A stretch of 64,000 nt of DNA from Asanoa sp. WMMD1127 (lineage in GTDB: Bacteria; Actinomycetota; Actinomycetes; Mycobacteriales; Micromonosporaceae). The notes under the pieces were generated by a model. That model saw only the letters and a list, made by a program, of their open reading frames with translations. It was not told the origin of the DNA and searched no databases. The translations under genes and the position numbers were made by a program. This document shows, in pieces, positions 1 to 64,000 of this stretch; within the stretch, counting starts at the first letter, position 1; each line of letters begins with the position of its first letter. The stretch is taken from assembly GCF_029626225.1 (NCBI RefSeq), contig NZ_JARUBP010000001.1:7564001-7628000 (forward strand), in the 5' to 3' direction.

Positions 1-6
1 CGGACC

Positions 7-1038
7 ATGCGCTACGCGATGTTGATCCTGCCGTCCGCCAACCGGGTCTACGCCGACTCGGCCGTCGACCTCACCGCCGCCGAGCTGGAGATCTTCGCCG
101 GCGCGGTGCTCGCCGGCGGGGTCGCCGACATCGCCGCCGAGGAGATCGCCGGTGTCCCCTACGTGACCTTTTCCGCGTCACTCGATGAGCGCGACACCCG
201 GTTCCTGGCCAACCTGTCGTCGATCTACGCGCTGTTCGCGGTCGAGGGCGACCTGCTGCGCCCGATCGCGCTGCGTCGGCTGGACCGCTTCGACGACGAC
301 CTCGTCACCATCCCGAAGTACGCCGGCAAGACCAACGAGCAGTTCACCAAGCTGCTGCTCAACACCACCCTGATGGGATCGGCGTTCGCGGGCGGGATGC
401 TCGACCGGCGGCTCACGGTGTTGGACCCGCTGGCCGGCCGCGGCACCACCCTCCACCAGGCGATGATGTACGGCTACGACGCGTACGGCGTGGACCGCGA
501 CCAGAAGGACTTCGAGGCGTACGGCGCGTTCATCCAGCGCTGGCTCAAGGAGAAGCGGGTCAAACACAAGGCCGAGCAGGGGCCCGTGCGGCGCAACCGG
601 CAGGTGGTCGGCCGCCGGTTGCAGATCACGCTGGCCGCCAGCAAGGCCGACTACAAGGCGGCCGACACCCAGCGGATCGACATGGTCAACGCCGACACCA
701 CCCGGACGCTGGAGTTCTGGAAGCCGGGCTCGGTCGACCTCGTGGTCGCCGACGCGCCCTACGGCGTGCAGCACGGCAGCCGCACCGCCGAGCGGGGCCT
801 GGCCCGCGGCCCGCTGGAGCTGCTGCGGGCGGCCGCGCCGGTCTGGGCCGGCGTGCTGCGCCCCGGCGGCGCGCTCGGCCTGTCCTGGAACACGTTCGTG
901 GCCGACCGGGCGGACGCGGCCGCGGTGCTCGCCGACGCCGGGCTCGAGGTGCTCGACACGCCGGCCCACCGTCGCCTCGCGCACCGCGTCGACCAGGCCA
1001 TCCGCCGCGACGTTCTGGTCGCCCGCAAGGGCGGCTAG
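7..1038 (+). CDS. TRM11-like SAM-dependent methyltransferase
   Basis: The 343-residue protein has an N-terminal region of about 120 residues followed by a Rossmann methyltransferase. The SAM-binding loop DPLAGRGTT (about residue 139) and the catalytic-type DAPYG (about residue 252, an NPPY-like motif) are both visible. This arrangement matches the TRM11 / RNA-DNA N-methyltransferase group, which methylates exocyclic amines of bases. The actual substrate (tRNA guanine or DNA adenine/cytosine) cannot be told from the sequence. The gene begins 6 nt into the window, so its promoter is not visible and the start could lie upstream. Its stop overlaps the stop of the convergent oxidoreductase gene by 4 nt. 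Confidence 0.8.
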   Translation: MRYAMLILPSANRVYADSAVDLTAAELEIFAGAVLAGGVADIAAEEIAGVPYVTFSASLDERDTRFLANLSSIYALFAVEGDLLRPIALRRLDRFDDDLVTIPKYAGKTNEQFTKLLLNTTLMGSAFAGGMLDRRLTVLDPLAGRGTTLHQAMMYGYDAYGVDRDQKDFEAYGAFIQRWLKEKRVKHKAEQGPVRRNRQVVGRRLQITLAASKADYKAADTQRIDMVNADTTRTLEFWKPGSVDLVVADAPYGVQHGSRTAERGLARGPLELLRAAAPVWAGVLRPGGALGLSWNTFVADRADAAAVLADAGLEVLDTPAHRRLAHRVDQAIRRDVLVARKGG

Positions 1039-1910
1039 CCGATCTCCGCCAGGCGGGGCACCACCCTCTCGCAGAACTCCGCCGTCCAGGCGACGGGATC
1101 GGGGCCGTGCGGCACCATCTCGACCAGCTCGACGCCGAGCTTGACGTAACCCTCCATGTCGGACAGGAACTGGTCGGTCTCGCTGACCGGCTTGCCGCGG
1201 CCGATGATGGTCCGCTGGATCTCGCTCGGGTCGCGGCCGACCGCCGCGCAGTGCTCGTCCAGCACCCGGAGCTTGTGCGCGATCTGCTCGTGGCTCTCGG
1301 CGAACAGGTTGCAGGCGTCCGCGTACCGCGCGACCAGGCGCAGTGTCTTCTTCTCGCCCATGCCGCCGACCAGGATGCGCGGGCGGGGGTCGGAGATCGG
1401 CGGCGGCACGCAGATGGTCTCGGCCAGCCGGTAGTGCCGGCCCTCGAACGGCCCGTCCTCCGGCGACCACATCTGCCGGCAGATCCGCAGCGTCTCCTCG
1501 AGCCGCTCGAACCGCTCGGCGACCGGCGGGAACGGGACGCCCAGGGCCCGGTGCTCGCGCTCGTACCAGGCGGCGCCGACGCCGAGTGTCGCGCGGCCGC
1601 CGGAGAGCACGTCGAGCGTGGTGACGGTCTTGGCCAGCAGCCCGGGATGCCGGTAGGTCACGCCGGTGACCATCAGGCCGAGGTTGATCTGCCTGGTCAG
1701 TCCGGCGAGGAAGCCGAGGGCGGTGTAGCCCTCGAGCATGGGGTCGCGCGCGCCGCCACCGACGTGCTCCATCTGGAACCAGTGGTCCATCAGGGTGAAC
1801 GTGGCGCAGTTGCCCTCGTCGGCCGTGCGCGCCGTCGCCGCGAGCACGGGTGCGAGCGACTCCGGGCCGCCCGGCAGGCTGAAGTTGATGAAGTGGACAC
1901 CAGCGAGCAT
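1035..1910 (-). CDS. LLM-class F420-dependent oxidoreductase
   Basis: This 291-residue luciferase-like monooxygenase-fold protein is probably a coenzyme F420-dependent oxidoreductase (TIGR03560-like). Typical family blocks are visible: FTLMDHWFQ near the N-terminus, the LGVGAAWYEREH segment, and the ILVGGMGEKKTLRLVARYAD segment. The ATG at 1910 was chosen because AGGAGG lies about 8 nt upstream; a longer in-frame extension to 2009 has no such signal. The substrate is unknown. The gene is divergent from the YCII-like gene at 1999 and convergent with the upstream methyltransferase. Confidence 0.85.
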   Translation of the reverse strand: MLAGVHFINFSLPGGPESLAPVLAATARTADEGNCATFTLMDHWFQMEHVGGGARDPMLEGYTALGFLAGLTRQINLGLMVTGVTYRHPGLLAKTVTTLDVLSGGRATLGVGAAWYEREHRALGVPFPPVAERFERLEETLRICRQMWSPEDGPFEGRHYRLAETICVPPPISDPRPRILVGGMGEKKTLRLVARYADACNLFAESHEQIAHKLRVLDEHCAAVGRDPSEIQRTIIGRGKPVSETDQFLSDMEGYVKLGVELVEMVPHGPDPVAWTAEFCERVVPRLAEIG

Positions 1911-1984
1911 CGGGGGGTCATCCTCCTGGGGGGTCGGTAAACCGACGTTATCCCCGCGAACGACCGGCCGCGACCGACGACGTC

Positions 1985-1990
1985 TATCGT
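1985..1990 (+). promoter_or_regulatory. -10 element TATCGT, leaderless start
   Basis: TATCGT ends 8 nt before the GTG at 1999, and no Shine-Dalgarno is present. The geometry fits a leaderless transcript starting at or next to the start codon. Confidence 0.5.
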
Positions 1991-1998
1991 TGGCGGCC

Positions 1999-2349
1999 GT
2001 GAAGTACATGCTGCTGATCTACAACAACCCGGCCGCCATCGAGGCGCTGTCCGAGTCGGAGCGCACCGCGCTGTTCGCCGACGTCGACGAGATCATGGCG
2101 GAGCTGACCGCCTCCGGCGAGCTCATCCGGGGCGAGGCCCTGGCCGCGCCGGCCAAGACGGTGCGCCTGCGCGGCGGTGTCGCGGCCACCACCGACGGCC
2201 CGTTCCTGGAGGCGAAGGAGCAGTTCGCCGGCTACATCGCGGTGGACGTCGCGAGCGAGGAGCGCGCGCTGGACATCGCCGGCCGCTGGCCGGACGCCCG
2301 CTGGGGCGCGATGGAGGTCCGGGAGATCATCGGCGGCGCCGAGGCCTGA
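1999..2349 (+). CDS. YCII-related (DGPF-domain) protein
   Basis: This 116-residue single-domain protein of the YCII/DGPF superfamily shows the N-terminal MKYMLLIY strand and the family-naming motif as TDGPFLEAKEQFAGYIAVD. These are small ferredoxin-like dimers. Many sit next to ECF sigma factors or monooxygenase-like genes, but their biochemical role is mostly undefined. The GTG at 1999 was chosen because the family begins exactly at MKYM and a TATCGT hexamer lies 8 nt upstream. It is followed after 64 nt by an alpha/beta hydrolase on the same strand, probably co-transcribed. Confidence 0.85.
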   Translation: MKYMLLIYNNPAAIEALSESERTALFADVDEIMAELTASGELIRGEALAAPAKTVRLRGGVAATTDGPFLEAKEQFAGYIAVDVASEERALDIAGRWPDARWGAMEVREIIGGAEA

Positions 2350-2413
2350 GCCTGTCGAAGCCGCATCGGCGGCTCCGACGTGTCATCCGAAGCACCCGCC
2401 CATTGGAGGACAC

Positions 2414-3241
2414 ATGTCGACGCTCGACGTTCCCGGCGCCACCCTTTACCACGAGGTCCGCGGCAGCGGCCCGACCCTGCTGCTGATCTGCGGCGGGGTC
2501 TACGACGCGGCCGGCTACGCGGGCCTGGCCCGCGCGCTGGCCGACCGCTTCACGGTGGTCACCTACGACCGGCGCGGCAACTCGCGCAGCCCGCTGGCCG
2601 GCCCGCCCGGCCCGCAGTCGCTGCCGCAGCACGCCGACGACGCGGCCGCGCTGCTGGCCGAGGTCGGTGGCGGTCCGGCGCACGTGTTCGGCAACAGCTC
2701 CGGCGCGATCATCGGCCTCGACCTGGCGGCCCGGCATCCGGCGCTGGTCGACACGCTCGTCGCGCACGAGCCGCCGCTGTTCGACCTGCTGCCGGAGCGG
2801 GCCGCGTTCGCGGCCATGATCGACGAGGTGGAGCAGACGTACGCCGCCGAGGGTCCGGTGGAGGCCAACGCGGTGCTCCAGCGCGGCCTCGACATGGGCC
2901 CAGCCGACGACGAGCGGGCGCCCGGCGGCGGGCCGGCCGAGGCGCCCGACCCGGAGACGCTGGCGATGTTCGGCCGGCTGGAGCAGAACTTCGCGTTCTT
3001 CATCGGCCACGAGGTCCCGCCGTTCAACCGCTACGTCCCGGACTACGACGCGCTGCGGGCCGGCCCGGTGCGGATCGTGCCGGCGGCCGGCGAGGCGTCG
3101 GTGGGCCAGCCGCCGCACCGCGCGGCGCAGGCGCTCGGCGAACGCCTCGGCGTGCCGGTCGCGCCGGTGCCCGGCGACCACGGCGGCTTCGGCCAGCAGG
3201 TGCCGGCCTTCGCCGCCCGGGTCGCCGAACTGTTGCGTTAG
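2414..3241 (+). CDS. alpha/beta hydrolase
   Basis: This 275-residue alpha/beta hydrolase fold protein has an oxyanion-loop region LLLICGGVYDAAGY, a nucleophile elbow GNSSGA with serine in G-x-S-x-G, and a C-terminal GDHGGF supplying the catalytic histidine. The elbow uses Asn-Ser-Ser rather than the usual His-Ser. The start ATG at 2414 has GGAGGA 4 nt upstream. The substrate is not predictable; such proteins are often annotated as esterase-, epoxide hydrolase- or haloperoxidase-like. It lies downstream of the YCII-like gene. Confidence 0.85.
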   Translation: MSTLDVPGATLYHEVRGSGPTLLLICGGVYDAAGYAGLARALADRFTVVTYDRRGNSRSPLAGPPGPQSLPQHADDAAALLAEVGGGPAHVFGNSSGAIIGLDLAARHPALVDTLVAHEPPLFDLLPERAAFAAMIDEVEQTYAAEGPVEANAVLQRGLDMGPADDERAPGGGPAEAPDPETLAMFGRLEQNFAFFIGHEVPPFNRYVPDYDALRAGPVRIVPAAGEASVGQPPHRAAQALGERLGVPVAPVPGDHGGFGQQVPAFAARVAELLR

Positions 3242-3253
3242 TCCGTCTCGGGG

Positions 3254-3442
3254 CTAGTCCGTCTCAGGGATGCCGGGGCCGACCTCGCCGCGCTGGAGTC
3301 GCTCCTCGTTGCGGTCGGCCTCGCTGTCCGCGTGCTCGGCGGCCTTGCCCGGGTCGGTGGTCTGCCGTCCCTCGGCGTCCTGGAACACCGCGCCCTGCTC
3401 GAGCGCCTCTTCCTGCCGGCTCTGCTCAGGTATGTCGGTCAC
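3254..3442 (-). CDS. small hydrophilic hypothetical protein
   Basis: This 62-residue acidic, Glu/Asp/Gln-rich protein has no hydrophobic segment and is probably soluble and flexible. I do not recognise a family. The GTG at 3442 is preferred because the upstream extension of the frame is Arg/Cys-rich and unlike coding sequence. It lies 34 nt downstream of the royal-jelly-like gene on the same strand, so it may be the tail of that operon. The 11-bp end of the gene, including the stop, is repeated immediately downstream (GAGACGGACTA at 3240-3264), a small tandem duplication. Confidence 0.5.
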   Translation of the reverse strand: MTDIPEQSRQEEALEQGAVFQDAEGRQTTDPGKAAEHADSEADRNEERLQRGEVGPGIPETD

Positions 3443-3476
3443 GGCGGTCCCACTACCCGGGCCGGCGCGCCGCAAA

Positions 3477-4577
3477 CTACGGCCGCAGCAGGACGGGACC
3501 CGCGTCGATCGGGATCCGGAACAGGGCGTACGGCGGTTGGCGCAGGTCCTTGCCACCGTTGTAGTCGGGCTGCCGGTGCAGCTGGTTGGCGGTCACGTAG
3601 AGGTGGCCGTCGGTCGCCACCGACATCGTGTCGGGCCAGAGCAGCCGCGGGTCGTGCACGAGCGTGTCGAAGACGCCGTCCGGGTGCAGGCGGAAGATCG
3701 CGTTCTGCTCGTACGCCGTGCAGTAGACCCGTCCCAGCTCGTCGCTCTCCAGGCCGTCGCCGCCGCTGCCCCGGTCGCCGTGGTCGACGACGGTCTCGGC
3801 GACCCGGTCGTCGTCGAGCGAGCGGTCGCAGAGCGCGTCGACCGACACGCTGTAGAGCCGCCGGGACATCAGCGGGCAGTAGTAGAGCCGTAGGCCCTCC
3901 GGCGAGATCGCGATGCCGTCGCTGCCCATGGTCACCGCGGTGGGCTCGCCGTCGGCCGGTCGCTTGAGGAAGTGCCGCCCCTCGACGACCGGGCGGGACT
4001 CGCGCGGCGGCACGGCCCTGGTCGACGGGTGGTCGTGCAGCCGCCGCCACGACTCGCCGGTGGCCAGGTCGACCACGATGATGCCGTTGGACCCGTGGGC
4101 CTCGGCGGAGTCGGTGATGAAGGCGATGCCCTCGTCGCCCCGGCGCAGGTCGAAGCGGACGTCGTTGAGGTAGGTGCTCGGCAGCGCGACGTCGGTCGGG
4201 AACGTGATGACCTGGCCGACGGCGTTCGAGTCGAGGTCGACCCGGACCAGCTTCGGGCCGCCGTGCCGGGTCGGCTTGAACAGCGGCGAACCGGTGTCGA
4301 GCACCCACAGCCGGTCGAGCGGGTCGACGACGACCGACTGCACCGACACGAACGCGTGCCGGTCGTCGTCGGCGTCGGGCTGGTTCCACCCCTCGTCGGG
4401 GAACGGCACCCGCTCGCCGTCGCGGAGCTCGACGACGGTGGCGGGCACGTCGTCGCCCCACTTCGGGTGGTTGAGGAAGATCCGGCCGGTCTGCGAGACG
4501 GTGACACCGGTCGGCATCGGCGGGTCGAAGGTGGCGACCAGCTCGAGGTCGCCCAGCGGTTGGTCGGTGCGGGTCAT
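3477..4577 (-). CDS. major royal jelly / Yellow-family beta-propeller protein
   Basis: This 366-residue cytoplasmic protein has no signal peptide. It resembles the MRJP/Yellow ('L-dopachrome tautomerase-related') beta-propeller family. Supporting blocks are FDPPMPTGVTVSQTGRIFLN at the N-terminus, VVDPLDRLWVLDTG, YLNDVRFDL, FITDS, DGIAISPEGLRLYYCPL and YVTANQLHRQ near the end, which recur in bacterial homologues. These proteins are thought to bind or transform small molecules, but bacterial functions are largely unknown. ATG 4577 has a GGGGCAGG-type ribosome site. The gene is divergent from the aminotransferase at 4703. Confidence 0.8.
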   Translation of the reverse strand: MTRTDQPLGDLELVATFDPPMPTGVTVSQTGRIFLNHPKWGDDVPATVVELRDGERVPFPDEGWNQPDADDDRHAFVSVQSVVVDPLDRLWVLDTGSPLFKPTRHGGPKLVRVDLDSNAVGQVITFPTDVALPSTYLNDVRFDLRRGDEGIAFITDSAEAHGSNGIIVVDLATGESWRRLHDHPSTRAVPPRESRPVVEGRHFLKRPADGEPTAVTMGSDGIAISPEGLRLYYCPLMSRRLYSVSVDALCDRSLDDDRVAETVVDHGDRGSGGDGLESDELGRVYCTAYEQNAIFRLHPDGVFDTLVHDPRLLWPDTMSVATDGHLYVTANQLHRQPDYNGGKDLRQPPYALFRIPIDAGPVLLRP

Positions 4578-4702
4578 ACCTGCCCCGTACCCGCCTGCCG
4601 CCCGATTTATCGCCGTACCTGTAAGGCTGTCCTGGGCCTTTCTCTGACGGATGGCGCGATGTTAGGGTCACCGACCGAACGGTTGTTTACCCGGAGGCCG
4701 CC

Positions 4703-5884
4703 GTGACCGAACTCGACCTGCGCCTCGCCCGCCGCGCGGCCGGCAGCGGCGACGAGCTGAGCGCCATCCTGTCGTCGGTCAACGCACCCGGCATGATCAC
4801 GTTCTCCGGCGGCTTCCCGGCACCTGACATCTTCCCGGCCGACTTCGTGCGCGAGCAGGCCGTGGCGGAGCTCGGCGGCGCGGCGGCGGTGGCGTTGCAA
4901 TACACGCCGACGGAGGGCCTTGCCTCGTTCCGGGCCGTGCTCGCGTCGTGGGTCAAGGAGTCGCAGGGCGTCGCGCCCGACGACCTGATGGTGACCAGCG
5001 GGGGCATCGAGGCGCTCCAGCTGATCTGCCGCACGCTGCTCGACCCGGGCGACCGCGTGCTGGTCGAGTCGCCCACCTACCTCGGTGCGATCACCGCGTT
5101 CAGCGGCTTCGAGGCACGGATCGACGTCGTCGCCGCCGACCACGACGGCCTCGACCCCGACGCGCTGGCCGCGGCGCTGGCGACCGGCCCGGCGCCCAAG
5201 CTGCTCTACGTGATCCCGGACTTCCAGAACCCGACCGGGGCCTGGCTGTCGACGGAGCGCCGGCACGCGCTGGTGGCGCTGGCCCGGCGCCACGGGCTGC
5301 TGGTCGTGGAGGACGTCGCCTACCGCGAGCTGGGTTTCGCCGGCGAGCAGCGCCCGTCGCTCTACTCGCTGGCGCCCGACGTCGTGGTGCAGGTCGGGAC
5401 GTTCTCGAAGATCCTGTTCCCGGGCGTCCGGCTCGGCTGGGCGGCCGGCCCACCGGCGCTGATCCCGCACCTGGTGCGGGCGAAGCAGAACTCCGACCAG
5501 TGCGCCGGCGGGTTCGGCCAGTGGCTGGCCGAGTCGTTCCTGCGCGACGGCCGGCTCGAGGCCCAGCTGGCCCGGGCCCGGGCCGCCTACGCCGCGCGCT
5601 GGGCGGCCATGTCGGCCGGGCTGACCACGCACCTGGGTCCGGAGTTCTCCTGGAGCGAGCCGCGCGGCGGCTTCTTCACCTGGGTGACCGGGCCGCCCGG
5701 CCTCGACACGGCCACCCTCCTCCCCCGGGCCCGCGAGTGCGGCGTCGCGTTCGTGCCCGGGGCCCCGTTCCACGCCGGCCGCGACGTGCACCACACGCTG
5801 CGCCTGGCGTTCAGCGCGACCACCCCCGACGAGATCGCCGAAGGCACCCGCCGGCTCGGCCTCGTGTTAGGAGCAGACCGATGA
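4703..5884 (+). CDS. PLP-dependent fold-type I aminotransferase (LysN / 2-aminoadipate type)
   Basis: This 393-residue stand-alone aminotransferase is of the group often called 2-aminoadipate transaminase or MocR-like AT domain, here without a GntR domain. It shows QYTPTEGLASFR near the N-terminus, the PDFQNPTG loop, and the PLP-lysine segment GTFSKILFPGVRLGW. GTG 4703 has CCGGAGG upstream. A TAGGGT hexamer at 4663 is a plausible -10. The penultimate region contains a rare TTA leucine codon. The stop overlaps the cupin start (ATGA), so it heads a three-gene coupled operon with a cupin and an SDR. The nearby Lrp regulator suggests amino-acid-related control. Confidence 0.88.
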   Translation: MTELDLRLARRAAGSGDELSAILSSVNAPGMITFSGGFPAPDIFPADFVREQAVAELGGAAAVALQYTPTEGLASFRAVLASWVKESQGVAPDDLMVTSGGIEALQLICRTLLDPGDRVLVESPTYLGAITAFSGFEARIDVVAADHDGLDPDALAAALATGPAPKLLYVIPDFQNPTGAWLSTERRHALVALARRHGLLVVEDVAYRELGFAGEQRPSLYSLAPDVVVQVGTFSKILFPGVRLGWAAGPPALIPHLVRAKQNSDQCAGGFGQWLAESFLRDGRLEAQLARARAAYAARWAAMSAGLTTHLGPEFSWSEPRGGFFTWVTGPPGLDTATLLPRARECGVAFVPGAPFHAGRDVHHTLRLAFSATTPDEIAEGTRRLGLVLGADR

Positions 5885-6294
5885 CCAACGCGGAGAGCCA
5901 CTTCGGCGGGGCGGGCGGCACACCGACCGCGGCCGGCCGGTTCGTCGACCCTTCGACGATCAAGCCGCACGAGATCCTGCCGGGCCTCGCGTTCCAGCCG
6001 GTGCTGGGCGAGAAGAGCCTGCTCAACGTGGTGCGCTTCGACGCGCACGCCGAGGCGCCGGTGCACCAGCACGAGGAGGAGCAGGTGGTGCTGGTCATCG
6101 AGGGCGAGATCGAGTTCGAGATCGACGGGGAAACGCGGACGCTCAAGCCGGGCGACGTCGCGGTGATCCCGTCCTGGGTGCCGCACGGCGCGCGTACGAC
6201 GGGCACGCCCTGCGTCGAGGTCGACTTCTTCACGCCGCCGCGGGCGACGCTGCTCGACCAGGCCCGCGCGGCGCTGCACGAGGGCGACGCGTGA
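5881..6294 (+). CDS. cupin-domain protein
   Basis: This 137-residue single cupin shows motif 1 (PVHQHEEEQVVLVIEGEIEF) and motif 2 (PGDVAVIPSWVPHGA). The metal-binding His/His/Glu/His set is recognisable. It could be a metal-dependent small-molecule enzyme or a binding protein acting on the product of the adjacent aminotransferase. It is translationally coupled on both sides (ATGA with the aminotransferase, GTGA with the SDR), strong evidence for a shared pathway. The specific reaction is unknown. Confidence 0.85.
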   Translation: MTNAESHFGGAGGTPTAAGRFVDPSTIKPHEILPGLAFQPVLGEKSLLNVVRFDAHAEAPVHQHEEEQVVLVIEGEIEFEIDGETRTLKPGDVAVIPSWVPHGARTTGTPCVEVDFFTPPRATLLDQARAALHEGDA

Positions 6295-7076
6295 AGCTCG
6301 GCCTGACCGGGCGGCACGCGCTGGTCACCGGGGGCAGCAAGGGCATCGGTTACGCGGTCGCGGCCGAACTGCTGGCCGAGGGCGCGTCCGTGGCCATCTG
6401 CGCGCGCACGCCGGACGAGGTGGCGGCCGCGGCCAAGTCGCTGTCCGAAGTGGACGGCGCGGTCGTCTCCGGCCATGTCTGCGACGTGACCGACCCGGCG
6501 GCGGTCGAGGCGCTGGTGGCCGCCGTCGCCGCGGAGCACGGCGGCATCGACGTGCTGGTCAACAACGCCGGCGGCGCCCATCCCGGCGGCTTCGAGGACC
6601 TGACCGACGACGACTGGAAACGCGACCTCGACGTCAAGCTCTTCTCCCAGATCCGCTGCACGCGGGCGGCGTTGCCCCACCTGCGACGCAGCGCGGCGCC
6701 ACGGGTCGTCAACGTCAACGCGGTGTACGCGCGCTATCCCGACCCCGCGTTCTTCGCCACCTCGGTCAACCGGGCGGCGTGCCACAACCTGACGAAGGTG
6801 CTGGCGCAGCAGTACGGCCCGGAGGGCATCCTGGTCAACAGCGTCAACATCGGCTTCGTGGTGACGCCACAGTGGGCCAACATCCGCGCGCGCCGCGCGC
6901 CGGAGCTCACCGAGGAGGAGTTCTTCGCCAAGCTCGCGGCGGACGAGGTGCCGCTGGGCCGGTTCGGCACGGTCGACGAGGTCTCCGGCCTGGTCGCGTT
7001 CCTGGCCGGCGACCGCGCCAGCTACATCACCGGCGCATCCATCGACGTCGCCGGCGGCATGGGGAAGTACAGCTAG
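6291..7076 (+). CDS. SDR-family oxidoreductase with divergent catalytic residues
   Basis: This 261-residue Rossmann protein has the classical SDR cofactor signature TGGSKGIG (residues 13-20) and NNAGG (91-95). When aligned by eye to FabG-type SDRs, the usual Asn-Ser-Tyr-Lys tetrad positions read roughly Lys116, Asn143, Thr157 and Arg161, so none matches. The C-terminal block LGRFGTVDEVSGLVAFLAGD is conserved. It may be a divergent enzyme class or a non-catalytic binding protein. It closes the coupled aminotransferase-cupin-SDR operon, and its stop overlaps that of the convergent Lrp gene by 4 nt. Confidence 0.85.
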   Translation: MKLGLTGRHALVTGGSKGIGYAVAAELLAEGASVAICARTPDEVAAAAKSLSEVDGAVVSGHVCDVTDPAAVEALVAAVAAEHGGIDVLVNNAGGAHPGGFEDLTDDDWKRDLDVKLFSQIRCTRAALPHLRRSAAPRVVNVNAVYARYPDPAFFATSVNRAACHNLTKVLAQQYGPEGILVNSVNIGFVVTPQWANIRARRAPELTEEEFFAKLAADEVPLGRFGTVDEVSGLVAFLAGDRASYITGASIDVAGGMGKYS

Positions 7077-7624
7077 CTTCGTTCGTCGCGGAGTTGGGCG
7101 ATGAGGCCGTGGACGAAGTCCTTGCGGGGCGTCTCGGCCAGGCTGAGCAACGTCTCGGTGCGGGAGACGCCCGGGATCTGCCAGATGCCCTCCAGCAGGA
7201 TCGTCCGCAGGTGGGCCTGGTCGCGCACGCGGAGCCGGGCCAGCAGATCGATCGAGCCGGTCACGACGCTGATCTCCTCGACCTCGGGGATCTCGTGCAG
7301 CGCGCGGATGATCGCGGCCTGGTCGGTGGCCGCGATGACGGAGAGGAAGACCTGCATGGGGAAGCCGAGCGCGGCCCAGTCGATGTCGGCCCGGTAGCCG
7401 CGGATCACGCCGAGCCGTTCGAGCCGGGCGATCCGGTCGCCCACCGCGGGCGGCGACATCTGCAGCTCTCGGGCCAGACCACGCTGGCTGGTGCGGGCGT
7501 CCTGCACGAGAAGCTCGAGCAGGCGCAGGTCGATCGCGTCGAGCGAGGCCGGCGCCGCCGGAGTGCTCACCACGTCTGCGATCGCCGCCAGCGGGCTGCG
7601 CTTCTTGTGCGGCTCTTCGGTCAC
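7073..7624 (-). CDS. Lrp/AsnC-family transcriptional regulator
   Basis: This 183-residue protein has an N-terminal AsnC-type helix-turn-helix (LDAIDLRLLELLVQDAR... AVGDRIARLERLGVIRGY) and a C-terminal ligand-sensing RAM domain (TGSIDLLARLRVRD). Such regulators bind amino acids or related effectors. GTG 7624 was chosen because a TATAGT hexamer ends exactly 7 nt upstream, a leaderless geometry, and the longer frame to 7663 crosses that promoter. It lies convergent to and touching the aminotransferase-cupin-SDR operon, which is its most likely target together with its own promoter. Confidence 0.88.
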   Translation of the reverse strand: MTEEPHKKRSPLAAIADVVSTPAAPASLDAIDLRLLELLVQDARTSQRGLARELQMSPPAVGDRIARLERLGVIRGYRADIDWAALGFPMQVFLSVIAATDQAAIIRALHEIPEVEEISVVTGSIDLLARLRVRDQAHLRTILLEGIWQIPGVSRTETLLSLAETPRKDFVHGLIAQLRDERS

Positions 7625-7631
7625 GATCGGA

Positions 7632-7678
7632 ACTATAGGCGACCGGCACCTGGATAGATCCAACCCGCTGCCGGGTTG
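7632..7678 (-). promoter_or_regulatory. Lrp gene leaderless promoter and upstream palindrome
   Basis: On the minus strand, TATAGT (7632-7637) lies 7 nt before GTG 7624. Upstream, CAACCCG-CTGC-CGGGTTG (7661-7678) is a perfect 7-bp inverted repeat. It is a candidate operator, possibly for autoregulation. Confidence 0.45.
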
Positions 7679-7816
7679 ACAAGTGTGAACCTTGGCGGCA
7701 CCAGAAAAGTTGGCCGTAAGGCATTATCTGATGTCCACTGTTCGATATAACGTGTGCGGTGCGAGGCGGTCGTTACCCGGCCGCCGCTTTCGGTCCCCTG
7801 CTCCGAGAGGCACCGC

Positions 7817-9802
7817 ATGGCACTCACGTCCAGAAAGGGCCTCGCCGCCACCGCGGCGGCGCTCCTCGTCCTGGCGCTCACCCCGGGCGCCGCCGCCGCC
7901 GACCCCGATCCACGGATCGGACTGCCCGGCGGCTGGCTCGACGCGCAAGAGGCGGCGAGCAACCTCGAGCACCTCGCCCACGTCAACAAGCCCGTGGGCT
8001 CGTTCGACCCGGCCAACCCCTCGAACTTCTCCTACGTCGCCTCGGACCTCGCCTTCAAGGGCGACGTCGCGTTCATGGGCGGCTACAACGGCTTCACCGT
8101 CTTCGACGTGGCGAACCCCTCGGCGCCGTCGATCCTGTCCACCGTGGTCTGCCCCGGCGGCCAGGGGGACGTCTCGGTCTACGGAGACCTGCTGTTCATG
8201 TCGGTCGAGGAGACCCGGGGCCGGCTCGACTGCGGCACCGACCCGACGGTCGGCACCCGCTTCCAGGGCGTACGCGTCTTCGACGTCAGCGACGTGACCA
8301 ACCCCCAGCAGGTCGCGGCCGTCCAGCTCTGCCGCGGCTCGCACACCCACTCGCTGGTCACCAAGCCCGGTGACACCGACAACGTCTACGTCTACGTCTC
8401 GGGCACCGCCGGTGTCCGCAGTGACGGGCTGGCCGGCTGCAACAACAACCCGGCCTCCGGGGAGAACCCGTCGCGCTGGCGGATCGACGTCATCAAGGTG
8501 CCGGTCGCCGACCCGGCCGCGGCGGCCGTGGTCAACAACCCGCGGCTGTTCGCCGACCCGGAGACGGGCGCGGTCGACGGCCTGCAGAACACGCCGCCCA
8601 CCCCGCGGCACCCGTCGGGCAGCAACTGGAGCCCGTCGCCGGTCACCGACGCCTGTCACGACATCACGTCGTACCCGGCGCTCGGGCTGGCCGCCGGCGC
8701 CTGCGAGGGCAACGGAATCCTGATCGACATCTCCGACCCGGCCAACCCGAAGCGGCTCGACGAGGTCTCCGACCCCAACTTCGCGTACTGGCACTCGGCG
8801 ACGATCAACAACGACGGCACCAAGGTCGTCTTCACCGACGAGTGGGGCGGCGGCACCGGCGCCCGGTGCCGGGACACCGACGCTCCCGAGTGGGGCGCCA
8901 ACGCCATCTTCGACATCGTCGACGGCAAGATGCAGTTCCGCAGCTACTACAAGCTGCCGGTGCCGCAGACGATCCAGGAGAACTGCGTGGCCCACAACGG
9001 CTCGCTGCTCCCCGTGCCGGGCCGGGACATCCTCGTCCAGGCGTGGTACCAGGGCGGTCTGTCGCTGATGGACTTCACCGACTCGGCCCACCCGAAGGAG
9101 ATCGCCTTCTTCGACCGCGGCCCGGTCAACCCCGCCGCCCTGTCGCTCGGTGGTTTCTGGTCGGCCTACTGGCACAACGGCCAGATCTACGGCAGTGAGA
9201 TCGCGCGCGGCTTCGACACCTTCGGGCTCAAGCCGAGCACGTTCCTCTCCGCCGCCGAGATCCAGGCCGCGCGCGAGGTCCAGGTGGCCGAGACCAACCC
9301 GCAGCACCAGCAGCGGATCACGTGGACGCCGAGCCTGGCGACCGCGCGGGCCAAGTACGACCAGCTGGCCCGCACCTGCACCACGACGATCACCGGCACC
9401 CGCAACGGTGTCCTGGTGGCCGACGGCGTGACCTGCCTCGACGGCGCCACCGTCCGCGGCGCGATCACGGTCCGGCCGGGCGCCACGCTGCTGGCCATCA
9501 ACTCGTCGATCAGCGGCGCGGTCGCCGCCTCCTCGGCGGCGGCGGTGCACGTCTACGACAGCACGGTCAACGGCGCGGTCGCGGTGCACGGCACGACCGG
9601 CAGTCTCGCGGTGGTCGACTCGACCATCCGGGGCGCGGTCTCGCTCAGCGGCGCCGGCACGCCGGGCTTCGCGTCCGTCGTCGCCGGCAACCAGGTGAGC
9701 GGCGTGCTCTCCTGCTCCGGCAACAACCCCGCGCCGATCAACGTCGGCTCGGCGAACGAGGTGCGTGGACTGGCCGCCGGCCAGTGCGCCGCGCTGGACT
9801 GA
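7817..9802 (+). CDS. secreted LVIVD-repeat protein
   Basis: This 661-residue exported protein has a clear Sec signal peptide (residues 1 to about 28, cleavage near AAAADP). A body of LVIVD-like beta-propeller repeats follows (GGYNGFTVFDVANPSAPS, GVRVFDVSDVTNPQ, ILIDISDPANPK, GLSLMDFTDSAHPKE). The C-terminal 130 residues are a Ser/Val/Gly-rich beta-solenoid-like stretch (GAITVRPGATLLAINSSISG...). No catalytic motif is evident. ATG 7817 has GAGAGG upstream. The DUF305 gene lies 360 bp downstream; LVIVD and DUF305 proteins are frequent neighbours in actinobacteria. Two strong hairpins follow the stop. Confidence 0.85.
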   Translation: MALTSRKGLAATAAALLVLALTPGAAAADPDPRIGLPGGWLDAQEAASNLEHLAHVNKPVGSFDPANPSNFSYVASDLAFKGDVAFMGGYNGFTVFDVANPSAPSILSTVVCPGGQGDVSVYGDLLFMSVEETRGRLDCGTDPTVGTRFQGVRVFDVSDVTNPQQVAAVQLCRGSHTHSLVTKPGDTDNVYVYVSGTAGVRSDGLAGCNNNPASGENPSRWRIDVIKVPVADPAAAAVVNNPRLFADPETGAVDGLQNTPPTPRHPSGSNWSPSPVTDACHDITSYPALGLAAGACEGNGILIDISDPANPKRLDEVSDPNFAYWHSATINNDGTKVVFTDEWGGGTGARCRDTDAPEWGANAIFDIVDGKMQFRSYYKLPVPQTIQENCVAHNGSLLPVPGRDILVQAWYQGGLSLMDFTDSAHPKEIAFFDRGPVNPAALSLGGFWSAYWHNGQIYGSEIARGFDTFGLKPSTFLSAAEIQAAREVQVAETNPQHQQRITWTPSLATARAKYDQLARTCTTTITGTRNGVLVADGVTCLDGATVRGAITVRPGATLLAINSSISGAVAASSAAAVHVYDSTVNGAVAVHGTTGSLAVVDSTIRGAVSLSGAGTPGFASVVAGNQVSGVLSCSGNNPAPINVGSANEVRGLAAGQCAALD

Positions 9803-9812
9803 TCCGCCGACC

Positions 9813-9852
9813 GTGGCGCCCGCCTCAGCTCCCCCCGCTGACCGGGCGCCAC
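9813..9852 (+). terminator. hairpin terminator after LVIVD gene
   Basis: GTGGCGCCCG / CGGGCGCCAC (10 bp) encloses an inner TCAGC/GCTGA stem and a TCCCCCC loop. It lies 11 nt after the stop. Confidence 0.7.
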
Positions 9853-9906
9853 GCCGGTGGCGCGTGGGCCTCCGTCCGGTCTCCCGGGCCGGCGCACGCG
9901 CCGTGC

Positions 9907-9945
9907 GGGCGCCCATCCCTGCTCCCCCCGCAGGGGTGGGCGCCC
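9907..9945 (+). terminator. second hairpin with the same C-rich loop
   Basis: GGGCGCCCATCCCTGC pairs with GCAGGGGTGGGCGCCC (15 of 16) around the loop TCCCCCC. The loop and closing GC are identical to those of the hairpin at 9813, so the two look related. It may be a back-up terminator. Confidence 0.65.
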
Positions 9946-9954
9946 TGTTCACGC

Positions 9955-10080
9955 GCCTTTGCTCTGCAGCCATACACGCAACGCCCGCGACGCGAGGTGT
10001 TGCGTGTTTGGCTGCAGAGCAAAGGCGCAGCACATGTACGGGGCCACCGCGCGGCCGTTGCGTATATGGCTGCAGAGCAA
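9955..10080. repeat. three-copy 24-29 bp repeat (one forward, two reverse)
   Basis: Copy A (9955-9983) contains GCTCTGCAGCCATACACGCA. Copy B (9998-10026) is its reverse complement, matching 28 of 29 bases and forming a long inverted repeat with a 14-nt spacer. Copy C (10056-10080) is a third copy in the same orientation as B with a few changes. The core is GTTGCGT-TGGCTGCAGAGCAA with three to four variable bases in the middle. It resembles REP/short palindromic elements. No ORF is supported in the 360-bp gap 9803-10162 apart from this and the hairpins. Confidence 0.75.
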
Positions 10081-10162
10081 GTGTGGTCCGGAACGATGCC
10101 GCGACGCCGGCGGTCGCGCAGGCGTGGCCGGCTCGGCCACGGATCGGAGATGACGAAGGTCC

Positions 10163-10843
10163 ATGCAGGTCAACCGACGTGTCGTAGTCGTGTCGTTGGT
10201 CGCCCTGGCGCTGATCGCAGGGGCTGTCGGGATCTCGGTCGCCGCCCGGCGCGGCGGCGACACCCCTGATGTCGCCGCACCGTCGCCGGGCCGGGTGGTG
10301 CAGCCGGGCGCGCCCGGCCAGGACTCCCGGACACTGTCCCCCGACGAGCTCGCCCGGCTCTCGGCGCCGCCGCACTCGGCGGCCGACGCCGAGTTCATGC
10401 GCAGGATGGTCACGCACCACTCGCAGGCCCTCGAGCTGACCGTGCTGGTCGCCGGCCGCACCACCAGCACCGACATCCCGCAGCTGGCCAAGCGGATCGA
10501 GGTGTCGCAGCAGGACGAGATCGCGCAGCTGCGACAGTGGCTGGTCGACCGGGGTGAGCCGCTGCCGGAGCCGCACGCCGACCACGTCGGTCACGGGAAC
10601 CTCATGCCGGGCATGCTCGACGCCACCGACATCGCGGCGCTCGCGGCGGCCCAGGGGCCGGCCTTCGACAAGCTCTTCCTGGAGCTGATGATCCGCCACC
10701 ACGAGGGCGCGATCACGATGGTGCAGCAGCTCTACCGCGACGGCGGCGGCGTCGAGTCGGCCGCCGACCGGGTGGCCCGCGAGGTCAACGCGGACCAGTC
10801 GATCGAGGTCCGCCGCATGCGCGAGATGCTCGCGAAACGCTGA
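10163..10843 (+). CDS. DUF305 family exported protein
   Basis: This 226-residue protein has an N-terminal membrane anchor or signal (residues 5-27, VVVVSLVALALIAGAVGISV). It is followed by two DUF305 ferritin-like four-helix signatures, FMRRMVTHHSQALEL and LFLELMIRHHEGAITMVQ. The paired His-His-x-x-A/G motifs are typical and suggest metal binding (copper or iron handling is often proposed, unproven). It probably acts on the outer face of the membrane. The LVIVD-repeat gene lies upstream. Confidence 0.88.
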   Translation: MQVNRRVVVVSLVALALIAGAVGISVAARRGGDTPDVAAPSPGRVVQPGAPGQDSRTLSPDELARLSAPPHSAADAEFMRRMVTHHSQALELTVLVAGRTTSTDIPQLAKRIEVSQQDEIAQLRQWLVDRGEPLPEPHADHVGHGNLMPGMLDATDIAALAAAQGPAFDKLFLELMIRHHEGAITMVQQLYRDGGGVESAADRVAREVNADQSIEVRRMREMLAKR

Positions 10844-10846
10844 CGG

Positions 10847-10882
10847 GGCGCTCCCCGGCGGGCGAACCCGCCGGGGAGCGCC
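10847..10882. terminator. bidirectional terminator hairpin
   Basis: GGCGCTCCCCGGCGGG pairs perfectly with CCCGCCGGGGAGCGCC around a CGAA loop. It lies between the convergent DUF305 and glucanase genes. Confidence 0.8.
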
Positions 10883-10888
10883 GGGGCC

Positions 10889-13800
10889 TCACTGGCCGGT
10901 GATGACGAACGAGGTGCCCTGCTCCCGGACGATGTCGCCGGTCGCCGAGTTGGTGATCGTCACGTTGGACAGCGTGGCGGTGCCGTTCGCGCCGTTCATC
11001 GCGAGGATGCCGGCGCCGTTGTTGGACTTGTCGATCCGTACGTTGGTGATCGTCGCCGTCACCCGGCCGCCGCCGCTCTTGAACTGGATGCCGTCGTAGG
11101 TGGAGTCGACGATCTCCGAGTCGCGGATGACCACGCCGGGGATGCCGGTGCTCGGCGCGAACAGCGTGATCGCGCCGAACTTCTGCGCCTCGCCCCAGAA
11201 CGCGCCACCCGTGCGGTAGAGACCGTTGTTGGCGATCGTCGTGGTCCCGCTGAACGGGATCGGCGAGTGGTCGGTCGCCAGCATGATGCCCGGGTAGTTC
11301 ATCGTGTCGTACACCAGGTTGTTCTCGATGGTGTTGCCGTAGCCGCCGTAGACCGCGATGCCGTTGGCCCGCCAGGGCAGCTGGATGGTGTTGTTCGTGA
11401 AGTGGTTGTCGTGTCCGATGTCGACCGACTGGTCCTTCACGTAGGTGCTCGACCAGACCGCCAGCGAGTCGTCGCCCGTGGTGCGGAACGAGGAGTTGAA
11501 CACCCGCGAGTTGCGCGTGCCGTTGGCGAAGTTGATGCCGTCGGCGTACGTGTCGCGGATCCGCATGCCGGAGAACTCGATCCCGTCGCCCGGGTTCCAG
11601 TAGGCCGGCGTATCCGAGTAGTCGCGGCCGACCCAGGCGCCGACGTTGACGTGCTCGATCCACACGTTGCTGATCTTCGTGTTCTTGCCCAGCCGGCCGT
11701 TGATGCCGTGGCCGCGGGTGTTGCGGTTGGTGGTCATCCCGAAGATGGCCAGGTCGGAGATCTGCGTGTTGTCGTCGATGTCGAAGCCGACGTTGCCCTC
11801 GTGCGGGTGGTTGATGTTGCCCTGCACGTTCTGCGGCTCGGTGTTGGTGTAGAGCTTCGTGTGCCACATGCCGGCGCCGCGGATGACGGCGTTGCGGATG
11901 CCCTTCTGGTTGTAGCCGGTGCGGGTCGGGTCCGGCGAGAGGATCTTCTGCTCCTGCCGCCACTGCCCGGCCGGGATCCAGACGCAGGAGATCACGCCGT
12001 TCTCGTCGTCGGTGACGGCCCGCTGGATCGCGGCCGAGTCGTCGACGTTGTCGTTCGGCACGGCGCCGTACGTCGTGATCGAGGTGCAGCCCGCCGGCTG
12101 GCTCAGCGCCGGCGCCACCTGCTCCAGGTCGACCAGGTCGATGTAGTAGAACGCCGCGTCGTCACCGGCGTCACGCTGCAGCTTGAACCGCGTGCCGGCC
12201 GGATATGACGTGGCCAGCAACGCCTGCGACTCGTCGAAGAGCCGGCGGGCGTTGGACTGCGGGGTGTTCGACAGGCCCTCGGTGTCGTCGGTCAGGCCGT
12301 AGAGCCAGCTGTTGCGCGACGACAGCGTCAGCTTCTGCACGAACTGGTCGTTGGCGTAGAGGCTGATCGTCGCCGTGGTCCCGCCACCGCCGGGCGCGTC
12401 CGGAATCGAGTTGCGCACCACGATCGAGTTGGTCGGCACGGTCGAGGTGAACTGCACGTACTGGCCCTGGCTGGTCAACCGCACCGACCTGCGCCCCGAC
12501 GACTCGGAGCCGAAGTTGGTGTGCCCGAACTGCCGCAGCGGGTCGGCCTCGACCAGCGTGCCGGTGTAGGAGCCGTTCTCCGCCTCGTACGAGGTGTACG
12601 GCACGGCGGCGCCGCGACCGACCACGATGGACTGCGTACGCGTGTTGTTGCTCTCGTTGGTCTCCGCCACCACGTTGGTCGCGTCCGCGGTCGCGGTGAT
12701 GGTCGCCCCGCCGCTGGTCGCGGTCCACGTGCCGGACACGGCCACGGTCGCCGTCGCGCCCGCCGCGATCGTGCCGGTGTTGGTGTTGAGCGTCGTCGAG
12801 CCGACCGCGAGCCGGGTGACGCTGGCCGCCGCCGTCGTGGTGCCCCGGTTGTTGACGCTCACCGTGAAGGAGACCGGGGCGCCGACCGCGGGGTTCGACG
12901 GGTTCGTGGTGACGCCCGTGACCTGCAGGTCCGGCCCCGGCGCCTGGGCGACCACGAGCTGCGACGCCGCCGTCGTGCTGTTGTTGGCGTTGTTCTGCTC
13001 GACGATCGTGTTGGTCGGGTCCACCACCGCCGTCACGGCGTAGCTGCCCTGGGCCCGCGCCCCGGCGTTGAACGTGACGGTCTGCGACCCGCCGGCCGCC
13101 AGCGCTCCGACGGTGGCCGAGCCGACGACCAGGCCGCCGAGGCTGAAGTTGACGGTCGTCGCGCCGGCCGCCGCCGTGCCGATGTTCGCCACGGTGGCCG
13201 ACAGCGTGATGGTGCTGCTCTCGTTGGGCTGCGCCGGGCTCCAGCTCACCGCGCTGACCGTGAGATCAGGGTTGGGCGCCGGCGTGCCGCAGACCTCGAA
13301 CTCCGCCACCTGGCCCGACGGGGCGCCGGTGTTGGAGGTGAAGCGCAGCCGCACGTCCGCGGCGGTCGCCGAGACCGGGATCGCCACGACGTTGTTGCCC
13401 TGCGTGAACTGGTAGGCGGTGGCCGGCACCAGGCTGGTGAACGTCGAGCCGGCCTGGTCACGACCGAGGACCTGGATCGTCTGGGTACGGGTGCCCCACG
13501 ACGCGTCCGGGTTGAGCTTGACGTTGACGCCGGTGATGCCGTGGTTGGCGCCCAGCGCGACCGTGAGGTCCTGCGGGTAGCCCGCGCCGCCCTCCCAGTA
13601 GGTGCCGAGCTGGCCGTCGTTCGCCTTGTCGGGCGTGAAGGTGAACGTGGAGCCGGTCGCGCTCATCGTCTTGCCGGCGGCCACGTTGGTGCAGCCCGGC
13701 GGCTGCGTGCCGGTGCGGGTGACCGTGTTGCTGTTGCCCGAGAGGTTGCCGGCGTTGTCCCGCGCCCGCACGTAGTAGGAGACCGTGGCCGTCGCCGGCT

Positions 13801-15196
13801 GGCTGTCCTGGTAGGACGTCCCGGTGCCGGTCGTCGCGATCTGCGTGCCGTTGCGGAAGACGTTGTAGCCGGCCAGCCCCGAGCCGCCCGTGTCGGTGGA
13901 CGCGCCCCAGTTGAGCGTGATCGTCGTCCCCGACACGCTGTAGGACAACGTGCCCGGCACGCTCGGCGGCGTGGTGTCGCCGGGCTGCGTGCCGGTGCGG
14001 GTGACCGTGTTGCTGTTTCCGGAGAGGTTGCCGGCGTTGTCCCGCGCCCGCACGTAGTAGGAGACCGTGGCGGTCGCCGGCTGGCTGTCCTGGTAGGACG
14101 TTCCGGTGCCGGTCGTCGCGATCTGCGTGCCGTTGCGGAAGACGTTGTAGCCGGCCAGCCCCGAGCCACCGGTGTCGGTGGACGCGCCCCAGTTGAGCGT
14201 GATGGTGGTCCCGGAAACGGTGTAGGACAGGGTGCCCGGCACGCTCGGCGGCGTGGTGTCCGGCGTGCTGCCGCCCGGGCCGTACACCTCGACCTCGGAG
14301 AGCTGGCCGGCCGGCCAGGAGCTGTTGGCGGTGACGTTGATCCGCACGTACCGCGTGGTGGCCTGGTTGAACGTGATCGTGACCGAGTTGCCGGCCACCG
14401 CCGGGTTGAACGTGTAGGTCTGCGAGCCGGCCAGATCGCTGAACGTCGTGCCGGTGGTGCTGCCCTGCACGCTCAGCGTCTGCGTGCGGGTGCCCCAGCC
14501 GCTCGTCGGGAGCTTCAGCACGACCCGGTTGACGGCCTGGGCCGAGCCGAGGTCGACCTGCACCCACTCCGGGAACGAGTTGTTGGTGCTCTCCCAGTAG
14601 GTGCCCTGGTTGCCGTCGACGACGTTGCCGGAGCCGTAGACGTCGGCGTGGCCGCTCTCGGCCGTCGCCTTGCCCTGCGCGAGGTTGCCGGTGCCCGTGC
14701 CGCCGGCGCCGTAGACCTCGAGCTCCGACAGCTGTGCCGCGCCCCAGCCGGTGTTGGCGGAGATGCTGGCCCGCACGTACCGGGTGCTGGTCGCGGCGAA
14801 GTTGATCGTCACGGCGTTGCCGCTGCCGGGGTTGAACGCGTAGCTCGCGCCGGCGACGAGCGTGCTGAACGTGCTGCCGTTGGTGCTGCCCTGGAGGGTG
14901 ACGGTCTGGTTGCGGGCGCCCCAGCCGCCGGGCAGCTTCAGCACGACCTGGTCGATGCTGGTGCTGGCGCCGAGGTCGACCTGGCCCCACTGCGGCAGGG
15001 CGCCGGAGCTCTCCCAGTAGCTGCCGGCGTTGCCGTCGTTGAGGTTGCCGGCGCCGAAGCCGCCGTTGGTTGAGCTGGCCGAGGCGGATTTGCCGAGGGC
15101 GAGGTTGGGTCCGCCGGCGGCCTGCGCCGGCACCTGCCAACCCACGGTGACGAGGGCCGCCGCGAGGGCGGCGGCCGCGATTCGGGTGCGTCTCAT
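10889..15196 (-). CDS. secreted multidomain GH87-type alpha-1,3-glucanase (mutanase/mycodextranase)
   Basis: This 1,435-residue exported enzyme has, in order: signal peptide (1 to about 27, ending AQA); two F5/8-type discoidin carbohydrate-binding domains (about 28-163 and 169-306); two nearly identical fibronectin type III repeats (about 314-402 and 408-496); a third discoidin domain (about 500-637); two CARDB domains (about 643-750 and 754-860); a CBM6/35-like module (about 867-1027); and a right-handed beta-helix catalytic domain (about 1037-1435). The helix shows the GH87 pattern DGIEFSG, DGINFANG (Asp1220) and TTGDDSLAVWS (Asp1242-Asp1243), the likely catalytic acids. It probably attacks alpha-1,3-glucan of fungi or biofilms. 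ATG 15196 has AAGGACA upstream. No polysaccharide transporter is adjacent. Confidence 0.85.
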   Translation of the reverse strand: MRRTRIAAAALAAALVTVGWQVPAQAAGGPNLALGKSASASSTNGGFGAGNLNDGNAGSYWESSGALPQWGQVDLGASTSIDQVVLKLPGGWGARNQTVTLQGSTNGSTFSTLVAGASYAFNPGSGNAVTINFAATSTRYVRASISANTGWGAAQLSELEVYGAGGTGTGNLAQGKATAESGHADVYGSGNVVDGNQGTYWESTNNSFPEWVQVDLGSAQAVNRVVLKLPTSGWGTRTQTLSVQGSTTGTTFSDLAGSQTYTFNPAVAGNSVTITFNQATTRYVRINVTANSSWPAGQLSEVEVYGPGGSTPDTTPPSVPGTLSYTVSGTTITLNWGASTDTGGSGLAGYNVFRNGTQIATTGTGTSYQDSQPATATVSYYVRARDNAGNLSGNSNTVTRTGTQPGDTTPPSVPGTLSYSVSGTTITLNWGASTDTGGSGLAGYNVFRNGTQIATTGTGTSYQDSQPATATVSYYVRARDNAGNLSGNSNTVTRTGTQPPGCTNVAAGKTMSATGSTFTFTPDKANDGQLGTYWEGGAGYPQDLTVALGANHGITGVNVKLNPDASWGTRTQTIQVLGRDQAGSTFTSLVPATAYQFTQGNNVVAIPVSATAADVRLRFTSNTGAPSGQVAEFEVCGTPAPNPDLTVSAVSWSPAQPNESSTITLSATVANIGTAAAGATTVNFSLGGLVVGSATVGALAAGGSQTVTFNAGARAQGSYAVTAVVDPTNTIVEQNNANNSTTAASQLVVAQAPGPDLQVTGVTTNPSNPAVGAPVSFTVSVNNRGTTTAAASVTRLAVGSTTLNTNTGTIAAGATATVAVSGTWTATSGGATITATADATNVVAETNESNNTRTQSIVVGRGAAVPYTSYEAENGSYTGTLVEADPLRQFGHTNFGSESSGRRSVRLTSQGQYVQFTSTVPTNSIVVRNSIPDAPGGGGTTATISLYANDQFVQKLTLSSRNSWLYGLTDDTEGLSNTPQSNARRLFDESQALLATSYPAGTRFKLQRDAGDDAAFYYIDLVDLEQVAPALSQPAGCTSITTYGAVPNDNVDDSAAIQRAVTDDENGVISCVWIPAGQWRQEQKILSPDPTRTGYNQKGIRNAVIRGAGMWHTKLYTNTEPQNVQGNINHPHEGNVGFDIDDNTQISDLAIFGMTTNRNTRGHGINGRLGKNTKISNVWIEHVNVGAWVGRDYSDTPAYWNPGDGIEFSGMRIRDTYADGINFANGTRNSRVFNSSFRTTGDDSLAVWSSTYVKDQSVDIGHDNHFTNNTIQLPWRANGIAVYGGYGNTIENNLVYDTMNYPGIMLATDHSPIPFSGTTTIANNGLYRTGGAFWGEAQKFGAITLFAPSTGIPGVVIRDSEIVDSTYDGIQFKSGGGRVTATITNVRIDKSNNGAGILAMNGANGTATLSNVTITNSATGDIVREQGTSFVITGQ
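13701..14264 (-). repeat. 282-bp tandem duplication encoding two FN3 domains
   Basis: Two head-to-tail 282-bp (94-codon) units, 13701-13982 and 13983-14264, differ at only a few bases. They encode FN3 domains whose proteins differ at a couple of residues (for example LSYTV versus LSYSV). The synonymous sites are also nearly identical, implying recent duplication or gene conversion. Confidence 0.85.
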
Positions 15197-15324
15197 CGCT
15201 GTCCTTTTCGCAGGTGGGGACTTCTCCCCGGGCGCGGCCGCGGCGGGGAGGGGCGGAAGTCGGCACGGAGCCGGTGGAACGGCGGTGCGGGTGCGCTGCG
15301 CGAAAATTCCAGACCTGCGCGATG

Positions 15325-15351
15325 AAGATTTCAAAGGATTGTTGAAATCTT
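15325..15351 (-). promoter_or_regulatory. perfect palindrome overlapping the glucanase promoter
   Basis: AAGATTTCAA-N7-TTGAAATCTT is a perfect 10-bp inverted repeat about 130 bp upstream of the glucanase ATG. On the minus strand TTGAAA followed by 17 nt and TGGAAT could be -35/-10, so the palindrome would overlap -35 as a repressor site would. The rest of the 15197-15614 gap holds only the TetR operator at 15555. Confidence 0.5.
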
Positions 15352-15554
15352 GCGGCAGGTTGGCGACAGGTTACCGACGTGCTACGAAACCCGTCAATGG
15401 GTGCACGTCAATCGATGCGCGGAGGGTGCCGCCGGCGCGGCCGCGTGTACCGCCCCCGTTCGGGCGCTCCCGCCGGCGGCGAGGTCAGGCCGCCGGTTTC
15501 CCCGGTCGCCCCGGTCCGCGCGGCCGCGTCGGACGAATTCGCCGGGACGACATT

Positions 15555-15592
15555 GTGTACGCCGTCCACATGGCAATGTTGACACCGTACAC
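15555..15592 (+). promoter_or_regulatory. candidate TetR operator
   Basis: GTGTACGCCGTC-N14-GACACCGTACAC has 10 of 12 paired positions. It lies 23 nt before the TetR start at 15615, so it is a likely autoregulatory site. Confidence 0.5.
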
Positions 15593-15614
15593 GAGGTTCG
15601 TGGAGGCTTCCAGA

Positions 15615-16271
15615 GTGCCGGCACGCCCCTACCATCACGGCGATCTCCGGGCCGCGCTGATCGCGGAGGGCCTGCGCGCCGCCCGCTCCGGCGGCGCGGC
15701 CGCGCTGGGGATGCGCGAGCTGACGCGCGCCGTCGGGGTCACGCCCAACGCCGCCTACCGGCACTTCGCCGACCGCCACGCGCTGGTCCTCGCCGTCGCC
15801 GTCGAGGCGCAGGAGCTGGTGGCGCGGGCCATGCACGAGCGGATGCCGTCGATCGGCCGCGACGTCGCGCCGGCTTCGGCTGCCGTCGACCGGCTGCGCG
15901 CGGTCGGGCTCGGCTACATCCACTTCGCCCGCACGGAGCGGGGTTGGTTCGAGCTGGCGTTCCTGACGCAGGAGGCGGGACCGGTCGGGGTCGATGGCGT
16001 GCCGCCGCCGTACCAGCTCCTGGTCGAGGCGCTGGACGGCCTGGTCGCGGCCGGCGTGCTGACCGCCGCGCAGCGTGCGGACGCCGAATGGCCGTGCTGG
16101 TCGACCGTGCACGGCTTCGCGGACCTGGCCACCCGCGGCCCGCTCCAGCACCAGGACCCGGCCGTGGTCGACGCCCAGGCCGCCCGGGTCGTCGACACCG
16201 TCATCCGCGGCCTGGGCGTGGCGCCCGGGCTGCTCCACACCCGACCGTCAGGAGAACCGGAGCATGGCTGA
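15615..16271 (+). CDS. TetR/AcrR-family regulator
   Basis: This 218-residue regulator has an N-terminal HTH (PARPYHHGDLRAALIAEGL... ELTRAVGVTPNAAYRHFADRHAL) of the YHHGDLR subgroup and a TetR_C_33-like C-terminal ligand domain. GTG 15615 is chosen because GGAGG lies 9 nt upstream and the family starts just before YHHGDLR. Earlier ATGs at 15570 and 15576 fall inside the palindromic operator. It overlaps the following DUF1905 gene by 8 nt. The effector is unknown. Confidence 0.85.
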   Translation: MPARPYHHGDLRAALIAEGLRAARSGGAAALGMRELTRAVGVTPNAAYRHFADRHALVLAVAVEAQELVARAMHERMPSIGRDVAPASAAVDRLRAVGLGYIHFARTERGWFELAFLTQEAGPVGVDGVPPPYQLLVEALDGLVAAGVLTAAQRADAEWPCWSTVHGFADLATRGPLQHQDPAVVDAQAARVVDTVIRGLGVAPGLLHTRPSGEPEHG

Positions 16272-16533
16272 GCCACTGGACGCGACCTTCACCGCACCGA
16301 TCCGCGTCGACGGCGCGTTCCCGACCTACATCGAGCTGCCGGGGTCGCACGACCTGCTGGGCACCCGCAAGCCGGTCAAGGTCAGCGGCACCATCGACGG
16401 CCACGCCTTCGACGCGACCCTGATGCCGTCGGGCCAGGGCCCGCACTGGCTGCCGGTCCGGGCGGCCCTGAAGAAGACGATCGGCAAGGACGCCGGCGCC
16501 GACGTCGAGGTCCGCCTCACCGCCCGCCGCTGA
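16264..16533 (+). CDS. DUF1905 domain protein
   Basis: This 89-residue single-domain protein has the DUF1905 pattern: DATFTAPIRVDGAFPTYIELP, the VKVSGTIDGHAFDATLMP strand pair and HWLPVRAALKKTIGK. It is a small beta-barrel domain of unknown function, often found alone or with YdeI/OmpD-associated domains. It overlaps the TetR stop and is probably co-transcribed with it. Ribosome site AGGAGAACC precedes ATG 16264. Confidence 0.85.
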   Translation: MAEPLDATFTAPIRVDGAFPTYIELPGSHDLLGTRKPVKVSGTIDGHAFDATLMPSGQGPHWLPVRAALKKTIGKDAGADVEVRLTARR

Positions 16534-16537
16534 CGGG

Positions 16538-16574
16538 GCAGGCCCGCGCCCGTGGCTGTCGGGCGCGGGCCTGC
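16538..16574. terminator. bidirectional terminator hairpin
   Basis: GCAGGCCCGCGCCCG pairs perfectly with CGGGCGCGGGCCTGC around TGGCTGT. It lies between the convergent DUF1905 and MMPL genes. Confidence 0.8.
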
Positions 16575-16586
16575 GGCCGCACAGGG

Positions 16587-18755
16587 TCAGACGCCGACCG
16601 GGACCTTGGGGGCCGGCTCGGACAGCTCCGCCCGCAGCTTCTCCCCCTCGATGTCGACGTTGGGCAGGGCGCGGTCGAGCCAGCGGGGCAGCCACCACGC
16701 GCCGCGGCCCAGCAGCGACATCACCGCCGGCACGATGGTCATCCGCACCACGAACGCGTCGATCGCGACGCCGAGCGCCAACGCGAAGCCGACCGACTTG
16801 ATGATCGGGTCGTCGATCAGCACGAAGCCGGCGAAGACGCTGGTCATGATCAGCGCCGCCGCGGTGACCACCCGGGCCCCGTGGCCCATGCCGGCGATCG
16901 TCGCCTCGTGCGCGCCGGCGCCGTGCACGTAGTCCTCGCGCATCCGGGACACCAGGAAGACCTCGTAGTCCATCGCCAACCCGAACAGGATGCCCACCAG
17001 CAGGATCGGCAGGAAGCTGATCAGCGGGCCGGGCGTACCGATGCCGAGCAGGTCGGCCAGGTGGCCCTCCTGGAAGATCCAGACGGTGATGCCGAACGTC
17101 GCGCCGACCGTCAGCAGGAAGCCCAGCGCCGCCTTGATCGGCACGAGGATCGAGCGGAAGACGAGCATCAGGAGCAGCACCGACAGGCCGACGACGATCA
17201 GCAGGTAGACCGGCAGCGCGTCGGCGAGCTTCTCCGACACGTCGACGCCGACCGCGGTCTGCCCGGTCACGGCGACGTCCGCGCCGCCGAGACCGTGGGT
17301 CTTCGCCCGCACGTCGTGCACCAGCGTCTCGGTGCTCTCTGCCGTCGGCCCCTCGGTGGGGATGATGCCGAGCAGCGCCGTCCGCTGGTCGCCACTGACG
17401 GTCGGCGGCGTTACGGCGACCAGGTTGGGCGTGCCCTCCAAAGCCGGGGCCACCTGCTGCACCGCCGCGGCGGTCTGCTCCGCCGAGTCGCTCGAGACGA
17501 CCAGCGTCAGCCGGCCGTTGAAGCCGGGCCCGAAGCCCTCGGCCACCATGTCGGCGGCGACGCGGGCGGGCGTACCCTCCGGTCCGGATCCGGCGTCCGG
17601 CAGCGCGAGCCGCATGTCCGCGGCGGGCAGCGCCAGGGCGCCCAGGCCGACGATCCCCAGGATGATCACGGGAATCCGGGCCCGGGTGATGAACCGCGCC
17701 CACCGGAAGCCGAAGCCCTCCTTGTGGGCGCGCGGCGCGGCGTCGCGCTGGCGGCGCGGCAGCACCCGCTTGCCTGCGAACCCGAGCAGCGCGGGCAGCA
17801 ACGTGATCGCCACGAGCACGGCGACCGCGACGGTGCCGGCGGCGGCGAGACCCATCGCGCTCAGGAAGGGGATGCCGACCACGGCGAGCCCGGCCAGCGC
17901 GATGACCACCGTGACGCCGGCGAACACGACGGCGGACCCGGCCGTACCCACCGCCCGGGCCGCGGCCTCCTCGGGCTCGATCCCCTCGACGAGGTGCTGG
18001 CGGTGCCGCGACGTGATGAACAGCGAGTAGTCGATGCCGACCGCGAGGCCGAGCATCAGCGCCAGCACCGGCGTCACGTCGGTCAGCGAGACCACGCTGC
18101 TGAGCGCGAACAGCCCCGCCATGCCGGCGCCGACGCCGATGAGCGCGTTGAGCATCGTCATGCCGGCGGCGACCAGCGACCCGAACGTCACCAGCAGCAC
18201 GACCAGCGCGACCACGACACCGATCGCCTCGGTGCTGCCGACCTCGGGCGGCGAGTTCATCACCTCACCGCCGTGCCCGACCCGTAGCCCCGCGGCCTCG
18301 GCGGCGGCACCGGCCTGCTCGTACGCGTCGCGCTCGGCATCGGTGAGCTCGTCGGCGCGGCCTTCGTACTGGACCTGGACCAGTGCGTACCGCGTGTCCT
18401 GGGAGATGGCCTTGGCCTGGAACGGGTCGACCGCGGCGACCACCCCCGGCAGCTGGTTGGCTTCGGCCACCAGCTGCTTGACGGCGTTGGTGAGCGGCGG
18501 GTCCGTCAGCGTGCGCCCCTCGGGCGCCCCCACGACGATCGTCCCGACCGCGCCACTGGCCTCGGGAAACTCGTGCTGCAGGGCATCGATCGCGCGCTGC
18601 GACTCGGTGCCCGGCATGGTGAAGTTGCTCGAGGTCGGGCCCTTGAAGGCGACGGCCGCGCCGCCGAGCCCGGCGAGCAGCACGAGCCAGAGCACGACGA
18701 CCAGCCTGCGCCGGCGGTACGCGGCCCGGCCCAGCCGGTAGAGCAGGGTTGCCAT
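16587..18755 (-). CDS. MMPL/RND-family transporter
   Basis: This 722-residue membrane protein has two MMPL repeats. Each has one helix, a large extracytoplasmic loop and five clustered helices (for example around residues 20-42, 175-300 and 505-690). Hallmarks are GIDYSLFITSRHR in the first half and its counterpart GLAMDYEVFLVSRMREDYVHG in the second, the proton-relay Asp-Tyr pairs. Such proteins export lipids or drugs. ATG 18755 begins 1 nt after the TetR stop, so it is translationally coupled and, with the operator at 19312, almost certainly repressed by that regulator. Confidence 0.9.
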   Translation of the reverse strand: MATLLYRLGRAAYRRRRLVVVLWLVLLAGLGGAAVAFKGPTSSNFTMPGTESQRAIDALQHEFPEASGAVGTIVVGAPEGRTLTDPPLTNAVKQLVAEANQLPGVVAAVDPFQAKAISQDTRYALVQVQYEGRADELTDAERDAYEQAGAAAEAAGLRVGHGGEVMNSPPEVGSTEAIGVVVALVVLLVTFGSLVAAGMTMLNALIGVGAGMAGLFALSSVVSLTDVTPVLALMLGLAVGIDYSLFITSRHRQHLVEGIEPEEAAARAVGTAGSAVVFAGVTVVIALAGLAVVGIPFLSAMGLAAAGTVAVAVLVAITLLPALLGFAGKRVLPRRQRDAAPRAHKEGFGFRWARFITRARIPVIILGIVGLGALALPAADMRLALPDAGSGPEGTPARVAADMVAEGFGPGFNGRLTLVVSSDSAEQTAAAVQQVAPALEGTPNLVAVTPPTVSGDQRTALLGIIPTEGPTAESTETLVHDVRAKTHGLGGADVAVTGQTAVGVDVSEKLADALPVYLLIVVGLSVLLLMLVFRSILVPIKAALGFLLTVGATFGITVWIFQEGHLADLLGIGTPGPLISFLPILLVGILFGLAMDYEVFLVSRMREDYVHGAGAHEATIAGMGHGARVVTAAALIMTSVFAGFVLIDDPIIKSVGFALALGVAIDAFVVRMTIVPAVMSLLGRGAWWLPRWLDRALPNVDIEGEKLRAELSEPAPKVPVGV

Positions 18756-18756
18756 G

Positions 18757-19299
18757 TCAGTCCTTCTTCCCGGGTATGAGGGCACGGCGGGCCACGGCGA
18801 TCAACGCCGGTCGCAACTCCGCCTCAACACGCTTGTCATCGATGACCACAGCCGCGATCCCACCGAGCAACACCTCGGCGGCGACGTGGTCGGCCGGATC
18901 GGCGGACCGCCCGGCGAAACCGGCCCTGAGGGCGTCGGTCAGCTCCCGAACCGCGGCGAACGCGGGCTCCTGCAGGAACTGCGGGGTGACGTCGTAGATC
19001 AGCGCGACCTCGCGCCGGTAGCGCAGCACGAGCTCGACGAACCCGTCGATGGCGACCTCCTGGACGCCCTTGTCGTCGACGCCGGCGAGTCTCGCGACGA
19101 GGTCGATCAGTGCCTGCTTGGCGGGCTCCAGGAGGGCAAGGAGGATCGCGTCCTTGTGGGCGAAGTGGTAGAGCAGGGTCGCCTTGGAACACCCCACCTC
19201 AGCGGCGATGTCGTGCAGGGAGGTGCCTTTGAAGCCGTACCGGGTAAACAGCTCCCCGGCGACCCGCAGGATCTCGTCACGCGTCCGAATGCGAACCAC
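18757..19299 (-). CDS. TetR-family repressor of the MMPL exporter
   Basis: This 180-residue regulator has a canonical HTH (RDEILRVAGELFTRYGFKGT... AAEVGCSKATLLYHFAHKDAIL) and a variable ligand-binding domain. GTG 19299 was chosen over ATG 19365: AGGAAG lies upstream of it, and the longer frame would run through the operator palindrome. It is directly upstream of, and coupled to, the MMPL transporter. The likely model is derepression by the exporter's substrate. Confidence 0.88.
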   Translation of the reverse strand: MVRIRTRDEILRVAGELFTRYGFKGTSLHDIAAEVGCSKATLLYHFAHKDAILLALLEPAKQALIDLVARLAGVDDKGVQEVAIDGFVELVLRYRREVALIYDVTPQFLQEPAFAAVRELTDALRAGFAGRSADPADHVAAEVLLGGIAAVVIDDKRVEAELRPALIAVARRALIPGKKD

Positions 19300-19311
19300 G
19301 GACTCATTCTT

Positions 19312-19347
19312 CCTGACCGCTCGGTCAGATTCTGACCGAGCGGTCAG
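19312..19347. promoter_or_regulatory. double TetR operator
   Basis: Two half-sites, TGACCGCTCGGTCA (19314-19327) and TGACCGAGCGGTCA (19333-19346), together form a near-perfect palindrome of about 35 bp. This is the classical TetR-type TGACC...GGTCA. It sits between the repressor and the divergent gene at 19380 and could control both. Confidence 0.85.
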
Positions 19348-19366
19348 TTCGGTGGCCCAGGTCACA

Positions 19367-19372
19367 TATCAT
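19367..19372 (+). promoter_or_regulatory. -10 element TATCAT, leaderless start
   Basis: TATCAT ends exactly 7 nt before ATG 19380, and no Shine-Dalgarno is present. Confidence 0.5.
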
Positions 19373-19379
19373 CGCCGCC

Positions 19380-19979
19380 ATGTGGGCCAACCTCACCCAG
19401 CCACAAGCCGTCCTGCTCGCCGGCTTGTTCGGCGCAGCGGGAGCGGTACTTGGTGGCCTCATCGCGAATGTCGCCGGTCAGTGGATCGGCTCGGGCGGCC
19501 AGCGCCGTCGGCAATGGCTGGAGTTGCGCCACGTCGCATACGCAGAAGTGCTGGAGTGCTTCCACGCCGCGTGGGCCCTCTATGACGATGCCGGGGCTCG
19601 GCAGCCGTCACGCAGGGAAGAGGAACGAGCAGGCCTGAAACTGCTGGCGGCCTTTTCTCGCGCCGCACTGCTGACTCGAAGACGATCCACTGACCAGGCG
19701 TTGACGCGCTTGCATACCGCGGCGCAGGCCCTTTGGTCACGAGACGGACGTAGATGGTCCGAGGTCGACGACGCGTGCCGCGCCGCTGAGGCGGCATTCC
19801 GCCAGGCCGCTCGCGCCGAGCTCGGGATGCGGAGGCACCCCATGACCGATCGCCGGACGGAGGAGCCGTCAGCTGCTGCGTTTGAGGGCCAGCTTGATAC
19901 TGATCGCTCCGTCTCCGTCAGCGGCGCCGATGAGGACCCCGCCGGAGCTGAGCACACTGATGCCGAACGTCGCTTCTAG
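19380..19979 (+). CDS. small membrane-anchored hypothetical protein
   Basis: This 199-residue protein has one N-terminal transmembrane segment (residues 10-36, Gly/Ala/Leu-rich) and a charged helical cytoplasmic region (WLELRHVAYAEVLECFHAAW...). I recognise no family. The last 37 or so codons run antisense into the convergent Trypco1 gene (111-nt overlap), so the tail may be recently acquired read-through. The start is supported by the leaderless -10. It is divergent from the TetR/MMPL operon and shares its operator region. Its base composition is less G/C-biased than its neighbours. Confidence 0.6.
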   Translation: MWANLTQPQAVLLAGLFGAAGAVLGGLIANVAGQWIGSGGQRRRQWLELRHVAYAEVLECFHAAWALYDDAGARQPSRREEERAGLKLLAAFSRAALLTRRRSTDQALTRLHTAAQALWSRDGRRWSEVDDACRAAEAAFRQAARAELGMRRHPMTDRRTEEPSAAAFEGQLDTDRSVSVSGADEDPAGAEHTDAERRF

Positions 19980-20174
19980 GGACTCCACCTGCCACGATGG
20001 CGACTCGGCGGTGGCGTTGGCGGCGTCTTGCGCGATGTTCACGATTTCCAGGAGCGCGGCTCGCAACTCGCCACGGCGCGCTTCGATCGGGGTCGTGCCG
20101 CGGCGGTAAGGGCCTATCTGCCGCCCGCTCGCGGCGATCTCGACGGTCTCCACAAGCAGTTTCTCGACAGTCAT
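19869..20174 (-). CDS. Trypco1 (CU044_2847-family) trypsin-co-occurring protein
   Basis: This 101-residue protein matches the Trypco1 / CU044_2847 pattern: an N-terminal strand pair (LLVETVEIA), a central helix (ELRAALLEIVNIAQDAANA) and the diagnostic C-terminal VESLEATFGISVLSSGGVLI followed by SIKLALKR. This domain was named for co-occurring with trypsin-like proteases in predicted actinobacterial conflict or signalling systems. The protease gene is divergent, about 130 bp away. ATG 20174 has GAGGTG upstream. It probably binds or regulates the protease or its target; this is not proven. Confidence 0.8.
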   Translation of the reverse strand: MTVEKLLVETVEIAASGRQIGPYRRGTTPIEARRGELRAALLEIVNIAQDAANATAESPSWQVESLEATFGISVLSSGGVLIGAADGDGAISIKLALKRSS

Positions 20175-20289
20175 TCCAGCTTCACCTCAAGCCGCACCGT
20201 GTTGGACCGTCCACCATGACACCAATCAATGATCTTGTCACGGCAGGAAACCATCCGGACAGGCGATAAGTAAGTCAGCCTCACCGGCA

Positions 20290-20295
20290 TATCGT
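20290..20295 (+). promoter_or_regulatory. -10 element TATCGT, leaderless start of protease
   Basis: TATCGT ends 7 nt before ATG 20303. This selects that ATG over the GTG at 20294, which lies inside the element. Confidence 0.5.
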
Positions 20296-20302
20296 GAACG
20301 CG

Positions 20303-21166
20303 ATGAGCAATAGCCAGGCTCCGGCGGATCAGGAAGCGTGGGGCCAGGACGACGAGTACGTTGTCCAGCTTCGCAACGAAGAGAAAACACTGGGCGCCGC
20401 CTTCTTCGTGACAGCCCGGTTCCTGCTGACGGCCGCCCACGTTCTTCATCCCCTGCCGCGCGATCAAACCACGGTTGAGATCGTGCACAGCGGAGTCCGC
20501 CTCCAGGGACGCATCGCTCAGCGAACCAGCCGCTTCGACGTAGCGTTGATCGAACTCGTCGATGACCGGCCCGGCCGGGTGCGACCGCCGCCGGCCGGCC
20601 GTTGCCGCCCACGTGAAGATTGGTGTTCGCCTTACCGCCCCGATGTCGGCGAGCCCGCCCTGACCGGCTCGGTGGAAGCTGTGGACATCGCCTACCAGTG
20701 CGAGGAGGGCGAGGTGATGCGCGCTCTCCAGCTGGTCTCCCGGCTTGACCTCGGTGATTTCTCCGGCTACTCCGGAGCGCCTGTCGAGCGCGTTGTTACC
20801 GACGCGCGACCCACGTTGGCCGGTCTGTTGCTCGAGCAGGTTTGGCGCCGTGAGACTGGGCCTCGCCAGGCGCGAACGGCCTCTAATGTGCTGTTCGCTG
20901 GAACCCTCGCGCAGGCACTCTCCTGTTTCGACCATTTCGACGTCGGCCATCTCTTGTCCGTGCTCACCAAGCCGAACCAGGACGACGCGCCGACGGACGC
21001 CGCCAACGTCGTGACTTCCAGTCGCGCCACAAAGGCAGTTCAAGAGGCTGACATTCTGCTGAGGGCGCTTGACGACTGGGCGGCCCGCGGCATCTACGAC
21101 GACGGGGAGTTGTCGCTGCTGAGGCTCCGGGTCGCCAACAACGTCATCGATAGCGCGATGAGATGA
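20303..21166 (+). CDS. intracellular trypsin-like serine protease
   Basis: This 287-residue S1-fold (chymotrypsin/trypsin-like) protease has no signal peptide, so it probably acts in the cytoplasm. The catalytic triad is intact: His46 in LLTAAHVL, Asp79 in RFDVALIEL, and Ser157 in GDFSGYSGAPV. The last 45 or so residues form a helical tail outside the protease fold. The gene ends in an ATGA overlap with the TPR-sigma fusion gene, so the two are made together. With the divergent Trypco1 gene this makes a compact protease/regulator locus. A role in cleaving the adjacent sigma fusion is my inference. Confidence 0.85.
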   Translation: MSNSQAPADQEAWGQDDEYVVQLRNEEKTLGAAFFVTARFLLTAAHVLHPLPRDQTTVEIVHSGVRLQGRIAQRTSRFDVALIELVDDRPGRVRPPPAGRCRPREDWCSPYRPDVGEPALTGSVEAVDIAYQCEEGEVMRALQLVSRLDLGDFSGYSGAPVERVVTDARPTLAGLLLEQVWRRETGPRQARTASNVLFAGTLAQALSCFDHFDVGHLLSVLTKPNQDDAPTDAANVVTSSRATKAVQEADILLRALDDWAARGIYDDGELSLLRLRVANNVIDSAMR

Positions 21167-23154
21167 GTCGGATATCAGGTGATCTGCTCGGCGCCGCCGA
21201 AGGGCTAGTTCTCGGAGCATCGACGAACGAGGAGCAGGCGGTCGTTCAGCAGGTGTCGCGTCTCGTCGACGAGCTCGACCGCTCGGTGGCGACGCGTGAC
21301 TGGCCACGCATCAGATATCTCGCCGTTCTCCTTGACCGATCTGGTCTACAGCCCGGAGCGGCATCCCTCCTGCTACGGGTGGCCGAGATCGCAGCTGGAC
21401 TGGCGGTGGGAGCTGAAGCCAACAATCTGCGTGCGATGCTGGCGATCCGCGACGGTCGGCCGCGGGAGGGCGCGGAAATTCTCGAGGACGCCTTTCTCGA
21501 GGCCAGCATCTGCGGGGCCGACGTGCTAGGTCCCATCACGGTCAACCTGGTCACGGCGTACCAGCTGATGGGCGACCCGTCGGCCACAGCCAAATGGCTC
21601 GACCGCTGCGATCGACTCTTGCCACGCGACGCGACCGCGACCGCGGTCCGGACACAGGAGTGGATCTCGCGGGGTGGCCTTGCAGCAAATGAGATCGACG
21701 GCCGGGGCGTAAGTCGCGCGCTCGAGGAGATCGTCGGTTCGACCGGCCGGCAGGCCGGCGCCGGACCGCCGACGGACGCGGTCACGGCGGCTGAAGTAGC
21801 GCGGCTGGGGCTCGAAGCGGGGCGGCTGAACGGTGATCCCGAGCTGATGCGTAGGTGCGCCGACACCCTCGAGTCGCTTGGGCAGTTGATCGGTTCGACT
21901 TACGACGCGGACGACACCCGCGCCCTGGTGGTCCACGCCAACGCGGCGGTTGCGGGATTCGAGGTCGCGCGTCACAGCGACGCCGGGAACGTCGCCGCTG
22001 CGGCGAATCGGCTTAGGGACATCGCGGAAAATGTGCGCATTTCGCTGGGCGACAGCCATCCGAAGACGCTGGCGCTCGCCGCAAACGCGTTGATAGCAGA
22101 CCTCGAGCGAGCGCGCACCGAGACCTCCTTATCCTCTTTCGAGCAGGCGATACGCGAGTTGGACCACTTGGCCGCACGGCAGGCGGCCATCTTGGGCCCA
22201 ACTCACGCACAGACGCTCACGAGCCAGGCCAACCTCGCTTGCGCACGGGTGGAACTGGCGCTACAGACAGCGTCGCCAGCTCTGCTGGATCGCGCGACGA
22301 ACGCCCTGTCCAGCGCGATCGAGGCGTGCTCAAACGCGCTCGGCGACGACCACCCGGCAACTCTGGTTCTTCGACAGCAGCTTCGCATCTGCGACGATCA
22401 ATCCGGTTCGGAGACGTCGGGTGGCCTGGCCACTCGGGTGCTGCCGAAGACTCGGCAGGATCGAGGTGGCGGCTACTCGTCCTTCGAGCTGGCTGGGCAG
22501 CGCCTCTTGCACGGGCCTAACTGGCAGCCACCTCCAACTCCCGGGAAACAGCCTGACGCTGGCCAGGACTCGCCCGGGGCGGCGCCGAGCCGCTCGGACG
22601 AGGTCGGCACGCTGGTGGAACGGGCTCAGGCAGGTGATTCGGATGCGTTCGGCCAGATCTACGACCGGTACTTCGACACGGTGTTCCGCTTCATCTATTT
22701 CAGGGTCGGGAATCAGCTTCTGGCCGAAGATCTGACGTCGGACACATTTCTTCGGGCCCATAAGCGCATCCACAGCTTCAGCTGGGGGTCGCGTGACCTT
22801 GGAGCCTGGCTGGTGACGATCGCTCGTAACCTCGTAGCTGATCATTTCAAATCCGGCCGGTACCGGCTGGAGGCGATCACCGGAGAGGCGCTCGGCACCG
22901 GCCGGCAGGACGACAGCCCCGAAGGCCGTCCCGAGGACACGGTTGTCGATCACATCACGAACGTCACCCTGCTCACCGCAGTGAAACAGCTCCCCCCTGA
23001 GATGCAGGAAGTGATTGTGCTGCGCTTCTTGCAGGGCTTCTCGGTTGCCGAGACGGCACAGGCGATGGGCCGTAACGAAGGCTCGGTGAAGGCGCTTCAG
23101 TACCGCGCCGTTCGACGGTTGGCGCGGTTGTTGCCGGAGGGCTTCCAGCCATAG
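21163..23154 (+). CDS. TPR protein fused to a BldN-like ECF sigma factor
   Basis: This is a single 663-residue reading frame. Residues 1-410 are alpha-helical with TPR-type repeats, including three kinesin-light-chain-like signatures (LGDSHPKTLALAANAL about 295, LGPTHAQTLTSQANLA about 345, LGDDHPATLVL about 394). A Pro/Gly/Ser linker (about 411-478) follows. Residues 481-566 are sigma region 2 (YDRYFDTVFRFIYFRVG, LTSDTFLRAHKRI) and 600-657 are region 4 (LPPEMQEVIVLRFLQGFSVA, ALQYRAVRRLARLLP). The sigma half closely resembles BldN, which is made with an N-terminal pro-region removed by proteolysis. Here the N-terminal region is far larger and a trypsin-like protease is coupled upstream. A rare TTA codon and less biased codons suggest a distinct history. 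Confidence 0.88.
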   Translation: MSRISGDLLGAAEGLVLGASTNEEQAVVQQVSRLVDELDRSVATRDWPRIRYLAVLLDRSGLQPGAASLLLRVAEIAAGLAVGAEANNLRAMLAIRDGRPREGAEILEDAFLEASICGADVLGPITVNLVTAYQLMGDPSATAKWLDRCDRLLPRDATATAVRTQEWISRGGLAANEIDGRGVSRALEEIVGSTGRQAGAGPPTDAVTAAEVARLGLEAGRLNGDPELMRRCADTLESLGQLIGSTYDADDTRALVVHANAAVAGFEVARHSDAGNVAAAANRLRDIAENVRISLGDSHPKTLALAANALIADLERARTETSLSSFEQAIRELDHLAARQAAILGPTHAQTLTSQANLACARVELALQTASPALLDRATNALSSAIEACSNALGDDHPATLVLRQQLRICDDQSGSETSGGLATRVLPKTRQDRGGGYSSFELAGQRLLHGPNWQPPPTPGKQPDAGQDSPGAAPSRSDEVGTLVERAQAGDSDAFGQIYDRYFDTVFRFIYFRVGNQLLAEDLTSDTFLRAHKRIHSFSWGSRDLGAWLVTIARNLVADHFKSGRYRLEAITGEALGTGRQDDSPEGRPEDTVVDHITNVTLLTAVKQLPPEMQEVIVLRFLQGFSVAETAQAMGRNEGSVKALQYRAVRRLARLLPEGFQP

Positions 23155-23188
23155 CCGAACGGTCCGTGTCCTTTGTAGCGTCGAAACG

Positions 23189-23226
23189 GAGGAGGGCCAC
23201 GGCTCGACCGAGCCGCGACCCTCCTC
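23189..23226. terminator. bidirectional terminator hairpin
   Basis: GAGGAGGG / CCCTCCTC outer stem with an inner CGGCTC / GAGCCG stem. It lies between the convergent TPR-sigma and aceE genes. Confidence 0.65.
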
Positions 23227-23245
23227 TCTCGACAGCCTTGACGAC

Positions 23246-25990
23246 CTACGAGTCGCCGCCGGTTTCGCCCACCGGGGCGGCGTTGACGTCGTCGATCGCG
23301 TACTTGCGGGCCGCTTCCACCGGGACCGCAGGGGCGATCTCCCCACGAACCGCGAGCTGCCGCAGCGTCGCCACCGCGACCGATTCCGCGTCCACGTGGA
23401 AGTGGCGGCGCAGCGCGTGCCGGGTGTCCGACAGGCCGAAGCCGTCCGTGCCCAGCGACGTCCAATCCCCCGGCACCCAGCGCGAAATCAGGTCAGGAAC
23501 CGCCCGCATGAAGTCGCTGACCGCGACCACTGGCCCCTCGGCGCCCGCCAGCTTGCGGCGCACATAGGGCACCCGCGGCTCCGCGCCCGGGTGCAGCAGG
23601 TTGTATTCCTCGGCCTGCACCGCGTCGCGGCGCAGCTCGGTCCAGGACGTCACCGACCACACGTCGGCCGCGACGCCCCAGTCCTGCGCGAGCAGCTGCT
23701 GGGCCTTGAGCGCCCACTGCATGCCCGTACCCGAGGCCAGGATGTTGGCCTTGATGCCGCCACCTTCGACGGTCGGCGCCGGCGAGTAGCGGTACATGCC
23801 GCGGAGCAGGCCCTCGACGTCGAGGTCGACCGGCTCGGCCGGCTGCAGGATCGGCTCGTTGTACACGGTCAGGTAGTAGAAGACGTTCTCCTGCTCCTCG
23901 CCGTACATCCGGTGCAGGCCGCGTTCGACGATGTGCGCGATCTCGAACGCGAAGGCCGGGTCCCACGCCACGACCGCCGGGTTGGTGGCGGCGATCAGGT
24001 GGGAGTGGCCGTCCTCGTGCTGGAGGCCCTCACCGTTCAGGGTGGTGCGGCCCGCGGTGGCGCCCAGGACGAAGCCGCGGGTCATCTGGTCCGCGGCCGC
24101 CCAGAAGCCGTCGCCGGTGCGCTGGAAGCCGAACATCGAGTAGAAGATGTAGAGCGGGATCATCGGCTCGCCGTGGGTGGCGTAGGAGCTGCCCGCGGCG
24201 GTGAACGACGCGACCGAGCCGGCCTCGTTGATGCCCTCGTGCAGGATCTGGCCGCCGGTGGCCTCCTTGTAGGACAGGAACAGCTCCCGGTCGACCGGCG
24301 TGTAGTTCTGCCCGTGCGGCGAGTAGATCTTCTGCGTCGGGAACAGCGAGTCCATGCCGAAGGTGCGCGCCTCGTCCGGGATGATCGGCACCCAGCGCTT
24401 GCCGAACTCGCGGTCCTTCATGACGTCCTTGAGGAGGCGTACGAAGGCCATGGTGGTGGCGACCTTCTGCTTGCCCGACCCGCGCTTGACGTCGGCGAAG
24501 CGCTCGCTGCCCGGGATCTGCAGCGGGATCACCTTGGTGTTGCGCGACGGCAGGTAGCCGCCGAGCGCGCGCCGCCGCTCGTGGAGGTATTCGAGCTCCT
24601 CCTTCTTCGGCTGGACGTACGGCGGGAGGTAGGGGTTCTCCTCGAGCTGCTGGTCGGAGACGTCGAGGTAGAGCCGGTCGCGGAACGTCTTGAGGTCGTC
24701 CAGCGTCAGCTTCTTCATCTGGTGCGTGGCGTTGCGGCCCTCGAACGACGAGCCGAGCGTCCAGCCCTTGATCGTCTTGGCGAGGATGACCGTCGGCTGG
24801 CCGGTGTGCTCGGTGGCCGCCTTGTACGCCGCGTAGATCTTGCGGTAGTCGTGCCCGCCGCGCTTGAGGTTCCAGATCTCGTCGTCGGACATGCCTTCGA
24901 CCATCTTGCGGGTACGCGCGTCGCGGCCGAAGAAGTGCTCACGGACGTACGCGCCGGACTCCGCCTTGTAGGTCTGGTAGTCGCCGTCCGGGGTGCTGTT
25001 CATGAGGTTGACCAGCGCGCCGTCGGCGTCGGCGGCGAGCAGCGGGTCCCACTCGCGGCCCCAGACGACCTTGATCACGTTCCAGCCGGCGCCGCGGAAG
25101 AACGCCTCCAGCTCCTGGATGACCTTGCCGTTGCCGCGCACCGGGCCGTCGAGCCGCTGCAGGTTGCAGTTGATCACGAAGGTCAGGTTGTCGAGCTCCT
25201 CGCGGGCCGCGACGCCGATCGCGCCGAGCGACTCGGGCTCGTCCATCTCGCCGTCGCCCAGGAACGCCCATACGTGCTGGTCGGAGGTGTCCTTGATGCC
25301 CCGGTGCTGCAGGTAGCGGTTGAACCGGGCCTGGTAGATCGCGTTGAGCCCGCCGAGGCCCATCGAGACCGTCGGGAACTCCCAGAAGTCCGGCATGAGC
25401 CGCGGGTGCGGGTAGGACGGCAGGCCGCCACCGAGCCCGGCGTGGGACAGCTCCTGACGGAAGCCGTCGAGCCGCTCCTCGGACAGGCGACCCTCGAGGA
25501 ACGCGCGCGCGTACATGCCGGGCGACGCGTGGCCCTGGTAGAAGATGTGGTCCCCACCGCCCGGGTGGCTCTTGCCCCGGAAGAAGTGGTTGAAGCCGAC
25601 CTCGTAGAGCGCCGCGGCGCTGGCGTAGGTCGAGATGTGGCCGCCGACGCCGATCTCGGGGCGCTGGGCGCGGTGCACCAGCATCGCGGCGTTCCAGCGG
25701 ATGTAGGCGCGGATCCGCCGCTCGACGAACTCGTCGCCCGGGAACCAGGGCTCACGCTCCGGCGGAATCGTGTTGATGTAGTCGGTGGTGGTCAGCGGTG
25801 GGACGCCGACGTTGCGCTCGCGCGCCCGCTCCAGCAACCGCAACATCACATAGCGGGCGCGCTTGGCGCCACCCGCGTCGATGACTCCGTCGAGCGACTC
25901 GACCCATTCGGCGGTTTCCTCGGGGTCGACGTCCGGAAGCTGGCTCGGCAGGCCGTCACTGATCACCGGGCGCTTGCGTTCCGTAGCCAC
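23246..25990 (-). CDS. aceE: pyruvate dehydrogenase E1 component (homodimeric)
   Basis: This 914-residue thiamine-diphosphate enzyme decarboxylates pyruvate and passes the acetyl group to the lipoyl E2 of the pyruvate dehydrogenase complex. Full family length is present, with the ThDP/Mg motif [10 protein letters not shown]...[10 protein letters not shown], the N-terminal [20 protein letters not shown], and the conserved [13 protein letters not shown] and [11 protein letters not shown] blocks. GTG 25990 is preferred because GAGGA is 6 nt upstream; the ATG at 25996 directly abuts it. E2 and E3 are not in the window. Confidence 0.95.
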
Positions 25991-26144
25991 AGGCATTCCT
26001 CAGATTGTGGGGACGACTGACATTTCGGAGCCAAGTGTCCCGGGTGTGGGATTCGTCTCCAACGCCATCCTGCCCCTTTTCTCACCCGGGCGTCACGTCA
26101 CGTACTGCCAGACGCGACACGCGACACACATACCAACCGGTAAC

Positions 26145-26552
26145 TCACCCCGGAAGGAACGAAAACCGGACCTGTCGTACGGCGTTGTCGCCGTTGGTGT
26201 CGACCAGGCAGATGGACTGCCAGGTGCCGAGGGCGAGCCGGCCACGCAGGACAGGGATCGAGGCGTACGGCGCGACGAAGGCCGGCAGGACGTGGTCGCG
26301 CCCGTGTCCCGGCGAGCCGTGCCGGTGCCGCCAGCGGTCGTCGGCCGGCAGGAAACCGTCGATCGCGGTCATCAGGTCAGGGTCGTCGGAGCCCGAGCCG
26401 CTCTCGATGATCGCGATGCCGGCGGTGGCGTGCGGCACGAACACGTGCAGCAGACCGTCGCCCTCGCCCGAGACGAACTGCTGGGCCTCCGCCGTCACGT
26501 CGCGCACCGTGGGCCGGCGGCCCGTCTCGACCGTGATCACCTCACTCCGCAT
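26145..26552 (-). CDS. YjbQ-family protein
   Basis: This 135-residue protein of the UPF0047/YjbQ family has the conserved [15 protein letters not shown] and [17 protein letters not shown] blocks. Members have weak thiamine-phosphate-synthase-like activity and a trimeric fold, but the physiological role is unclear. It stands alone on the minus strand, divergent from the E1-like gene at 26658. Its thiamine link is suggestive because both neighbours are thiamine-diphosphate enzymes, but that is only context. ATG 26552 is the family start. Confidence 0.88.
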
Positions 26553-26657
26553 CCCGCCAAGTCTAGGGATCACCACGGTCGCGCGCGGGTGGGTCCCGTG
26601 GGACCGATGTGGCAGGTGACTGGCCGTGGGTGGCCCGCGTCGGTAATGCTTTTCGGC

Positions 26658-28895
26658 GTGACCACGCCGCAAGATCTCGACGAACGGTTCCGGACGGCGG
26701 TCGGCGCGCTGGCACCCGGCGCCGCCGAGCTCCCCGAGGGGATGACCGGCGAGCTGGCGCGGGCCCTCTTCGACGCCCAGCTGACCAGCCGCCACCTCGA
26801 CCTGGCGGCCCGCTGGCTGCGCAGCTTCGGCGAGGGCTACTACACGATCGGGTCGGCGGGGCACGAGAGCAACGCCGCGGTCGCCGCCGCGCTGCGGCCC
26901 ACCGACCCGGCGTTCCTGCACTACCGGTCGGGCGGGTTCTACGCGGCCCGGGTGAGCCAGGCCGGCGTCGCCGACCCCGTCGCCGAGACCGCCCGTGACG
27001 TGCTGCGGGGCGTGGTCGCGTCGGCCAGCGAGCAGATCGCCGGGGGCCGGCACAAGGTGTTCGGCAACGCCGCGCTCCAGGTGGTGCCGACCACCTCGAC
27101 GATCGCGTCCCACCTGCCCCGCGCGGTCGGCACGGCGTTCGCGATCGAGCGCCTGCGCAAGGTCAACGGCAACGGCGACTCCGGTACGCCCTGGCCGGCC
27201 GACGCGATCGTGGTCTGCTCGTTCGGCGACGCGTCGGTCAACCACGCCACCGCCACGGCCGCGTTCAACACCGCCGGCTGGATCACCCACACCGGCCTGC
27301 GGCTGCCGCTGCTGTTCGTCTGCGAGGACAACGGCATCGGGATCAGCGTGAAGTCGCCGCAGGGCTGGGTCGAGTCGACGTTGCGGGCCCGGCCGGGCCT
27401 GCGCTATTTCGCGGCGACGGGCGACGACCCGGCTGGCGCTTACGCGGCCGCGGTCGAGGCGACCGCCCACGTGCGCCGGGCGCGCAAGCCGGCCGTGCTG
27501 CACCTGTCGACCGTGCGGTTCATGGGCCACGCCGGCGCCGACGCGGAGGTCGCCTACCGGCCGGCCGCCGACCTCGAGCGCGACCTGGCCCACGATCCCG
27601 TCGTCGCCACCGCCCGGCTGCTGGTCGACACCGGGCTGGCCACGCCGGAGGAGATCCTGGCCCGCTACGACGAGGTGGGCTGGCAGGTCCGCAAGGTCGC
27701 CGAGGAGGTGCTGGGCGAGCCCAAGCTGACCAGTCCCGCCGAGATCGTCGCCACGCTGGCGCCCCGGCGGGCGGCGCGGGTGGCCCGGGCCGTGTCCGAC
27801 TTGTCGGTCGTATCCGCGGCGGACCGCTCGACCGCCTTCGGCGGGCGGCTCCCCGAGGACGCCGGCCCGTTCACCCTGGCCCAGACGATCAACGCCGCGC
27901 TCGCCGACGGCCTGCTGGCCAACCCGAAGATGGCGGTGTTCGGCGAGGACGTGGCGCTCAAGGGGGGCGTCTACGGCGTGACCAAGGGCCTGCGCGAGCG
28001 CTTCGGGGCGACCCGGGTCTTCGACACGCTGCTCGACGAGACGTCGATCCTCGGCCTCGGGCTCGGCGCGGGCCTGGCCGGGATGCTGCCGGTGCCGGAG
28101 ATCCAATACCTCGCCTACCTGCACAACGCCGAGGACCAGCTGCGCGGCGAGGCGGCCACCATGCAGTACTTCTCCGGCGGGGCCTTCCGGAACCCCATGG
28201 TCGTGCGGGTGGCCGGGCTCGCGTACCAGGAGGGGTTCGGGGGGCACTTCCACAACGACAACTCGGTGGCCGTGCTGCGCGACATCCCGGGCCTGGTGGT
28301 GGCGGTGCCCGCCCGGGCCGACGACGCCGCGCCGCTGCTGCGCACCTGCCTGGCCTCGGCCGCCGTCGACGGCAGCGTCTGCGTGTTCCTCGAGCCGATC
28401 GCGCTCTACCACACCCGCGACCTCTACGAGGAGGGCGACAACGAGTGGCTCGCGCCCTACCTCGGGCCCGCGTCGTGGGGTGACGCGCACGTGCCGATCG
28501 GGCGGGCCCGGGTCTACCAGGTGGGCTCCGCCGAGGACCTGACGATCATCACGTTCGGCAACGGCGTACGGATGTCGCTGCGGGTCGCCGCCCGCCTCGT
28601 CGAGGAGGGCATCGGCGCCCGCGTGGTCGACCTGCGCTGGCTCGCCCCGTTGCCGGTCGCCGACGTGATCCGCGAGTCGTCGGCCACGGGTCGCGTACTT
28701 GTCGTGGACGAGACACGACGCTCCGGCGGGGTCGGCGAAGGGGTGCTGGCGGCCCTCGTAGACGCCGGATATGTCGGGTCTGTCAGCCGGATCGCGTCCG
28801 TCGACTCCTTCGTCCCGCTCGGTCCCGCGGCCAGAGAAGTCCTGGTGGCAGAGGATGCGATCACTCAGGGTGCTCGGGCCCTCCTCGCAAGGTAA
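26658..28895 (+). CDS. fused alpha/beta E1 of a branched-chain-type 2-oxoacid dehydrogenase
   Basis: This 745-residue protein joins an E1-alpha-like half to an E1-beta-like half. The alpha half has the ThDP motif [28 protein letters not shown] and a histidine loop [12 protein letters not shown]. The beta half, from about residue 405, has [39 protein letters not shown] and [12 protein letters not shown]. In most bacteria these are separate subunits. No E2 or E3 gene is adjacent, so the acyl acceptor is unknown. Start GTG 26658 is tentative; ATG 26646 is in frame 12 nt upstream, and neither has a convincing ribosome site. Confidence 0.85.
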
Positions 28896-29041
28896 GTTTC
28901 CCGGGGGACCCGTGAAGTCTCCGCCGACGGTTGCCGCTCGCCGGAAAATCGAGCCGGGATCCGTCGGTGTGCCACTTGCGCGCGAGCCGCCGACTGTGTG
29001 GACTTTGCGGGAACTGCAACGAACGAGGGAGGCACGCAACA

Positions 29042-29476
29042 GTGAGCGCGACCGCAGGTCAGGCCGCCGACGGCGTACGCAGCCTGGCGGACCGGTTCGG
29101 CATCGAGCCGGGGATGGTCGTCATGGAGATGGGGTACGACGACGACGTCGACCAGGATCTCCGCGACGCCCTGACCGACCGCTCCGGTGAGTTGGTCGAC
29201 GAAGACACCGACGAGGTGGTCGACGCGGTGCTGCTCTGGTACCGCGACGGCGACGGCGACCTCTTCGAGATGCTCGTCGACGCACTCGGCCCGTTGGCCG
29301 GCAACGGCGTCGTCTGGCTGCTGACGCCCAAGGCCGGCCGCGAGGGGCACGTCGAGCCGAGCGAGATCACCGAGCTGGCCCCGACCGCCGGGCTGCAGCA
29401 GACGTCGACGGTCAACGCCGGCAAGGACTGGAGCGCCGCCCGCCTCGTGGTGCCGCGCGGCGCCCGCAAGAAGTAG
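29042..29476 (+). CDS. DUF3052 family protein
   Basis: This 144-residue protein is of the actinobacterial DUF3052 family (M. tuberculosis Rv2239c-like). The [44 protein letters not shown] and HVEPSEI segments are diagnostic. Its function is unknown; it is acidic and soluble. GTG 29042 has GGGAGG upstream. Its neighbours, the AhpE-like peroxiredoxin just downstream and aceE nearby, repeat the arrangement known around Rv2238c-Rv2241, which supports the assignment. Confidence 0.9.
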
Positions 29477-29479
29477 CCG

Positions 29480-29944
29480 ATGCTTCCTGTCGGCACGCCG
29501 GCGCCGGACTTCACCCTCAAGGACCAGAACAACCAGGAGGTACGACTCTCGTCGTACCGCGGGTCCCGTGCGGTCCTGCTGGTCTTTTATCCGCTGGCCT
29601 TCAGCGGCACCTGCGGCGGCGAGATGGCGGCGCTGAACGCGGCGCTGCCCGCGTTCGCCTCCTCGGGTGTCGAGGTGCTGACGGTCAGCGTCGACTCGGT
29701 CTACTCGCACAAGATCTGGCTCGAGCGGGAGTCGTGGTCGCTGCGCATGCTGGCCGACTTCTGGCCCCACGGCGGGGTGGCGTCCGATTACGGGATCTTC
29801 AATCCCTCCGCCGGCTTCGCCGACCGTGGGACGTTCCTGATCGACCGGTCCGGCGTCGTGCGGTGGTCGGAGCATCTGGGCCCCGGCGAGTCCCGCGACA
29901 CGTCCGCGTGGCTGGCCGCGGTCGCCTCCCTGTCTGACGCGTGA
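29480..29944 (+). CDS. ahpE: AhpE-like 1-Cys peroxiredoxin
   Basis: This 154-residue thioredoxin-fold peroxidase reduces peroxides and peroxynitrite. The peroxidatic Cys45 lies in FYPLAFSGTCGGEMA, a Pro-x3-Ser/Thr-x2-Cys motif. The C-terminal LIDRSGVVRWSEH is family-typical. No second resolving cysteine is obvious, fitting the AhpE (1-Cys) group. It starts 3 nt after the DUF3052 stop and is probably co-transcribed with it. Confidence 0.88.
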   Translation: MLPVGTPAPDFTLKDQNNQEVRLSSYRGSRAVLLVFYPLAFSGTCGGEMAALNAALPAFASSGVEVLTVSVDSVYSHKIWLERESWSLRMLADFWPHGGVASDYGIFNPSAGFADRGTFLIDRSGVVRWSEHLGPGESRDTSAWLAAVASLSDA

Positions 29945-29978
29945 CGGCGCGGCGTTCGGGTAAGCTTCGGCCGGTCCG

Positions 29979-30050
29979 GGGCGCGTAGCTCAGCGGAAGA
30001 GCACTCGCCTTACAAGCGAGGGGTCGCTGGTTCGAACCCAGCCGCGCCCA
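29979..30050 (+). tRNA. tRNA-Val (anticodon TAC)
   Basis: A complete cloverleaf: acceptor GGGCGCG/CGCGCCC with discriminator A, D-arm AGCTCAGCGGAAGAGC, anticodon stem CTCGC/GCGAG with loop CTTACAA (anticodon TAC), and T-arm GCTGG-TTCGAAC-CCAGC. CCA is not encoded. It decodes GTA, a rare valine codon in this GC-rich genome. Confidence 0.97.
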
Positions 30051-30051
30051 C

Positions 30052-30104
30052 AAATCCCTGCCCAGACCCTGTCCGCTTCGCGGCCAGGGTCTGGGTGGGG
30101 ATTT
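30052..30104 (+). terminator. terminator after tRNA-Val
   Basis: A 20-bp stem (AAATCCCTGCCCAGACCCTG with its complement, two G-T wobbles) contains an inner CCGC/GCGG stem. It begins 2 nt after the tRNA. Confidence 0.85.
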
Positions 30105-30180
30105 GTCATTCCTGTTCCGGGGGCGACCCCCGGAGACCCCACGGTGCGGTGGGCGCGGTTCGCGCGTGCGGGCGCGAGCT

Positions 30181-30206
30181 CAGTCCCAACGTGACCGTTG
30201 GGTCTG
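30181..30206. terminator. hairpin between tRNA locus and hypothetical gene
   Basis: CAG-T-CCCAACG / CGTTGGG-T-CTG with loop TGAC and one T-T mismatch. It lies downstream of the minus-strand gene at 30248. Confidence 0.6.
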
Positions 30207-30247
30207 ACCTCCCGGCCGGCCTCGTCGTCGCACGGGAACCGGCGCGT

Positions 30248-30466
30248 TCAGGGAACGTAGACGAGCTGGACGACGAAGCGGTGGCCGGGCCCGTGCTCGA
30301 AGACATCGACGTCGAGAACAAGGTCGCTCCTGCCCTCCTGCTCGGTCCAAAGGTCGACCAGGCAACTCCAGCGGTCGCCGTGCCACAGCGAAACCGAGGT
30401 GTCCCATGACTCCTCTGGAAGTGGCACCAGCGTGACGTCGCCGTAGTCGTCGACCGCGGCTGGCAT
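30248..30466 (-). CDS. small hypothetical protein (possible DUF7668)
   Basis: This 72-residue acidic protein with alternating strand-like segments (VTLVPLPEESWDTSVSLWHG, CLVDLWTEQEGRSDLVLDVD, FVVQLVYVP) looks like a compact alpha+beta domain. It resembles what I remember of DUF7668, but that is not certain. Third positions are mostly G/C and a hairpin follows the stop, which support a real gene. The ribosome site (GAAGG) abuts the ATG, so the true start may differ slightly. Confidence 0.6.
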   Translation of the reverse strand: MPAAVDDYGDVTLVPLPEESWDTSVSLWHGDRWSCLVDLWTEQEGRSDLVLDVDVFEHGPGHRFVVQLVYVP

Positions 30467-30539
30467 CCTTCACCGGGTCACCCATAACACCCCTGCGGTT
30501 TGGTGGGGCGCGGTGCGCGCGTGTGGGCGGCGGACGTTG

Positions 30540-30851
30540 TCACCCGGAGCGTTGATCGTCTGTGATCGGAGAGTCGAACAGGGCGCGGAGGGCGGCCACG
30601 TGGTTGCGGTACGCCGTTCGGCCGGTCGGGGTGAGCCTGACCCAGGTCCGCACTCTGCCGCGGCCGGTGGGTTTGGTCATCTCGACGTGGCCGGCGTCCT
30701 GCAGGACCTTGAGGTGCTTGCTCAGCACGGAGTCGGCGACGCCGAGCAGGTCGCGGAGCGCGCTGAACTCCGCCTCGGTGGTGGCGTCGAGGAACGCGCA
30801 GATCCGCAGCCGGTTCGGCGCGTGGATGGTCTCGTCGAACGGTTCGGTCAT
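30540..30851 (-). CDS. ArsR/MarR-like winged-helix regulator
   Basis: This 103-residue winged-helix protein has IHAPNRLRICAFLDATTEAEF, the recognition helix region LGVADSVLSKHLKVLQDAGHV and the wing RGRVRTWVRLTPTGRTAY. It is the short one-domain type commonly annotated as a transcriptional regulator next to a small membrane protein. It overlaps its upstream membrane-protein partner by ATGA, so the two are coupled. Likely targets are the tandem palindromes at 31292-31330 upstream of the pair. Confidence 0.85.
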   Translation of the reverse strand: MTEPFDETIHAPNRLRICAFLDATTEAEFSALRDLLGVADSVLSKHLKVLQDAGHVEMTKPTGRGRVRTWVRLTPTGRTAYRNHVAALRALFDSPITDDQRSG

Positions 30852-31288
30852 CCTGCCGCTCGCAGCTGGGCGCGCAACGCGCTGTCGAACCTGCGGCCGA
30901 TGAGGACGGTGCCGACGAACCCGACGGCGGCAAGCACCCACACCGGCCAATCCAGTCGGGTGTACGAGCCGATGGCCCAGGCGGTGAGCACGACGGCGCC
31001 GATGAGCACGCCGAGCGCGATCGCCCACCGGCTGGCGCGACCGGCCTGGAATCCGGACACCCAGACGCCGGTCCGCCGGCGGTAGAGGTTGCCGAGGGCG
31101 ACCACGGCCGCGGCGAACAGCAGGCCCGAGGCGATCTTGACACCGCTGTTGCCGAAGCTGATGCCGACCACGTAGCCGGCGAGCAGGATCCCCAGCGCCG
31201 GGTGGTACCACCACGGCGTAACGAGCCGGTCGGCAACGGCAGCGCGGGCATCATCGACAGCGGCAAGCCGCAAGCCGCTCCGCAGCAT
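30848..31288 (-). CDS. small integral membrane protein
   Basis: This 146-residue protein has about four hydrophobic segments (around WYHPALGILLAGYVVG, GLLFAAAVVALGNLY, WAIALGVLIGAVVLTAWAIG and WVLAAVGFVGTVLIG). I recognise no enzyme motif. Such proteins are regularly encoded immediately upstream of, and overlapping with, one-domain ArsR-like regulators, and may sense membrane state; their function is unproven. ATG 31288 was chosen because it lies just downstream of the operator repeats, whereas the longer frame to 31453 crosses them. Confidence 0.7.
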   Translation of the reverse strand: MLRSGLRLAAVDDARAAVADRLVTPWWYHPALGILLAGYVVGISFGNSGVKIASGLLFAAAVVALGNLYRRRTGVWVSGFQAGRASRWAIALGVLIGAVVLTAWAIGSYTRLDWPVWVLAAVGFVGTVLIGRRFDSALRAQLRAAG

Positions 31289-31291
31289 CGT

Positions 31292-31330
31292 TTTCCATAA
31301 CGGAAAGTCAACCACTTTCCAAGACGGAAA
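31292..31330 (-). promoter_or_regulatory. tandem palindromic operators
   Basis: Two copies of TTTCCGTNNTGGAAA (minus-strand sense), at 31292-31306 and 31316-31330, are centred 24 bp apart. Each follows TTGAC. They abut the start of the membrane-protein/regulator operon, suggesting autoregulation. Confidence 0.7.
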
Positions 31331-31433
31331 GTCAATGGCGAGCGTCACCGGGCACGCGGCAGAAGCGACCGGGGTGGACTTTCGCGTATGGCTCGAGGTC
31401 GCAGGGATCGGCGCTGCTTGGCACAATCCGGCT

Positions 31434-31904
31434 GTGACGATCTCGGTGGCCAACTACCGGACGTTGTTCGCCAGCATCCGCGAGCGTCCCGGGATGTGGC
31501 TGATTCGTCCGGACTTCGCCAGCGTCGTGTCCTTCGTAGACGGCTGCGACGAGGCGAACACGCGGGGCTTGCTCGTCGGCTTCCAACCGTGGCTGGTCAC
31601 TCAGGCCGGCTGCCTTGACAGCCACGTCTGGTGGAGCATCGTCGCCCACCTCACCGAACCAGTCGGCCCCAAGAACGTGCGCCAGATGGACATCGACCTT
31701 GACGGCCGCGCAGTGGAGACCTTGTTCGTGCTGCTCGACGAGTTCCTCGAGCTGCGCGACCAGCATGATGGCCTGAACCGCATCTATGCCGCGCACCAGC
31801 AATGGCGCAGTCTCCGCGAACAGAACGGATGCACCGCCACCGACGCGACCGCATGCCCCAGCGTCCCGTGGCCCAGAGCCGCCAGCCGGATCGAATCCAA
31901 CTGA
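31434..31904 (+). CDS. hypothetical protein
   Basis: This 156-residue soluble protein contains ANYRTLFASIRERPGMWLIR, a Trp-rich middle (LVGFQPWLV, DSHVWWSIVAHL) and a helical end (ETLFVLLDEFLELRDQ). The arrangement recalls small immunity- or SMI1-like proteins, but I cannot assign a family. GTG 31434 is chosen because the sequence before it is operator DNA and poorly coding. The frame ends inside the leader of the GNAT gene. Confidence 0.6.
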   Translation: MTISVANYRTLFASIRERPGMWLIRPDFASVVSFVDGCDEANTRGLLVGFQPWLVTQAGCLDSHVWWSIVAHLTEPVGPKNVRQMDIDLDGRAVETLFVLLDEFLELRDQHDGLNRIYAAHQQWRSLREQNGCTATDATACPSVPWPRAASRIESN

Positions 31905-32015
31905 AGCAACTCGCCTCGACCGGCACCCCACCGAACACCGCTCGTGGCGTGGCCTGGCCAGCAGCACCCGTTACGCAGACGGGATCATGGTCAGCGCGCG
32001 CGGGCGGCATCCGCT

Positions 32016-32021
32016 TAGATT
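32016..32021 (+). promoter_or_regulatory. -10 element TAGATT, leaderless start
   Basis: TAGATT ends 7 nt before ATG 32029, and no Shine-Dalgarno is present. Confidence 0.5.
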
Positions 32022-32028
32022 CGGTCGT

Positions 32029-32562
32029 ATGCGCACCGTGGCTAGCGACCGCCTTCTGCTTCGGCCCTGGCGCGATGAGGACGCCGACTTCCTCCTCGAT
32101 CTCGAGTCCCGCTGGGAGGTCGTGCGTTTCCTGGGTCCCAACCCCACGACCATGACCACCCGCGCGGAGGCGCTGGCGTCCATCGCCCGCCGGCGCGCGG
32201 TCGACGACCCGATCCACGGGATCTGGGCCATCACCACCGCCGCTGACGGCCGCGTCGTCGGCAACCTCCTGCTCAAGCCGGTCCCCCTCTCGGCCGGGGA
32301 ATCGGCCGGCGGGACGGCCGACGTCGAGATCGGCTGGCATCTGCATCCGGACGCCTGGGGGCACGGCTACGCCACCGAAGCGGCGGCGGCCGTCATGGAC
32401 GACGCGTTCATCCGCGGCCTGAGGAGGGTCATCGCGGTCACGAATCCGGCGAACACCGCCTCCCAGGCCGTCTGCCGCCGGCTCGGCATGACGCACGTCG
32501 GCCGCACGACGAGGTACTACGGCACGCCCAAGGAGCTCTTCGAGAAGCTGGCCGAGACCTGA
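32029..32562 (+). CDS. GNAT-family N-acetyltransferase (RimJ-like)
   Basis: This 177-residue protein has the RimJ/RimL-type GNAT layout: an N-terminal DRLLLRPWRDEDADFLLDLE, the acetyl-CoA loop HLHPDAWGHGYATEAAAAVM (the R/Q-x-x-G-x-G/A region) and the C-terminal VTNPANTASQAVCRRLGM. It would acetylate an N-terminal amine or a small molecule. The leaderless -10 fixes the start; the longer upstream frame is not coding-like. Confidence 0.9.
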   Translation: MRTVASDRLLLRPWRDEDADFLLDLESRWEVVRFLGPNPTTMTTRAEALASIARRRAVDDPIHGIWAITTAADGRVVGNLLLKPVPLSAGESAGGTADVEIGWHLHPDAWGHGYATEAAAAVMDDAFIRGLRRVIAVTNPANTASQAVCRRLGMTHVGRTTRYYGTPKELFEKLAET

Positions 32563-32572
32563 CGACCGCTGT

Positions 32573-33103
32573 TCATGCGTTCCCGTACGGGTCCGTCCGC
32601 TCGCCGTGCAGCCGGCGGTCGAGGTCGACCACCGGCACGTGTGGTGGCAGCGGCTCGTCGACGGAGAGTTCGCGCAGGCGGTCCAGGTAGGCACGCCAGA
32701 CGACGGCCGTGCCACGCGCCAGGCCGCGGCGGGCGGCCCGCACCGCCGACGCCTTGCCCACGTAGCTCCACACGGTCGTACGCCCGTGCGGCAGGTCCAG
32801 ACCCGCGGTGACGTCGACGCGCTCGTAGTTGCCTTCCCTGGCGTCGAGCTCGGCCAGCTCGTCCGGCGAGACGGGCAGCAGCCGGCCCCGGACCGTCGAG
32901 CCGGGAGCGCGGTCGATGCCGAGGAACAGGATCTGACCGTCGAAGCGCTCGAGCGTTCCAGGCCGGTAATAGGCCACGGCCCGGCTCAGATCCGTGTTGT
33001 CCGTGCACACCGTCCACGACCGACGCCAGCCGGCGAGCTGCGCCCAGGCGGCCGCCGGATGGTTCAGCGACCCGTACGCGAAGACCGCGTGCTCAGCCAC
33101 CAT
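32573..33103 (-). CDS. gamma-glutamylcyclotransferase-like (GGCT/AIG2) protein
   Basis: This 176-residue protein has the GGCT-like fold signature FAYGSLNHP at the N-terminus and the catalytic-type glutamate region ELDAREGNYERVDV. Family members cyclise gamma-glutamyl amines, but many bacterial members are uncharacterised. It overlaps the upstream gene on the same strand by 11 nt and is convergent with the GNAT gene. Confidence 0.85.
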   Translation of the reverse strand: MVAEHAVFAYGSLNHPAAAWAQLAGWRRSWTVCTDNTDLSRAVAYYRPGTLERFDGQILFLGIDRAPGSTVRGRLLPVSPDELAELDAREGNYERVDVTAGLDLPHGRTTVWSYVGKASAVRAARRGLARGTAVVWRAYLDRLRELSVDEPLPPHVPVVDLDRRLHGERTDPYGNA

Positions 33104-33809
33104 TGAGCGCGACCAGGTCGTCGGGTGTCGTCTCCGCCAGCGGGATCGAGCGGATCGCCGGCAGCAGCGTGGGCGTGTCGGCCGCGACCACCCGCACGTC
33201 GGCGGCCGTGATGCTGACCTCGGCCGGTCGGGCAGCCAGGTGGTCGCGGCCGGCCGCGACGGCCCGCGCCACCACGGCCGGGTCCGCGTCGGGGCAGTGG
33301 CCCAGCACCAGGTATAGGTCGTCGTCGACGTCGGCCGGCGTGGCGTGGTAGCGGTGCAGCACGCCGGCCGCCGTCATTCCCCGCCGCAGCGCGTCCAGCC
33401 GCCGCCCCTCGCCGTCGAACGCCTCCCGCGGCCAGCCGATCAGGTTGACGCTGCCGCCGTGCACCGAGAAGGACCGCGCCCGCAGGCTCTGCCCGCGGCT
33501 GGTGAACGTGCCCTCCGCACCGAACCGGACCGTCAACGGCGTGCGGAACGCCGCCGCGACGAGGGAGAGGGCCGCCGCGTAGTCCATCTGCCGCCGCTCG
33601 CCGCGGTGTTCGAGGAAGTAGTCGTTGACGCCGCCCGGGCCGTTGAGCGCGACCAGCGTGCCGTGGACCTGTTCGGGGACGTACGGCCGGAACGCGTCAC
33701 CCAGGAACGAGGCGACGATCTCCTGCAGCGAGGACACCAGCGTCGCGAGGGGGTCCCGCTTGGGGCCGTAGAGGGCGACCGCAGACACGTACCGCATGAC
33801 GATCAGCAT
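33093..33809 (-). CDS. hypothetical protein, weakly 2H-phosphoesterase-like
   Basis: This 238-residue soluble protein has one HGTL motif (VPEQVHGTLVALNG) of the His-x-Thr-x type used by 2H phosphoesterases. The expected second motif reads LVLGHC and lacks the Thr/Ser, so assignment to that superfamily is doubtful. It overlaps and is probably co-transcribed with the GGCT-like gene. An alternative in-frame start (MRYVSAV) lies 12 nt downstream. Confidence 0.65.
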   Translation of the reverse strand: MLIVMRYVSAVALYGPKRDPLATLVSSLQEIVASFLGDAFRPYVPEQVHGTLVALNGPGGVNDYFLEHRGERRQMDYAAALSLVAAAFRTPLTVRFGAEGTFTSRGQSLRARSFSVHGGSVNLIGWPREAFDGEGRRLDALRRGMTAAGVLHRYHATPADVDDDLYLVLGHCPDADPAVVARAVAAGRDHLAARPAEVSITAADVRVVAADTPTLLPAIRSIPLAETTPDDLVALNGG

Positions 33810-33851
33810 TTCGCACTCAACCTCGGGGCACCCGCGCGGCGTCTACCCCGC

Positions 33852-34364
33852 GTGGATGACGAGGAGCGGTTCCGGGAGTTCGTGCGGAACCAGTGGGCGC
33901 CGTTGCTGCGGACCGCCTACCTGCTGACCGGCGACCGGGGTACGGCCGAGGACCTGGTGCAGTCGGCGCTGGAGAAGACGCATCGCCGCTGGACCAGGAT
34001 CCTGCGCACGGACGCCCCCGAGGTGTACGTGCGCCGCGTCATGGTCAACACCGCCAGCTCGTGGTGGCGGCGGCGCCGGCCGATCGAGGTGCCGCTGGTC
34101 GCCTCGGACGGCGGGGCCGGCGCCGACGCGTACCTGCAGATCGAGCAGCGGCAGCAGCTCCTGGCGGCGTTGCGGCGGCTGCCACCGCGTACCCAGGCGG
34201 TCCTGGTGCTCCGCTACTTCGAGGACCGCAGCGAGGCCGAGACCGCCCGCGTCCTGGGCTGTTCCGTCGGCTCCGTGAAGAGCCAGGCGTCGCGCGGGCT
34301 CGCCCGGCTGCGACTCGACTTCGCCGACACACCGCCGGCGCGACTCCAGGAGGACCCATGTTGA
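33852..34364 (+). CDS. SigE-family ECF sigma factor
   Basis: This 170-residue ECF sigma factor has region 2 (FVRNQWAPLLRTAYLLTGDRGTAEDLVQSALEKTHRRW) and region 4 (LPPRTQAVLVLRYFEDRSEAETARVLGCSVGSVKSQASRGL). The pattern is of the actinobacterial 'SigE family' (SigE70-like). GTG 33852 gives the usual N-terminus. It overlaps the next gene by 7 nt. That gene's product has one membrane helix and is a likely partner or anti-sigma. Confidence 0.9.
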   Translation: MDDEERFREFVRNQWAPLLRTAYLLTGDRGTAEDLVQSALEKTHRRWTRILRTDAPEVYVRRVMVNTASSWWRRRRPIEVPLVASDGGAGADAYLQIEQRQQLLAALRRLPPRTQAVLVLRYFEDRSEAETARVLGCSVGSVKSQASRGLARLRLDFADTPPARLQEDPC

Positions 34365-35737
34365 GCGACACCCTGCGCGCGGCCACCGCGACGATCGAGG
34401 GACCCGCCGACCCGTGGCCCGCGTTCGCGGAGCGCGAGCGGCGGCGCCGGCGCACCCGGCGGGTCCGGCGCACCGCGCTCGCCGCGGTGGTGGCCGCGGC
34501 GGTCGGGGTGCAGACCAACATCGTCCCGTTGCCGGGCTGGGCGCCCGGCATCGCGCTCGCGTCACCGTGGTCGGCGCTGGCGGCCGAGCCGGCGCGGGGT
34601 TCGCTGACCGGCGACGCCGCGTGGGTTGCGGCCTTCCGCGACCGGGTCACCGGCCTCGACAACCCCGACGGTTTCTGGGCGGTGGCGGGACGCGACCGCA
34701 TCAAGGTCCTCTACGCCAGCGACGCACCGGGGACGCGGGTCGCGCTCGTGCTCGTACCGCTGCGGTTCGGCTTCGTCACGAGCTGGGAGCTCATCTGGTA
34801 CGAGGGCCCGGCCGGCGCCACTCCCGACCAGATGACGCAGGGCGGCAACGAGGACGCCCGGAACCCGGTGGTGACGCTGACGCAAGCGGACGGTCAGCGG
34901 GGCGGCTACGCCCTGGTCGTCGGACCGCGCGGCACCACCGTCACGATCACCGGTGACCCGCGCTACGCCACGTCTGGTGTGGTGCAGCGGCGCCAACTGG
35001 CCACATCGGACGGTGACGGGGTGGGTCTCGTGCTGCTCCCCCCGGCGCCGCTGCCGCCGGCCCTGGAGGCCCGGGTCACTCGCGGTTCCACCGTGCTCTA
35101 CGAGGGCGGCTTCTCCGGTGGCTGGGGCTCGTCGGCGGGCGGGGACCCGTTCGCGCCGACGGACGACCAACTGCGGTCGGCGGCGGTCGGCAGCCGGGGT
35201 CCCGCGCCGTCCCCCGAGCTGCTGACGTGGTTCGTGCAGCTCGCGTTGCGCGACAGCAACCTGCCGGCGGCCGGCACGACGGTGCGGTTGCGCTGGTCGG
35301 GTGTGGTCAACGGGCAGCCGGCGGTGCTGCTCACGGTGCAGCCGCCTGGCGGTGGGGTGATCGCGTACGCCATGCACGGTGACGTGTCGAGCAGCCGCAT
35401 GGACCTGCGACTCCTGCTGCCGGCGGCCGAGGCGGACCGGCGTCCCATCGGCTGGCGACTGCGGGCCGAGGGTGGTGACGGCCGGACGGACCGGGTGCTG
35501 GTGGCGACCCCGGCCGGCACGGCCACGGCGGCGGTCACGGTCGCCGGGGGCGCGCCGGCGCCGGTGGAGCTGGACCCGTCGGGCGCCGGCACCACATCGG
35601 TGCCACCGGACCAACCGGCGACGGTGACGGCGTACGCGGCCGACGGGACCGTGCTGGCCAGCACTCCGGTGCCGCCGTTCGAGAACGACAGCTCGCTCCT
35701 GCCCGGCGACACACCCGGCACCCGCATCGTCCCGTGA
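34358..35737 (+). CDS. membrane-anchored protein coupled to sigma factor (putative anti-sigma)
   Basis: This 459-residue protein has a short cytoplasmic N-terminus rich in Arg (about residues 28-40), one transmembrane helix (about 41-60) and a large extracytoplasmic domain with repeated beta strands. There is no ZAS zinc-binding signature. The stop/start overlap with the sigma gene and a strong AGGAGG upstream suggest regulation of that sigma factor, as commonly seen for SigE-family pairs. That role is inferred from context only. Confidence 0.75.
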   Translation: MLSDTLRAATATIEGPADPWPAFAERERRRRRTRRVRRTALAAVVAAAVGVQTNIVPLPGWAPGIALASPWSALAAEPARGSLTGDAAWVAAFRDRVTGLDNPDGFWAVAGRDRIKVLYASDAPGTRVALVLVPLRFGFVTSWELIWYEGPAGATPDQMTQGGNEDARNPVVTLTQADGQRGGYALVVGPRGTTVTITGDPRYATSGVVQRRQLATSDGDGVGLVLLPPAPLPPALEARVTRGSTVLYEGGFSGGWGSSAGGDPFAPTDDQLRSAAVGSRGPAPSPELLTWFVQLALRDSNLPAAGTTVRLRWSGVVNGQPAVLLTVQPPGGGVIAYAMHGDVSSSRMDLRLLLPAAEADRRPIGWRLRAEGGDGRTDRVLVATPAGTATAAVTVAGGAPAPVELDPSGAGTTSVPPDQPATVTAYAADGTVLASTPVPPFENDSSLLPGDTPGTRIVP

Positions 35738-35793
35738 CGGTCACGCCGTGGCCGCCGGTTTCGGTGCGGTCGGCGCCGGAGATTCAAGGCGGC

Positions 35794-35994
35794 ATGGAGA
35801 ATCTCACGGCTCTGGGCGCGGCCGGGGTCGGCTTGGCGTTCATCGTGCTGAACAAGAAGGTCGTCGAACACTCGGCGTTCCGCCCTCAACACATGAGCCG
35901 CTTCGAGACCAACGCCCGCCGCGTGGTCCTGGTTATCTGCGCCTCGTGCCTTGTGGTCGGCGCGGTGTTGAGCATGTTCGGCGTATTCGATTAG
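35794..35994 (+). CDS. small two-helix membrane protein
   Basis: This 66-residue protein has hydrophobic segments at about residues 4-20 (LGAAGVGLAFIVLN) and 44-62 (VVLVICASCLVVGAVLSMFG), separated by a charged loop. I recognise no family. AAGGCGG precedes ATG 35794. It follows the sigma/anchor pair by 56 nt on the same strand. Confidence 0.6.
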   Translation: MENLTALGAAGVGLAFIVLNKKVVEHSAFRPQHMSRFETNARRVVLVICASCLVVGAVLSMFGVFD

Positions 35995-36184
35995 CCGTCA
36001 GGTGACGGGCCATGGCGACCCGGCACAGGTTCCTCTAGGGTCGGCGGTAGGGCTGGTGCGGCCCGCCGCTTGCGCCTTCGGGTTTGGTGAACGCATCTTT
36101 CGGATGTTGACTCGGATCTCCTTGACGGCGGACCCGGTCGGCAACGCAAGCACCGACGGATGGCTCGCCGTGGAAGAGGAATCC

Positions 36185-36778
36185 GTGGTTCAGCACAGCG
36201 ATCCCAAACAGATGGCCAAGGCGTTGCGCGGTGAGTTGCGGGCGCGTTATGACGTCGACGCCGCGCACAGTGAATGCCTCGAGATCGTCGCGCGGCAGCA
36301 CGGTGTCGCCAACTGGAACGTCCTGGCCGCGCGGCGCCCGGCGGCGCTGCCGTGGGGGGCGGCCGCCTCGACCATCCCGGTTCTGCAGATCTACTCGGTC
36401 GACGAGGCGCTGCGGTTCTACGTCGAGTTCCTCGGGTTCACGCTCGACTTCGGTGGGCCGGCCGGTGGGCCCGGGACCGCCTACTACGGGCAGCTGTCCC
36501 GGGGCGCCACGACGCTGCACGTGACCGAGGTGGCCTACGAGGCCGGGCCCGGCGCGACGGTGTTCATCTGGATCGACGGGATCGAGAGCCTGCGGGAGAC
36601 GCTCAACGCGCGGCGCGAGGTGGTTCCGGTCTGGGGGCCGGCCGTCTGGGCGCCCGAGCTCGAGACGGCGCCGTGGGGCGCGCGGGTGTTGACGATCGCC
36701 GACCCGTTCGGCAACCACCTGCGCTTCAACGAGCCCACCGACCCGGCGGAGCGGGCGGCTCTCCCGAACTGGGGGTGA
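36185..36778 (+). CDS. glyoxalase/bleomycin-resistance superfamily protein
   Basis: This 197-residue protein has an N-terminal helical domain (PKQMAKALRGELRARY... HSECLEIVARQHGVANWNVL) and a VOC glyoxalase domain (IPVLQIYSVDEALRFYVEFLGF to DPFGNHLRFNEP). The two-part layout is typical of 'glyoxalase superfamily protein' entries. Metal or small-molecule binding is expected but the substrate is unknown. GTG 36185 was chosen for the AGAGGA ribosome site. The 3' end overlaps the convergent zinc-motif gene by 53 nt. Confidence 0.85.
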   Translation: MVQHSDPKQMAKALRGELRARYDVDAAHSECLEIVARQHGVANWNVLAARRPAALPWGAAASTIPVLQIYSVDEALRFYVEFLGFTLDFGGPAGGPGTAYYGQLSRGATTLHVTEVAYEAGPGATVFIWIDGIESLRETLNARREVVPVWGPAVWAPELETAPWGARVLTIADPFGNHLRFNEPTDPAERAALPNWG

Positions 36779-36983
36779 CGTCGAGCGTCGGTTGAGACGG
36801 CTGCCGGTGGAGAGGGCACGGACCGCCACCGGTGGCCGCGCCGCACCGTTCACCGTTGCGCTTCGTGCCGCCGCACTGCACGGCCGGGTCGTGCACGTGG
36901 CAGAGGCCCGACGGACGTGGGCCGATCGGGCAGGCATAGCCCTTGCGGGTGATCGCCCGGCAGCGGGCGCGGCGTTCCGTCAT
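36726..36983 (-). CDS. small protein with two tandem Cys/His zinc-binding motifs
   Basis: This 85-residue protein carries two copies of a C-x8-C-x6-9-C-x2-H motif: CRAITRKGYAC...CHVH and CGGTKRNGERC...CPLH, each with a T-x2-G core. This is the layout of small DUF5763-like treble-clef proteins. The remaining 20 residues are Pro/Ser-rich and lie antisense to the glyoxalase gene end. ATG 36983 was chosen; an in-frame GTG at 37010 has no better signal. The function is unknown. Confidence 0.6.
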   Translation of the reverse strand: MTERRARCRAITRKGYACPIGPRPSGLCHVHDPAVQCGGTKRNGERCGAATGGGPCPLHRQPSQPTLDVTPSSGEPPAPPGRWAR

Positions 36984-37180
36984 GCCGGTGGACGCTAGGA
37001 ACACCGGCACCGCATGGCTGACCGCATGCCGGAAGACGGGTCCAGCGACGGGAAACCGTTACGGCCCTGCAATCGAACGGCGATTCCGGTCACATTCCCA
37101 GTGCGAAGACCCCCTGGCGTAACCGGCGGCGGGTTGGATCACGCCGTACCGGAAAGCTGGTTCGAACTTCGGGATGGTCC

Positions 37181-37999
37181 ATGTCGTCTCCTGCCCTGAC
37201 CGTCAACGCCGAGTCGGTCGAGGCCGAGCTGATGCGTCGGCTGGCCGTGCTCGCGCCCGCGTCGGCGGCGGAGGCGCTCGGCATGACCAGCGGCCGGGTC
37301 GGCGGCGGCGTGGTCATCTCGCTCCGGCACGACCCGGCCGGCGGGTTCTTCAACCGGGCCTTGGGGCTCGGGCTCACCGAGCCCGTCACCACCGACGTGA
37401 TCGCCGAGGTGCTCGACTTCCATCGGCGGCACGGCAGCCCGGCCTGCCACGTCCAGATCGCGCCGGATCTCCTGCCGCCCGACTGGGCCGGGATCGCGGC
37501 CACCCACCAGCTCCACGTGGGCAGCGCGCTCGTGAAGGTCGCGGCCGAGGTCGACGACGTGAAGCCGGCCGGGACCGACCTGCGGATCGGACCGGTCGGC
37601 GCCGACCAGGTCGACGCGTGGGCGGCGCTCACCTGGGAGCTGTTCGAGATCCCGAACCCGCATCTGGCGGCGGCGGTGGCGGCGGTCGCGCGTACCGACA
37701 GCTCGCAGGCCTTCGCCGCCTGGGACGGTGACGTGATGGTCGGCGTGGCCAATCTGTTCATGCACGGCGAGACGGCGCAGCTCAACTCCGGCGCGACCCG
37801 GGCCACCCACCGCCGCCGCGGGGTCCAGTCGGCGTTGATCGCCGAGCGCACGGCCTGGGCGGCCGACGCCGGCTGCCGCTGGGTGGTCACCGAGGCCGAG
37901 AAGCCGGCGGTCGAGGGCGGCAACCAGTCACTGAACAACATGATCAGAGCCGGATTCACCCCGTTGTACGAGCGTCCCAACTGGATCTGGCGACCCTGA
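37181..37999 (+). CDS. GNAT-family N-acetyltransferase
   Basis: This 272-residue two-part protein has an N-terminal substrate-like half and a C-terminal GNAT domain with VANLFMHGETAQLNSGATRA, the acetyl-CoA loop THRRRGVQSALIAERT and the NQSLNNMIRAGFTPLYERPNW end. It resembles the FR47/DUF-type GNATs with a degenerate first domain. The substrate is unknown. It stands alone; 170 bp upstream show no other gene. Confidence 0.85.
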   Translation: MSSPALTVNAESVEAELMRRLAVLAPASAAEALGMTSGRVGGGVVISLRHDPAGGFFNRALGLGLTEPVTTDVIAEVLDFHRRHGSPACHVQIAPDLLPPDWAGIAATHQLHVGSALVKVAAEVDDVKPAGTDLRIGPVGADQVDAWAALTWELFEIPNPHLAAAVAAVARTDSSQAFAAWDGDVMVGVANLFMHGETAQLNSGATRATHRRRGVQSALIAERTAWAADAGCRWVVTEAEKPAVEGGNQSLNNMIRAGFTPLYERPNWIWRP

Positions 38000-38068
38000 G
38001 CCGGATCAAGGCTGTTCAGGTCCGAAAACCGCCGGACGCCGGGGCCGGGCCGGGGTTGGCTGGGGCGC

Positions 38069-38842
38069 ATGACCGCACACCACCGTTTCCGTGACCTGCA
38101 CCGCCCCGGCCAGCCGCTCGTGCTGCCCAACGCCTGGGACGCCGCCACCGCCCGGCTCGTGGCCGACGCCGGGGCCGCCGCCGTCGCCACGACCAGCGCC
38201 GGCGTCGCCTGGAGCCTCGGCGTCGGCGACGGCGGCCGGCTCGGTCGCGACCGGGCCGTCGACCTCGTCGCCCGGGTCGTCGCGGCGGTCGGGGTGCCGG
38301 TGAGCGCCGACATCGAGGACGGGTACGGCGACGTCGCCGGCACCGTCCGCGGCGTGCTGGCGGCCGGGGCCGTCGGGGTCAACCTGGAGGACGGCGAGGC
38401 GTCGCGGGCGCAGCACGCCGCGCGGATCGCCGAGGCCCGGCGGGCGGCCGGCCCGGAGCTGTTCGTCAACGCGCGGATCGACACTTACCTGCGGTCGCTC
38501 GGCGATCCGGCCGACCGGCTGCGGGAGACGCTCGCACGGGCCGGCGCCTACGTCGCGGCCGGGGCGGACGGCGTGTTCGTGCCGGGCGTCGCCGACGCCG
38601 AGACGATCGCCGCGCTCGTGGCCGGGGTGCCGGCGCCGCTCAACGTGATGGTCGGGCCCGGGTCGCTGTCCGTCGGCGAGCTCGCGGGGCTGGGTGTGGC
38701 CCGGGTCAGCGCCGGCGCCGCGATCGCCCTGGCCGCCCACGCCGCCACCCGGCGGGCGGCCGAGGAGCTGCTGACCACCGGCACCTACGCCGCCCTCGAC
38801 AGCGGCCTGGACTTCGCGACGACGGACACGCTGATGCGCTGA
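38069..38842 (+). CDS. isocitrate lyase / PEP mutase-family protein
   Basis: This 257-residue TIM-barrel protein of the isocitrate lyase/PEP mutase superfamily shows LVLPNAWDAATARLVADAG, the Mg-binding DIEDGYG, VNLEDG and VNARIDTY. The catalytic K-x-C-G-H loop of true isocitrate lyases is absent, so it belongs to the oxaloacetate-hydrolase/phosphonomutase-like group. Its exact C-C or P-C bond reaction is unknown. It stands alone. Confidence 0.88.
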   Translation: MTAHHRFRDLHRPGQPLVLPNAWDAATARLVADAGAAAVATTSAGVAWSLGVGDGGRLGRDRAVDLVARVVAAVGVPVSADIEDGYGDVAGTVRGVLAAGAVGVNLEDGEASRAQHAARIAEARRAAGPELFVNARIDTYLRSLGDPADRLRETLARAGAYVAAGADGVFVPGVADAETIAALVAGVPAPLNVMVGPGSLSVGELAGLGVARVSAGAAIALAAHAATRRAAEELLTTGTYAALDSGLDFATTDTLMR

Positions 38843-38867
38843 CCCGCGTCCACTATGGAGGCCTTCG

Positions 38868-39143
38868 TCAGCGCAGGGTGCGCGACGCGTAGCCGACGAG
38901 CTGGTCCAGGCGGCTGACCGCGTCCCGGGCGGCGGCCCGGCCGCGGTCGGTCAGCTGGTAGGTGTCGCTGTCGAGGCGCTCGACGAACCGGTGCCGGGTC
39001 CGCAGGGGATCCAGCAACCGCGCCGCCCGGTCGATCTCGCTCTTCGGCAGCCCACCCCGCCGCAGCTCGTCCATGATCTTCCAGCGGTCGGCCCGCGTGG
39101 CGTCCACCGCGAGCAGAACCCGCAGCTCGAGCTCGTTCAACAT
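38868..39143 (-). CDS. winged-helix transcriptional regulator-like protein
   Basis: This 91-residue winged-helix protein has LELRVLLAVDATRADRWKIMDELRRG, a recognition region PKSEIDRAARLLDPL and the wing RHRFVERLDSDTYQLTDRGR. It is PadR/MarR-like in size but has no effector domain. GAGGAG precedes ATG 39143. It is divergent from the AlkZ-like gene, with about 150 bp between them. Confidence 0.8.
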   Translation of the reverse strand: MLNELELRVLLAVDATRADRWKIMDELRRGGLPKSEIDRAARLLDPLRTRHRFVERLDSDTYQLTDRGRAAARDAVSRLDQLVGYASRTLR

Positions 39144-39280
39144 GGCGGCTCCTCTGCGGCGACGGCGCCGGGGGCCACCATTTTGCCGAACCACCCTGAC
39201 CGGCCCAATCAGCCACTCGGCCGACCCGGACCCGCCACACCGAGGCCACGATCGGCGCGCGCGCGAGCGTCGTAACCGGT

Positions 39281-39286
39281 TATGGT
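39281..39286 (+). promoter_or_regulatory. -10 element TATGGT, leaderless start
   Basis: TATGGT ends 6 nt before ATG 39293, and no Shine-Dalgarno is present. Confidence 0.5.
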
Positions 39287-39292
39287 GGTTAC

Positions 39293-40357
39293 ATGAGCGT
39301 GGGTTGGGAGCAGGTGCTTCGGTGGCGGATGCGGCGGCACCATCTCGACGGGGACAAGGCCGCCGATCCGGTCGCGGCCGCCCGCCGCGTCGTGGGTGTG
39401 CACGCACAGGTCGCCGCCTCCGCCGTGACCGCGACGCACCTGCGCACGAAGCGCCCCACCACCGCCGAGCGCCTCGACGGCCTGCTCTACGACAAGCGCG
39501 CCCTGGTCCGGACCTGGGCCGCCCGGGGCACAATGCACCTCCTGCCGGCCGACGACTTCCCGCACTGGGTCGCGGCCATGTCGACGCGCAAGCGCGAGAC
39601 CACCAACTCCTGGCTGAAATATCACGGCGTCACCGCAGACAAGATGACCGACATCCTGGCCGCGCTGCCGGACGTGCTCACCGACGAGCCGCTGACCCGC
39701 GCGGAGCTGGCCACCGCGATCATCGACGCCACCGGCCACCGGGACCTCGACGGACCGCTGACGCAGGGCTTCGGCGCCGTGCTCAAACCGGCCGCCTTCC
39801 GGGGCCTGCTCTGCTCCGGCCCGCCGCGCGGCCGCAACGTCACGTTCGTGGCGCCCCGGAGCTGGCTCGGCGACTGGGCGCCCGTCGACGCGGAGACGGC
39901 GATCGACCGGCTGGCCGCCGACTACCTCGGCGCGTTCGGCCCGGCCACGCCGGAGGAGTTCGCCCGCTGGTTCGACCTCACCCCGGCCCTGGCCAAGAAG
40001 TCCTTCGCCCGGCTCGATTTGGCCACGGTCGACGTCGACGGCACGCCGATGCGCATCCCGGAGAAACACCTGGCCGAACTCGAGAAGAAGCGCGAACCGG
40101 CCGTCGCCGTCCTGCCCGCCTTCGACCCCTACGTCACCGGGAGCACACGGCAGCTCGAGCTGATCGGCGCCGCCGGGCACAAGGCCGAGGTCTCCCGCCC
40201 GCAGGGGTGGATCTCGCCGACCGTGGTCGTCGACGGCTGGATCCGCGGCACCTGGGACCCCGAGACCAAAGAGATCACCTACTTCGGGACGATCCCGGCG
40301 ACGGTACGCCGTACGGTGGTCAGCATGATCGACGCGAACCTCTCGACTGGCGGGTGA
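39293..40357 (+). CDS. AlkZ/YcaQ-like winged-helix DNA-binding protein (HTH_42)
   Basis: This 354-residue protein belongs to the HTH_42 superfamily that contains the AlkZ and YcaQ (AlkX) DNA glycosylases, which unhook interstrand crosslinks and bulky adducts. The N-terminal block DPVAAARRVVGVHAQVAAS places His37-Ala-Gln39 where AlkZ has its catalytic Gln-x-Gln motif, so it belongs to the H-x-Q variant. The YDKRALVRTWAARGTMHLLP and C-terminal LPAFDPYVTGS segments are family-typical. DNA repair or self-resistance is plausible; no toxin biosynthesis genes are nearby. Confidence 0.85.
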   Translation: MSVGWEQVLRWRMRRHHLDGDKAADPVAAARRVVGVHAQVAASAVTATHLRTKRPTTAERLDGLLYDKRALVRTWAARGTMHLLPADDFPHWVAAMSTRKRETTNSWLKYHGVTADKMTDILAALPDVLTDEPLTRAELATAIIDATGHRDLDGPLTQGFGAVLKPAAFRGLLCSGPPRGRNVTFVAPRSWLGDWAPVDAETAIDRLAADYLGAFGPATPEEFARWFDLTPALAKKSFARLDLATVDVDGTPMRIPEKHLAELEKKREPAVAVLPAFDPYVTGSTRQLELIGAAGHKAEVSRPQGWISPTVVVDGWIRGTWDPETKEITYFGTIPATVRRTVVSMIDANLSTGG

Positions 40358-40426
40358 GACGGGGCTACAGTCCGAGCCAGTCTCGGCTTACCGGCCGGTA
40401 ATGACATGTGGGGGGCACGGGAGCTG

Positions 40427-41743
40427 ATGCCGGAGCTGCCAGGTGGGTTCCTCTGGGGAGTGTCCACCTCCGCCTACCAGATCGAGGGCGCCGTCGACGA
40501 GGGCGGCCGTGGCCGGTCGATCTGGGACACCTTCAGCGCGACGCCCGGCCGTATCGTCGACGGGACCACCGGCGCGGTCGCCACCGACTCCTACCACCGC
40601 TATGCCGACGACATCGCGCTGATGCGGGAGCTGGGCGTCGGCGCCTACCGGTTCTCCGTCGCGTGGCCGCGCGTCCAGCCCGACGGCGCCGGCCCCGCCA
40701 ACGGCAACGGGCTCGACTACTACGAGCGCCTCGTCGACGCCCTGCTCGAGGCCGGCATCGCCCCGGTCGCCACCCTCTTCCACTGGGACCTGCCACAGGC
40801 GCTGCAGGACCGCGGCGGCTGGCTCGACCGGGAGACCGCGCACCGGTTCGGCGACTACGCGGCCCTCGTCGCCGGCCGGCTCGGCGACCGGGTGCGCATG
40901 TGGATCACGCTCAACGAGCCGTTCGTCCACATGTCGCTCGGCTACGGCCTCGGCACCCACGCGCCCGGCGAGCAGCTGCTCTTCGGCGCGTTCCCGGTGG
41001 CGCACCACCAGCTGCTCGGGCACGGGCTCGCGGTGGCCGCCCTGCGTGACCACTCGGCCAGCCCGGTCGCGATCGCCAACAACTACTCCCCCGCCCGGCC
41101 CGTGAGTCAGGAGCCGGCGGATCTGGCCGCCGCGGCGGCGTACGACGCCCTGCACAACCGGGTCTTCACCGACCCGTTGTTCGGCCTCGGCTATCCCGAG
41201 GGCGCCGCCGACCTGTCCGTGGTCCGCGACGGCGACCTCGACGTGATCGCGGCGCCGCTGGACGCGCTGGGCGTCAACTACTACAACCCGACCGGCGTAC
41301 GCGGCCCGCAGGACGGCAGCCCGCTCCCCTTCGAGATGGTCCCGCTCGACGGCTACCCGACCACGGCGTTCGGCTGGCCCGTGGCGCCCGACGGGTTGCG
41401 GGAACTGCTGGTCGGGCTGCACGGCCGCTACCAGAGCGCGCTGCCGCCGATCTACATCACCGAGAGCGGCTGCGCGTACGACGACGTCGTCACCCCCGAC
41501 GGCGCCTGCGCCGACCCGGAGCGGATCGCCTACCTCGACGCCCACCTGACCGCCCTGCGGCAGGCACAGGACGACGGTGTCGACGTGCGCGGCTACTTCG
41601 TCTGGTCGCTGCTCGACAACTGGGAGTGGGCCGAGGGGTTCACCAAGCGGTTCGGGCTCGTGCACGTCGACTTCGAGACGCAGACGCGTACGCCCAAGAG
41701 CTCCTTCGCCTGGCTGCGGGAGCGCATTCGTGACCACCGTTGA
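40427..41743 (+). CDS. GH1 beta-glucosidase
   Basis: This 438-residue family-1 glycoside hydrolase lacks a signal peptide, so it hydrolyses imported beta-glucosides in the cytoplasm. Signatures are the N-terminal FLWGVSTSAYQIEGA, the acid/base glutamate in TLNEPFVH, and the nucleophile in YITESGCAYDD. The usual TENG is TESG here, as in many actinobacterial members. It overlaps the MFS transporter gene by 14 nt, so uptake and hydrolysis are coupled. ATG 40427 follows GGGAG; ATG 40406 is also in frame. Confidence 0.92.
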   Translation: MPELPGGFLWGVSTSAYQIEGAVDEGGRGRSIWDTFSATPGRIVDGTTGAVATDSYHRYADDIALMRELGVGAYRFSVAWPRVQPDGAGPANGNGLDYYERLVDALLEAGIAPVATLFHWDLPQALQDRGGWLDRETAHRFGDYAALVAGRLGDRVRMWITLNEPFVHMSLGYGLGTHAPGEQLLFGAFPVAHHQLLGHGLAVAALRDHSASPVAIANNYSPARPVSQEPADLAAAAAYDALHNRVFTDPLFGLGYPEGAADLSVVRDGDLDVIAAPLDALGVNYYNPTGVRGPQDGSPLPFEMVPLDGYPTTAFGWPVAPDGLRELLVGLHGRYQSALPPIYITESGCAYDDVVTPDGACADPERIAYLDAHLTALRQAQDDGVDVRGYFVWSLLDNWEWAEGFTKRFGLVHVDFETQTRTPKSSFAWLRERIRDHR

Positions 41744-43007
41744 CCCGGAGGCGTCCGCCCTGCCGGCGGCGCTGGCCGAGCCGACGGTACGCGTCCGGCG
41801 CGGCTGGATCGCGCTCCTCTTCTCGGCCAACCTCGGCGTCTGGATGGCGTTCTTCACGCCGATCCAGATCCTGCTGCCGAACCAGGTCGCCGCGATCGCG
41901 CCCGACCACAAGGAGACGGCGCTGGCCTGGGCGATGGGCTTCGGCGCGCTGGCCGCGATCGTCGCGAACCCCGTCGCCGGCGCGTTCTCCGACCGCACCA
42001 CGCTGACGATCGGTGGCCGCCGGTTCGGCCGCCGGCACGTCTGGACGCTCGGCGGCGCGGTGCTCGGCGCGCTGTCGCTGGTCGCGCTGGCCCAGCAGCA
42101 GACCATCGTCGGCGTCACGTTGGCCTGGGTCGCCGCGCAGGCGTGCTTCAACGCGATGCTGGCCGCGCTGACCGCGGCGCTGCCCGACCGGGTGCCGGTG
42201 GACCAGCGCGGCGGCGTGTCGGGGTGGGCGGGCATACCGCAGGCGCTCGGCCTGGTGATCGGCGCCGTGCTGGTCACCACGATCTTCACCGGCAACGCGT
42301 CGGGCTACCTGGCGGTGGCTGTCGCCGTACTCGTGCTCGGGCTGCCGTTCGCGTTCTTCACCGGCGACGACCCGCTGCCGCGCGAGCACCGGCCGCCGTT
42401 CTCCTTCGCCGGACTGGTCCGCGGCATGTGGATCAGCCCGCGCCGCCACCCCGACTTCGCCTGGGCCTGGGGCACCCGGTTCCTGGTGCAGGTCGGCAAC
42501 GCGCTCGGCACGCTCTACCTGCTCTACTTCCTCGAGGACGGCGTCGGCTACGCGGATCCCGAGGGCGGGCTGCTGATCCTGATCCTGCTCTACACGGCCG
42601 GCATGATGGCCACGGCCGTGGTCGCCGGGCGGCTCTCCGACCGCTCCGGCCGCCGCAAGATCTTCGTGATCTGGTCCGGCGTGATCATGGCGGTGGCGGC
42701 GCTGATCCTGGCGGTCTGGCCGGTCTGGACCGCCGCGCTCGTGGCCGCGGTGCTGCTCGGCGCGGGCTACGGCGCCTACCTGGCGGTCGACGCGGCGCTG
42801 ATCACCCAGGTGCTGCCGGCGGCGACGACCCGCGGCAAGGACCTCGGCGTGATCAACATCGCGAACTCGGCACCGCAGGCGCTCGGCCCATTCGGCGCGG
42901 CGTGGATCGTGGTCTACCTGGGCGGCTACCCCACGTTGTACGCCGTGACCGCGGCCGTGACCCTGCTCGGCAGCGTGCTGGTCCGCAAGATCCGCTCGGT
43001 GCCGTGA
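41730..43007 (+). CDS. MFS transporter (sugar-type)
   Basis: This 425-residue integral membrane protein has 12 predicted helices and the MFS loop motif DRTTLTIGGRRFGRRHVW between helices 2 and 3, resembling the GPH/sucrose-type MFS group. It also has LSDRSGRRKIFVIW between helices 8 and 9. GTG 41730 sits inside the last codons of the GH1 gene, which argues for import of the glucosidase substrate. No binding protein or LacI regulator is adjacent. Confidence 0.88.
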   Translation: MTTVDPEASALPAALAEPTVRVRRGWIALLFSANLGVWMAFFTPIQILLPNQVAAIAPDHKETALAWAMGFGALAAIVANPVAGAFSDRTTLTIGGRRFGRRHVWTLGGAVLGALSLVALAQQQTIVGVTLAWVAAQACFNAMLAALTAALPDRVPVDQRGGVSGWAGIPQALGLVIGAVLVTTIFTGNASGYLAVAVAVLVLGLPFAFFTGDDPLPREHRPPFSFAGLVRGMWISPRRHPDFAWAWGTRFLVQVGNALGTLYLLYFLEDGVGYADPEGGLLILILLYTAGMMATAVVAGRLSDRSGRRKIFVIWSGVIMAVAALILAVWPVWTAALVAAVLLGAGYGAYLAVDAALITQVLPAATTRGKDLGVINIANSAPQALGPFGAAWIVVYLGGYPTLYAVTAAVTLLGSVLVRKIRSVP

Positions 43008-43060
43008 ATCCGGACATTCCGCACAGGAAACCTGGTGGCGGAGCACCCGGGAGTCGCCCG

Positions 43061-43066
43061 TAGGCT
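43061..43066 (+). promoter_or_regulatory. -10 element TAGGCT, leaderless start of gltX
   Basis: TAGGCT ends 6 nt before GTG 43073, and no Shine-Dalgarno is present. Confidence 0.45.
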
Positions 43067-43072
43067 TGGCGC

Positions 43073-44479
43073 GTGACGGTACGCGTGCGGTTCGCCCCAT
43101 CCCCGACGGGAATGTTCCATGTCGGCGGCGCCCGGTCGGCGCTGCAGAACTGGATCTATGCCAAGCAGCACGGCGGCGTGTTCGTGCTGCGGGTCGAAGA
43201 CACCGACGCCGCCCGCAACCGCCCGGAGTGGACCGAGGGCATCCTGTCCGCGCTCGACTGGATCGGCATCGCCCGGGGCACCTACGAGGGTCCCTACTTC
43301 CAGTCGGCCAACGCCGACGAGCAGCGGGCGGCCGCCGAGCGCCTCTACAGCGCCGGGCGGGCCTACTACTGCGACTGCACGCGCGAGATGGTGCAGGCCC
43401 GCACCGGCAACGCGTACGCCGGTTATGACGGTTTCTGCCGTGACCGCAACCTGGGGCCGGGCGAGGGCCGGGCACTGCGGTTCCGCACGCCGGACGAGGG
43501 CGAGACCCGGGTGGTCGACCTGATCCGCGGCGAGCCGACGTTCGACAACGCGAAGATCGAGGACTTCGTCATCGCCCGGGCCGACGGCTCGCCGGTGTTC
43601 CTGCTGGCCAACGTGGTCGACGACATCACGCAGGGGATCACCCACGTGATCCGGGCCGAGGAGCACCTGCCCAACACGCCCAAGCAGCAGCTGCTCTGGG
43701 ACGCGCTCGGCGTCAAGCCGCCGATCTGGGCGCACGTGCCCGTGGTGGTCAACGAGAAGCGGCAGAAGCTGTCGAAGCGGCGCGACAAGGTGGCGCTCGA
43801 GGCCTACCGCGACGAGGGCTACCTGGCCGACGCGATGCGCAACTACCTCATGTTGCTGGGCTGGGCGCCGAGCAACGACCGCGAGATCGTGCCGTGGTCG
43901 GTCATCGAGGACGAGTTCCGGCTGGAGGACGTCAACCCCTCCCCCGCGTTCTTCGACGAGAAGAAGCTGCGCGCGTTCAACGGCGAATACATCCGCGCGC
44001 TGTCGGTCGACGAGTTCATCGCCGCCTGCCAGCCGTGGCTGACCGGCACCGCGACGATCCCGGCGCCCCCGTGGCAGCCCGCGGAGTTCGACCCGGCGGC
44101 GTTCGCGCTGGTGGCGCCGTTCGCGCAGACCCGCGTCGCGCTGCTCAGCGAGATCGTGCCCAACGTCGACTTCCTGTTCCTCGGCGAGCCGGCGTTCGAC
44201 GACGCGGCGTGGGCCAAGGCCATGAAGGACGGTGCGGCCGACCTGCTCGACGCGGCCGCCGCGGCCTACGCGGAGCTGCCGACCTGGGACGCGGAGTCGC
44301 TGAAGAGCACGCTCGAGGAGGTCGGCGCCGCACGGGGTCTCAAGCTGGGCAAGGCCCAGGCGCCCGTACGCGTCGCGGTCACCGGTCGCTCCGTCGGCCT
44401 GCCGCTGTTCGAGTCGCTCGCCGTGCTGGGCCGGGAGCGCACGCTCGCCCGCATCCGCGCGGCCCGCGCGCGCCTCTGA
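43073..44479 (+). CDS. gltX: glutamyl-tRNA synthetase
   Basis: This 468-residue class I aminoacyl-tRNA synthetase has the HIGH-equivalent [20 protein letters not shown] and the KMSKS-equivalent [11 protein letters not shown]. The length and the [12 protein letters not shown] block are standard for GluRS. It charges tRNA-Glu (and tRNA-Gln in organisms using the amidotransferase route, as most actinobacteria do). GTG 43073 starts the conserved N-terminus. Confidence 0.96.
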
Positions 44480-44674
44480 GCGGACCGGGTACACGCCACG
44501 TTGTGCGCGCCGGTTACGATGCCGGCCTGCCGATGATCACGGCCATGTCCCCCGCGAGGGTCACCGAGATGGCAGAACCTGCAAATAACCCGACGCTTGG
44601 GTGCAACCTGGGGGTCGTTCGCGGAGTCTATGCATTAAGCAACAGCCAGCCATCGGCACGGGGCGAGGAGGACG

Positions 44675-45370
44675 GTGGTGGGGCGATCGGTCCGCAAACG
44701 GTTGTTGATGGTGGCTGCCGCGGGCGTCGCGCTCGCCACCATCGGGGTGGCTCTTCCGGCGGCGGCCGCCGTCTCTCGACCGACCACAGTGGCCGGTCAG
44801 GCGCCGAAGGCGCCCAAGCCCACGGCGTTGACCATCACCGGCGAGGGCATGGCCGACATCACCGTGACCGCCAAGGAGAAGCCGCAGCTCTTCGGTGACC
44901 TGCTCGAAGAGGTCAACTTCATGGCCGGCGCCGGCGGCGCGCACAGCCAGATCGCCGCGCCGAAGAAGTCCACGCTGGGCAAGAAGTTCGCGGTGGTCGT
45001 CCACTACGACGACAAGCCGCGCTACGCCTACGACCTCTACCCGATGGCCAGCGGCGGCCCCAAGGCGTTCCGGCCCGCGGCGCAGCCCGACAAGAAGAAG
45101 ACGACCGCGGTCTGGTTCCTCGGCCGGATGACCATGTCGGAGGCCCTGCGCATCGCCGGCGCGCCGATCCCCGAGAAGCCCGACGTGATGAGCGGCGGCA
45201 TCGGCGGCGGCGAGCGGGTCATCCCGGAAGACTCGCTGCCCAACGGCCGAGACCTCGACACCCTGCTGGCCGAGCTGCGCCGCCTGGTCCTGCTCAACGG
45301 CGGCGTCGTGCTGGTGCTCGCGCTGATGGTGGCCGGGGTCGCGCTCATCGTCCGCCAGCGAACGCGCTAG
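44675..45370 (+). CDS. secreted, C-terminally anchored hypothetical protein
   Basis: This 231-residue protein has a signal peptide (1 to about 32, ending ALPAAAA), an extracytoplasmic domain beginning LTITGEGMADITVTAKEKPQ, and a C-terminal transmembrane helix (about 205-226) with a short basic tail. I recognise no family. A strong GAGGAGG precedes the GTG start; a GTG one codon later is equally possible. Its stop overlaps that of the convergent TetR gene by 4 nt. Confidence 0.75.
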   Translation: MVGRSVRKRLLMVAAAGVALATIGVALPAAAAVSRPTTVAGQAPKAPKPTALTITGEGMADITVTAKEKPQLFGDLLEEVNFMAGAGGAHSQIAAPKKSTLGKKFAVVVHYDDKPRYAYDLYPMASGGPKAFRPAAQPDKKKTTAVWFLGRMTMSEALRIAGAPIPEKPDVMSGGIGGGERVIPEDSLPNGRDLDTLLAELRRLVLLNGGVVLVLALMVAGVALIVRQRTR

Positions 45371-45924
45371 GCGGCCCCCGATCGAGCGATCACCTGCTCG
45401 ATCAGCCGGATCTCGTCATCCAGGTCGGCGGCGAACTCACTGTCCCAGTCACCCGCCGCCGGCCCCGCCCCGAAGCGGCCGTTGACCTCGGAGTTGGCGA
45501 ACCCGAGCATCAGCGTCGACAGGAGCCTCTCGAGCCGTGCCACCTCCTCGGCCGGAACACCCGCCGTGGCGAGGATCTCCGAGATCAGGTCGTCGAGCCG
45601 GCGCGACTCGGCGGTGGCCCCGGGCCGCGACATGATCAGCGGGTACGCCCCCGGATGCCGCCGCGCGAGCGCCCGCACCGCCCGCGACACCGCCCGCAGC
45701 CGCTCCTGCCAGTCCCCACTCCCCGGCGCCATCGTCAGCAGCTCGCCGAGCAGCCGCTCCACCATGCCGTCGAGCAGGGCATCCTTGCTGCGCAGATACG
45801 GGTAGATCGCCATCGGACTGAGCCCCAACCGCTGCCCGACAGCCCGCATCGACACCGCATCGACCCCGCGCTCGTCCGCAAGCGCGATCGCCTGATCGAT
45901 GATCTGCCGCTGCTTGTCATCCAT
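45367..45924 (-). CDS. TetR-family regulator
   Basis: This 185-residue regulator has an HTH (QRQIIDQAIALADERGVDAVSMRAVGQRLGLSPMAIYPYLRSKDALLDG) and a TetR_C-type effector domain (RHPGAYPLIMSRPGAT). ATG 45924 is preferred over the TTG at 45933. A TAGATT hexamer lies 9 nt upstream and no Shine-Dalgarno is seen. No palindrome is evident in its short upstream region. The target is unknown; the neighbouring gene is convergent. Confidence 0.85.
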   Translation of the reverse strand: MDDKQRQIIDQAIALADERGVDAVSMRAVGQRLGLSPMAIYPYLRSKDALLDGMVERLLGELLTMAPGSGDWQERLRAVSRAVRALARRHPGAYPLIMSRPGATAESRRLDDLISEILATAGVPAEEVARLERLLSTLMLGFANSEVNGRFGAGPAAGDWDSEFAADLDDEIRLIEQVIARSGAA

Positions 45925-45933
45925 ATCGGACAA

Positions 45934-45939
45934 AATCTA
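45934..45939 (-). promoter_or_regulatory. -10 element TAGATT
   Basis: On the minus strand TAGATT ends 9 nt before ATG 45924. The leader would be at most about three nucleotides. Confidence 0.4.
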
Positions 45940-46192
45940 CATTGCAGTCACCCGCCGCCGCACTCAGGCCGCCGCCTTACCTTCGTTCGAGCAGCCCGGG
46001 CTGCGTGGGTGTCGCGGTAGGACCAGTTCTTTGGCCCGTCGCATGAGAGTGGCACACGCGGCCCGGCCCGCAGCCGTGCGCGCGGTGCGTAACGCATGGG
46101 CCCGGCCCGCGGCGGTGGGCGCGGCGCGCGACGCATAGGCGCGGCGCACAGGCCCGGTCCGCGGGGGTGGACGCGGCGCGTGGTCGTGGGGC

Positions 46193-46463
46193 GTGGGCGT
46201 GGGCGCGGCGCGAGCCGCGTGCCCGTGGGCGCGGCGCGAGCCGCGTGCCCGTGGGCGCGGCGCGAGCTGCGTGCCCGTGGGCGCGGCGCGAGCTGCGTGC
46301 CCGTGGGCGCGGCGCGAGGCGTACCCGTGGGCGCGGCGCGAGCTGCGTGCCCGTGGGCTGGGCGCGGCGCGAGCCGCGTGCCCGTGGGCGCGGCGCAAGC
46401 CGCGTGCCCGTGGGCACGGCGCGGCGCGAGCCGCGCCCGTGGGCACGGCGCGGCGCGGGCCGC
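46193..46463. repeat. 26-bp tandem repeat array, ten units
   Basis: Units begin GTGCCCGTGGGCGCGGCG and end CGAG-C/T-CGC or variants. Ten units are head to tail, most 26 bp, some 24 or 31 bp with small indels. The 26-bp period is not a multiple of three, so no single repeat protein is read. Degenerate copies of the GGGCGCGGCG core extend upstream to about 46060. There are no CRISPR-like spacers. Confidence 0.85.
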
Positions 46464-46789
46464 ATGGGGCGCGGCGCACGGCGCGTCACGTGCGCATCGG
46501 CGCGGCGCCGGACGCGCGGGCGCGCCGCGTGACTTAGCCCGCCGAGAATGTGCTGCACGTGGCGCGCGGACGAATGGACCTCGCGCACATGCGCAACGCA
46601 GGGCGCACCGGCGCGCAGGAATGCGCTGGCCGGCGACAGAGGCGGCGCTCTCCCGCATGGGTGACGTGGTGGTTCTCCCCTTGCGGCGGCAGGCGCGCGT
46701 TGTCTTGGCGGACGCAGCCGCCGACGGCGTTTCGCACCTCCCGCTCGCACCGGCGTGTCGCCGCGGCGGCAAGGGTTCGTCCGAGCCGC

Positions 46790-46827
46790 TACATGCCGAA
46801 GCATGTGCGTACATGCTTCGGCATGTA
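46790..46827. repeat. perfect 17-bp inverted repeat
   Basis: TACATGCCGAAGCATGT - GCGT - ACATGCTTCGGCATGTA forms a perfect 17-bp stem with a 4-nt loop. Its AT-richer sequence stands out from the surrounding DNA. There is no T-run, so it is either a strong terminator or a protein-binding or mobile-element relic. Confidence 0.8.
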
Positions 46828-47170
46828 CGCGCCGGGAGACAAGGGCACCACCGTCCGGCGCTGGCTGCGTTCAACCGCTGAACCGTCCGCCGTCGCAGGA
46901 CGGCGTCAGCACGCGAATGGTCAGCTTGCGCCGACGTCCAAAGCCGGGGACCGACACGCGTCGCACTGCGCCCGCCAACGTCTGTCGGCCCCATGCCGAC
47001 ACGGCGTTGCGCCCTTGTGCCTGGCATCGGCGTCAGGCGAGGCCGGCCAGCGCTACAGGAGGATGCGGCTTCGCCGGTCGCATGCTCGTGGCCGCCGCGG
47101 GCGGCCGCCAGGCAGAGTATGTCGGCTGTCCTGCCGCTCAACGCGGCCTGCGACAGCCCTCAGGCGGCCT

Positions 47171-47479
47171 TCAGCACCAGCGGTCTGGTGGGCGTTCGCG
47201 GCGGGTGGCTCGGCGCCGGGGGCGCACCGCGCCGTGGCGGTGGGCGCCGGCCCAGCCCGGGCGTTCGCTGCGGCAGGCCGGGGCGCGGCCGAACTGGATG
47301 GGGCCGCCGGGGACCGTGTCCGGCGGGACGTGGTCCTCGTCCGGTTGCTCGGCCTCCGCGTGGGGCGGGCGAGTGCAGATGCGGCGGATCTGGCGCCCCG
47401 CGGGGCGGCCCGATTCGTCCGGTGTGTGTGGTGAGCTCTCCGCGTGAGCGCAGCCGGGATCGGCCTCCCCGTGCGCCAT
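47171..47479 (-). CDS. small hypothetical protein with strong SD
   Basis: This 102-residue hydrophilic protein begins MAHGEADPGCAHAESS and becomes Arg-rich toward the end, with no recognised domain. Support comes from an AGGAGG six nucleotides before ATG 47479 and a clear G/C third-position bias over the first two thirds. The last part could be non-coding read-through. It is the only convincing gene candidate in the 45.9-47.6 kb stretch. Confidence 0.45.
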   Translation of the reverse strand: MAHGEADPGCAHAESSPHTPDESGRPAGRQIRRICTRPPHAEAEQPDEDHVPPDTVPGGPIQFGRAPACRSERPGWAGAHRHGAVRPRRRATRRERPPDRWC

Positions 47480-47621
47480 CACGGCCTCCTGTTCTCCGCC
47501 GTTCCGCCATCCGGCCGCCACCGGGTGGCCCATTGGGCCTTCACACCCTAAACGGCTGAGCAGCGAAAATCGCGCCCGCGGGGCCGGCGTGACAGCCTGC
47601 ATATTGCAGCAATTCGCTGCG

Positions 47622-48173
47622 TCAGCGGAGGGCGTCCTCTTTGGCCCGTCCCGGGAAGAGTGTCGCCCATCCCGGGCCGACGATGAACCAGATCACCACG
47701 ACGGCAGGCATACGGGTGAGCCACGAGGTGAGGCCGGCCGAACGGGACGCGTCGTCGACCATCAGGACGCCGGCGCCCAGGAGCGCGGCCGCGATCGCGC
47801 ACGCGGCGACCGCCTTGAACCACTCGCGCCACTCGTGGCGGGCGCGGGCCCAGCCGCCGCGCGGGGGCTTCCACGGCGGCGGGCCGCCGGCGAAGCGGTG
47901 CGCGAAGCGCTGGTCCGCCCAGCGGATCATGGCGTGACCGAACATCACGGAGAAGCCCAGGTAGACGGCCGCCAAGCCGTGGAACGGGCCGGCGGTGCCA
48001 CCCCGGCGGAGATCGATCACGGTGGCGGCGAGCAGCACGAGGTCGAGCACCGGCGAGCCGATCAGGAGCACCACGCTCAACCGGCGCATCCGGAACACGT
48101 ACCGCGCGACCAGACCCAGCCCGAGCAGCACCCAGAACCCGACCTCGCTGGCCACGATCAACGCCACGATCAT
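47622..48173 (-). CDS. hypothetical integral membrane protein
   Basis: This 183-residue protein has about five hydrophobic helices (MIVALIVASEVGFWVLLGLG, LSVVLLIGSPVLDLVLLAAT, LAAVYLGFSVMFGHAMI, AVAACAIAAALLGAGVLMV, AVVVIWFIVGPGWATLF) around a Pro/Arg-rich cytoplasmic loop. I do not recognise a transporter or enzyme family. ATG 48173 was chosen because the frame before it has no membrane or signal character. It is divergent from the histidine kinase at 48309. Confidence 0.7.
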   Translation of the reverse strand: MIVALIVASEVGFWVLLGLGLVARYVFRMRRLSVVLLIGSPVLDLVLLAATVIDLRRGGTAGPFHGLAAVYLGFSVMFGHAMIRWADQRFAHRFAGGPPPWKPPRGGWARARHEWREWFKAVAACAIAAALLGAGVLMVDDASRSAGLTSWLTRMPAVVVIWFIVGPGWATLFPGRAKEDALR

Positions 48174-48308
48174 GTCCCCAAGCCTCACCGCCAGAACCGG
48201 GGCAGGCGTCGGCGCGTACGACGAAACCGGTCTCCTCCCCAAGGCGGAGCCGGCTCCTCTCGCAGGCGGACGAGCCACCGCCCACGCTGTGGTTCCATCG
48301 ATGGTGTG

Positions 48309-49505
48309 ATGCGCATTCCCCCGCGCGGGTCGCTCGCCCGCGACCTGGCGTTCGCCGTGGCGGCGTTGGTCGGCGGAACGCTGATTCTGGTGTCCGGCGC
48401 CTACGTGAGCATGGACTTCGGCTGGGACGGCCCCGCCTGGCTGCCCTGGCTGCCGCTGGTCGCGGTGAGCGGCGCCATCGGGCTGCGCCGGCGCGCGCCG
48501 GTCCTCAGCCTCGCGATCGGCACGGCGGCGGTGGTCGCCGACCTCGCGCTCGGCGGCTCGCTCGGCACGCTATTGATCTACACCCAGGTGGTGTACGACG
48601 CCTGCGTCTTCGGCCCGGCCCGGCTCTGGCGGCGGTTGCTGGAGGTCTCGATCGCCGTCGTGGTCGCCACCGCCACCCTCGGCGTGGTCCTCGTGGGCAG
48701 CCTGCGCGGGCTGGCGCTGGGCATCCCGGCCGTGCTCGTGCTGGTCCTGCCGATCCTGACCGGGCTGAGCGTCCGCCAGTACCGCGACCAGGCCGCCCTG
48801 GACCGCTCCCGGGCCGACCAGACCGCGCGTGTCGCGGAGCTCGACCGGCGGCAGGCCGTCGCCGCCGAGCGCACCCGGATGGCCCGCGAGCTGCACGACA
48901 TGGTCGCCAACCACCTGAGCGTGGTGGCGATCCACGCGACCGCGGCGCTGAGCGTGCCGAACCTGTCGAAGGCCCAGGTCGAGGAGTCGCTGCGGGTGAT
49001 CCGGGAGAACAGCGTGCAGGGGCTGGCCGAGATGCGCCAGATGATCGACGTGCTGCGCGGCCCGGACGGCGAGGCCGGGGACGACCCGGTGACGCCGGGG
49101 CTGGGCGAGGTGGAGCGGCTCGTCACCGGCGCGCGGGCGGCGGGGCTCACGGTCGAGCTGACGACCATCGGTGAGCCGCGGGCGTTGCCGGTGGGTGTCG
49201 AGCTGGCCGGCTACCGGATCGTGCAGGAGTCGTTGACCAACGCGCTCAAGCACGGCACGGGCTCGGCGACGGTCACGGTCGACTACGGCGCCGACGAGGT
49301 GCGCCTCACCGTGCACAATCCGATCGCCCCGCCCGGCCCGCTCGACCACCTCGGCGCCGGCGCCGGCCTGATCGGCATGCGCGAGCGCGCCGCCCTGCTG
49401 CGTGGCCGCCTGGACGCGGGCCCGGCGGGCGGAGCGCGGTGGCGGGTGCACGCGGCCCTACCGGTCGACGCGGGCGTTCTGGCGCTGCACGCCGACGCGG
49501 CCTGA
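48309..49505 (+). CDS. orphan NarL/DesK-type sensor histidine kinase
   Basis: This 398-residue kinase has about five membrane helices (residues 14-150), a coiled segment, a HisKA_3 dimerisation domain with phospho-acceptor His196 in ARELHDMVANHLSVV, and an HATPase domain (NALKHG N-box, GLIGMRERAALLRG). It would pair with a LuxR-type response regulator, but no such gene is adjacent. Its 3' end overlaps the convergent PAP2 gene by 48 nt. Confidence 0.88.
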   Translation: MRIPPRGSLARDLAFAVAALVGGTLILVSGAYVSMDFGWDGPAWLPWLPLVAVSGAIGLRRRAPVLSLAIGTAAVVADLALGGSLGTLLIYTQVVYDACVFGPARLWRRLLEVSIAVVVATATLGVVLVGSLRGLALGIPAVLVLVLPILTGLSVRQYRDQAALDRSRADQTARVAELDRRQAVAAERTRMARELHDMVANHLSVVAIHATAALSVPNLSKAQVEESLRVIRENSVQGLAEMRQMIDVLRGPDGEAGDDPVTPGLGEVERLVTGARAAGLTVELTTIGEPRALPVGVELAGYRIVQESLTNALKHGTGSATVTVDYGADEVRLTVHNPIAPPGPLDHLGAGAGLIGMRERAALLRGRLDAGPAGGARWRVHAALPVDAGVLALHADAA

Positions 49506-50120
49506 CGTCGCGGCCCGGGCGGCCAGCGGCACCACGGCCGCGGCCAGCAGGTAGCCGCCGAGCACGTCGGTCGGCCAGTGGGCCAGCAGGGCGACCCGGG
49601 TCCAGCCGATGAACAGGGCGAACGCGAGCGCCGCGAGGCAGGTGGCGAGGCGGGCGGCGGCGCCGGCGCGGGGCCAGACCAACAGCACCAGGGCCAGGGC
49701 GAACGCGGCCGCGTTGCTCGTGTGGCCGCTGGGGAAACCGGAGCTGGACACCGACACGAAGCCGTCGACCGGGCGCGGGTTGTGCAGCGCCCAGTGGAAA
49801 AGGCTCCACAGGATCGGCACGGTGGCCGTCACCAGGGCACAGAACACCGCCGCCGTGCGGTCGCGGCGGATCCAGAAGTGCAGGGTCGCGGCCACGCCGA
49901 CGGCCACGTACGGAATGGTGGCGGCGAGCCCGGTCAGCGTGCGCAGCCAGTCGATCAGCTCCGGACGGACGGCGCCGAAGCCACGCAGGGACGCGCTCAC
50001 CGACGCGTCCCACCGCATCATCGGCGCCCAGTCGGCGACGACCAGGCCCAGCAGCGCGCCGAAGGCGGCCAGCGCGACCAGGGGCAGGGCGGCCGACGGG
50101 CGCGCGAGCGAGCGGTGCAT
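49458..50120 (-). CDS. PAP2-family phosphatase
   Basis: This 220-residue membrane protein has about six helices and the lipid-phosphatase motifs: HWALHNPRP (motif 1, with His where Lys is usual), FPSGHTS (motif 2) and GWTRVALLAHWPTDV (motif 3). It probably dephosphorylates a membrane lipid such as undecaprenyl diphosphate or phosphatidic acid. ATG 50120 has a TAGGCT 7 nt upstream (leaderless). It is divergent from fasR with face-to-face -10 elements. Confidence 0.88.
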   Translation of the reverse strand: MHRSLARPSAALPLVALAAFGALLGLVVADWAPMMRWDASVSASLRGFGAVRPELIDWLRTLTGLAATIPYVAVGVAATLHFWIRRDRTAAVFCALVTATVPILWSLFHWALHNPRPVDGFVSVSSSGFPSGHTSNAAAFALALVLLVWPRAGAAARLATCLAALAFALFIGWTRVALLAHWPTDVLGGYLLAAAVVPLAARAATSGRVGVQRQNARVDR

Positions 50121-50127
50121 CCCGCCC

Positions 50128-50137
50128 AGCCTATGGT
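50128..50137. promoter_or_regulatory. divergent overlapping -10 elements of PAP2 and fasR
   Basis: Minus-strand TAGGCT (50128-50133) ends 7 nt before the PAP2 ATG. Plus-strand TATGGT (50132-50137) ends 7 nt before the fasR GTG. They share two base pairs, making one compact bidirectional leaderless promoter. Confidence 0.55.
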
Positions 50138-50144
50138 GTATCCC

Positions 50145-51338
50145 GTGGACGACCAGGCAGCCGACGGTCTCGCGGCGACGTTGCGCCGGATCGAGCGGTC
50201 GGCGGGCGCCCTCGCCACGGCCAGCGTCGCGCGGATGGACGAGAGCCTGGTGTGGTTCCGCCAACTGCCGGCCGACCAGCGCGCCTGGGTGATGCTGGTG
50301 GCCCAGGCCGGCGTGCGCTCGCTGGTCGAGTTCATGCGCCAGGGCCCGCAGAGCCGGCCCCGCGAGGTCTCCGACGAGGTGTTCGCGGCGGCGCCCCGGG
50401 CGCTGGCCCGCAGCATCAGCCTGCAGCAGACGGTCGCGCTGATCCAGGTGACCATCGACGTCGTCGAGGAGCGCGCCGCCCACCTGGCCGCGCCCGGCGA
50501 GGAGCGCGACCTGCGCGAAGAGGTGCTGCGCTTCTCCCGCGAGATCGCCTTCTCGGCGGCCCGGGTGTACGCGCGGGCCGCCGAGTCCCGCGGCTCCTGG
50601 GACGCCCGGTTGCAGGCGCTGCTCGTCGACGCGCTGCTCCGCGGTGACTCGACCGACACGCTGGCCAGCCGCGCGGCCGCCCTCGGCTGGGCCGACGCCC
50701 CGCCGGTCGCGGTGGCGGTCGGCCGCTCCCCCGGCGGCGAGGTGGCGCCGGTGCTCCACACGGTCTACCGGCAGGCGCGGCGGATCGGCGTCGAGGTGAT
50801 CAGCGGGGTGCACGGCGACCGGCTCGTCGTGGTGCTCGGCGGCGCCGCGGACCCGCTCAACGCGACCGAGAAACTGCTCGACGGCTTCGGCACCGGGCCG
50901 GTGGTGGTCGGTCCGGCGGTGGCCAGCCTCGACGAGGCGACCGAGTCGGCCCGGGCGGCCCTGGCCGGCTTCCGGGCCGCACCCGCCTGGCCGGACGCGC
51001 CCCGGCCGGTCGCGGCGGCGGCGCTGCTGCCGGAGAGGGCCCTTGCGGGTGACGCCGCGGCCCGCCGGGCGCTGCGCCGCGACGTCTACGGCGCGCTGGT
51101 GCGGGCCGGCGGGGAGCTGATCGAGACGCTGGACGCGTTCTTCGCGGCCGGCGGCGTGCTGGAGAGCGCCGCCCGGGCGCTGTTCGTGCACCCCAACACG
51201 GTCCGTTACCGCCTGCGGCGGATCGGCGACGTCACCGGGTTCTCGCCGCTGTCGCCGCGAGACCTGTTCGCGCTGCGGATCGCGCTGACCGTCGGCCGCC
51301 TTGATCCACGCGGCTCGGCACCGGCCGGAGAAGCCTGA
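50145..51338 (+). CDS. fasR: FasR-like PucR/CdaR-family activator of fatty-acid synthesis
   Basis: This 397-residue regulator has a helical N-terminal half, a GGDEF-like CdaR middle domain (VEVISGVHGDRLVVVLGG) and a C-terminal HTH_30 domain (ALFVHPNTVRYRLRRIGDVTG). It lies directly upstream of fabD-fabH-acpP-fabF exactly as Streptomyces FasR does, where it activates that operon. The Mycobacterium counterpart is Rv2242. GTG 50145 is chosen from the leaderless -10; ATG 50133 and GTG 50136 overlap the promoter. Confidence 0.9.
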   Translation: MDDQAADGLAATLRRIERSAGALATASVARMDESLVWFRQLPADQRAWVMLVAQAGVRSLVEFMRQGPQSRPREVSDEVFAAAPRALARSISLQQTVALIQVTIDVVEERAAHLAAPGEERDLREEVLRFSREIAFSAARVYARAAESRGSWDARLQALLVDALLRGDSTDTLASRAAALGWADAPPVAVAVGRSPGGEVAPVLHTVYRQARRIGVEVISGVHGDRLVVVLGGAADPLNATEKLLDGFGTGPVVVGPAVASLDEATESARAALAGFRAAPAWPDAPRPVAAAALLPERALAGDAAARRALRRDVYGALVRAGGELIETLDAFFAAGGVLESAARALFVHPNTVRYRLRRIGDVTGFSPLSPRDLFALRIALTVGRLDPRGSAPAGEA

Positions 51339-51389
51339 ACGCTCGTTTGGGTTATATCCGGCTATACCGTACGTGATCGCCGCCACTCA

Positions 51390-51418
51390 TTGTAGAAAAC
51401 ATACAAAACCAATAGTGT
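51390..51418 (+). promoter_or_regulatory. fabD promoter with embedded palindrome
   Basis: TTGTAG (51390) and TAGTGT (51413) are separated by 17 nt, a good sigma-70-type pair in an AT-rich island. TTGTA-N7-TACAA (51390-51406), an inverted repeat, covers the -35. It is a candidate FasR or acyl-ACP-sensor site. Confidence 0.6.
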
Positions 51419-51444
51419 GGTTTGGTGCCTGCCGGCAACCACAC
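51415..51444 (+). promoter_or_regulatory. inverted repeat in the fabD leader
   Basis: GTGTGGTT-N14-AACCACAC is a perfect 8-bp inverted repeat spanning the expected transcription start. It could be an operator or a leader hairpin. Confidence 0.5.
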
Positions 51445-51474
51445 AACCCACGAGTATCCCGCAGAGTCGTAAAC

Positions 51475-52644
51475 GTGCTCGCCGTACTCTCGCCTGGCCA
51501 GGGCTCGCAAAAGCCCGGATTCCTCGCTCCGTGGCTCGAACTCCCCGGAGCCGAAGCCCGCCTCCGCTGGTGGTCGGCACTCTCCGGAGTCGATCTCGTG
51601 CACCTCGGCACGCAGGCCGGGGCCGACGAGATCAAGGACACGGCGCGCACCCAACCCCTGCTCGTCGCGGCGGCGCTGCTCGCCGCCGAGCGGCTGCCCC
51701 TGCACGACGTCTCGGTGGTCGCCGGGCACAGCGTCGGCGAGCTCGGCGCCGCGGCCATCGCCGGGGCGCTGACCCCCGAGACGGCCGTGACGCTGGCCGG
51801 CGTCCGCGGTCGCGAGATGGCGGCCGCCTGCGCGCTCGAGCCCACCGGCATGTCCGCCGTCCTCGGCGGCGAGGCCGACGAGGTGCTCGCCGCGATCGAG
51901 GCCCACGGCCTGCACCCCGCGAACCGCAACGGCGCGGGCCAGGTCGTGGCCGCCGGCGCGGTCGACGCGCTGGCCAAGCTCGGCGCCGAGCCGCCGGCCA
52001 AGGCGCGGGTCATCGCGCTGCAGGTCGCCGGCGCCTTCCACACCCCGTTCATGGCCCCCGCCGAACAGGCGCTGGCGGCCGTCGCGGCCGGCATCATCCC
52101 CGCCGACCCGACCCGGATCCTGCTGTCCAACCTCGACGGCGCCGCCGTGGCCCACGGCCGCGAGCTGCTGACGCGGCTGGTCCGCCAGGTCACCGCGCCG
52201 GTCCGCTGGGACCTGTGCATGCGCTCCATCGCCGACCTGGGCGTGACCGCCGTGATCGAGCTGCCGCCCGCCGGCACGCTGGCCGGTCTGGTCAAGCGCG
52301 AGCTCAAGGCCAACGGCATCGAGATCGTGACCCTCAACACGCCCGACGACCTGCCCAAGGCCCGCGATCTCGTGGCCCGGCACGGCACCGCGCCCAGTCA
52401 CGAGCCCAGCCCGGCGTTCCGCGTCGTGGTCGCCGGCACCGCCGGCCTGTTCGTCCCCGCCGAGGGGCTGGTCGAAGGCGATACCGTACGGACTGGTCAG
52501 ATCATCGGGCACGTCTCCACCCGGCAGGGCCCGGTCGACGTCGCCGCCCACGGCGACGGCCTGCTGACCGAATGGCTCGCCCACCACGACGACCCGGTCG
52601 CACCGGGCCAGCCGCTCGCGCGCATCGGAGGACATCCCGCATGA
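51475..52644 (+). CDS. fabD: malonyl-CoA:ACP transacylase with C-terminal lipoyl-like domain
   Basis: This 389-residue enzyme loads malonate onto acyl carrier protein. The FabD domain (about 1-305) has GQGSQ, nucleophile Ser86 in GHSVGE, Arg111 and His189 in GAFHTPFM. It is followed by an extra 75-residue C-terminal domain (about 314-386) with the strand/turn pattern of a biotinyl/lipoyl barrel (GLVEGDTVRTGQIIG... GLLTEWLAHHDDPVAPGQPLARI). The place of the modified lysine (EAMKM) reads STRQG, so it is probably not modified. Usual FabD length is about 310. It starts the coupled fab operon and overlaps fabH by ATGA. Confidence 0.92.
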   Translation: MLAVLSPGQGSQKPGFLAPWLELPGAEARLRWWSALSGVDLVHLGTQAGADEIKDTARTQPLLVAAALLAAERLPLHDVSVVAGHSVGELGAAAIAGALTPETAVTLAGVRGREMAAACALEPTGMSAVLGGEADEVLAAIEAHGLHPANRNGAGQVVAAGAVDALAKLGAEPPAKARVIALQVAGAFHTPFMAPAEQALAAVAAGIIPADPTRILLSNLDGAAVAHGRELLTRLVRQVTAPVRWDLCMRSIADLGVTAVIELPPAGTLAGLVKRELKANGIEIVTLNTPDDLPKARDLVARHGTAPSHEPSPAFRVVVAGTAGLFVPAEGLVEGDTVRTGQIIGHVSTRQGPVDVAAHGDGLLTEWLAHHDDPVAPGQPLARIGGHPA

Positions 52645-53585
52645 CAGGCTCTCGCATCCTTGCCTTCGGCCATTACCAGCCGTCGCGGGTGCTGACCAAC
52701 GACGACCTGGCCCAGATCGTCGACACCAACGACGAGTGGATCCGCGACCGCGTCGGCATCGTGACGCGGCGGATCGCCGACAGCGAGACCGTCGCCGACA
52801 TGGCCGGGTTCGCGGCCGAGAAGGCCCTGGCCAACGCCGGCCTCACCGCGGCCGACATCGACCTTGTCGTCGTGGCCACCTGCAGCTCCGTCGACCGCAG
52901 CCCCAACGTGGCCTGCCGGGTCGCCGCCAAGCTGGGCATCAACGCGCCGGGCGCCTACGACCTCAACACCGCGTGCTCCGGCTTCTCATACGCCCTGGGC
53001 ACCGTCGACCACGCCATCCGCGCCGGGGCCGCCCGCAACGCGATCGTCATCGGCGCCGAGAAGCTCTCCGACTTCACCGACTGGACCGACCGCTCGACCT
53101 GCATCATCTTCGGCGACGGCGCCGGGGCGGCGGTGGTCACCGCGGCCGCCGACGACGAGCCCGCCGGCGTGGGCCCGGTCATCTGGGGCTCGGTGCCGGA
53201 GAAGTCCGACGCCGTCCGCATCGAGGGCTGGCGCCCCTACATCGCGCAGGAGGGTCAGCAGGTCTTCCGCTGGGCCACCACCGCGCTGGCCCCGTTGGCC
53301 CTCCAGGCCTGCGAGCGGGCCGGCGTCGCGCCCGAGGAGATCGCGGCCTTCGTGCCGCACCAGGCCAACGCCCGCATCATCGACGGCATCGCCAAGCGGC
53401 TCGGCATGCCGCAGGCGGTCGTCGCCAAGGACATCGTCGAGTCCGGCAACACGTCGGCCGCGAGCGTGCCGCTGGCCCTGTCGAAGCTGATCGAACGGCG
53501 CGAGGTGCCCTCGGGCGCACCCGTCCTGCTGTTCGGCTTCGGCGGCGGCCTAACGTACGCCGGGCAGGTTGTTCGCTGCCCGTAA
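52641..53585 (+). CDS. fabH: beta-ketoacyl-ACP synthase III
   Basis: This 314-residue thiolase-fold enzyme condenses an acyl-CoA primer with malonyl-ACP to start fatty-acid synthesis. The Cys112-His240-Asn270 triad is visible in LNTACSGFS, VPHQANARI and SGNTSAASVP. Length and the FGFGGGLTYAGQVV terminus are typical. In actinobacteria this enzyme prefers branched primers. The ATGA overlap with fabD and position before acpP match the conserved operon order. Confidence 0.95.
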   Translation: MTGSRILAFGHYQPSRVLTNDDLAQIVDTNDEWIRDRVGIVTRRIADSETVADMAGFAAEKALANAGLTAADIDLVVVATCSSVDRSPNVACRVAAKLGINAPGAYDLNTACSGFSYALGTVDHAIRAGAARNAIVIGAEKLSDFTDWTDRSTCIIFGDGAGAAVVTAAADDEPAGVGPVIWGSVPEKSDAVRIEGWRPYIAQEGQQVFRWATTALAPLALQACERAGVAPEEIAAFVPHQANARIIDGIAKRLGMPQAVVAKDIVESGNTSAASVPLALSKLIERREVPSGAPVLLFGFGGGLTYAGQVVRCP

Positions 53586-53631
53586 CGCACGCTCATCGAC
53601 AACATCAACGAACCGGAAGGACAACACAGAA

Positions 53632-53871
53632 ATGACCCGTGACGAGATCACGTCGGGCCTGGCCGAGATCCTGGAAGAGGTCGCCGGGGTCAACCCCGAC
53701 GACGTGGCCGAGGAGAAGTCCTTCACGGACGACCTCGACGTCGACTCGCTCTCCATGGTCGAGGTCGTCGTGGCGGCCGAGGAGAAGTTCGGCGTCAAGA
53801 TCCCCGACAACGAGGTGCAGAACCTCAAGACCGTCGGCGACGCCGTGACCTACATCGAGTCGAACGCCTGA
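53632..53871 (+). CDS. acpP: acyl carrier protein
   Basis: This 79-residue acidic four-helix protein has the phosphopantetheine attachment site Ser39 in the DLDVDSLSMVEVV motif. It carries growing acyl chains for FabH and FabF. ATG 53632 follows GGAAGG by about 11 nt, a somewhat long spacing. It lies between fabH and fabF, with only one nucleotide before the fabF start. Confidence 0.96.
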   Translation: MTRDEITSGLAEILEEVAGVNPDDVAEEKSFTDDLDVDSLSMVEVVVAAEEKFGVKIPDNEVQNLKTVGDAVTYIESNA

Positions 53872-53872
53872 C

Positions 53873-55099
<1,227 letters not shown>

Positions 55100-55133
55100 C
55101 ACCGGGCTTCGCACAACACGGGGGGTAACTGCG

Positions 55134-56558
55134 ATGACCAGGAGCATGGCGCTCGACGAACAACAGGCGGCCGTCGACTACCGGGATCCGGAGGTGCGGC
55201 TGCGGGCCCTGTTCGACGCCGGCACCCTGCGCCTGGTCGCGCCCCGCGACGACTCGGGGGTGCTCGCCGCGCGCGGCGAGATCGACGGCACGCCGGTGGT
55301 CGCGTACGCGACGGACGCCACCCGGATGGGCGGCGCGATGGGCACCGAGGGCTGCCGGCACGTCGTCGACGCGATCGACGCCGCTGTCCGCGAGCGGGTG
55401 CCGGTGCTCGGGCTCTGGCACTCGGGCGGCGCCCGGCTGGCCGAGGGTGTCGTGGCGCTGGACGCGGTCGGCCAGGTCTTCGCGGCCATGGTGCGGGCGT
55501 CCGGCCGGGTGCCGCAGATCTCCGTGGTGCTCGGGCCGGCGGCCGGTGGCGCGGCGTACGGGCCGGCGCTGACCGACATCGTGGTGATGAGCGGCGCGGG
55601 CCGGATCTTCGTGACCGGTCCCGAGGTGGTCCGCAGCGTCACCGGCGAGCAGGTCGACATGGAGCGTCTCGGCGGCCCCGAGCCGCACGGCCGGCGCTCC
55701 GGCGTCGTGCACGTGACCACCAAGGACGACGGGTCCGCGCTGGCCGAGGCCCGCAAGCTCGCCTCGCTGCTGGGCCGGCAGGGGCGGATCTCGCCGGTCG
55801 ACGTGGCCACCGACGACCCCGACCACGACCTGACGAGCACCATGCCGGCCGAGACCAACCGGGCGTACGACGTGCGGCCCGTGGTCAAGGCCCTGCTCGA
55901 CGAGCCCGGCGTGGAGCTGCACGCCAAGTGGGCCCCGAACATCGTCACCACCCTTGGCCGGTTCGGCGGCCGCACGGTCGGCGTGATCGCCAACAACCCG
56001 CTGCGCCTCGGCGGCTGCCTGGACGCGGCCAGCGCCGAGAAGGCGGCCCGGTTCGTCCGGATGTGTGACGCGCTGGGCGTGCCGCTGGTCGTCCTGGTCG
56101 ACGTGCCCGGCTACCTGCCCGGCCTCGGCCAGGAGTGGGACGGCGTGGTGCGCCGCGGCGCCAAGCTCCTGCACGCCTTCGCCGAGGCGGTCGTGCCCCG
56201 GGTGACGCTCGTGACCCGCAAGGCGTACGGCGGCGCGTACATCGCGATGAACTCCCGATCGCTCGGCGCCACCGCGGTGTTCGCCTGGCCCGCCGCCGAG
56301 ATCGCGGTGATGGGCGCCTCGGCGGCCGTCAACGTGCTGCACCGCAAGAAGCTGGCCGCCGCGCCGCACGAGGAGCGCGAGGCGCTGCGGACGTTGCTGA
56401 TCGAGCAGCAGATCAAGGAGGCCGGCGGCGTGCAGCGGGCCCTGGAGATCGGCGTGGTCGACGACGTGATCGAGCCGGGCGAGACCCGGCGCCGGATCGC
56501 CGAGGCACTGGCCGCGGCCCCGGCCGCCCGGGGAGCGCACGGCAACATCCCGCTCTGA
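55134..56558 (+). CDS. accD: acyl-CoA carboxylase beta (carboxyltransferase) subunit
   Basis: This 474-residue carboxyltransferase transfers CO2 from biotin to acetyl- or propionyl-CoA. Two crotonase-fold halves are visible, with LGLWHSGGARLAEG, VVLGPAAGGAAYGPALTD (oxyanion hole), VVLVDVPGYLPGLGQEWDG and TRKAYGGAYIAMNSRSLGA. It resembles AccD6/AccB-type beta subunits encoded after fab genes in actinobacteria. ATG 55134 follows a GGGGGGT tract; an in-frame ATG lies 12 nt later. The biotin subunit is not in the window. Confidence 0.93.
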   Translation: MTRSMALDEQQAAVDYRDPEVRLRALFDAGTLRLVAPRDDSGVLAARGEIDGTPVVAYATDATRMGGAMGTEGCRHVVDAIDAAVRERVPVLGLWHSGGARLAEGVVALDAVGQVFAAMVRASGRVPQISVVLGPAAGGAAYGPALTDIVVMSGAGRIFVTGPEVVRSVTGEQVDMERLGGPEPHGRRSGVVHVTTKDDGSALAEARKLASLLGRQGRISPVDVATDDPDHDLTSTMPAETNRAYDVRPVVKALLDEPGVELHAKWAPNIVTTLGRFGGRTVGVIANNPLRLGGCLDAASAEKAARFVRMCDALGVPLVVLVDVPGYLPGLGQEWDGVVRRGAKLLHAFAEAVVPRVTLVTRKAYGGAYIAMNSRSLGATAVFAWPAAEIAVMGASAAVNVLHRKKLAAAPHEEREALRTLLIEQQIKEAGGVQRALEIGVVDDVIEPGETRRRIAEALAAAPAARGAHGNIPL

Positions 56559-56563
56559 GCGCG

Positions 56564-56779
56564 CTAACGGTTGCGCGGGTGGTTCTTGCCCATGCGCTCG
56601 TTGCCGCGCCGGTAGTTGCCGGTCCACCGGGCCATCACGCCCTGCGGGTCGGCGTCGACCTCGGCCAGGAACTCCGCCGCCCGACCGCCACGCAGCGTGG
56701 TGGCCGGGCGGCCGTGGTGGAGGATCACGACTGACCCGTCGGCCCGTTCCTCGTAGGTGAATCCGTGCGCCGGTGGCAT
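56564..56779 (-). CDS. small conserved-looking hypothetical protein
   Basis: This 71-residue basic protein has a beta-rich beginning (FTYEERADGSVVILHHGRPATTLRG), a short helix (GRAAEFLAEVDADPQGVMARW) and a strongly basic tail (GNYRRGNERMGKNHPRNR), suggesting nucleic-acid or surface binding. I believe similar short proteins occur in other actinobacteria but know no function. It is convergent with accD and divergent from the methyltransferase at 56807. Confidence 0.65.
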   Translation of the reverse strand: MPPAHGFTYEERADGSVVILHHGRPATTLRGGRAAEFLAEVDADPQGVMARWTGNYRRGNERMGKNHPRNR

Positions 56780-56793
56780 GCCGGGCAGCGTAA

Positions 56794-56799
56794 TAAGGT
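56794..56799 (+). promoter_or_regulatory. -10 element TAAGGT, leaderless start
   Basis: TAAGGT ends 7 nt before GTG 56807, and no Shine-Dalgarno is present. Confidence 0.5.
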
Positions 56800-56806
56800 G
56801 TGTGCC

Positions 56807-57523
56807 GTGGAAGCGACCGAGATCCGCAAGCTCGCCGCGCTCGAAGACCGCCACTGGTGGTACGCCGAGCGCCGCGCGCTGCTGGCCCGATCGCTGCGCC
56901 GGCTCGGCGGCCCGCCCGGCGCCGCGCTCGACATCGGCGCGGCCGGTGGCGGCAACACCCGGGTGCTGCGGGCGCACGGGTGGCGGCCGGTGGCGCTCGA
57001 ATACAGCACCGAGGGCGCGGAGGTGGCGCTGGAGCGAGGCCTGTCGGTGATGCGCGCCGACGCCCGCACGCTGCCGGTGCGCAGCGGGTCGCTCGATCTG
57101 GTGACGGCGTTCGACGTGCTCGAGCACATCGACGAGGACCACGAGGCCACGGCGGAGATCCTGCGGGTCCTGCGGCCGGGTGGCACGGTGCTGATCGCCG
57201 TACCCGCCGACATGAGGCTCTGGTCGGCGCACGACGTGGCGGTCGGTCACGTGCGGCGCTACGACCGGGCCGGGCTGCGGGCCGTGGTCGAGAAGGCGGG
57301 GCTGGTCGTCGACGAGCTGTGGAGCTGGAACGTGCTGCTCAAGCCGGTCGCCGCGTGGCGCCGGCGCAGCTCCACCGGCAGCGACCTCGACGACATCGCC
57401 GCGCCCGTCAACCTGGGCCTGCGCGCGGTGGTCGCAGCCGAGCGCTATCTTCCGGTGAAGTCCTGGCCCGGCGTCTCGCTGATGCTGCGCGCCCACCGCC
57501 CCGGTCCCGTCGCAGAGAGGTAG
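56807..57523 (+). CDS. class I SAM-dependent methyltransferase
   Basis: This 238-residue Rossmann methyltransferase has DRHWWYAERRALLARSL at the start, SAM motif ALDIGAAGGGNTRVL, motif II LEYSTEGAEVALERG, the LDLVTAFDVLEHIDEDH block and RPGGTVLIAVPA. It is of the Methyltransf_11/UbiE-like kind often acting on lipids or sugars. The next gene is another methyltransferase 6 nt downstream; the two are probably co-transcribed and may act in one modification pathway. Substrate unknown. Confidence 0.88.
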   Translation: MEATEIRKLAALEDRHWWYAERRALLARSLRRLGGPPGAALDIGAAGGGNTRVLRAHGWRPVALEYSTEGAEVALERGLSVMRADARTLPVRSGSLDLVTAFDVLEHIDEDHEATAEILRVLRPGGTVLIAVPADMRLWSAHDVAVGHVRRYDRAGLRAVVEKAGLVVDELWSWNVLLKPVAAWRRRSSTGSDLDDIAAPVNLGLRAVVAAERYLPVKSWPGVSLMLRAHRPGPVAER

Positions 57524-57529
57524 TCCCCC

Positions 57530-58156
57530 GTGCTGGCCCCGCTGAAGAACCTGCTCGGCAACGTCACCATGTACGTCGCCCTGCAGAAGGCGCTCGGCTC
57601 CGACCGCCTCCGCTACCGCTGCCTGGACGAGCTCGACCTGCACGACGGCGACACGGTGATCGACGTCGGCTGCGGGCCGGCGTACTACTTCGACCGGCTC
57701 CCGAAGGTGACCTACTTCGGGTTCGACACGTCGGAGCGCTACGTCGCCCACGCGCGGGCCCGCTACGGCTCCCCGCGGGCGACGTTCTCCACCGAGATCT
57801 TCGGTGAGCAGCACCTGGGCGTCCTGCCGCCCGCCGACGCCGTGCTGCTGCTCGGCCTGCTGCACCACCTCTCCGACGACGACTCGCGGTCGCTGCTGCG
57901 GGTCGCGTCGCAGGCCCTGGCGCCGGGCGGCACGGTCATCGCGGTCGACACCTGCTACGCGCCCGGGCAGGGCCGCGTCTCGAAGTGGATGAGCGACAAC
58001 GACCGCGGCGAGCACGTCCGCGAGCCGGCCGCCTTCGAGGCGCTGGCCCGCGAGTCCTTCGCCGACGTCTCCGGCGAGGTCGTCGACGACGCGATCCGGG
58101 TGCCCTCCGCGTTCTGGCTGATGCGGATGGCCAGCCCGCTGCACGCCCGGGTCTGA
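57530..58156 (+). CDS. class I SAM-dependent methyltransferase
   Basis: This 208-residue methyltransferase has motif I VIDVGCGPAYYFDRL, motif II FGFDTSERYVAHARARYG, and DAVLLLGLLHHLSDDD followed by APGGTVIAVDTCYAPGQGRVSKW. It is shorter than the gene before it and only distantly similar, so it is not a duplicate. GAGAGG precedes the GTG start. It is followed after 3 nt by the GHKL ATPase gene. Substrate unknown. Confidence 0.88.
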   Translation: MLAPLKNLLGNVTMYVALQKALGSDRLRYRCLDELDLHDGDTVIDVGCGPAYYFDRLPKVTYFGFDTSERYVAHARARYGSPRATFSTEIFGEQHLGVLPPADAVLLLGLLHHLSDDDSRSLLRVASQALAPGGTVIAVDTCYAPGQGRVSKWMSDNDRGEHVREPAAFEALARESFADVSGEVVDDAIRVPSAFWLMRMASPLHARV

Positions 58157-58159
58157 CCC

Positions 58160-59368
58160 TTGCGCCGGGTCCACCTGGAGGCGGCCGAGGACCATGTGCA
58201 GCGGCTGGCGCGCGAGGGTGACCCGCTCGGCGCGGTCAAGGAGCTGGTCTGGAACGCGCTCGACGCCGACGCGAACCTCGTCGAGGTGGTCCTCCACCGG
58301 TCGCCGCTCGGGGCCGTCGAGCGGGTGACCGTGCGCGACGACGGCACCGGCATGGCGCCCGAGGCGCTGGCCGCCGCGTTCGACCGGATCGGCGGCTCGT
58401 GGAAGAAGTGGACCGCCGGCACCCTGCTCAAGCAGCGGACCCTGCACGGCAGCAACGGGCAAGGGCGGCTCCGGGCGTACGCGCTCGGCGACCACATCCG
58501 GTGGACCACCGTGGCCGACGGCGTGGGCGGGCGGTCCCGGACGGAGGTCTACGCGCACGCCGGCGCTCGCAACGACTTCCTGATCGGCGACAGCGAGCCG
58601 ACCCGGGCCGCGACCGGGACGGTGGTCGAGGCGTGGGGCAAGCAGTCGCCCCGGCTCGACCGCCTGCCGCTGCGGGCCCACCACCGCCGGCTGACCGCCG
58701 AGTTGGCGCCCTACCTGACCGCGTACCCGGAGGTCACCGTCGTCTACGACGGCGTGCCGGTCGACCCTGGCACCTCGATCCGGCACACCGCCGTCTATCC
58801 GCTGCCCGTCGACGACGCGCGGCTCAAGGTCGTCGAGTGGTCGGCGGCGGTGGATCGCGAGCTGCTGCTCTGCGACGGCAACGGCATCCCGGTCGCCTCG
58901 GTCGACGCGGGCATCCGGGCACCCGGGTTCGCGTTCACGGCGTACGTCCTGTGGGCGCCGATGGCCGACCACGTGGGCGACGTGCACCTCGGCGACGCGT
59001 ACGACAGTGCGGTCACGGTTCTGTTGGGCGTGGCCCGGGAGCAGCTGCGGGCGCACTTCCGGGACCGGACCGACGACCGCCGCCGTGAGCTGCTCGAGCG
59101 CTGGCGGGCCGAGGGCAGTTATCCGCCCATGCTCGGCGACGAGCGCGAACAGGAGACGTTCGACCAGGTGGCCACCACCGTGCACCGGCACCTGCCCCGC
59201 CGTGCCGCCCAGCGCCGGGCCACGCTCGCGCTGCTGCGCGAGGCGCTGCGGGCCCGGCCGGAGCGGGCGCTGCTGGACGAGGTGTTCACGCTGACCGACG
59301 ACGAGCGGGCGCAGCTCGACAAGCTCTTCGCGCGGGCGTCCTATCCGGACCGGGCGCGCCGCGACTGA
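58160..59368 (+). CDS. GHKL-type ATPase (Hsp90/MutL-like ATP-binding protein)
   Basis: This 402-residue protein has the GHKL ATP site: N-box ELVWNALDADA, G1 box VRDDGTGMA, and a G2-like GSNGQGRLRAYALGD. It belongs to the 'ATP-binding protein' group related to Hsp90/MutL. As I recall it, many relatives are considerably longer, continuing beyond the point where this one ends, so it may be C-terminally truncated or a short subtype. The only start is an apparent TTG at 58160. It overlaps the convergent channel gene by 28 nt. Confidence 0.8.
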   Translation: MRRVHLEAAEDHVQRLAREGDPLGAVKELVWNALDADANLVEVVLHRSPLGAVERVTVRDDGTGMAPEALAAAFDRIGGSWKKWTAGTLLKQRTLHGSNGQGRLRAYALGDHIRWTTVADGVGGRSRTEVYAHAGARNDFLIGDSEPTRAATGTVVEAWGKQSPRLDRLPLRAHHRRLTAELAPYLTAYPEVTVVYDGVPVDPGTSIRHTAVYPLPVDDARLKVVEWSAAVDRELLLCDGNGIPVASVDAGIRAPGFAFTAYVLWAPMADHVGDVHLGDAYDSAVTVLLGVAREQLRAHFRDRTDDRRRELLERWRAEGSYPPMLGDEREQETFDQVATTVHRHLPRRAAQRRATLALLREALRARPERALLDEVFTLTDDERAQLDKLFARASYPDRARRD

Positions 59369-60258
59369 TCGTCCTCGGCGCCCCGGTCGATCCGCAGCTC
59401 CCGTTCGAGCTCCGCCAGCGCCGACCGCAGGTCGTCGATCCGCTGGGTGATCGCAATCCGGTCGACCTCGTCGGGCACGCCGTCGCCGTCCCGGTCGGCC
59501 AGGCCCTCGCTGATCTCCAGCCGCCGGGCCTCCTCCATGGAGTTGACGATGACCGCGATCAGGATGTTGAGCAGCAGGTTCGCGGTGATCAGCACGTAGC
59601 TGACGTAGTAGACGAGGGTCCACGGCGAGACCTCCAGGCCCTGTTGGATCAGGTCCGGCAGGGTCTCCTGCGAGAGCAGCACGAACAGGGTCAGCACGGC
59701 GCGGCCGATCGTGCCGTACTGGTCCGGGAAGCGCTCGCCGAAGATCAGCCAGCCGGCCATGCCGTAGACGTAGAGGGTGACCAGCGCCAGCGCCAGGAAA
59801 CCGCCCACGCCGGGCAGGCTGCGCAGCAGGGCGGTGACGATGGTGCGAAGGCCGGGCGAGAACCGCACGAGCCGGAGTACGCGGGCGATGCGCACGATCC
59901 GCAGGACGGTCGAGTCGCCGCGCAGTGGCGGGATGAAGGCGGCCGCGATGACCACGAAGTCGAAGACGTTCCAGCCGTGCCGGAAGAAGTCCTGCGGCCG
60001 GCGGCCGTACGCGCCGATCCGGATGGCGATCTCCAGCACGAAGACGGCCCGGAACGCCCACTCGAGCCCGTGCAGCAGCGGCCGGGCGTGGCCGAGGTGC
60101 GGGTAGGTCTCGATGCCCAGCACCACCGCGTTGGCCCCGATCACGGCGACGATCACGACGTCGAAGGCGCGCGACCCGGTGATCCGGGCACACCTGCGCG
60201 CGAACGCCGACGTGCTCGCCGGTGTGGCCCGCTGGGTCGGCACCGCCCGCTTGATCAT
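59341..60258 (-). CDS. voltage-gated-type ion channel (NaChBac-like)
   Basis: This 305-residue protein of the single-domain voltage-gated cation channel family shows the S1-S6 layout. S4 is a positively charged RIVRIARVLRLVRFSPGLRTIV. The pore helix and filter are TLFVLLSQETLPDLIQQG, and S6 ends in LLLNILIAVIVNSMEEA. The filter differs from the NaChBac TLESW, so ion selectivity cannot be inferred. A cytoplasmic C-terminal coiled segment follows S6. ATG 60258 was chosen because TACGAT ends 6 nt upstream. Confidence 0.85.
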   Translation of the reverse strand: MIKRAVPTQRATPASTSAFARRCARITGSRAFDVVIVAVIGANAVVLGIETYPHLGHARPLLHGLEWAFRAVFVLEIAIRIGAYGRRPQDFFRHGWNVFDFVVIAAAFIPPLRGDSTVLRIVRIARVLRLVRFSPGLRTIVTALLRSLPGVGGFLALALVTLYVYGMAGWLIFGERFPDQYGTIGRAVLTLFVLLSQETLPDLIQQGLEVSPWTLVYYVSYVLITANLLLNILIAVIVNSMEEARRLEISEGLADRDGDGVPDEVDRIAITQRIDDLRSALAELERELRIDRGAEDDQSRRARSG

Positions 60259-60264
60259 CAATGG

Positions 60265-60270
60265 ATCGTA
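60265..60270 (-). promoter_or_regulatory. -10 element TACGAT, leaderless start of channel
   Basis: On the minus strand TACGAT ends 6 nt before ATG 60258, and no Shine-Dalgarno is present. Confidence 0.45.
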
Positions 60271-60291
60271 GTTGGCGCGCCCGCCGGCCCC

Positions 60292-60927
60292 TTAGGACAC
60301 GATGGCCGAACGGCGGGCGAGCACCGCGTCCGCGATCGCCCGCGGCGCCGTGTCGGGGTTGCCGGAGCGGTAGGGCGGGCGTGGGTCGTACTCGTGCGCG
60401 AGCTGGATCGCCTGCGCCACCGCGTCGCCCGCGATCCGGCCGGCCAGCGCGAATGCCATGTCCAGGCCGGCGGAGACCCCGGCCGCGGTGACGTACTTGC
60501 CGTCGAACACGACCCGATCCCCGACCGGCAGCGCGCCGTGGTCGGCCAGTTGGTCGCGGACCAGCCAGTGGCTCGTCGCGGAGCGGCCGGTCAACAGGCC
60601 GGCCGCGGCGAGCAGGAGAGAGCCGCTGCAGACCGAGGTCGTCCAGGTGGTGTGCGGGTCCACGGCCCGCAGCCACCGCTGGACCGGCCCGTCGACCATG
60701 TGCGCGTTCTGGCCCGGGCCGCCGGGCACGACCACCACGTCGGCCGTCGACACGTCGGCCAGCGCCGCGTCCGCCACGAGACGCAGCGAGCCGACCTCGT
60801 TGGTCACCGGGCCGGGCCGCTCGGCGACGAACACGACCTCGGCGCCGGGCAGATGACTGAGCACGTCGTACGGGCCGACGGCGTCGAGCGCGGTGAACCG
60901 GTCGAACAGCAGGACGGCGATCAGCAC
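60292..60927 (-). CDS. DJ-1/PfpI-family protein
   Basis: This 211-residue DJ-1/PfpI (ThiJ) superfamily protein has the nucleophile Cys100 in TSVCSGSLLLAAAGLL, the LLFDRFTALDAVGPYDVLS beginning and the VVVPGGPGQN loop. It resembles isonitrile hydratase-like members; the natural substrate is unknown. GTG 60927 overlaps the upstream hydrolase stop by 7 nt, with a GAGGGAG ribosome site. It is the last gene of a TetR-led operon. Confidence 0.88.
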   Translation of the reverse strand: MLIAVLLFDRFTALDAVGPYDVLSHLPGAEVVFVAERPGPVTNEVGSLRLVADAALADVSTADVVVVPGGPGQNAHMVDGPVQRWLRAVDPHTTWTTSVCSGSLLLAAAGLLTGRSATSHWLVRDQLADHGALPVGDRVVFDGKYVTAAGVSAGLDMAFALAGRIAGDAVAQAIQLAHEYDPRPPYRSGNPDTAPRAIADAVLARRSAIVS

Positions 60928-61598
60928 GGGGTTCTCCCTCGGGTCAGGAACGGCAGGACGGTGGCGTGGAAGCGTTCGGGCGCGCGGCTGTGCACACGGT
61001 GCCCGACCGGGATGGTGACCAGCCGGGCCGCCGGGATGGCGCGGGCCATCTCGGCCAGCAGCGTCGGGGCGACATGGCTGCGCGGGCCGCCGGAGATCAG
61101 CAAGGTGGGCGCGGCGATCGCCGGAAGTCGGGCCCACCATCCGGGGTCCGGGCGGCGCAGTTGCCGCACCGCTGACGCGACCGCGCGGGGATCGAAGCCC
61201 CGCCGGGCCGCCAGCACGGCCAGCGCCGGCAGGGCGAAGCGGCGGATGGTCAGGCCGGGCACCGGTGGCTCCTCCAGCACGAGCCGGCTGATCCGCGCGG
61301 GCCGCGCCTGCGCGAGCAGCACGGCGGTGTGGGCGCCCAGCGAGTGCCCGACGAGGGCCACCCGGTCGAGACCGAGCCTGTCGAGCAGCGCGGCGACGTC
61401 GTCGCGGAAGCCGGCCAGCGGGTACGCGCCGGCCCGTGGGCTGTCGCCGTGGCCGCGCAGGTCCACCGCGATCGTGCGGTGACCGGCGTGCCGCAGCGCC
61501 GCGGCGAGCCGGTCCCACGTGCCGGCGTTGCTCGCCCCGCCGTGCAGGAGGACGACGGGCGGGCCGGCGCCCAAGTCGCGATAGGACAGATCGGTCAT
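60921..61598 (-). CDS. alpha/beta hydrolase
   Basis: This 225-residue alpha/beta hydrolase has the oxyanion loop VVLLHGGASNAGTWD, the nucleophile elbow VGHSLGAHTAVLLAQ and a late GHRVHS providing the catalytic His. It is translationally coupled to the TetR gene before it (ATGA) and to the DJ-1 gene after it. Small-molecule ester, lactone or C-C hydrolysis under TetR control is likely, but the substrate is unknown. Confidence 0.88.
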   Translation of the reverse strand: MTDLSYRDLGAGPPVVLLHGGASNAGTWDRLAAALRHAGHRTIAVDLRGHGDSPRAGAYPLAGFRDDVAALLDRLGLDRVALVGHSLGAHTAVLLAQARPARISRLVLEEPPVPGLTIRRFALPALAVLAARRGFDPRAVASAVRQLRRPDPGWWARLPAIAAPTLLISGGPRSHVAPTLLAEMARAIPAARLVTIPVGHRVHSRAPERFHATVLPFLTRGRTPC

Positions 61599-62152
61599 GC
61601 GACGTGTGCGTCCACGGCCGCCCGCAGCAGCGCGCCCGGGTCGTCGCCGCCGACGGCCAGCTGGAGGCTGCCCCAGCTCCAGAGCTGGGCGATGCCGTGC
61701 AGGTTGGCCCAGAGCGCGCCGGCCACCACGGCGGCCGGTGCGGTCGACCGCGTGCCGGCCCGCTCGATCAGGTCGACCAGCACCGCGAACAGCGGCAGGG
61801 CGGTGTCACGGAGGCCGAGATGGCCGCTGGCCAGGAGGTCGTGCCTAAACATCAGCCCGAACATGCCCGGATTGGCGCGGGCGAAGGACAGGTAGGCCCG
61901 GCCCAGCGCGAGCAGCTGGTCGCGCGGGTCGCCGTCGGGGTCGACCGCCACCTCGGCGGTGAGCCGCGCGTAGCCCGTGCGGGCGATCGCCGACAGCAGC
62001 TCGAGATGGGTCGGGAAGTAGCGCCGCGGCGCCCCGTGCGACACCCCGGCGCGGCGAGCGATCTCCCGCAGGGTCAGCGCGGCCAGCCCGTCCTGCTCCA
62101 GCACCTCGATGCCGGCTCGCACGAGCCGGTCACGCAACGGTTCGTTGGCCAT
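61595..62152 (-). CDS. TetR-family repressor of hydrolase/DJ-1 operon
   Basis: This 185-residue regulator has the HTH LVRAGIEVLEQDGLAALTLREIARRAGVSHGAPRRYFPTHLELLSA and a C-terminal ligand domain. It heads a coupled operon with an alpha/beta hydrolase and a DJ-1-like protein. Two perfect 13-bp palindromes overlap or precede its start, the nearer covering the ATG region, so autorepression and repression of the operon are likely. Its effector may be the hydrolase substrate. Confidence 0.88.
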   Translation of the reverse strand: MANEPLRDRLVRAGIEVLEQDGLAALTLREIARRAGVSHGAPRRYFPTHLELLSAIARTGYARLTAEVAVDPDGDPRDQLLALGRAYLSFARANPGMFGLMFRHDLLASGHLGLRDTALPLFAVLVDLIERAGTRSTAPAAVVAGALWANLHGIAQLWSWGSLQLAVGGDDPGALLRAAVDAHVA

Positions 62153-62188
62153 AGACAGTGTCTACCAGACATGCGTAGACACTGTCTA
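62152..62188. promoter_or_regulatory. two perfect TetR operators
   Basis: TAGACAGTGTCTA (62152-62164) and TAGACACTGTCTA (62176-62188) are palindromes differing only at the central base. They are centred 24 bp apart. They span the TetR start and the stop codon of the upstream methyltransferase. Confidence 0.85.
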
Positions 62189-63034
62189 CCGCCGAAAGTG
62201 CCAGATCACGGCGGCCGGGGTGTTCGCGTAGGCGGCGTCGACCGCGGCGGCCGCCCACTTCCGGGCGAACGGCCCGCCGCCGGCGTCGCTGCGCGGCCAG
62301 AGCGGCTCGTGGCAGCCGCGCACCGCGAAGCCAGCCGCGAGCGCGGCGGCGACGTAGGCGCTGGGCCGGAACCGGCTCGCCGGCAGCCGCGCCTCGACAC
62401 CGGCGTCGTCCACGGTGGACGCGATGCCGCCTAGATAGAGCGACTGCCAGTGGATGTCGGAGGTGACCAGGTGGCCGCCGGGCCGCAGGACGCGGGCGAA
62501 CTCGGCGAACACCGGCTCGAGCGCGGGCACGTGGGTCAGCGCGAGGGCGCAGGTGACCAGGTCGACCGAGGCGTCCGGCAGCGGCAGCTCGTGCAGGTCA
62601 CCGTCGACGAAGGCGGCGCGGGGCGCGGCGGCGCGGGCGCGCGCGAGCATGTCGGGCGAGCTGTCGACCCCGACCACGGTGTGCCCGGCGGCGGCCAGGA
62701 AGGCGGCGTGCCGGCCGGTGCCACAGGCGGCGTCGAGGGCCCGGCCGGTCGGCAGCGCGCGCAGGATGCCGTGGACGATCGGCTGCTCGACGTCGATCAG
62801 CGGGTTGCCGGGCTCGTCGTAGGTCCGGGCCCAGACCCGGTAGCCGCTGACCGTGTCGGTCTCGCCGACGTGGTCGCCGGCGCCAAGCTCGCCGCGCTCG
62901 TCGGCGGCGAGGATGGCCCGCGTCTCGGCGAGCCGGGCGGCCACGAAGGACTCATCGAACTCGCCGGCGAACGCGCGGTGCAGGGCCAGGCCTTCCAGAC
63001 CGAGCAGGAAGGCGGCCGGGTGCCGGAACGCCAT
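62186..63034 (-). CDS. class I SAM-dependent methyltransferase
   Basis: This 282-residue methyltransferase has an N-terminal helical extension (FAGEFDESFVAARLAETRAIL) and then the SAM domain: RALDAACGTGRHAAFLAAAG, VVGVDSSPDMLARARA, DASVDLVTCALALTHVP and VLRPGGHLVTSDIHWQSL. It resembles the UbiE/Methyltransf_25 group. A TAGCGT hexamer ends 6 nt before ATG 63034. The stop codon lies inside the TetR operator. Substrate unknown. Confidence 0.88.
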   Translation of the reverse strand: MAFRHPAAFLLGLEGLALHRAFAGEFDESFVAARLAETRAILAADERGELGAGDHVGETDTVSGYRVWARTYDEPGNPLIDVEQPIVHGILRALPTGRALDAACGTGRHAAFLAAAGHTVVGVDSSPDMLARARAAAPRAAFVDGDLHELPLPDASVDLVTCALALTHVPALEPVFAEFARVLRPGGHLVTSDIHWQSLYLGGIASTVDDAGVEARLPASRFRPSAYVAAALAAGFAVRGCHEPLWPRSDAGGGPFARKWAAAAVDAAYANTPAAVIWHFRR

Positions 63035-63040
63035 GGCGGC

Positions 63041-63046
63041 ACGCTA
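63041..63046 (-). promoter_or_regulatory. -10 element TAGCGT, leaderless start
   Basis: On the minus strand TAGCGT ends 6 nt before ATG 63034. Confidence 0.4.
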
Positions 63047-63087
63047 ACGAGCGGGCCGGCGGTCACGCGAACGGGTTTCAGGGCACA

Positions 63088-63125
63088 CGAAAGAGCGCCC
63101 CGGCGGTGGCCGGGGCGCTCTTTCG
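63088..63125 (-). terminator. perfect 17-bp terminator hairpin
   Basis: CGAAAGAGCGCCCCGGC pairs perfectly with GCCGGGGCGCTCTTTCG around a GGTG loop. It lies between the gene at 63132 and the methyltransferase start, so it terminates the former. Confidence 0.85.
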
Positions 63126-63131
63126 GATGAC

Positions 63132-63461
63132 TCAGGCTTCGAAGACGCCCGCGTCGACGAGCCGCTTCTCGGTGACGTCCCAGCCGTGCGACGGGTAGGT
63201 CTCCGCGAGGCCGTTGAGCTCGGCCCGGATCTTCGCGGCGTGGCCGGCGCCGGCCAGCACCCGGATCTCCTCGACGAACGCGTCGGAGTCGGTGCGCAGG
63301 TGCGCGGTCTTGCCGTTGGTCAGGTTGCGCACGTAGGCGAACTTCCCGCCAGCCAGCGGGATGAGGTACTTGAACTCGCCGAGCACGCTGAGGGCGCCAC
63401 CCTGTCCGGCCTGGCCGGCCCGGACGGACGCGCGCGCGGTCTTGGAGGTGTTGCTCGCCAC
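63132..63461 (-). CDS. hypothetical protein
   Basis: This 109-residue soluble protein has a Ser/Ala/Gly-rich basic N-terminus (about 20 residues) and a compact domain with two strands (GEFKYLIPLAGGKFAYVRNL) and helices (SDAFVEEIRVLAGAGHAAKIRAELN). I do not recognise the family. GTG 63461 is preceded by AAGGAG. A strong terminator follows. It is divergent from the DUF3145 gene with about 220 bp between. Confidence 0.75.
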   Translation of the reverse strand: MASNTSKTARASVRAGQAGQGGALSVLGEFKYLIPLAGGKFAYVRNLTNGKTAHLRTDSDAFVEEIRVLAGAGHAAKIRAELNGLAETYPSHGWDVTEKRLVDAGVFEA

Positions 63462-63680
63462 GGGGGGACTCCTTGCCAGATTTACGCGTACAGGGAAAGG
63501 CCCGCAGGGGCCCAGTTGAGAGTACACCAGCTCGCCGATCGGCCGACCGGACCAATCGTCCCAACCAGTTTTCCGATTCCCTGGCGCAACATCGGCCTCA
63601 GGCGTCATCATGATTGCTGACTGCCCGGACGGGATCGAGGTCGTAGGGGAAGACGCACCTCGGGTCTTCGGGAGGTCACC

Positions 63681-64000
63681 GTGCCAACGCGTGGCGTCGT
63701 TTACGTCCACTCGACCCCGCTCGCCGTGTGCCCACACGTCGAGTGGGCGATCGCGCGCGTCCTCACCGCGCCGGTCACTCTGCACTGGACCGCGCAACCG
63801 GTCGACCCGGGCGCGCGGCGCACCGAGTGCAGCTGGACCGGTCGCGCGGGGACCGGCGCGGAGCTGGCTGCTGCCCTCAGGCAGTGGCCCATGATCCGTT
63901 TCGAGATCACCGAGGAGCCCAGCCCGGGCTGTGACGGTGAACGCTTCATGTTCGTACCCGGCCGCGGCCTGTTCCGGGCGACCGCCGGCGCCGCCGGTGA
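63681..64000 (+). CDS. DUF3145 protein (3' end cut by window)
   Basis: The first 106 codons of a DUF3145 gene are present, with the diagnostic TRGVVYVHSTPLAVCPHVEW, AALRQWPMIRFEITEEP and GCDGERFMFVPGRGLF. The family is specific to actinobacteria and of unknown function, normally about 165 residues. GTG 63681 has GGAGG 5 nt upstream. The frame is open to the last base of the window, so the rest lies outside. Confidence 0.88.
   Translation, partial: MPTRGVVYVHSTPLAVCPHVEWAIARVLTAPVTLHWTAQPVDPGARRTECSWTGRAGTGAELAAALRQWPMIRFEITEEPSPGCDGERFMFVPGRGLFRATAGAAG

Follow-up and report, generated by a model that had tools for sequence, protein, structure and literature searches.

Integrated domains of plant NLR receptors (integrated decoys) are derived from host proteins, often from a transcription factor or a kinase, and are exchanged between relatives. 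In Streptomyces the sigma factor BldN is made as a pro-protein, which is then processed. Trypsin-Trypco conflict systems of bacteria with multicellular habit, VMAP / iSTAND ternary systems among them, have been described (Kaur et al. 2020, PMC7159879; Kaur et al. 2021, PMC8195603), nuclease-protease pairs occur in the Hachiman, AVAST, Lamassu and DRT systems (PMC12799240), and a review treats ECF42 sigma factors with a TPR extension, ECFs with N-terminal extensions and RsbN with BldN in Streptomyces (PMC8103513); statements on these four sources refer to the parts of their text available to us.

Here we analyzed 64,000 nt of the Asanoa sp. WMMD1127 genome (NZ_JARUBP010000001.1, 7,564,001-7,628,000; this whole stretch is called the window), with the features of interest at 19,380-23,154. 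The locus shares with the VMAP/iSTAND trypsin-Trypco systems, as far as the available text presents them, a peptidase adjoining Trypco1, variable attached domains, TPRs and occurrence in bacteria of multicellular habit, and differs from them in that a TPR protein coupled to the protease serves as scaffold and the variable C-terminal domain (the cargo) in many cases copies a host protein. Host-copy fusions were not found in the available parts of PMC7159879 or PMC8195603, and no MoxR, vWA or VMAP was found among the window products P0001-P0004. As in the available account of the nuclease-protease pairs, a trypsin-like protease would act on the product of a neighboring gene, this action being predicted by analogy in the window, and acquisition is recurrent; the partner here is instead a TPR protein with a host-protein copy, and no MBL-fold nuclease was found among the window genes scanned, the upstream genes being those of P0004 and Trypco1. 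An ECF sigma factor joined to TPR is also seen in ECF42, but according to the available part of the review the ECF42 TPR is C-terminal, whereas in the window it is N-terminal, the sigma factor is BldN-type and the partner is a protease, which places the fusion outside ECF42. The window cargo derives from BldN, the sigma factor of the BldN/RsbN pair of Streptomyces, and the about 150 residues which precede the sigma part in the genome's own BldN (ORF as called) are replaced by TPR. Like the plant integrated decoys, the window version has a host-derived exchangeable domain; unlike the plant NLRs it is without NTPase, and the parts are unrelated. No description of such a protease-TPR-host-copy module was found in the literature searched.

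Organization of the locus

The layout given in a preliminary description of this DNA, i.e. a protease with intact triad, an ATGA overlap with the gene of a 663-residue TPR-BldN-type fusion and a divergent Trypco1 gene, was confirmed by open reading frames, Pfam and alignment (Table 1). Its estimate of about 410 TPR-like residues held in part, since TPR_12 was matched (best stretch 312-365) and only part of the 410 residues is recognized as TPR by Pfam. The module lies in a 3.9-kb segment between a TetR gene and aceE; at this site the same-genus genome G005 carries different DNA of about 1.1 kb. In each of the 11 successive 60-codon blocks of the fusion, GC is higher at third than at second codon positions, and this continuous coding pattern argues against the frameshift which had been named as an alternative.

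Table 1. Positions of the features in the window.
Feature	Position	Strand	Basis or remark
Segment missing from same-genus genome G005	19367..23242	.	flank alignments break at 19366 and 23243
P0004, small protein	19380..19979	+	possible fourth component; conserved over about residues 2-155
Trypco1 (trypsin-co-occurring domain 1) protein, 101 aa	19869..20174	-	PF19493; divergent from protease
Trypsin-like serine protease, 287 aa	20303..21166	+	PF13365 (Trypsin_2)
Catalytic residues H46, D79, S157	20438-20440, 20537-20539, 20771-20773	+	identical in aligned relatives
ATGA stop/start overlap, protease/fusion	21163..21166	+	sequence
Fusion TPR-BldN-type sigma, 663 aa	21163..23154	+	ORF and Pfam
TPR half, fusion residues 1-411	21163..22395	+	TPR_12 and matches to TPR halves of G124, G070
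Linker, fusion residues 412-470	22396..22572	+	between two homologous halves
Cargo, BldN-type ECF sigma factor, residues 471-663	22573..23154	+	77.6% identity to genome's own BldN

The protease ORF, which has an alternative GTG start at 20294, belongs to Pfam Trypsin_2 by 28.3 bits (E 3.4e-6) against a cut-off of 27.6 bits. The triad was unchanged in 6 of 6 aligned relatives and, in a second alignment, in 23 of 23, which are a chosen subset of those found, mostly via a pattern fixing the Ser motif GYSG; the check is therefore independent for H46 and D79 only. By its His-Asp-Ser residues and the family profile the protease looks catalytically intact. Weak matches to PADLOC RT-Protease_XI (E 2.6e-4) were set aside.

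The Trypco1 gene, 128 bp from the protease start, belongs to PF19493 by 33.9 bits (cut-off 24.6; E 5.1e-8). P0004 reached the cut-off of no Pfam family, and its N-terminus was judged by eye to be hydrophobic. Homologues of P0004 are present in 6 of 354 genomes of the family (Micromonosporaceae), and in three of these six (the window, G070 and G124) the gene stands tail-to-tail with a Trypco1 gene, that of G124 being slightly under the PF19493 cut-off of 24.6 with 23.3 bits. In the other three no Trypco1 was found among the called genes, a weak test in which the Trypco1 of G124 was also missed. It is possible that P0004 is a fourth component of the module.

Distribution of the module

Searches recovered the protease-TPR pair at 40 related loci, in most cases together with Trypco1; 33 of these loci are in Streptomyces. 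The gene order which the preliminary description had suggested seeking in other genomes does recur, as a module of protease, TPR protein and Trypco1, but it is not specific for sigma factors: among the genomes searched the sigma-carrying version was found elsewhere only in G036, with a sigma 42% identical to that of the window. At each of the 39 loci parsed the partner overlaps the protease, by 4-22 nt overall and by exactly 4 nt at 28 of them, the partner start being set by the script at the earliest start codon counted from 30 nt upstream of the protease stop; the fortieth locus, L095, was outside the automatic pairing and its partner was assigned separately. A Trypco1 ORF lies within -3/+4.5 kb of the protease at 38 of the 40 related loci, and the next most widespread neighbor family (clusters unnamed) is present at 6 of the 46 loci clustered.

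In the family, protease matches were obtained in 16 of 354 genomes and in 0 of 5 genomes of the same genus. The TPR-coupled form was seen in G000, G124, G070, G036 and G134, among the loci of 14 of the 16 protease-matching family genomes (G098 and G312 were left out). The distribution of the module is patchy. Some more distant relatives of the protease have vWA or MoxR-like neighbors, as judged partly by eye.

Similarity of the TPR part was rejected as proof of the family: a Streptomyces-only profile matches the window with 60.8 bits and ordinary TPR-repeat ORFs with up to 66.3, so the family rests on gene order and protease. Another partner profile was built from the same partners that it matched and is no independent proof. 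L121 and L128, being the same loci as L075 and L077, were removed from the set of 45 partners; L094, L098, L119 and L129 are cut by the end of a contig, no cargo could be read in L094 and L124, and the 44-row protease tree was built without L073 (incomplete protease).

The fusion protein and the cargo

The TPR half of the fusion was compared with the TPR halves adjoining related proteases and matches that of G124 with 92.8 bits (28% over 44-410) and that of G070 with 56.9 bits. Pfam places sigma region 2 at 499-564 and region 4 at 603-653. The best NCBIfam model of the fusion is TIGR02952 (BldN family), with 190.6 bits below its cut-off of 206.45, and in a tree built without L179 and the G036 fusion the origin of the sigma half lies inside BldN, in one group with 21 Micromonosporaceae-type BldNs (99/90) with no resolved place inside it; its branch is 0.27 long, those of the grouped host BldNs 0-0.08. 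By its sequence the sigma half is a derivative of BldN and is not filed as BldN itself. Of the 149 positions at which 20 family BldNs are all identical it retains 131, and none of those in residues 544-570, which we take to include the -10 recognition part, is changed; the sigma factor thought from the start to be complete and BldN-like does look intact. A linker motif (window residues 420-443, compared by eye with several partners) was rejected as a common cleavage site, as a profile from three Streptomyces linkers gave p 0.23 for the window and, of the 21 linkers scored, only L114 fell below 0.05 (p 0.008).

About 15 kinds of C-terminal cargo occur among the 45 partners, typed by Pfam in 27 (window included) and by clustering in the remainder: BldN, ribosomal protein S1, UMP kinase PyrH, a PdtaR-like regulator, AfsR, LacI-type, kinase, HAD and others. 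Further cargoes are TPR repeats, CHAT, HTH_58, a hydrolase piece and two short unidentified tails. A separate copy 68-88% identical to the cargo is present in the same genome at at least 11 of 15 loci tested, with identities of 77.6% for BldN, 76.7% for S1, 75.5% for PyrH, 87.8% for PdtaR-like, 76% for AfsR, 70% for LacI and 68% for HAD and, among the matches listed, 73% for a TPR regulator, 84% for a kinase, 83% for the hydrolase piece and 85% for CHAT. The next paralogue in the same genome has 34% for BldN, 44% for AfsR, 45% for LacI and 34% for HAD and, among the matches listed, 46% for the TPR regulator and 70% for the kinase. No copy in the own genome was found for the cargoes of L111 and L099 among the matches listed, the sigma cargo of L113 has a same-genome copy of only 49%, and the HTH_58 piece is too short for the comparison. 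The CHAT of L100 has a copy in its own genome, which may be a second module, and 46-48% in other genomes among the matches listed.

Two loci, L115 and L116, have 88.4% DNA identity along 2,404 bp that run from Trypco1 across the protease to about residue 320 of the partner, and no detectable similarity of the cargo downstream of this residue; judged from this alignment, the pair is a recent cargo swap on a close chassis. The nucleophile Asp is replaced in 1 of 3 HAD cargoes and the catalytic His is missing in 3 of 4 CHAT cargoes, these residues presumably having their usual roles here. The S1 cargo begins at model position 96 of 486 and the first S1 domain is missing. The HTH_58 cargo covers 27 of 62 model positions and its fusion adjoins an incomplete protease, so its shortness may reflect decay. 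Some cargoes thus look unable to work normally; most look intact, including the window sigma.

Interpretation

The preliminary description had proposed a switch in which the TPR half holds the sigma factor inactive and the protease cuts it free, with Trypco1 as modulator. The three genes do form a recurrent module with an apparently intact sigma half, but a sigma-specific switch was rejected as a general explanation, being too narrow because the same protease-TPR pair bears S1, UMP kinase, AfsR, LacI, HAD and many other cargoes. We infer, with a probability of about 0.5, that the module is a conflict system in which the scaffold shows a host-protein copy as bait and the protease is the output. 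The TPR scaffold would keep the protease inactive, perhaps with Trypco1, and display the look-alike, in the window a copy of the developmental sigma factor BldN. An invader factor attacking or hijacking the real protein (BldN; elsewhere S1, PyrH, AfsR etc.) would bind or alter the look-alike, the scaffold would change shape and release the protease, and the protease would cut cellular or invader proteins, leading to growth stop or cell death. As the bait is the replaceable part, the module could change what is guarded. A host-derived exchangeable domain, as in integrated decoys, is seen in the host copies and in the L115/L116 swap. The wider proposal, that bacteria have a class of integrated-decoy immune receptors in which a single protease-TPR chassis repeatedly captures host-protein copies and swaps them as bait, is tentative, and we hold it at slightly under even odds. 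For the bait we counted the constant protease-partner-Trypco1 part, the variable host-derived cargo, the recent swap, the window cargo that groups with the BldNs on a longer branch yet keeps most of their invariant positions, the damaged cargoes and the patchy spread; against it, the TPR-repeat, CHAT and two short unidentified tails are no obvious host baits, and most cargoes look intact and could act as regulators, many being transcription regulators.

A broader form of release, in which any cargo is tethered and silenced by the TPR half and set free as a working regulator or enzyme once a signal makes the protease cleave the linker, is possible given the conserved window sigma (131/149, none changed in 544-570) and the many regulators among the cargoes (SARP/AfsR, LacI, sigma, PdtaR-like). 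The available texts also report a proposal of proteolytic effector release for related conflict systems (PMC7159879) and a pro-nuclease activated by a trypsin-like protease (PMC12799240). It nevertheless seems unlikely, as neither S1 nor UMP kinase is an evident signal and no common signalling logic was seen across cargoes, the cell already has copies 68-88% identical which look intact, some of the cargoes are damaged or only fragments, and the window has no significant shared linker element. The strong conservation of cargo with host copies would also suit a look-alike which brings the protease complex to the partners of the real protein, to be cut when triggered, so that cargo identity would set the target; RNA polymerase for BldN, the ribosome for S1 and the PyrH oligomer were proposed as such partners. 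We think this improbable, because LacI and HAD have no evident large complex to attack and the S1 cargo is without its first S1 domain, a part that E. coli S1 requires to dock on the ribosome. Quite improbable, too, is a conflict system without bait, whose cargoes are simply effectors and whose host genes were captured since any C-terminal fusion is tolerated: S1, PyrH and PdtaR are, to our knowledge, no known toxins, and the fact that captured copies are repeatedly conserved points to selection on host likeness. In its favor, CHAT, kinase and TPR cargoes resemble usual conflict-system parts, and the available part of Kaur 2021 (PMC8195603) counts an ECF-like HTH as one of the likely effector domains. 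The TPR-BldN arrangement itself is rare (the window and the more diverged G036), as an isolated fusion artefact or a decaying gene would be, but the continuous coding, intact triad, conserved sigma and the same module at 40 loci elsewhere make this very improbable.

Value of the finding

If release is the true function, the module would be a general protease-gated way of deploying regulators. In either case, bait or release, the L115/L116 swap between close chassis provides natural chimaeras. If the bait reading is true, integrated decoys would exist outside plants, these modules being the bacterial equivalent of the integrated domains of plant NLRs; the cargoes would predict host proteins attacked by phage or toxin factors (S1, PyrH, BldN, AfsR), and the cargo list would amount to an inventory of the targets of invaders in Actinomycetota.

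Module organization and relatives

The preliminary description had claimed a triad-bearing protease sharing ATGA with a TPR-sigma fusion, and a Trypco1 gene on the opposite strand; the ORFs bear this out, and the three catalytic residues recur in 23 of 23 aligned protease relatives, the Ser motif being already fixed by the search pattern. The coding pattern of the fusion is unbroken over its full length, which argues against a frameshift. The module lies between a TetR gene and aceE (named by eye) in a genome of 8.0 Mb.

Coordinates of the module and of related features (G124 is a genome of the same family)
Feature	Location	Strand	Remark
P0004	window 19380-19979	+	ORF of module
Trypco1	window 19869-20174	-	ORF of module
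Trypsin-like protease	window 20303-21166	+	triad H46/D79/S157
TPR-sigma fusion	window 21163-23154	+	ATGA common to protease end and fusion start
P0004 family member	L140:525-1055		
P0004 family members	L205, L206, L207, L208		
Second full-length ribosomal protein S1, G124	L140:1348-2958	-	788.2 bits, above 691
TPR-HTH_58 partner, G124	L073:5177-6739		in one frame with the C-terminal part of a protease

The window module belongs to a modular family. A search of genome contigs built on an alignment of six proteases gave at least 40 loci (33 titled Streptomyces), an incomplete set because the scan relied on a single peptide pattern around the active Ser. The protease-partner pair recurs at these loci, with cargo mostly other than sigma. 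In all 39 parseable loci the protease and its downstream partner overlap; the overlap ranges from 4 to 22 nt and is exactly 4 nt long in 28 of them (the scan for a partner start began 30 nt ahead of the protease stop). A Trypco1 (PF19493) ORF is near the protease in 38 of 40 loci, and the next most widespread neighbour family occurs in 6 (clustering of 46 loci). At L079, L084, L086 and L083 more distant protease relatives are followed by a vWA protein (three loci) or a GGDEF protein (one locus), and these stand closer to the described ternary systems. The protease at L073 is reduced to its C-terminal part, tblastn giving just one short piece of the rest in a different frame, and the locus appears to be a decayed or altered copy.

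Kinds and origin of cargo

The partner consists of a TPR half and a cargo that changes between loci; grouping of all 45 partners gave about 15 kinds. Cargo named by Pfam or NCBIfam includes BldN-like sigma (window; diverged in G036 of the same family), UMP kinase PyrH (263.8 bits, above the 243.9 cut-off), a response regulator with ANTAR, which we take to be PdtaR-like, AfsR (1424.1 bits, just below 1430), SARP, LacI, SARP with sigma, HAD, CHAT, protein kinase, TPR repeats and an HTH_58 fragment. The ribosomal protein S1 cargo (624.8 bits, below the 691 cut-off) matches model positions 96-447 of 486 and so is without the first S1 domain. The nucleophile is absent in one of three HAD cargoes and the expected histidine of the CHAT motif in three of four CHAT cargoes (L116, L118 and L122, compared with L100), both residues being presumably catalytic; these three may thus be inactive caspase-like domains. 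Partners at L099 and L102 have a short cargo matching no recognised kind.

Judged from sequence identity, most cargoes are copies of host proteins. Among the matches listed, 11 of 15 cargoes tested have a same-genome copy at least 68% identical: BldN 77.6%, S1 76.7%, PyrH 75.5% and PdtaR-like 87.8% in Micromonosporaceae, and AfsR 76%, LacI 70%, HAD 68%, the L110 regulator 73%, kinase 84%, the L129 hydrolase piece 83% and L100 CHAT 85%. Among the same matches the L113 sigma reaches only 49% and the L111 and L099 cargoes have no copy; the HTH_58 piece is counted in the 15 and not in the 11. The next same-genome paralogue stands at 34% (BldN), 44% (AfsR), 45% (LacI), 34% (HAD), 46% (L110 regulator) and 70% (kinase). 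Best matches of Streptomyces cargoes among the other genomes searched are AfsR 65-74%, LacI 69-71%, HAD 57-58% (two genomes), regulator 65-77%, kinase 72-76%, hydrolase 72-80% and CHAT only 46-48%.

Micromonosporaceae cargoes are conserved: host-invariant positions are changed at 18/149 in BldN (20 hosts), 31/184 in PyrH (5 hosts), 35/261 in S1 (6 rows, one of them G124's second S1) and 8/158 in PdtaR-like (4 hosts). In the tree the window cargo joins 21 of 27 family BldNs (99/90), with no resolved position among them, on a branch of 0.27 against 0-0.08 in those hosts and at most 0.19 elsewhere in the family; it was probably captured within the family and probably evolves faster.

Apparent insertion, spread and swapping

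The window module looks like an inserted cassette. Alignment with G005 of the same genus ends at 19366 on the TetR side and resumes at 23243 on the aceE side, and between them G005 has about 1.1 kb of different DNA against 3.9 kb in the window. The site is variable, since in the stretches compared the TetR flank aligned with none of the other four same-genus genomes and with none of four more from the family, and different genes lie beyond the aceE flank. DNA past the aceE 3′ end (window about 23243; L194-L202) varies among related genomes, and this region is a possible insertion hot spot. Protease matches occur in 16/354 family genomes and in none of five (0/5) same-genus genomes; the TPR-coupled form is in 5 of 14 examined family genomes having a match. 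An even sample of the order gave matches at E 1e-15 in only 3/397 genomes, the window's own included.

On the protease tree (44 rows) 17 cargo labels require 20 changes (minimum 16; shuffled mean 30.6), and therefore cargo partly tracks descent. The clearest swap on a retained chassis is L115 (TPR regulator) against L116 (CHAT): DNA is 88.4% identical over 2,404 bp from Trypco1 through about residue 320 of the partner, the proteases are 88% identical, and beyond that residue no similarity was detected.

The P0004 family (small proteins with a hydrophobic start, 6/354 family genomes), possibly a membrane effector or partner, is tail-to-tail with Trypco1 in three of the six. An Actinoplanes genome (G070) holds protease, TPR-S1, Trypco1 and P0004; in G124 the P0004-Trypco1 pair adjoins the separate second S1 with no protease or TPR there, this Trypco1 scoring 23.3 bits, just below the Pfam cut-off of 24.6. 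The gene next to this group matches the G070 neighbour in N-terminal sequence (zwf-like by eye). Compared with housekeeping S1, the G070 cargo is changed at 71 host-invariant positions and the second S1 at 65; at 19 both carry an identical new residue, which may point to a shared origin. These loci may show the capture step.

Interpretation

Titles and abstract openings in the open-access literature gave no description of a protease-TPR-host-protein fusion, the published comparison base being PMC7159879, PMC8195603, PMC10907252, PMC12799240, PMC12409349 and PMC8103513. Two papers there use the name Trypco1. The finding may be partly in print already, for example in supplementary tables of conflict-system papers.

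We regard as established the chassis, a host-derived cargo in most cases tested, one swap and the conservation of cargo. That the protease frees a working cargo by cutting the linker fits the sigma half of the window, which looks functional, and the many regulators among the cargoes, and is nonetheless an unlikely account. Housekeeping cargoes make no evident signalling sense, some cargoes are damaged or incomplete (one of three HAD, three of four CHAT, S1 without its first domain, and the HTH_58 fragment, which adjoins an incomplete protease), and the spread is patchy; these points favour a bait, at a probability of about 0.5. The cargo would then act as a look-alike of a host protein, shown by the scaffold to an invader factor, with the protease as output.
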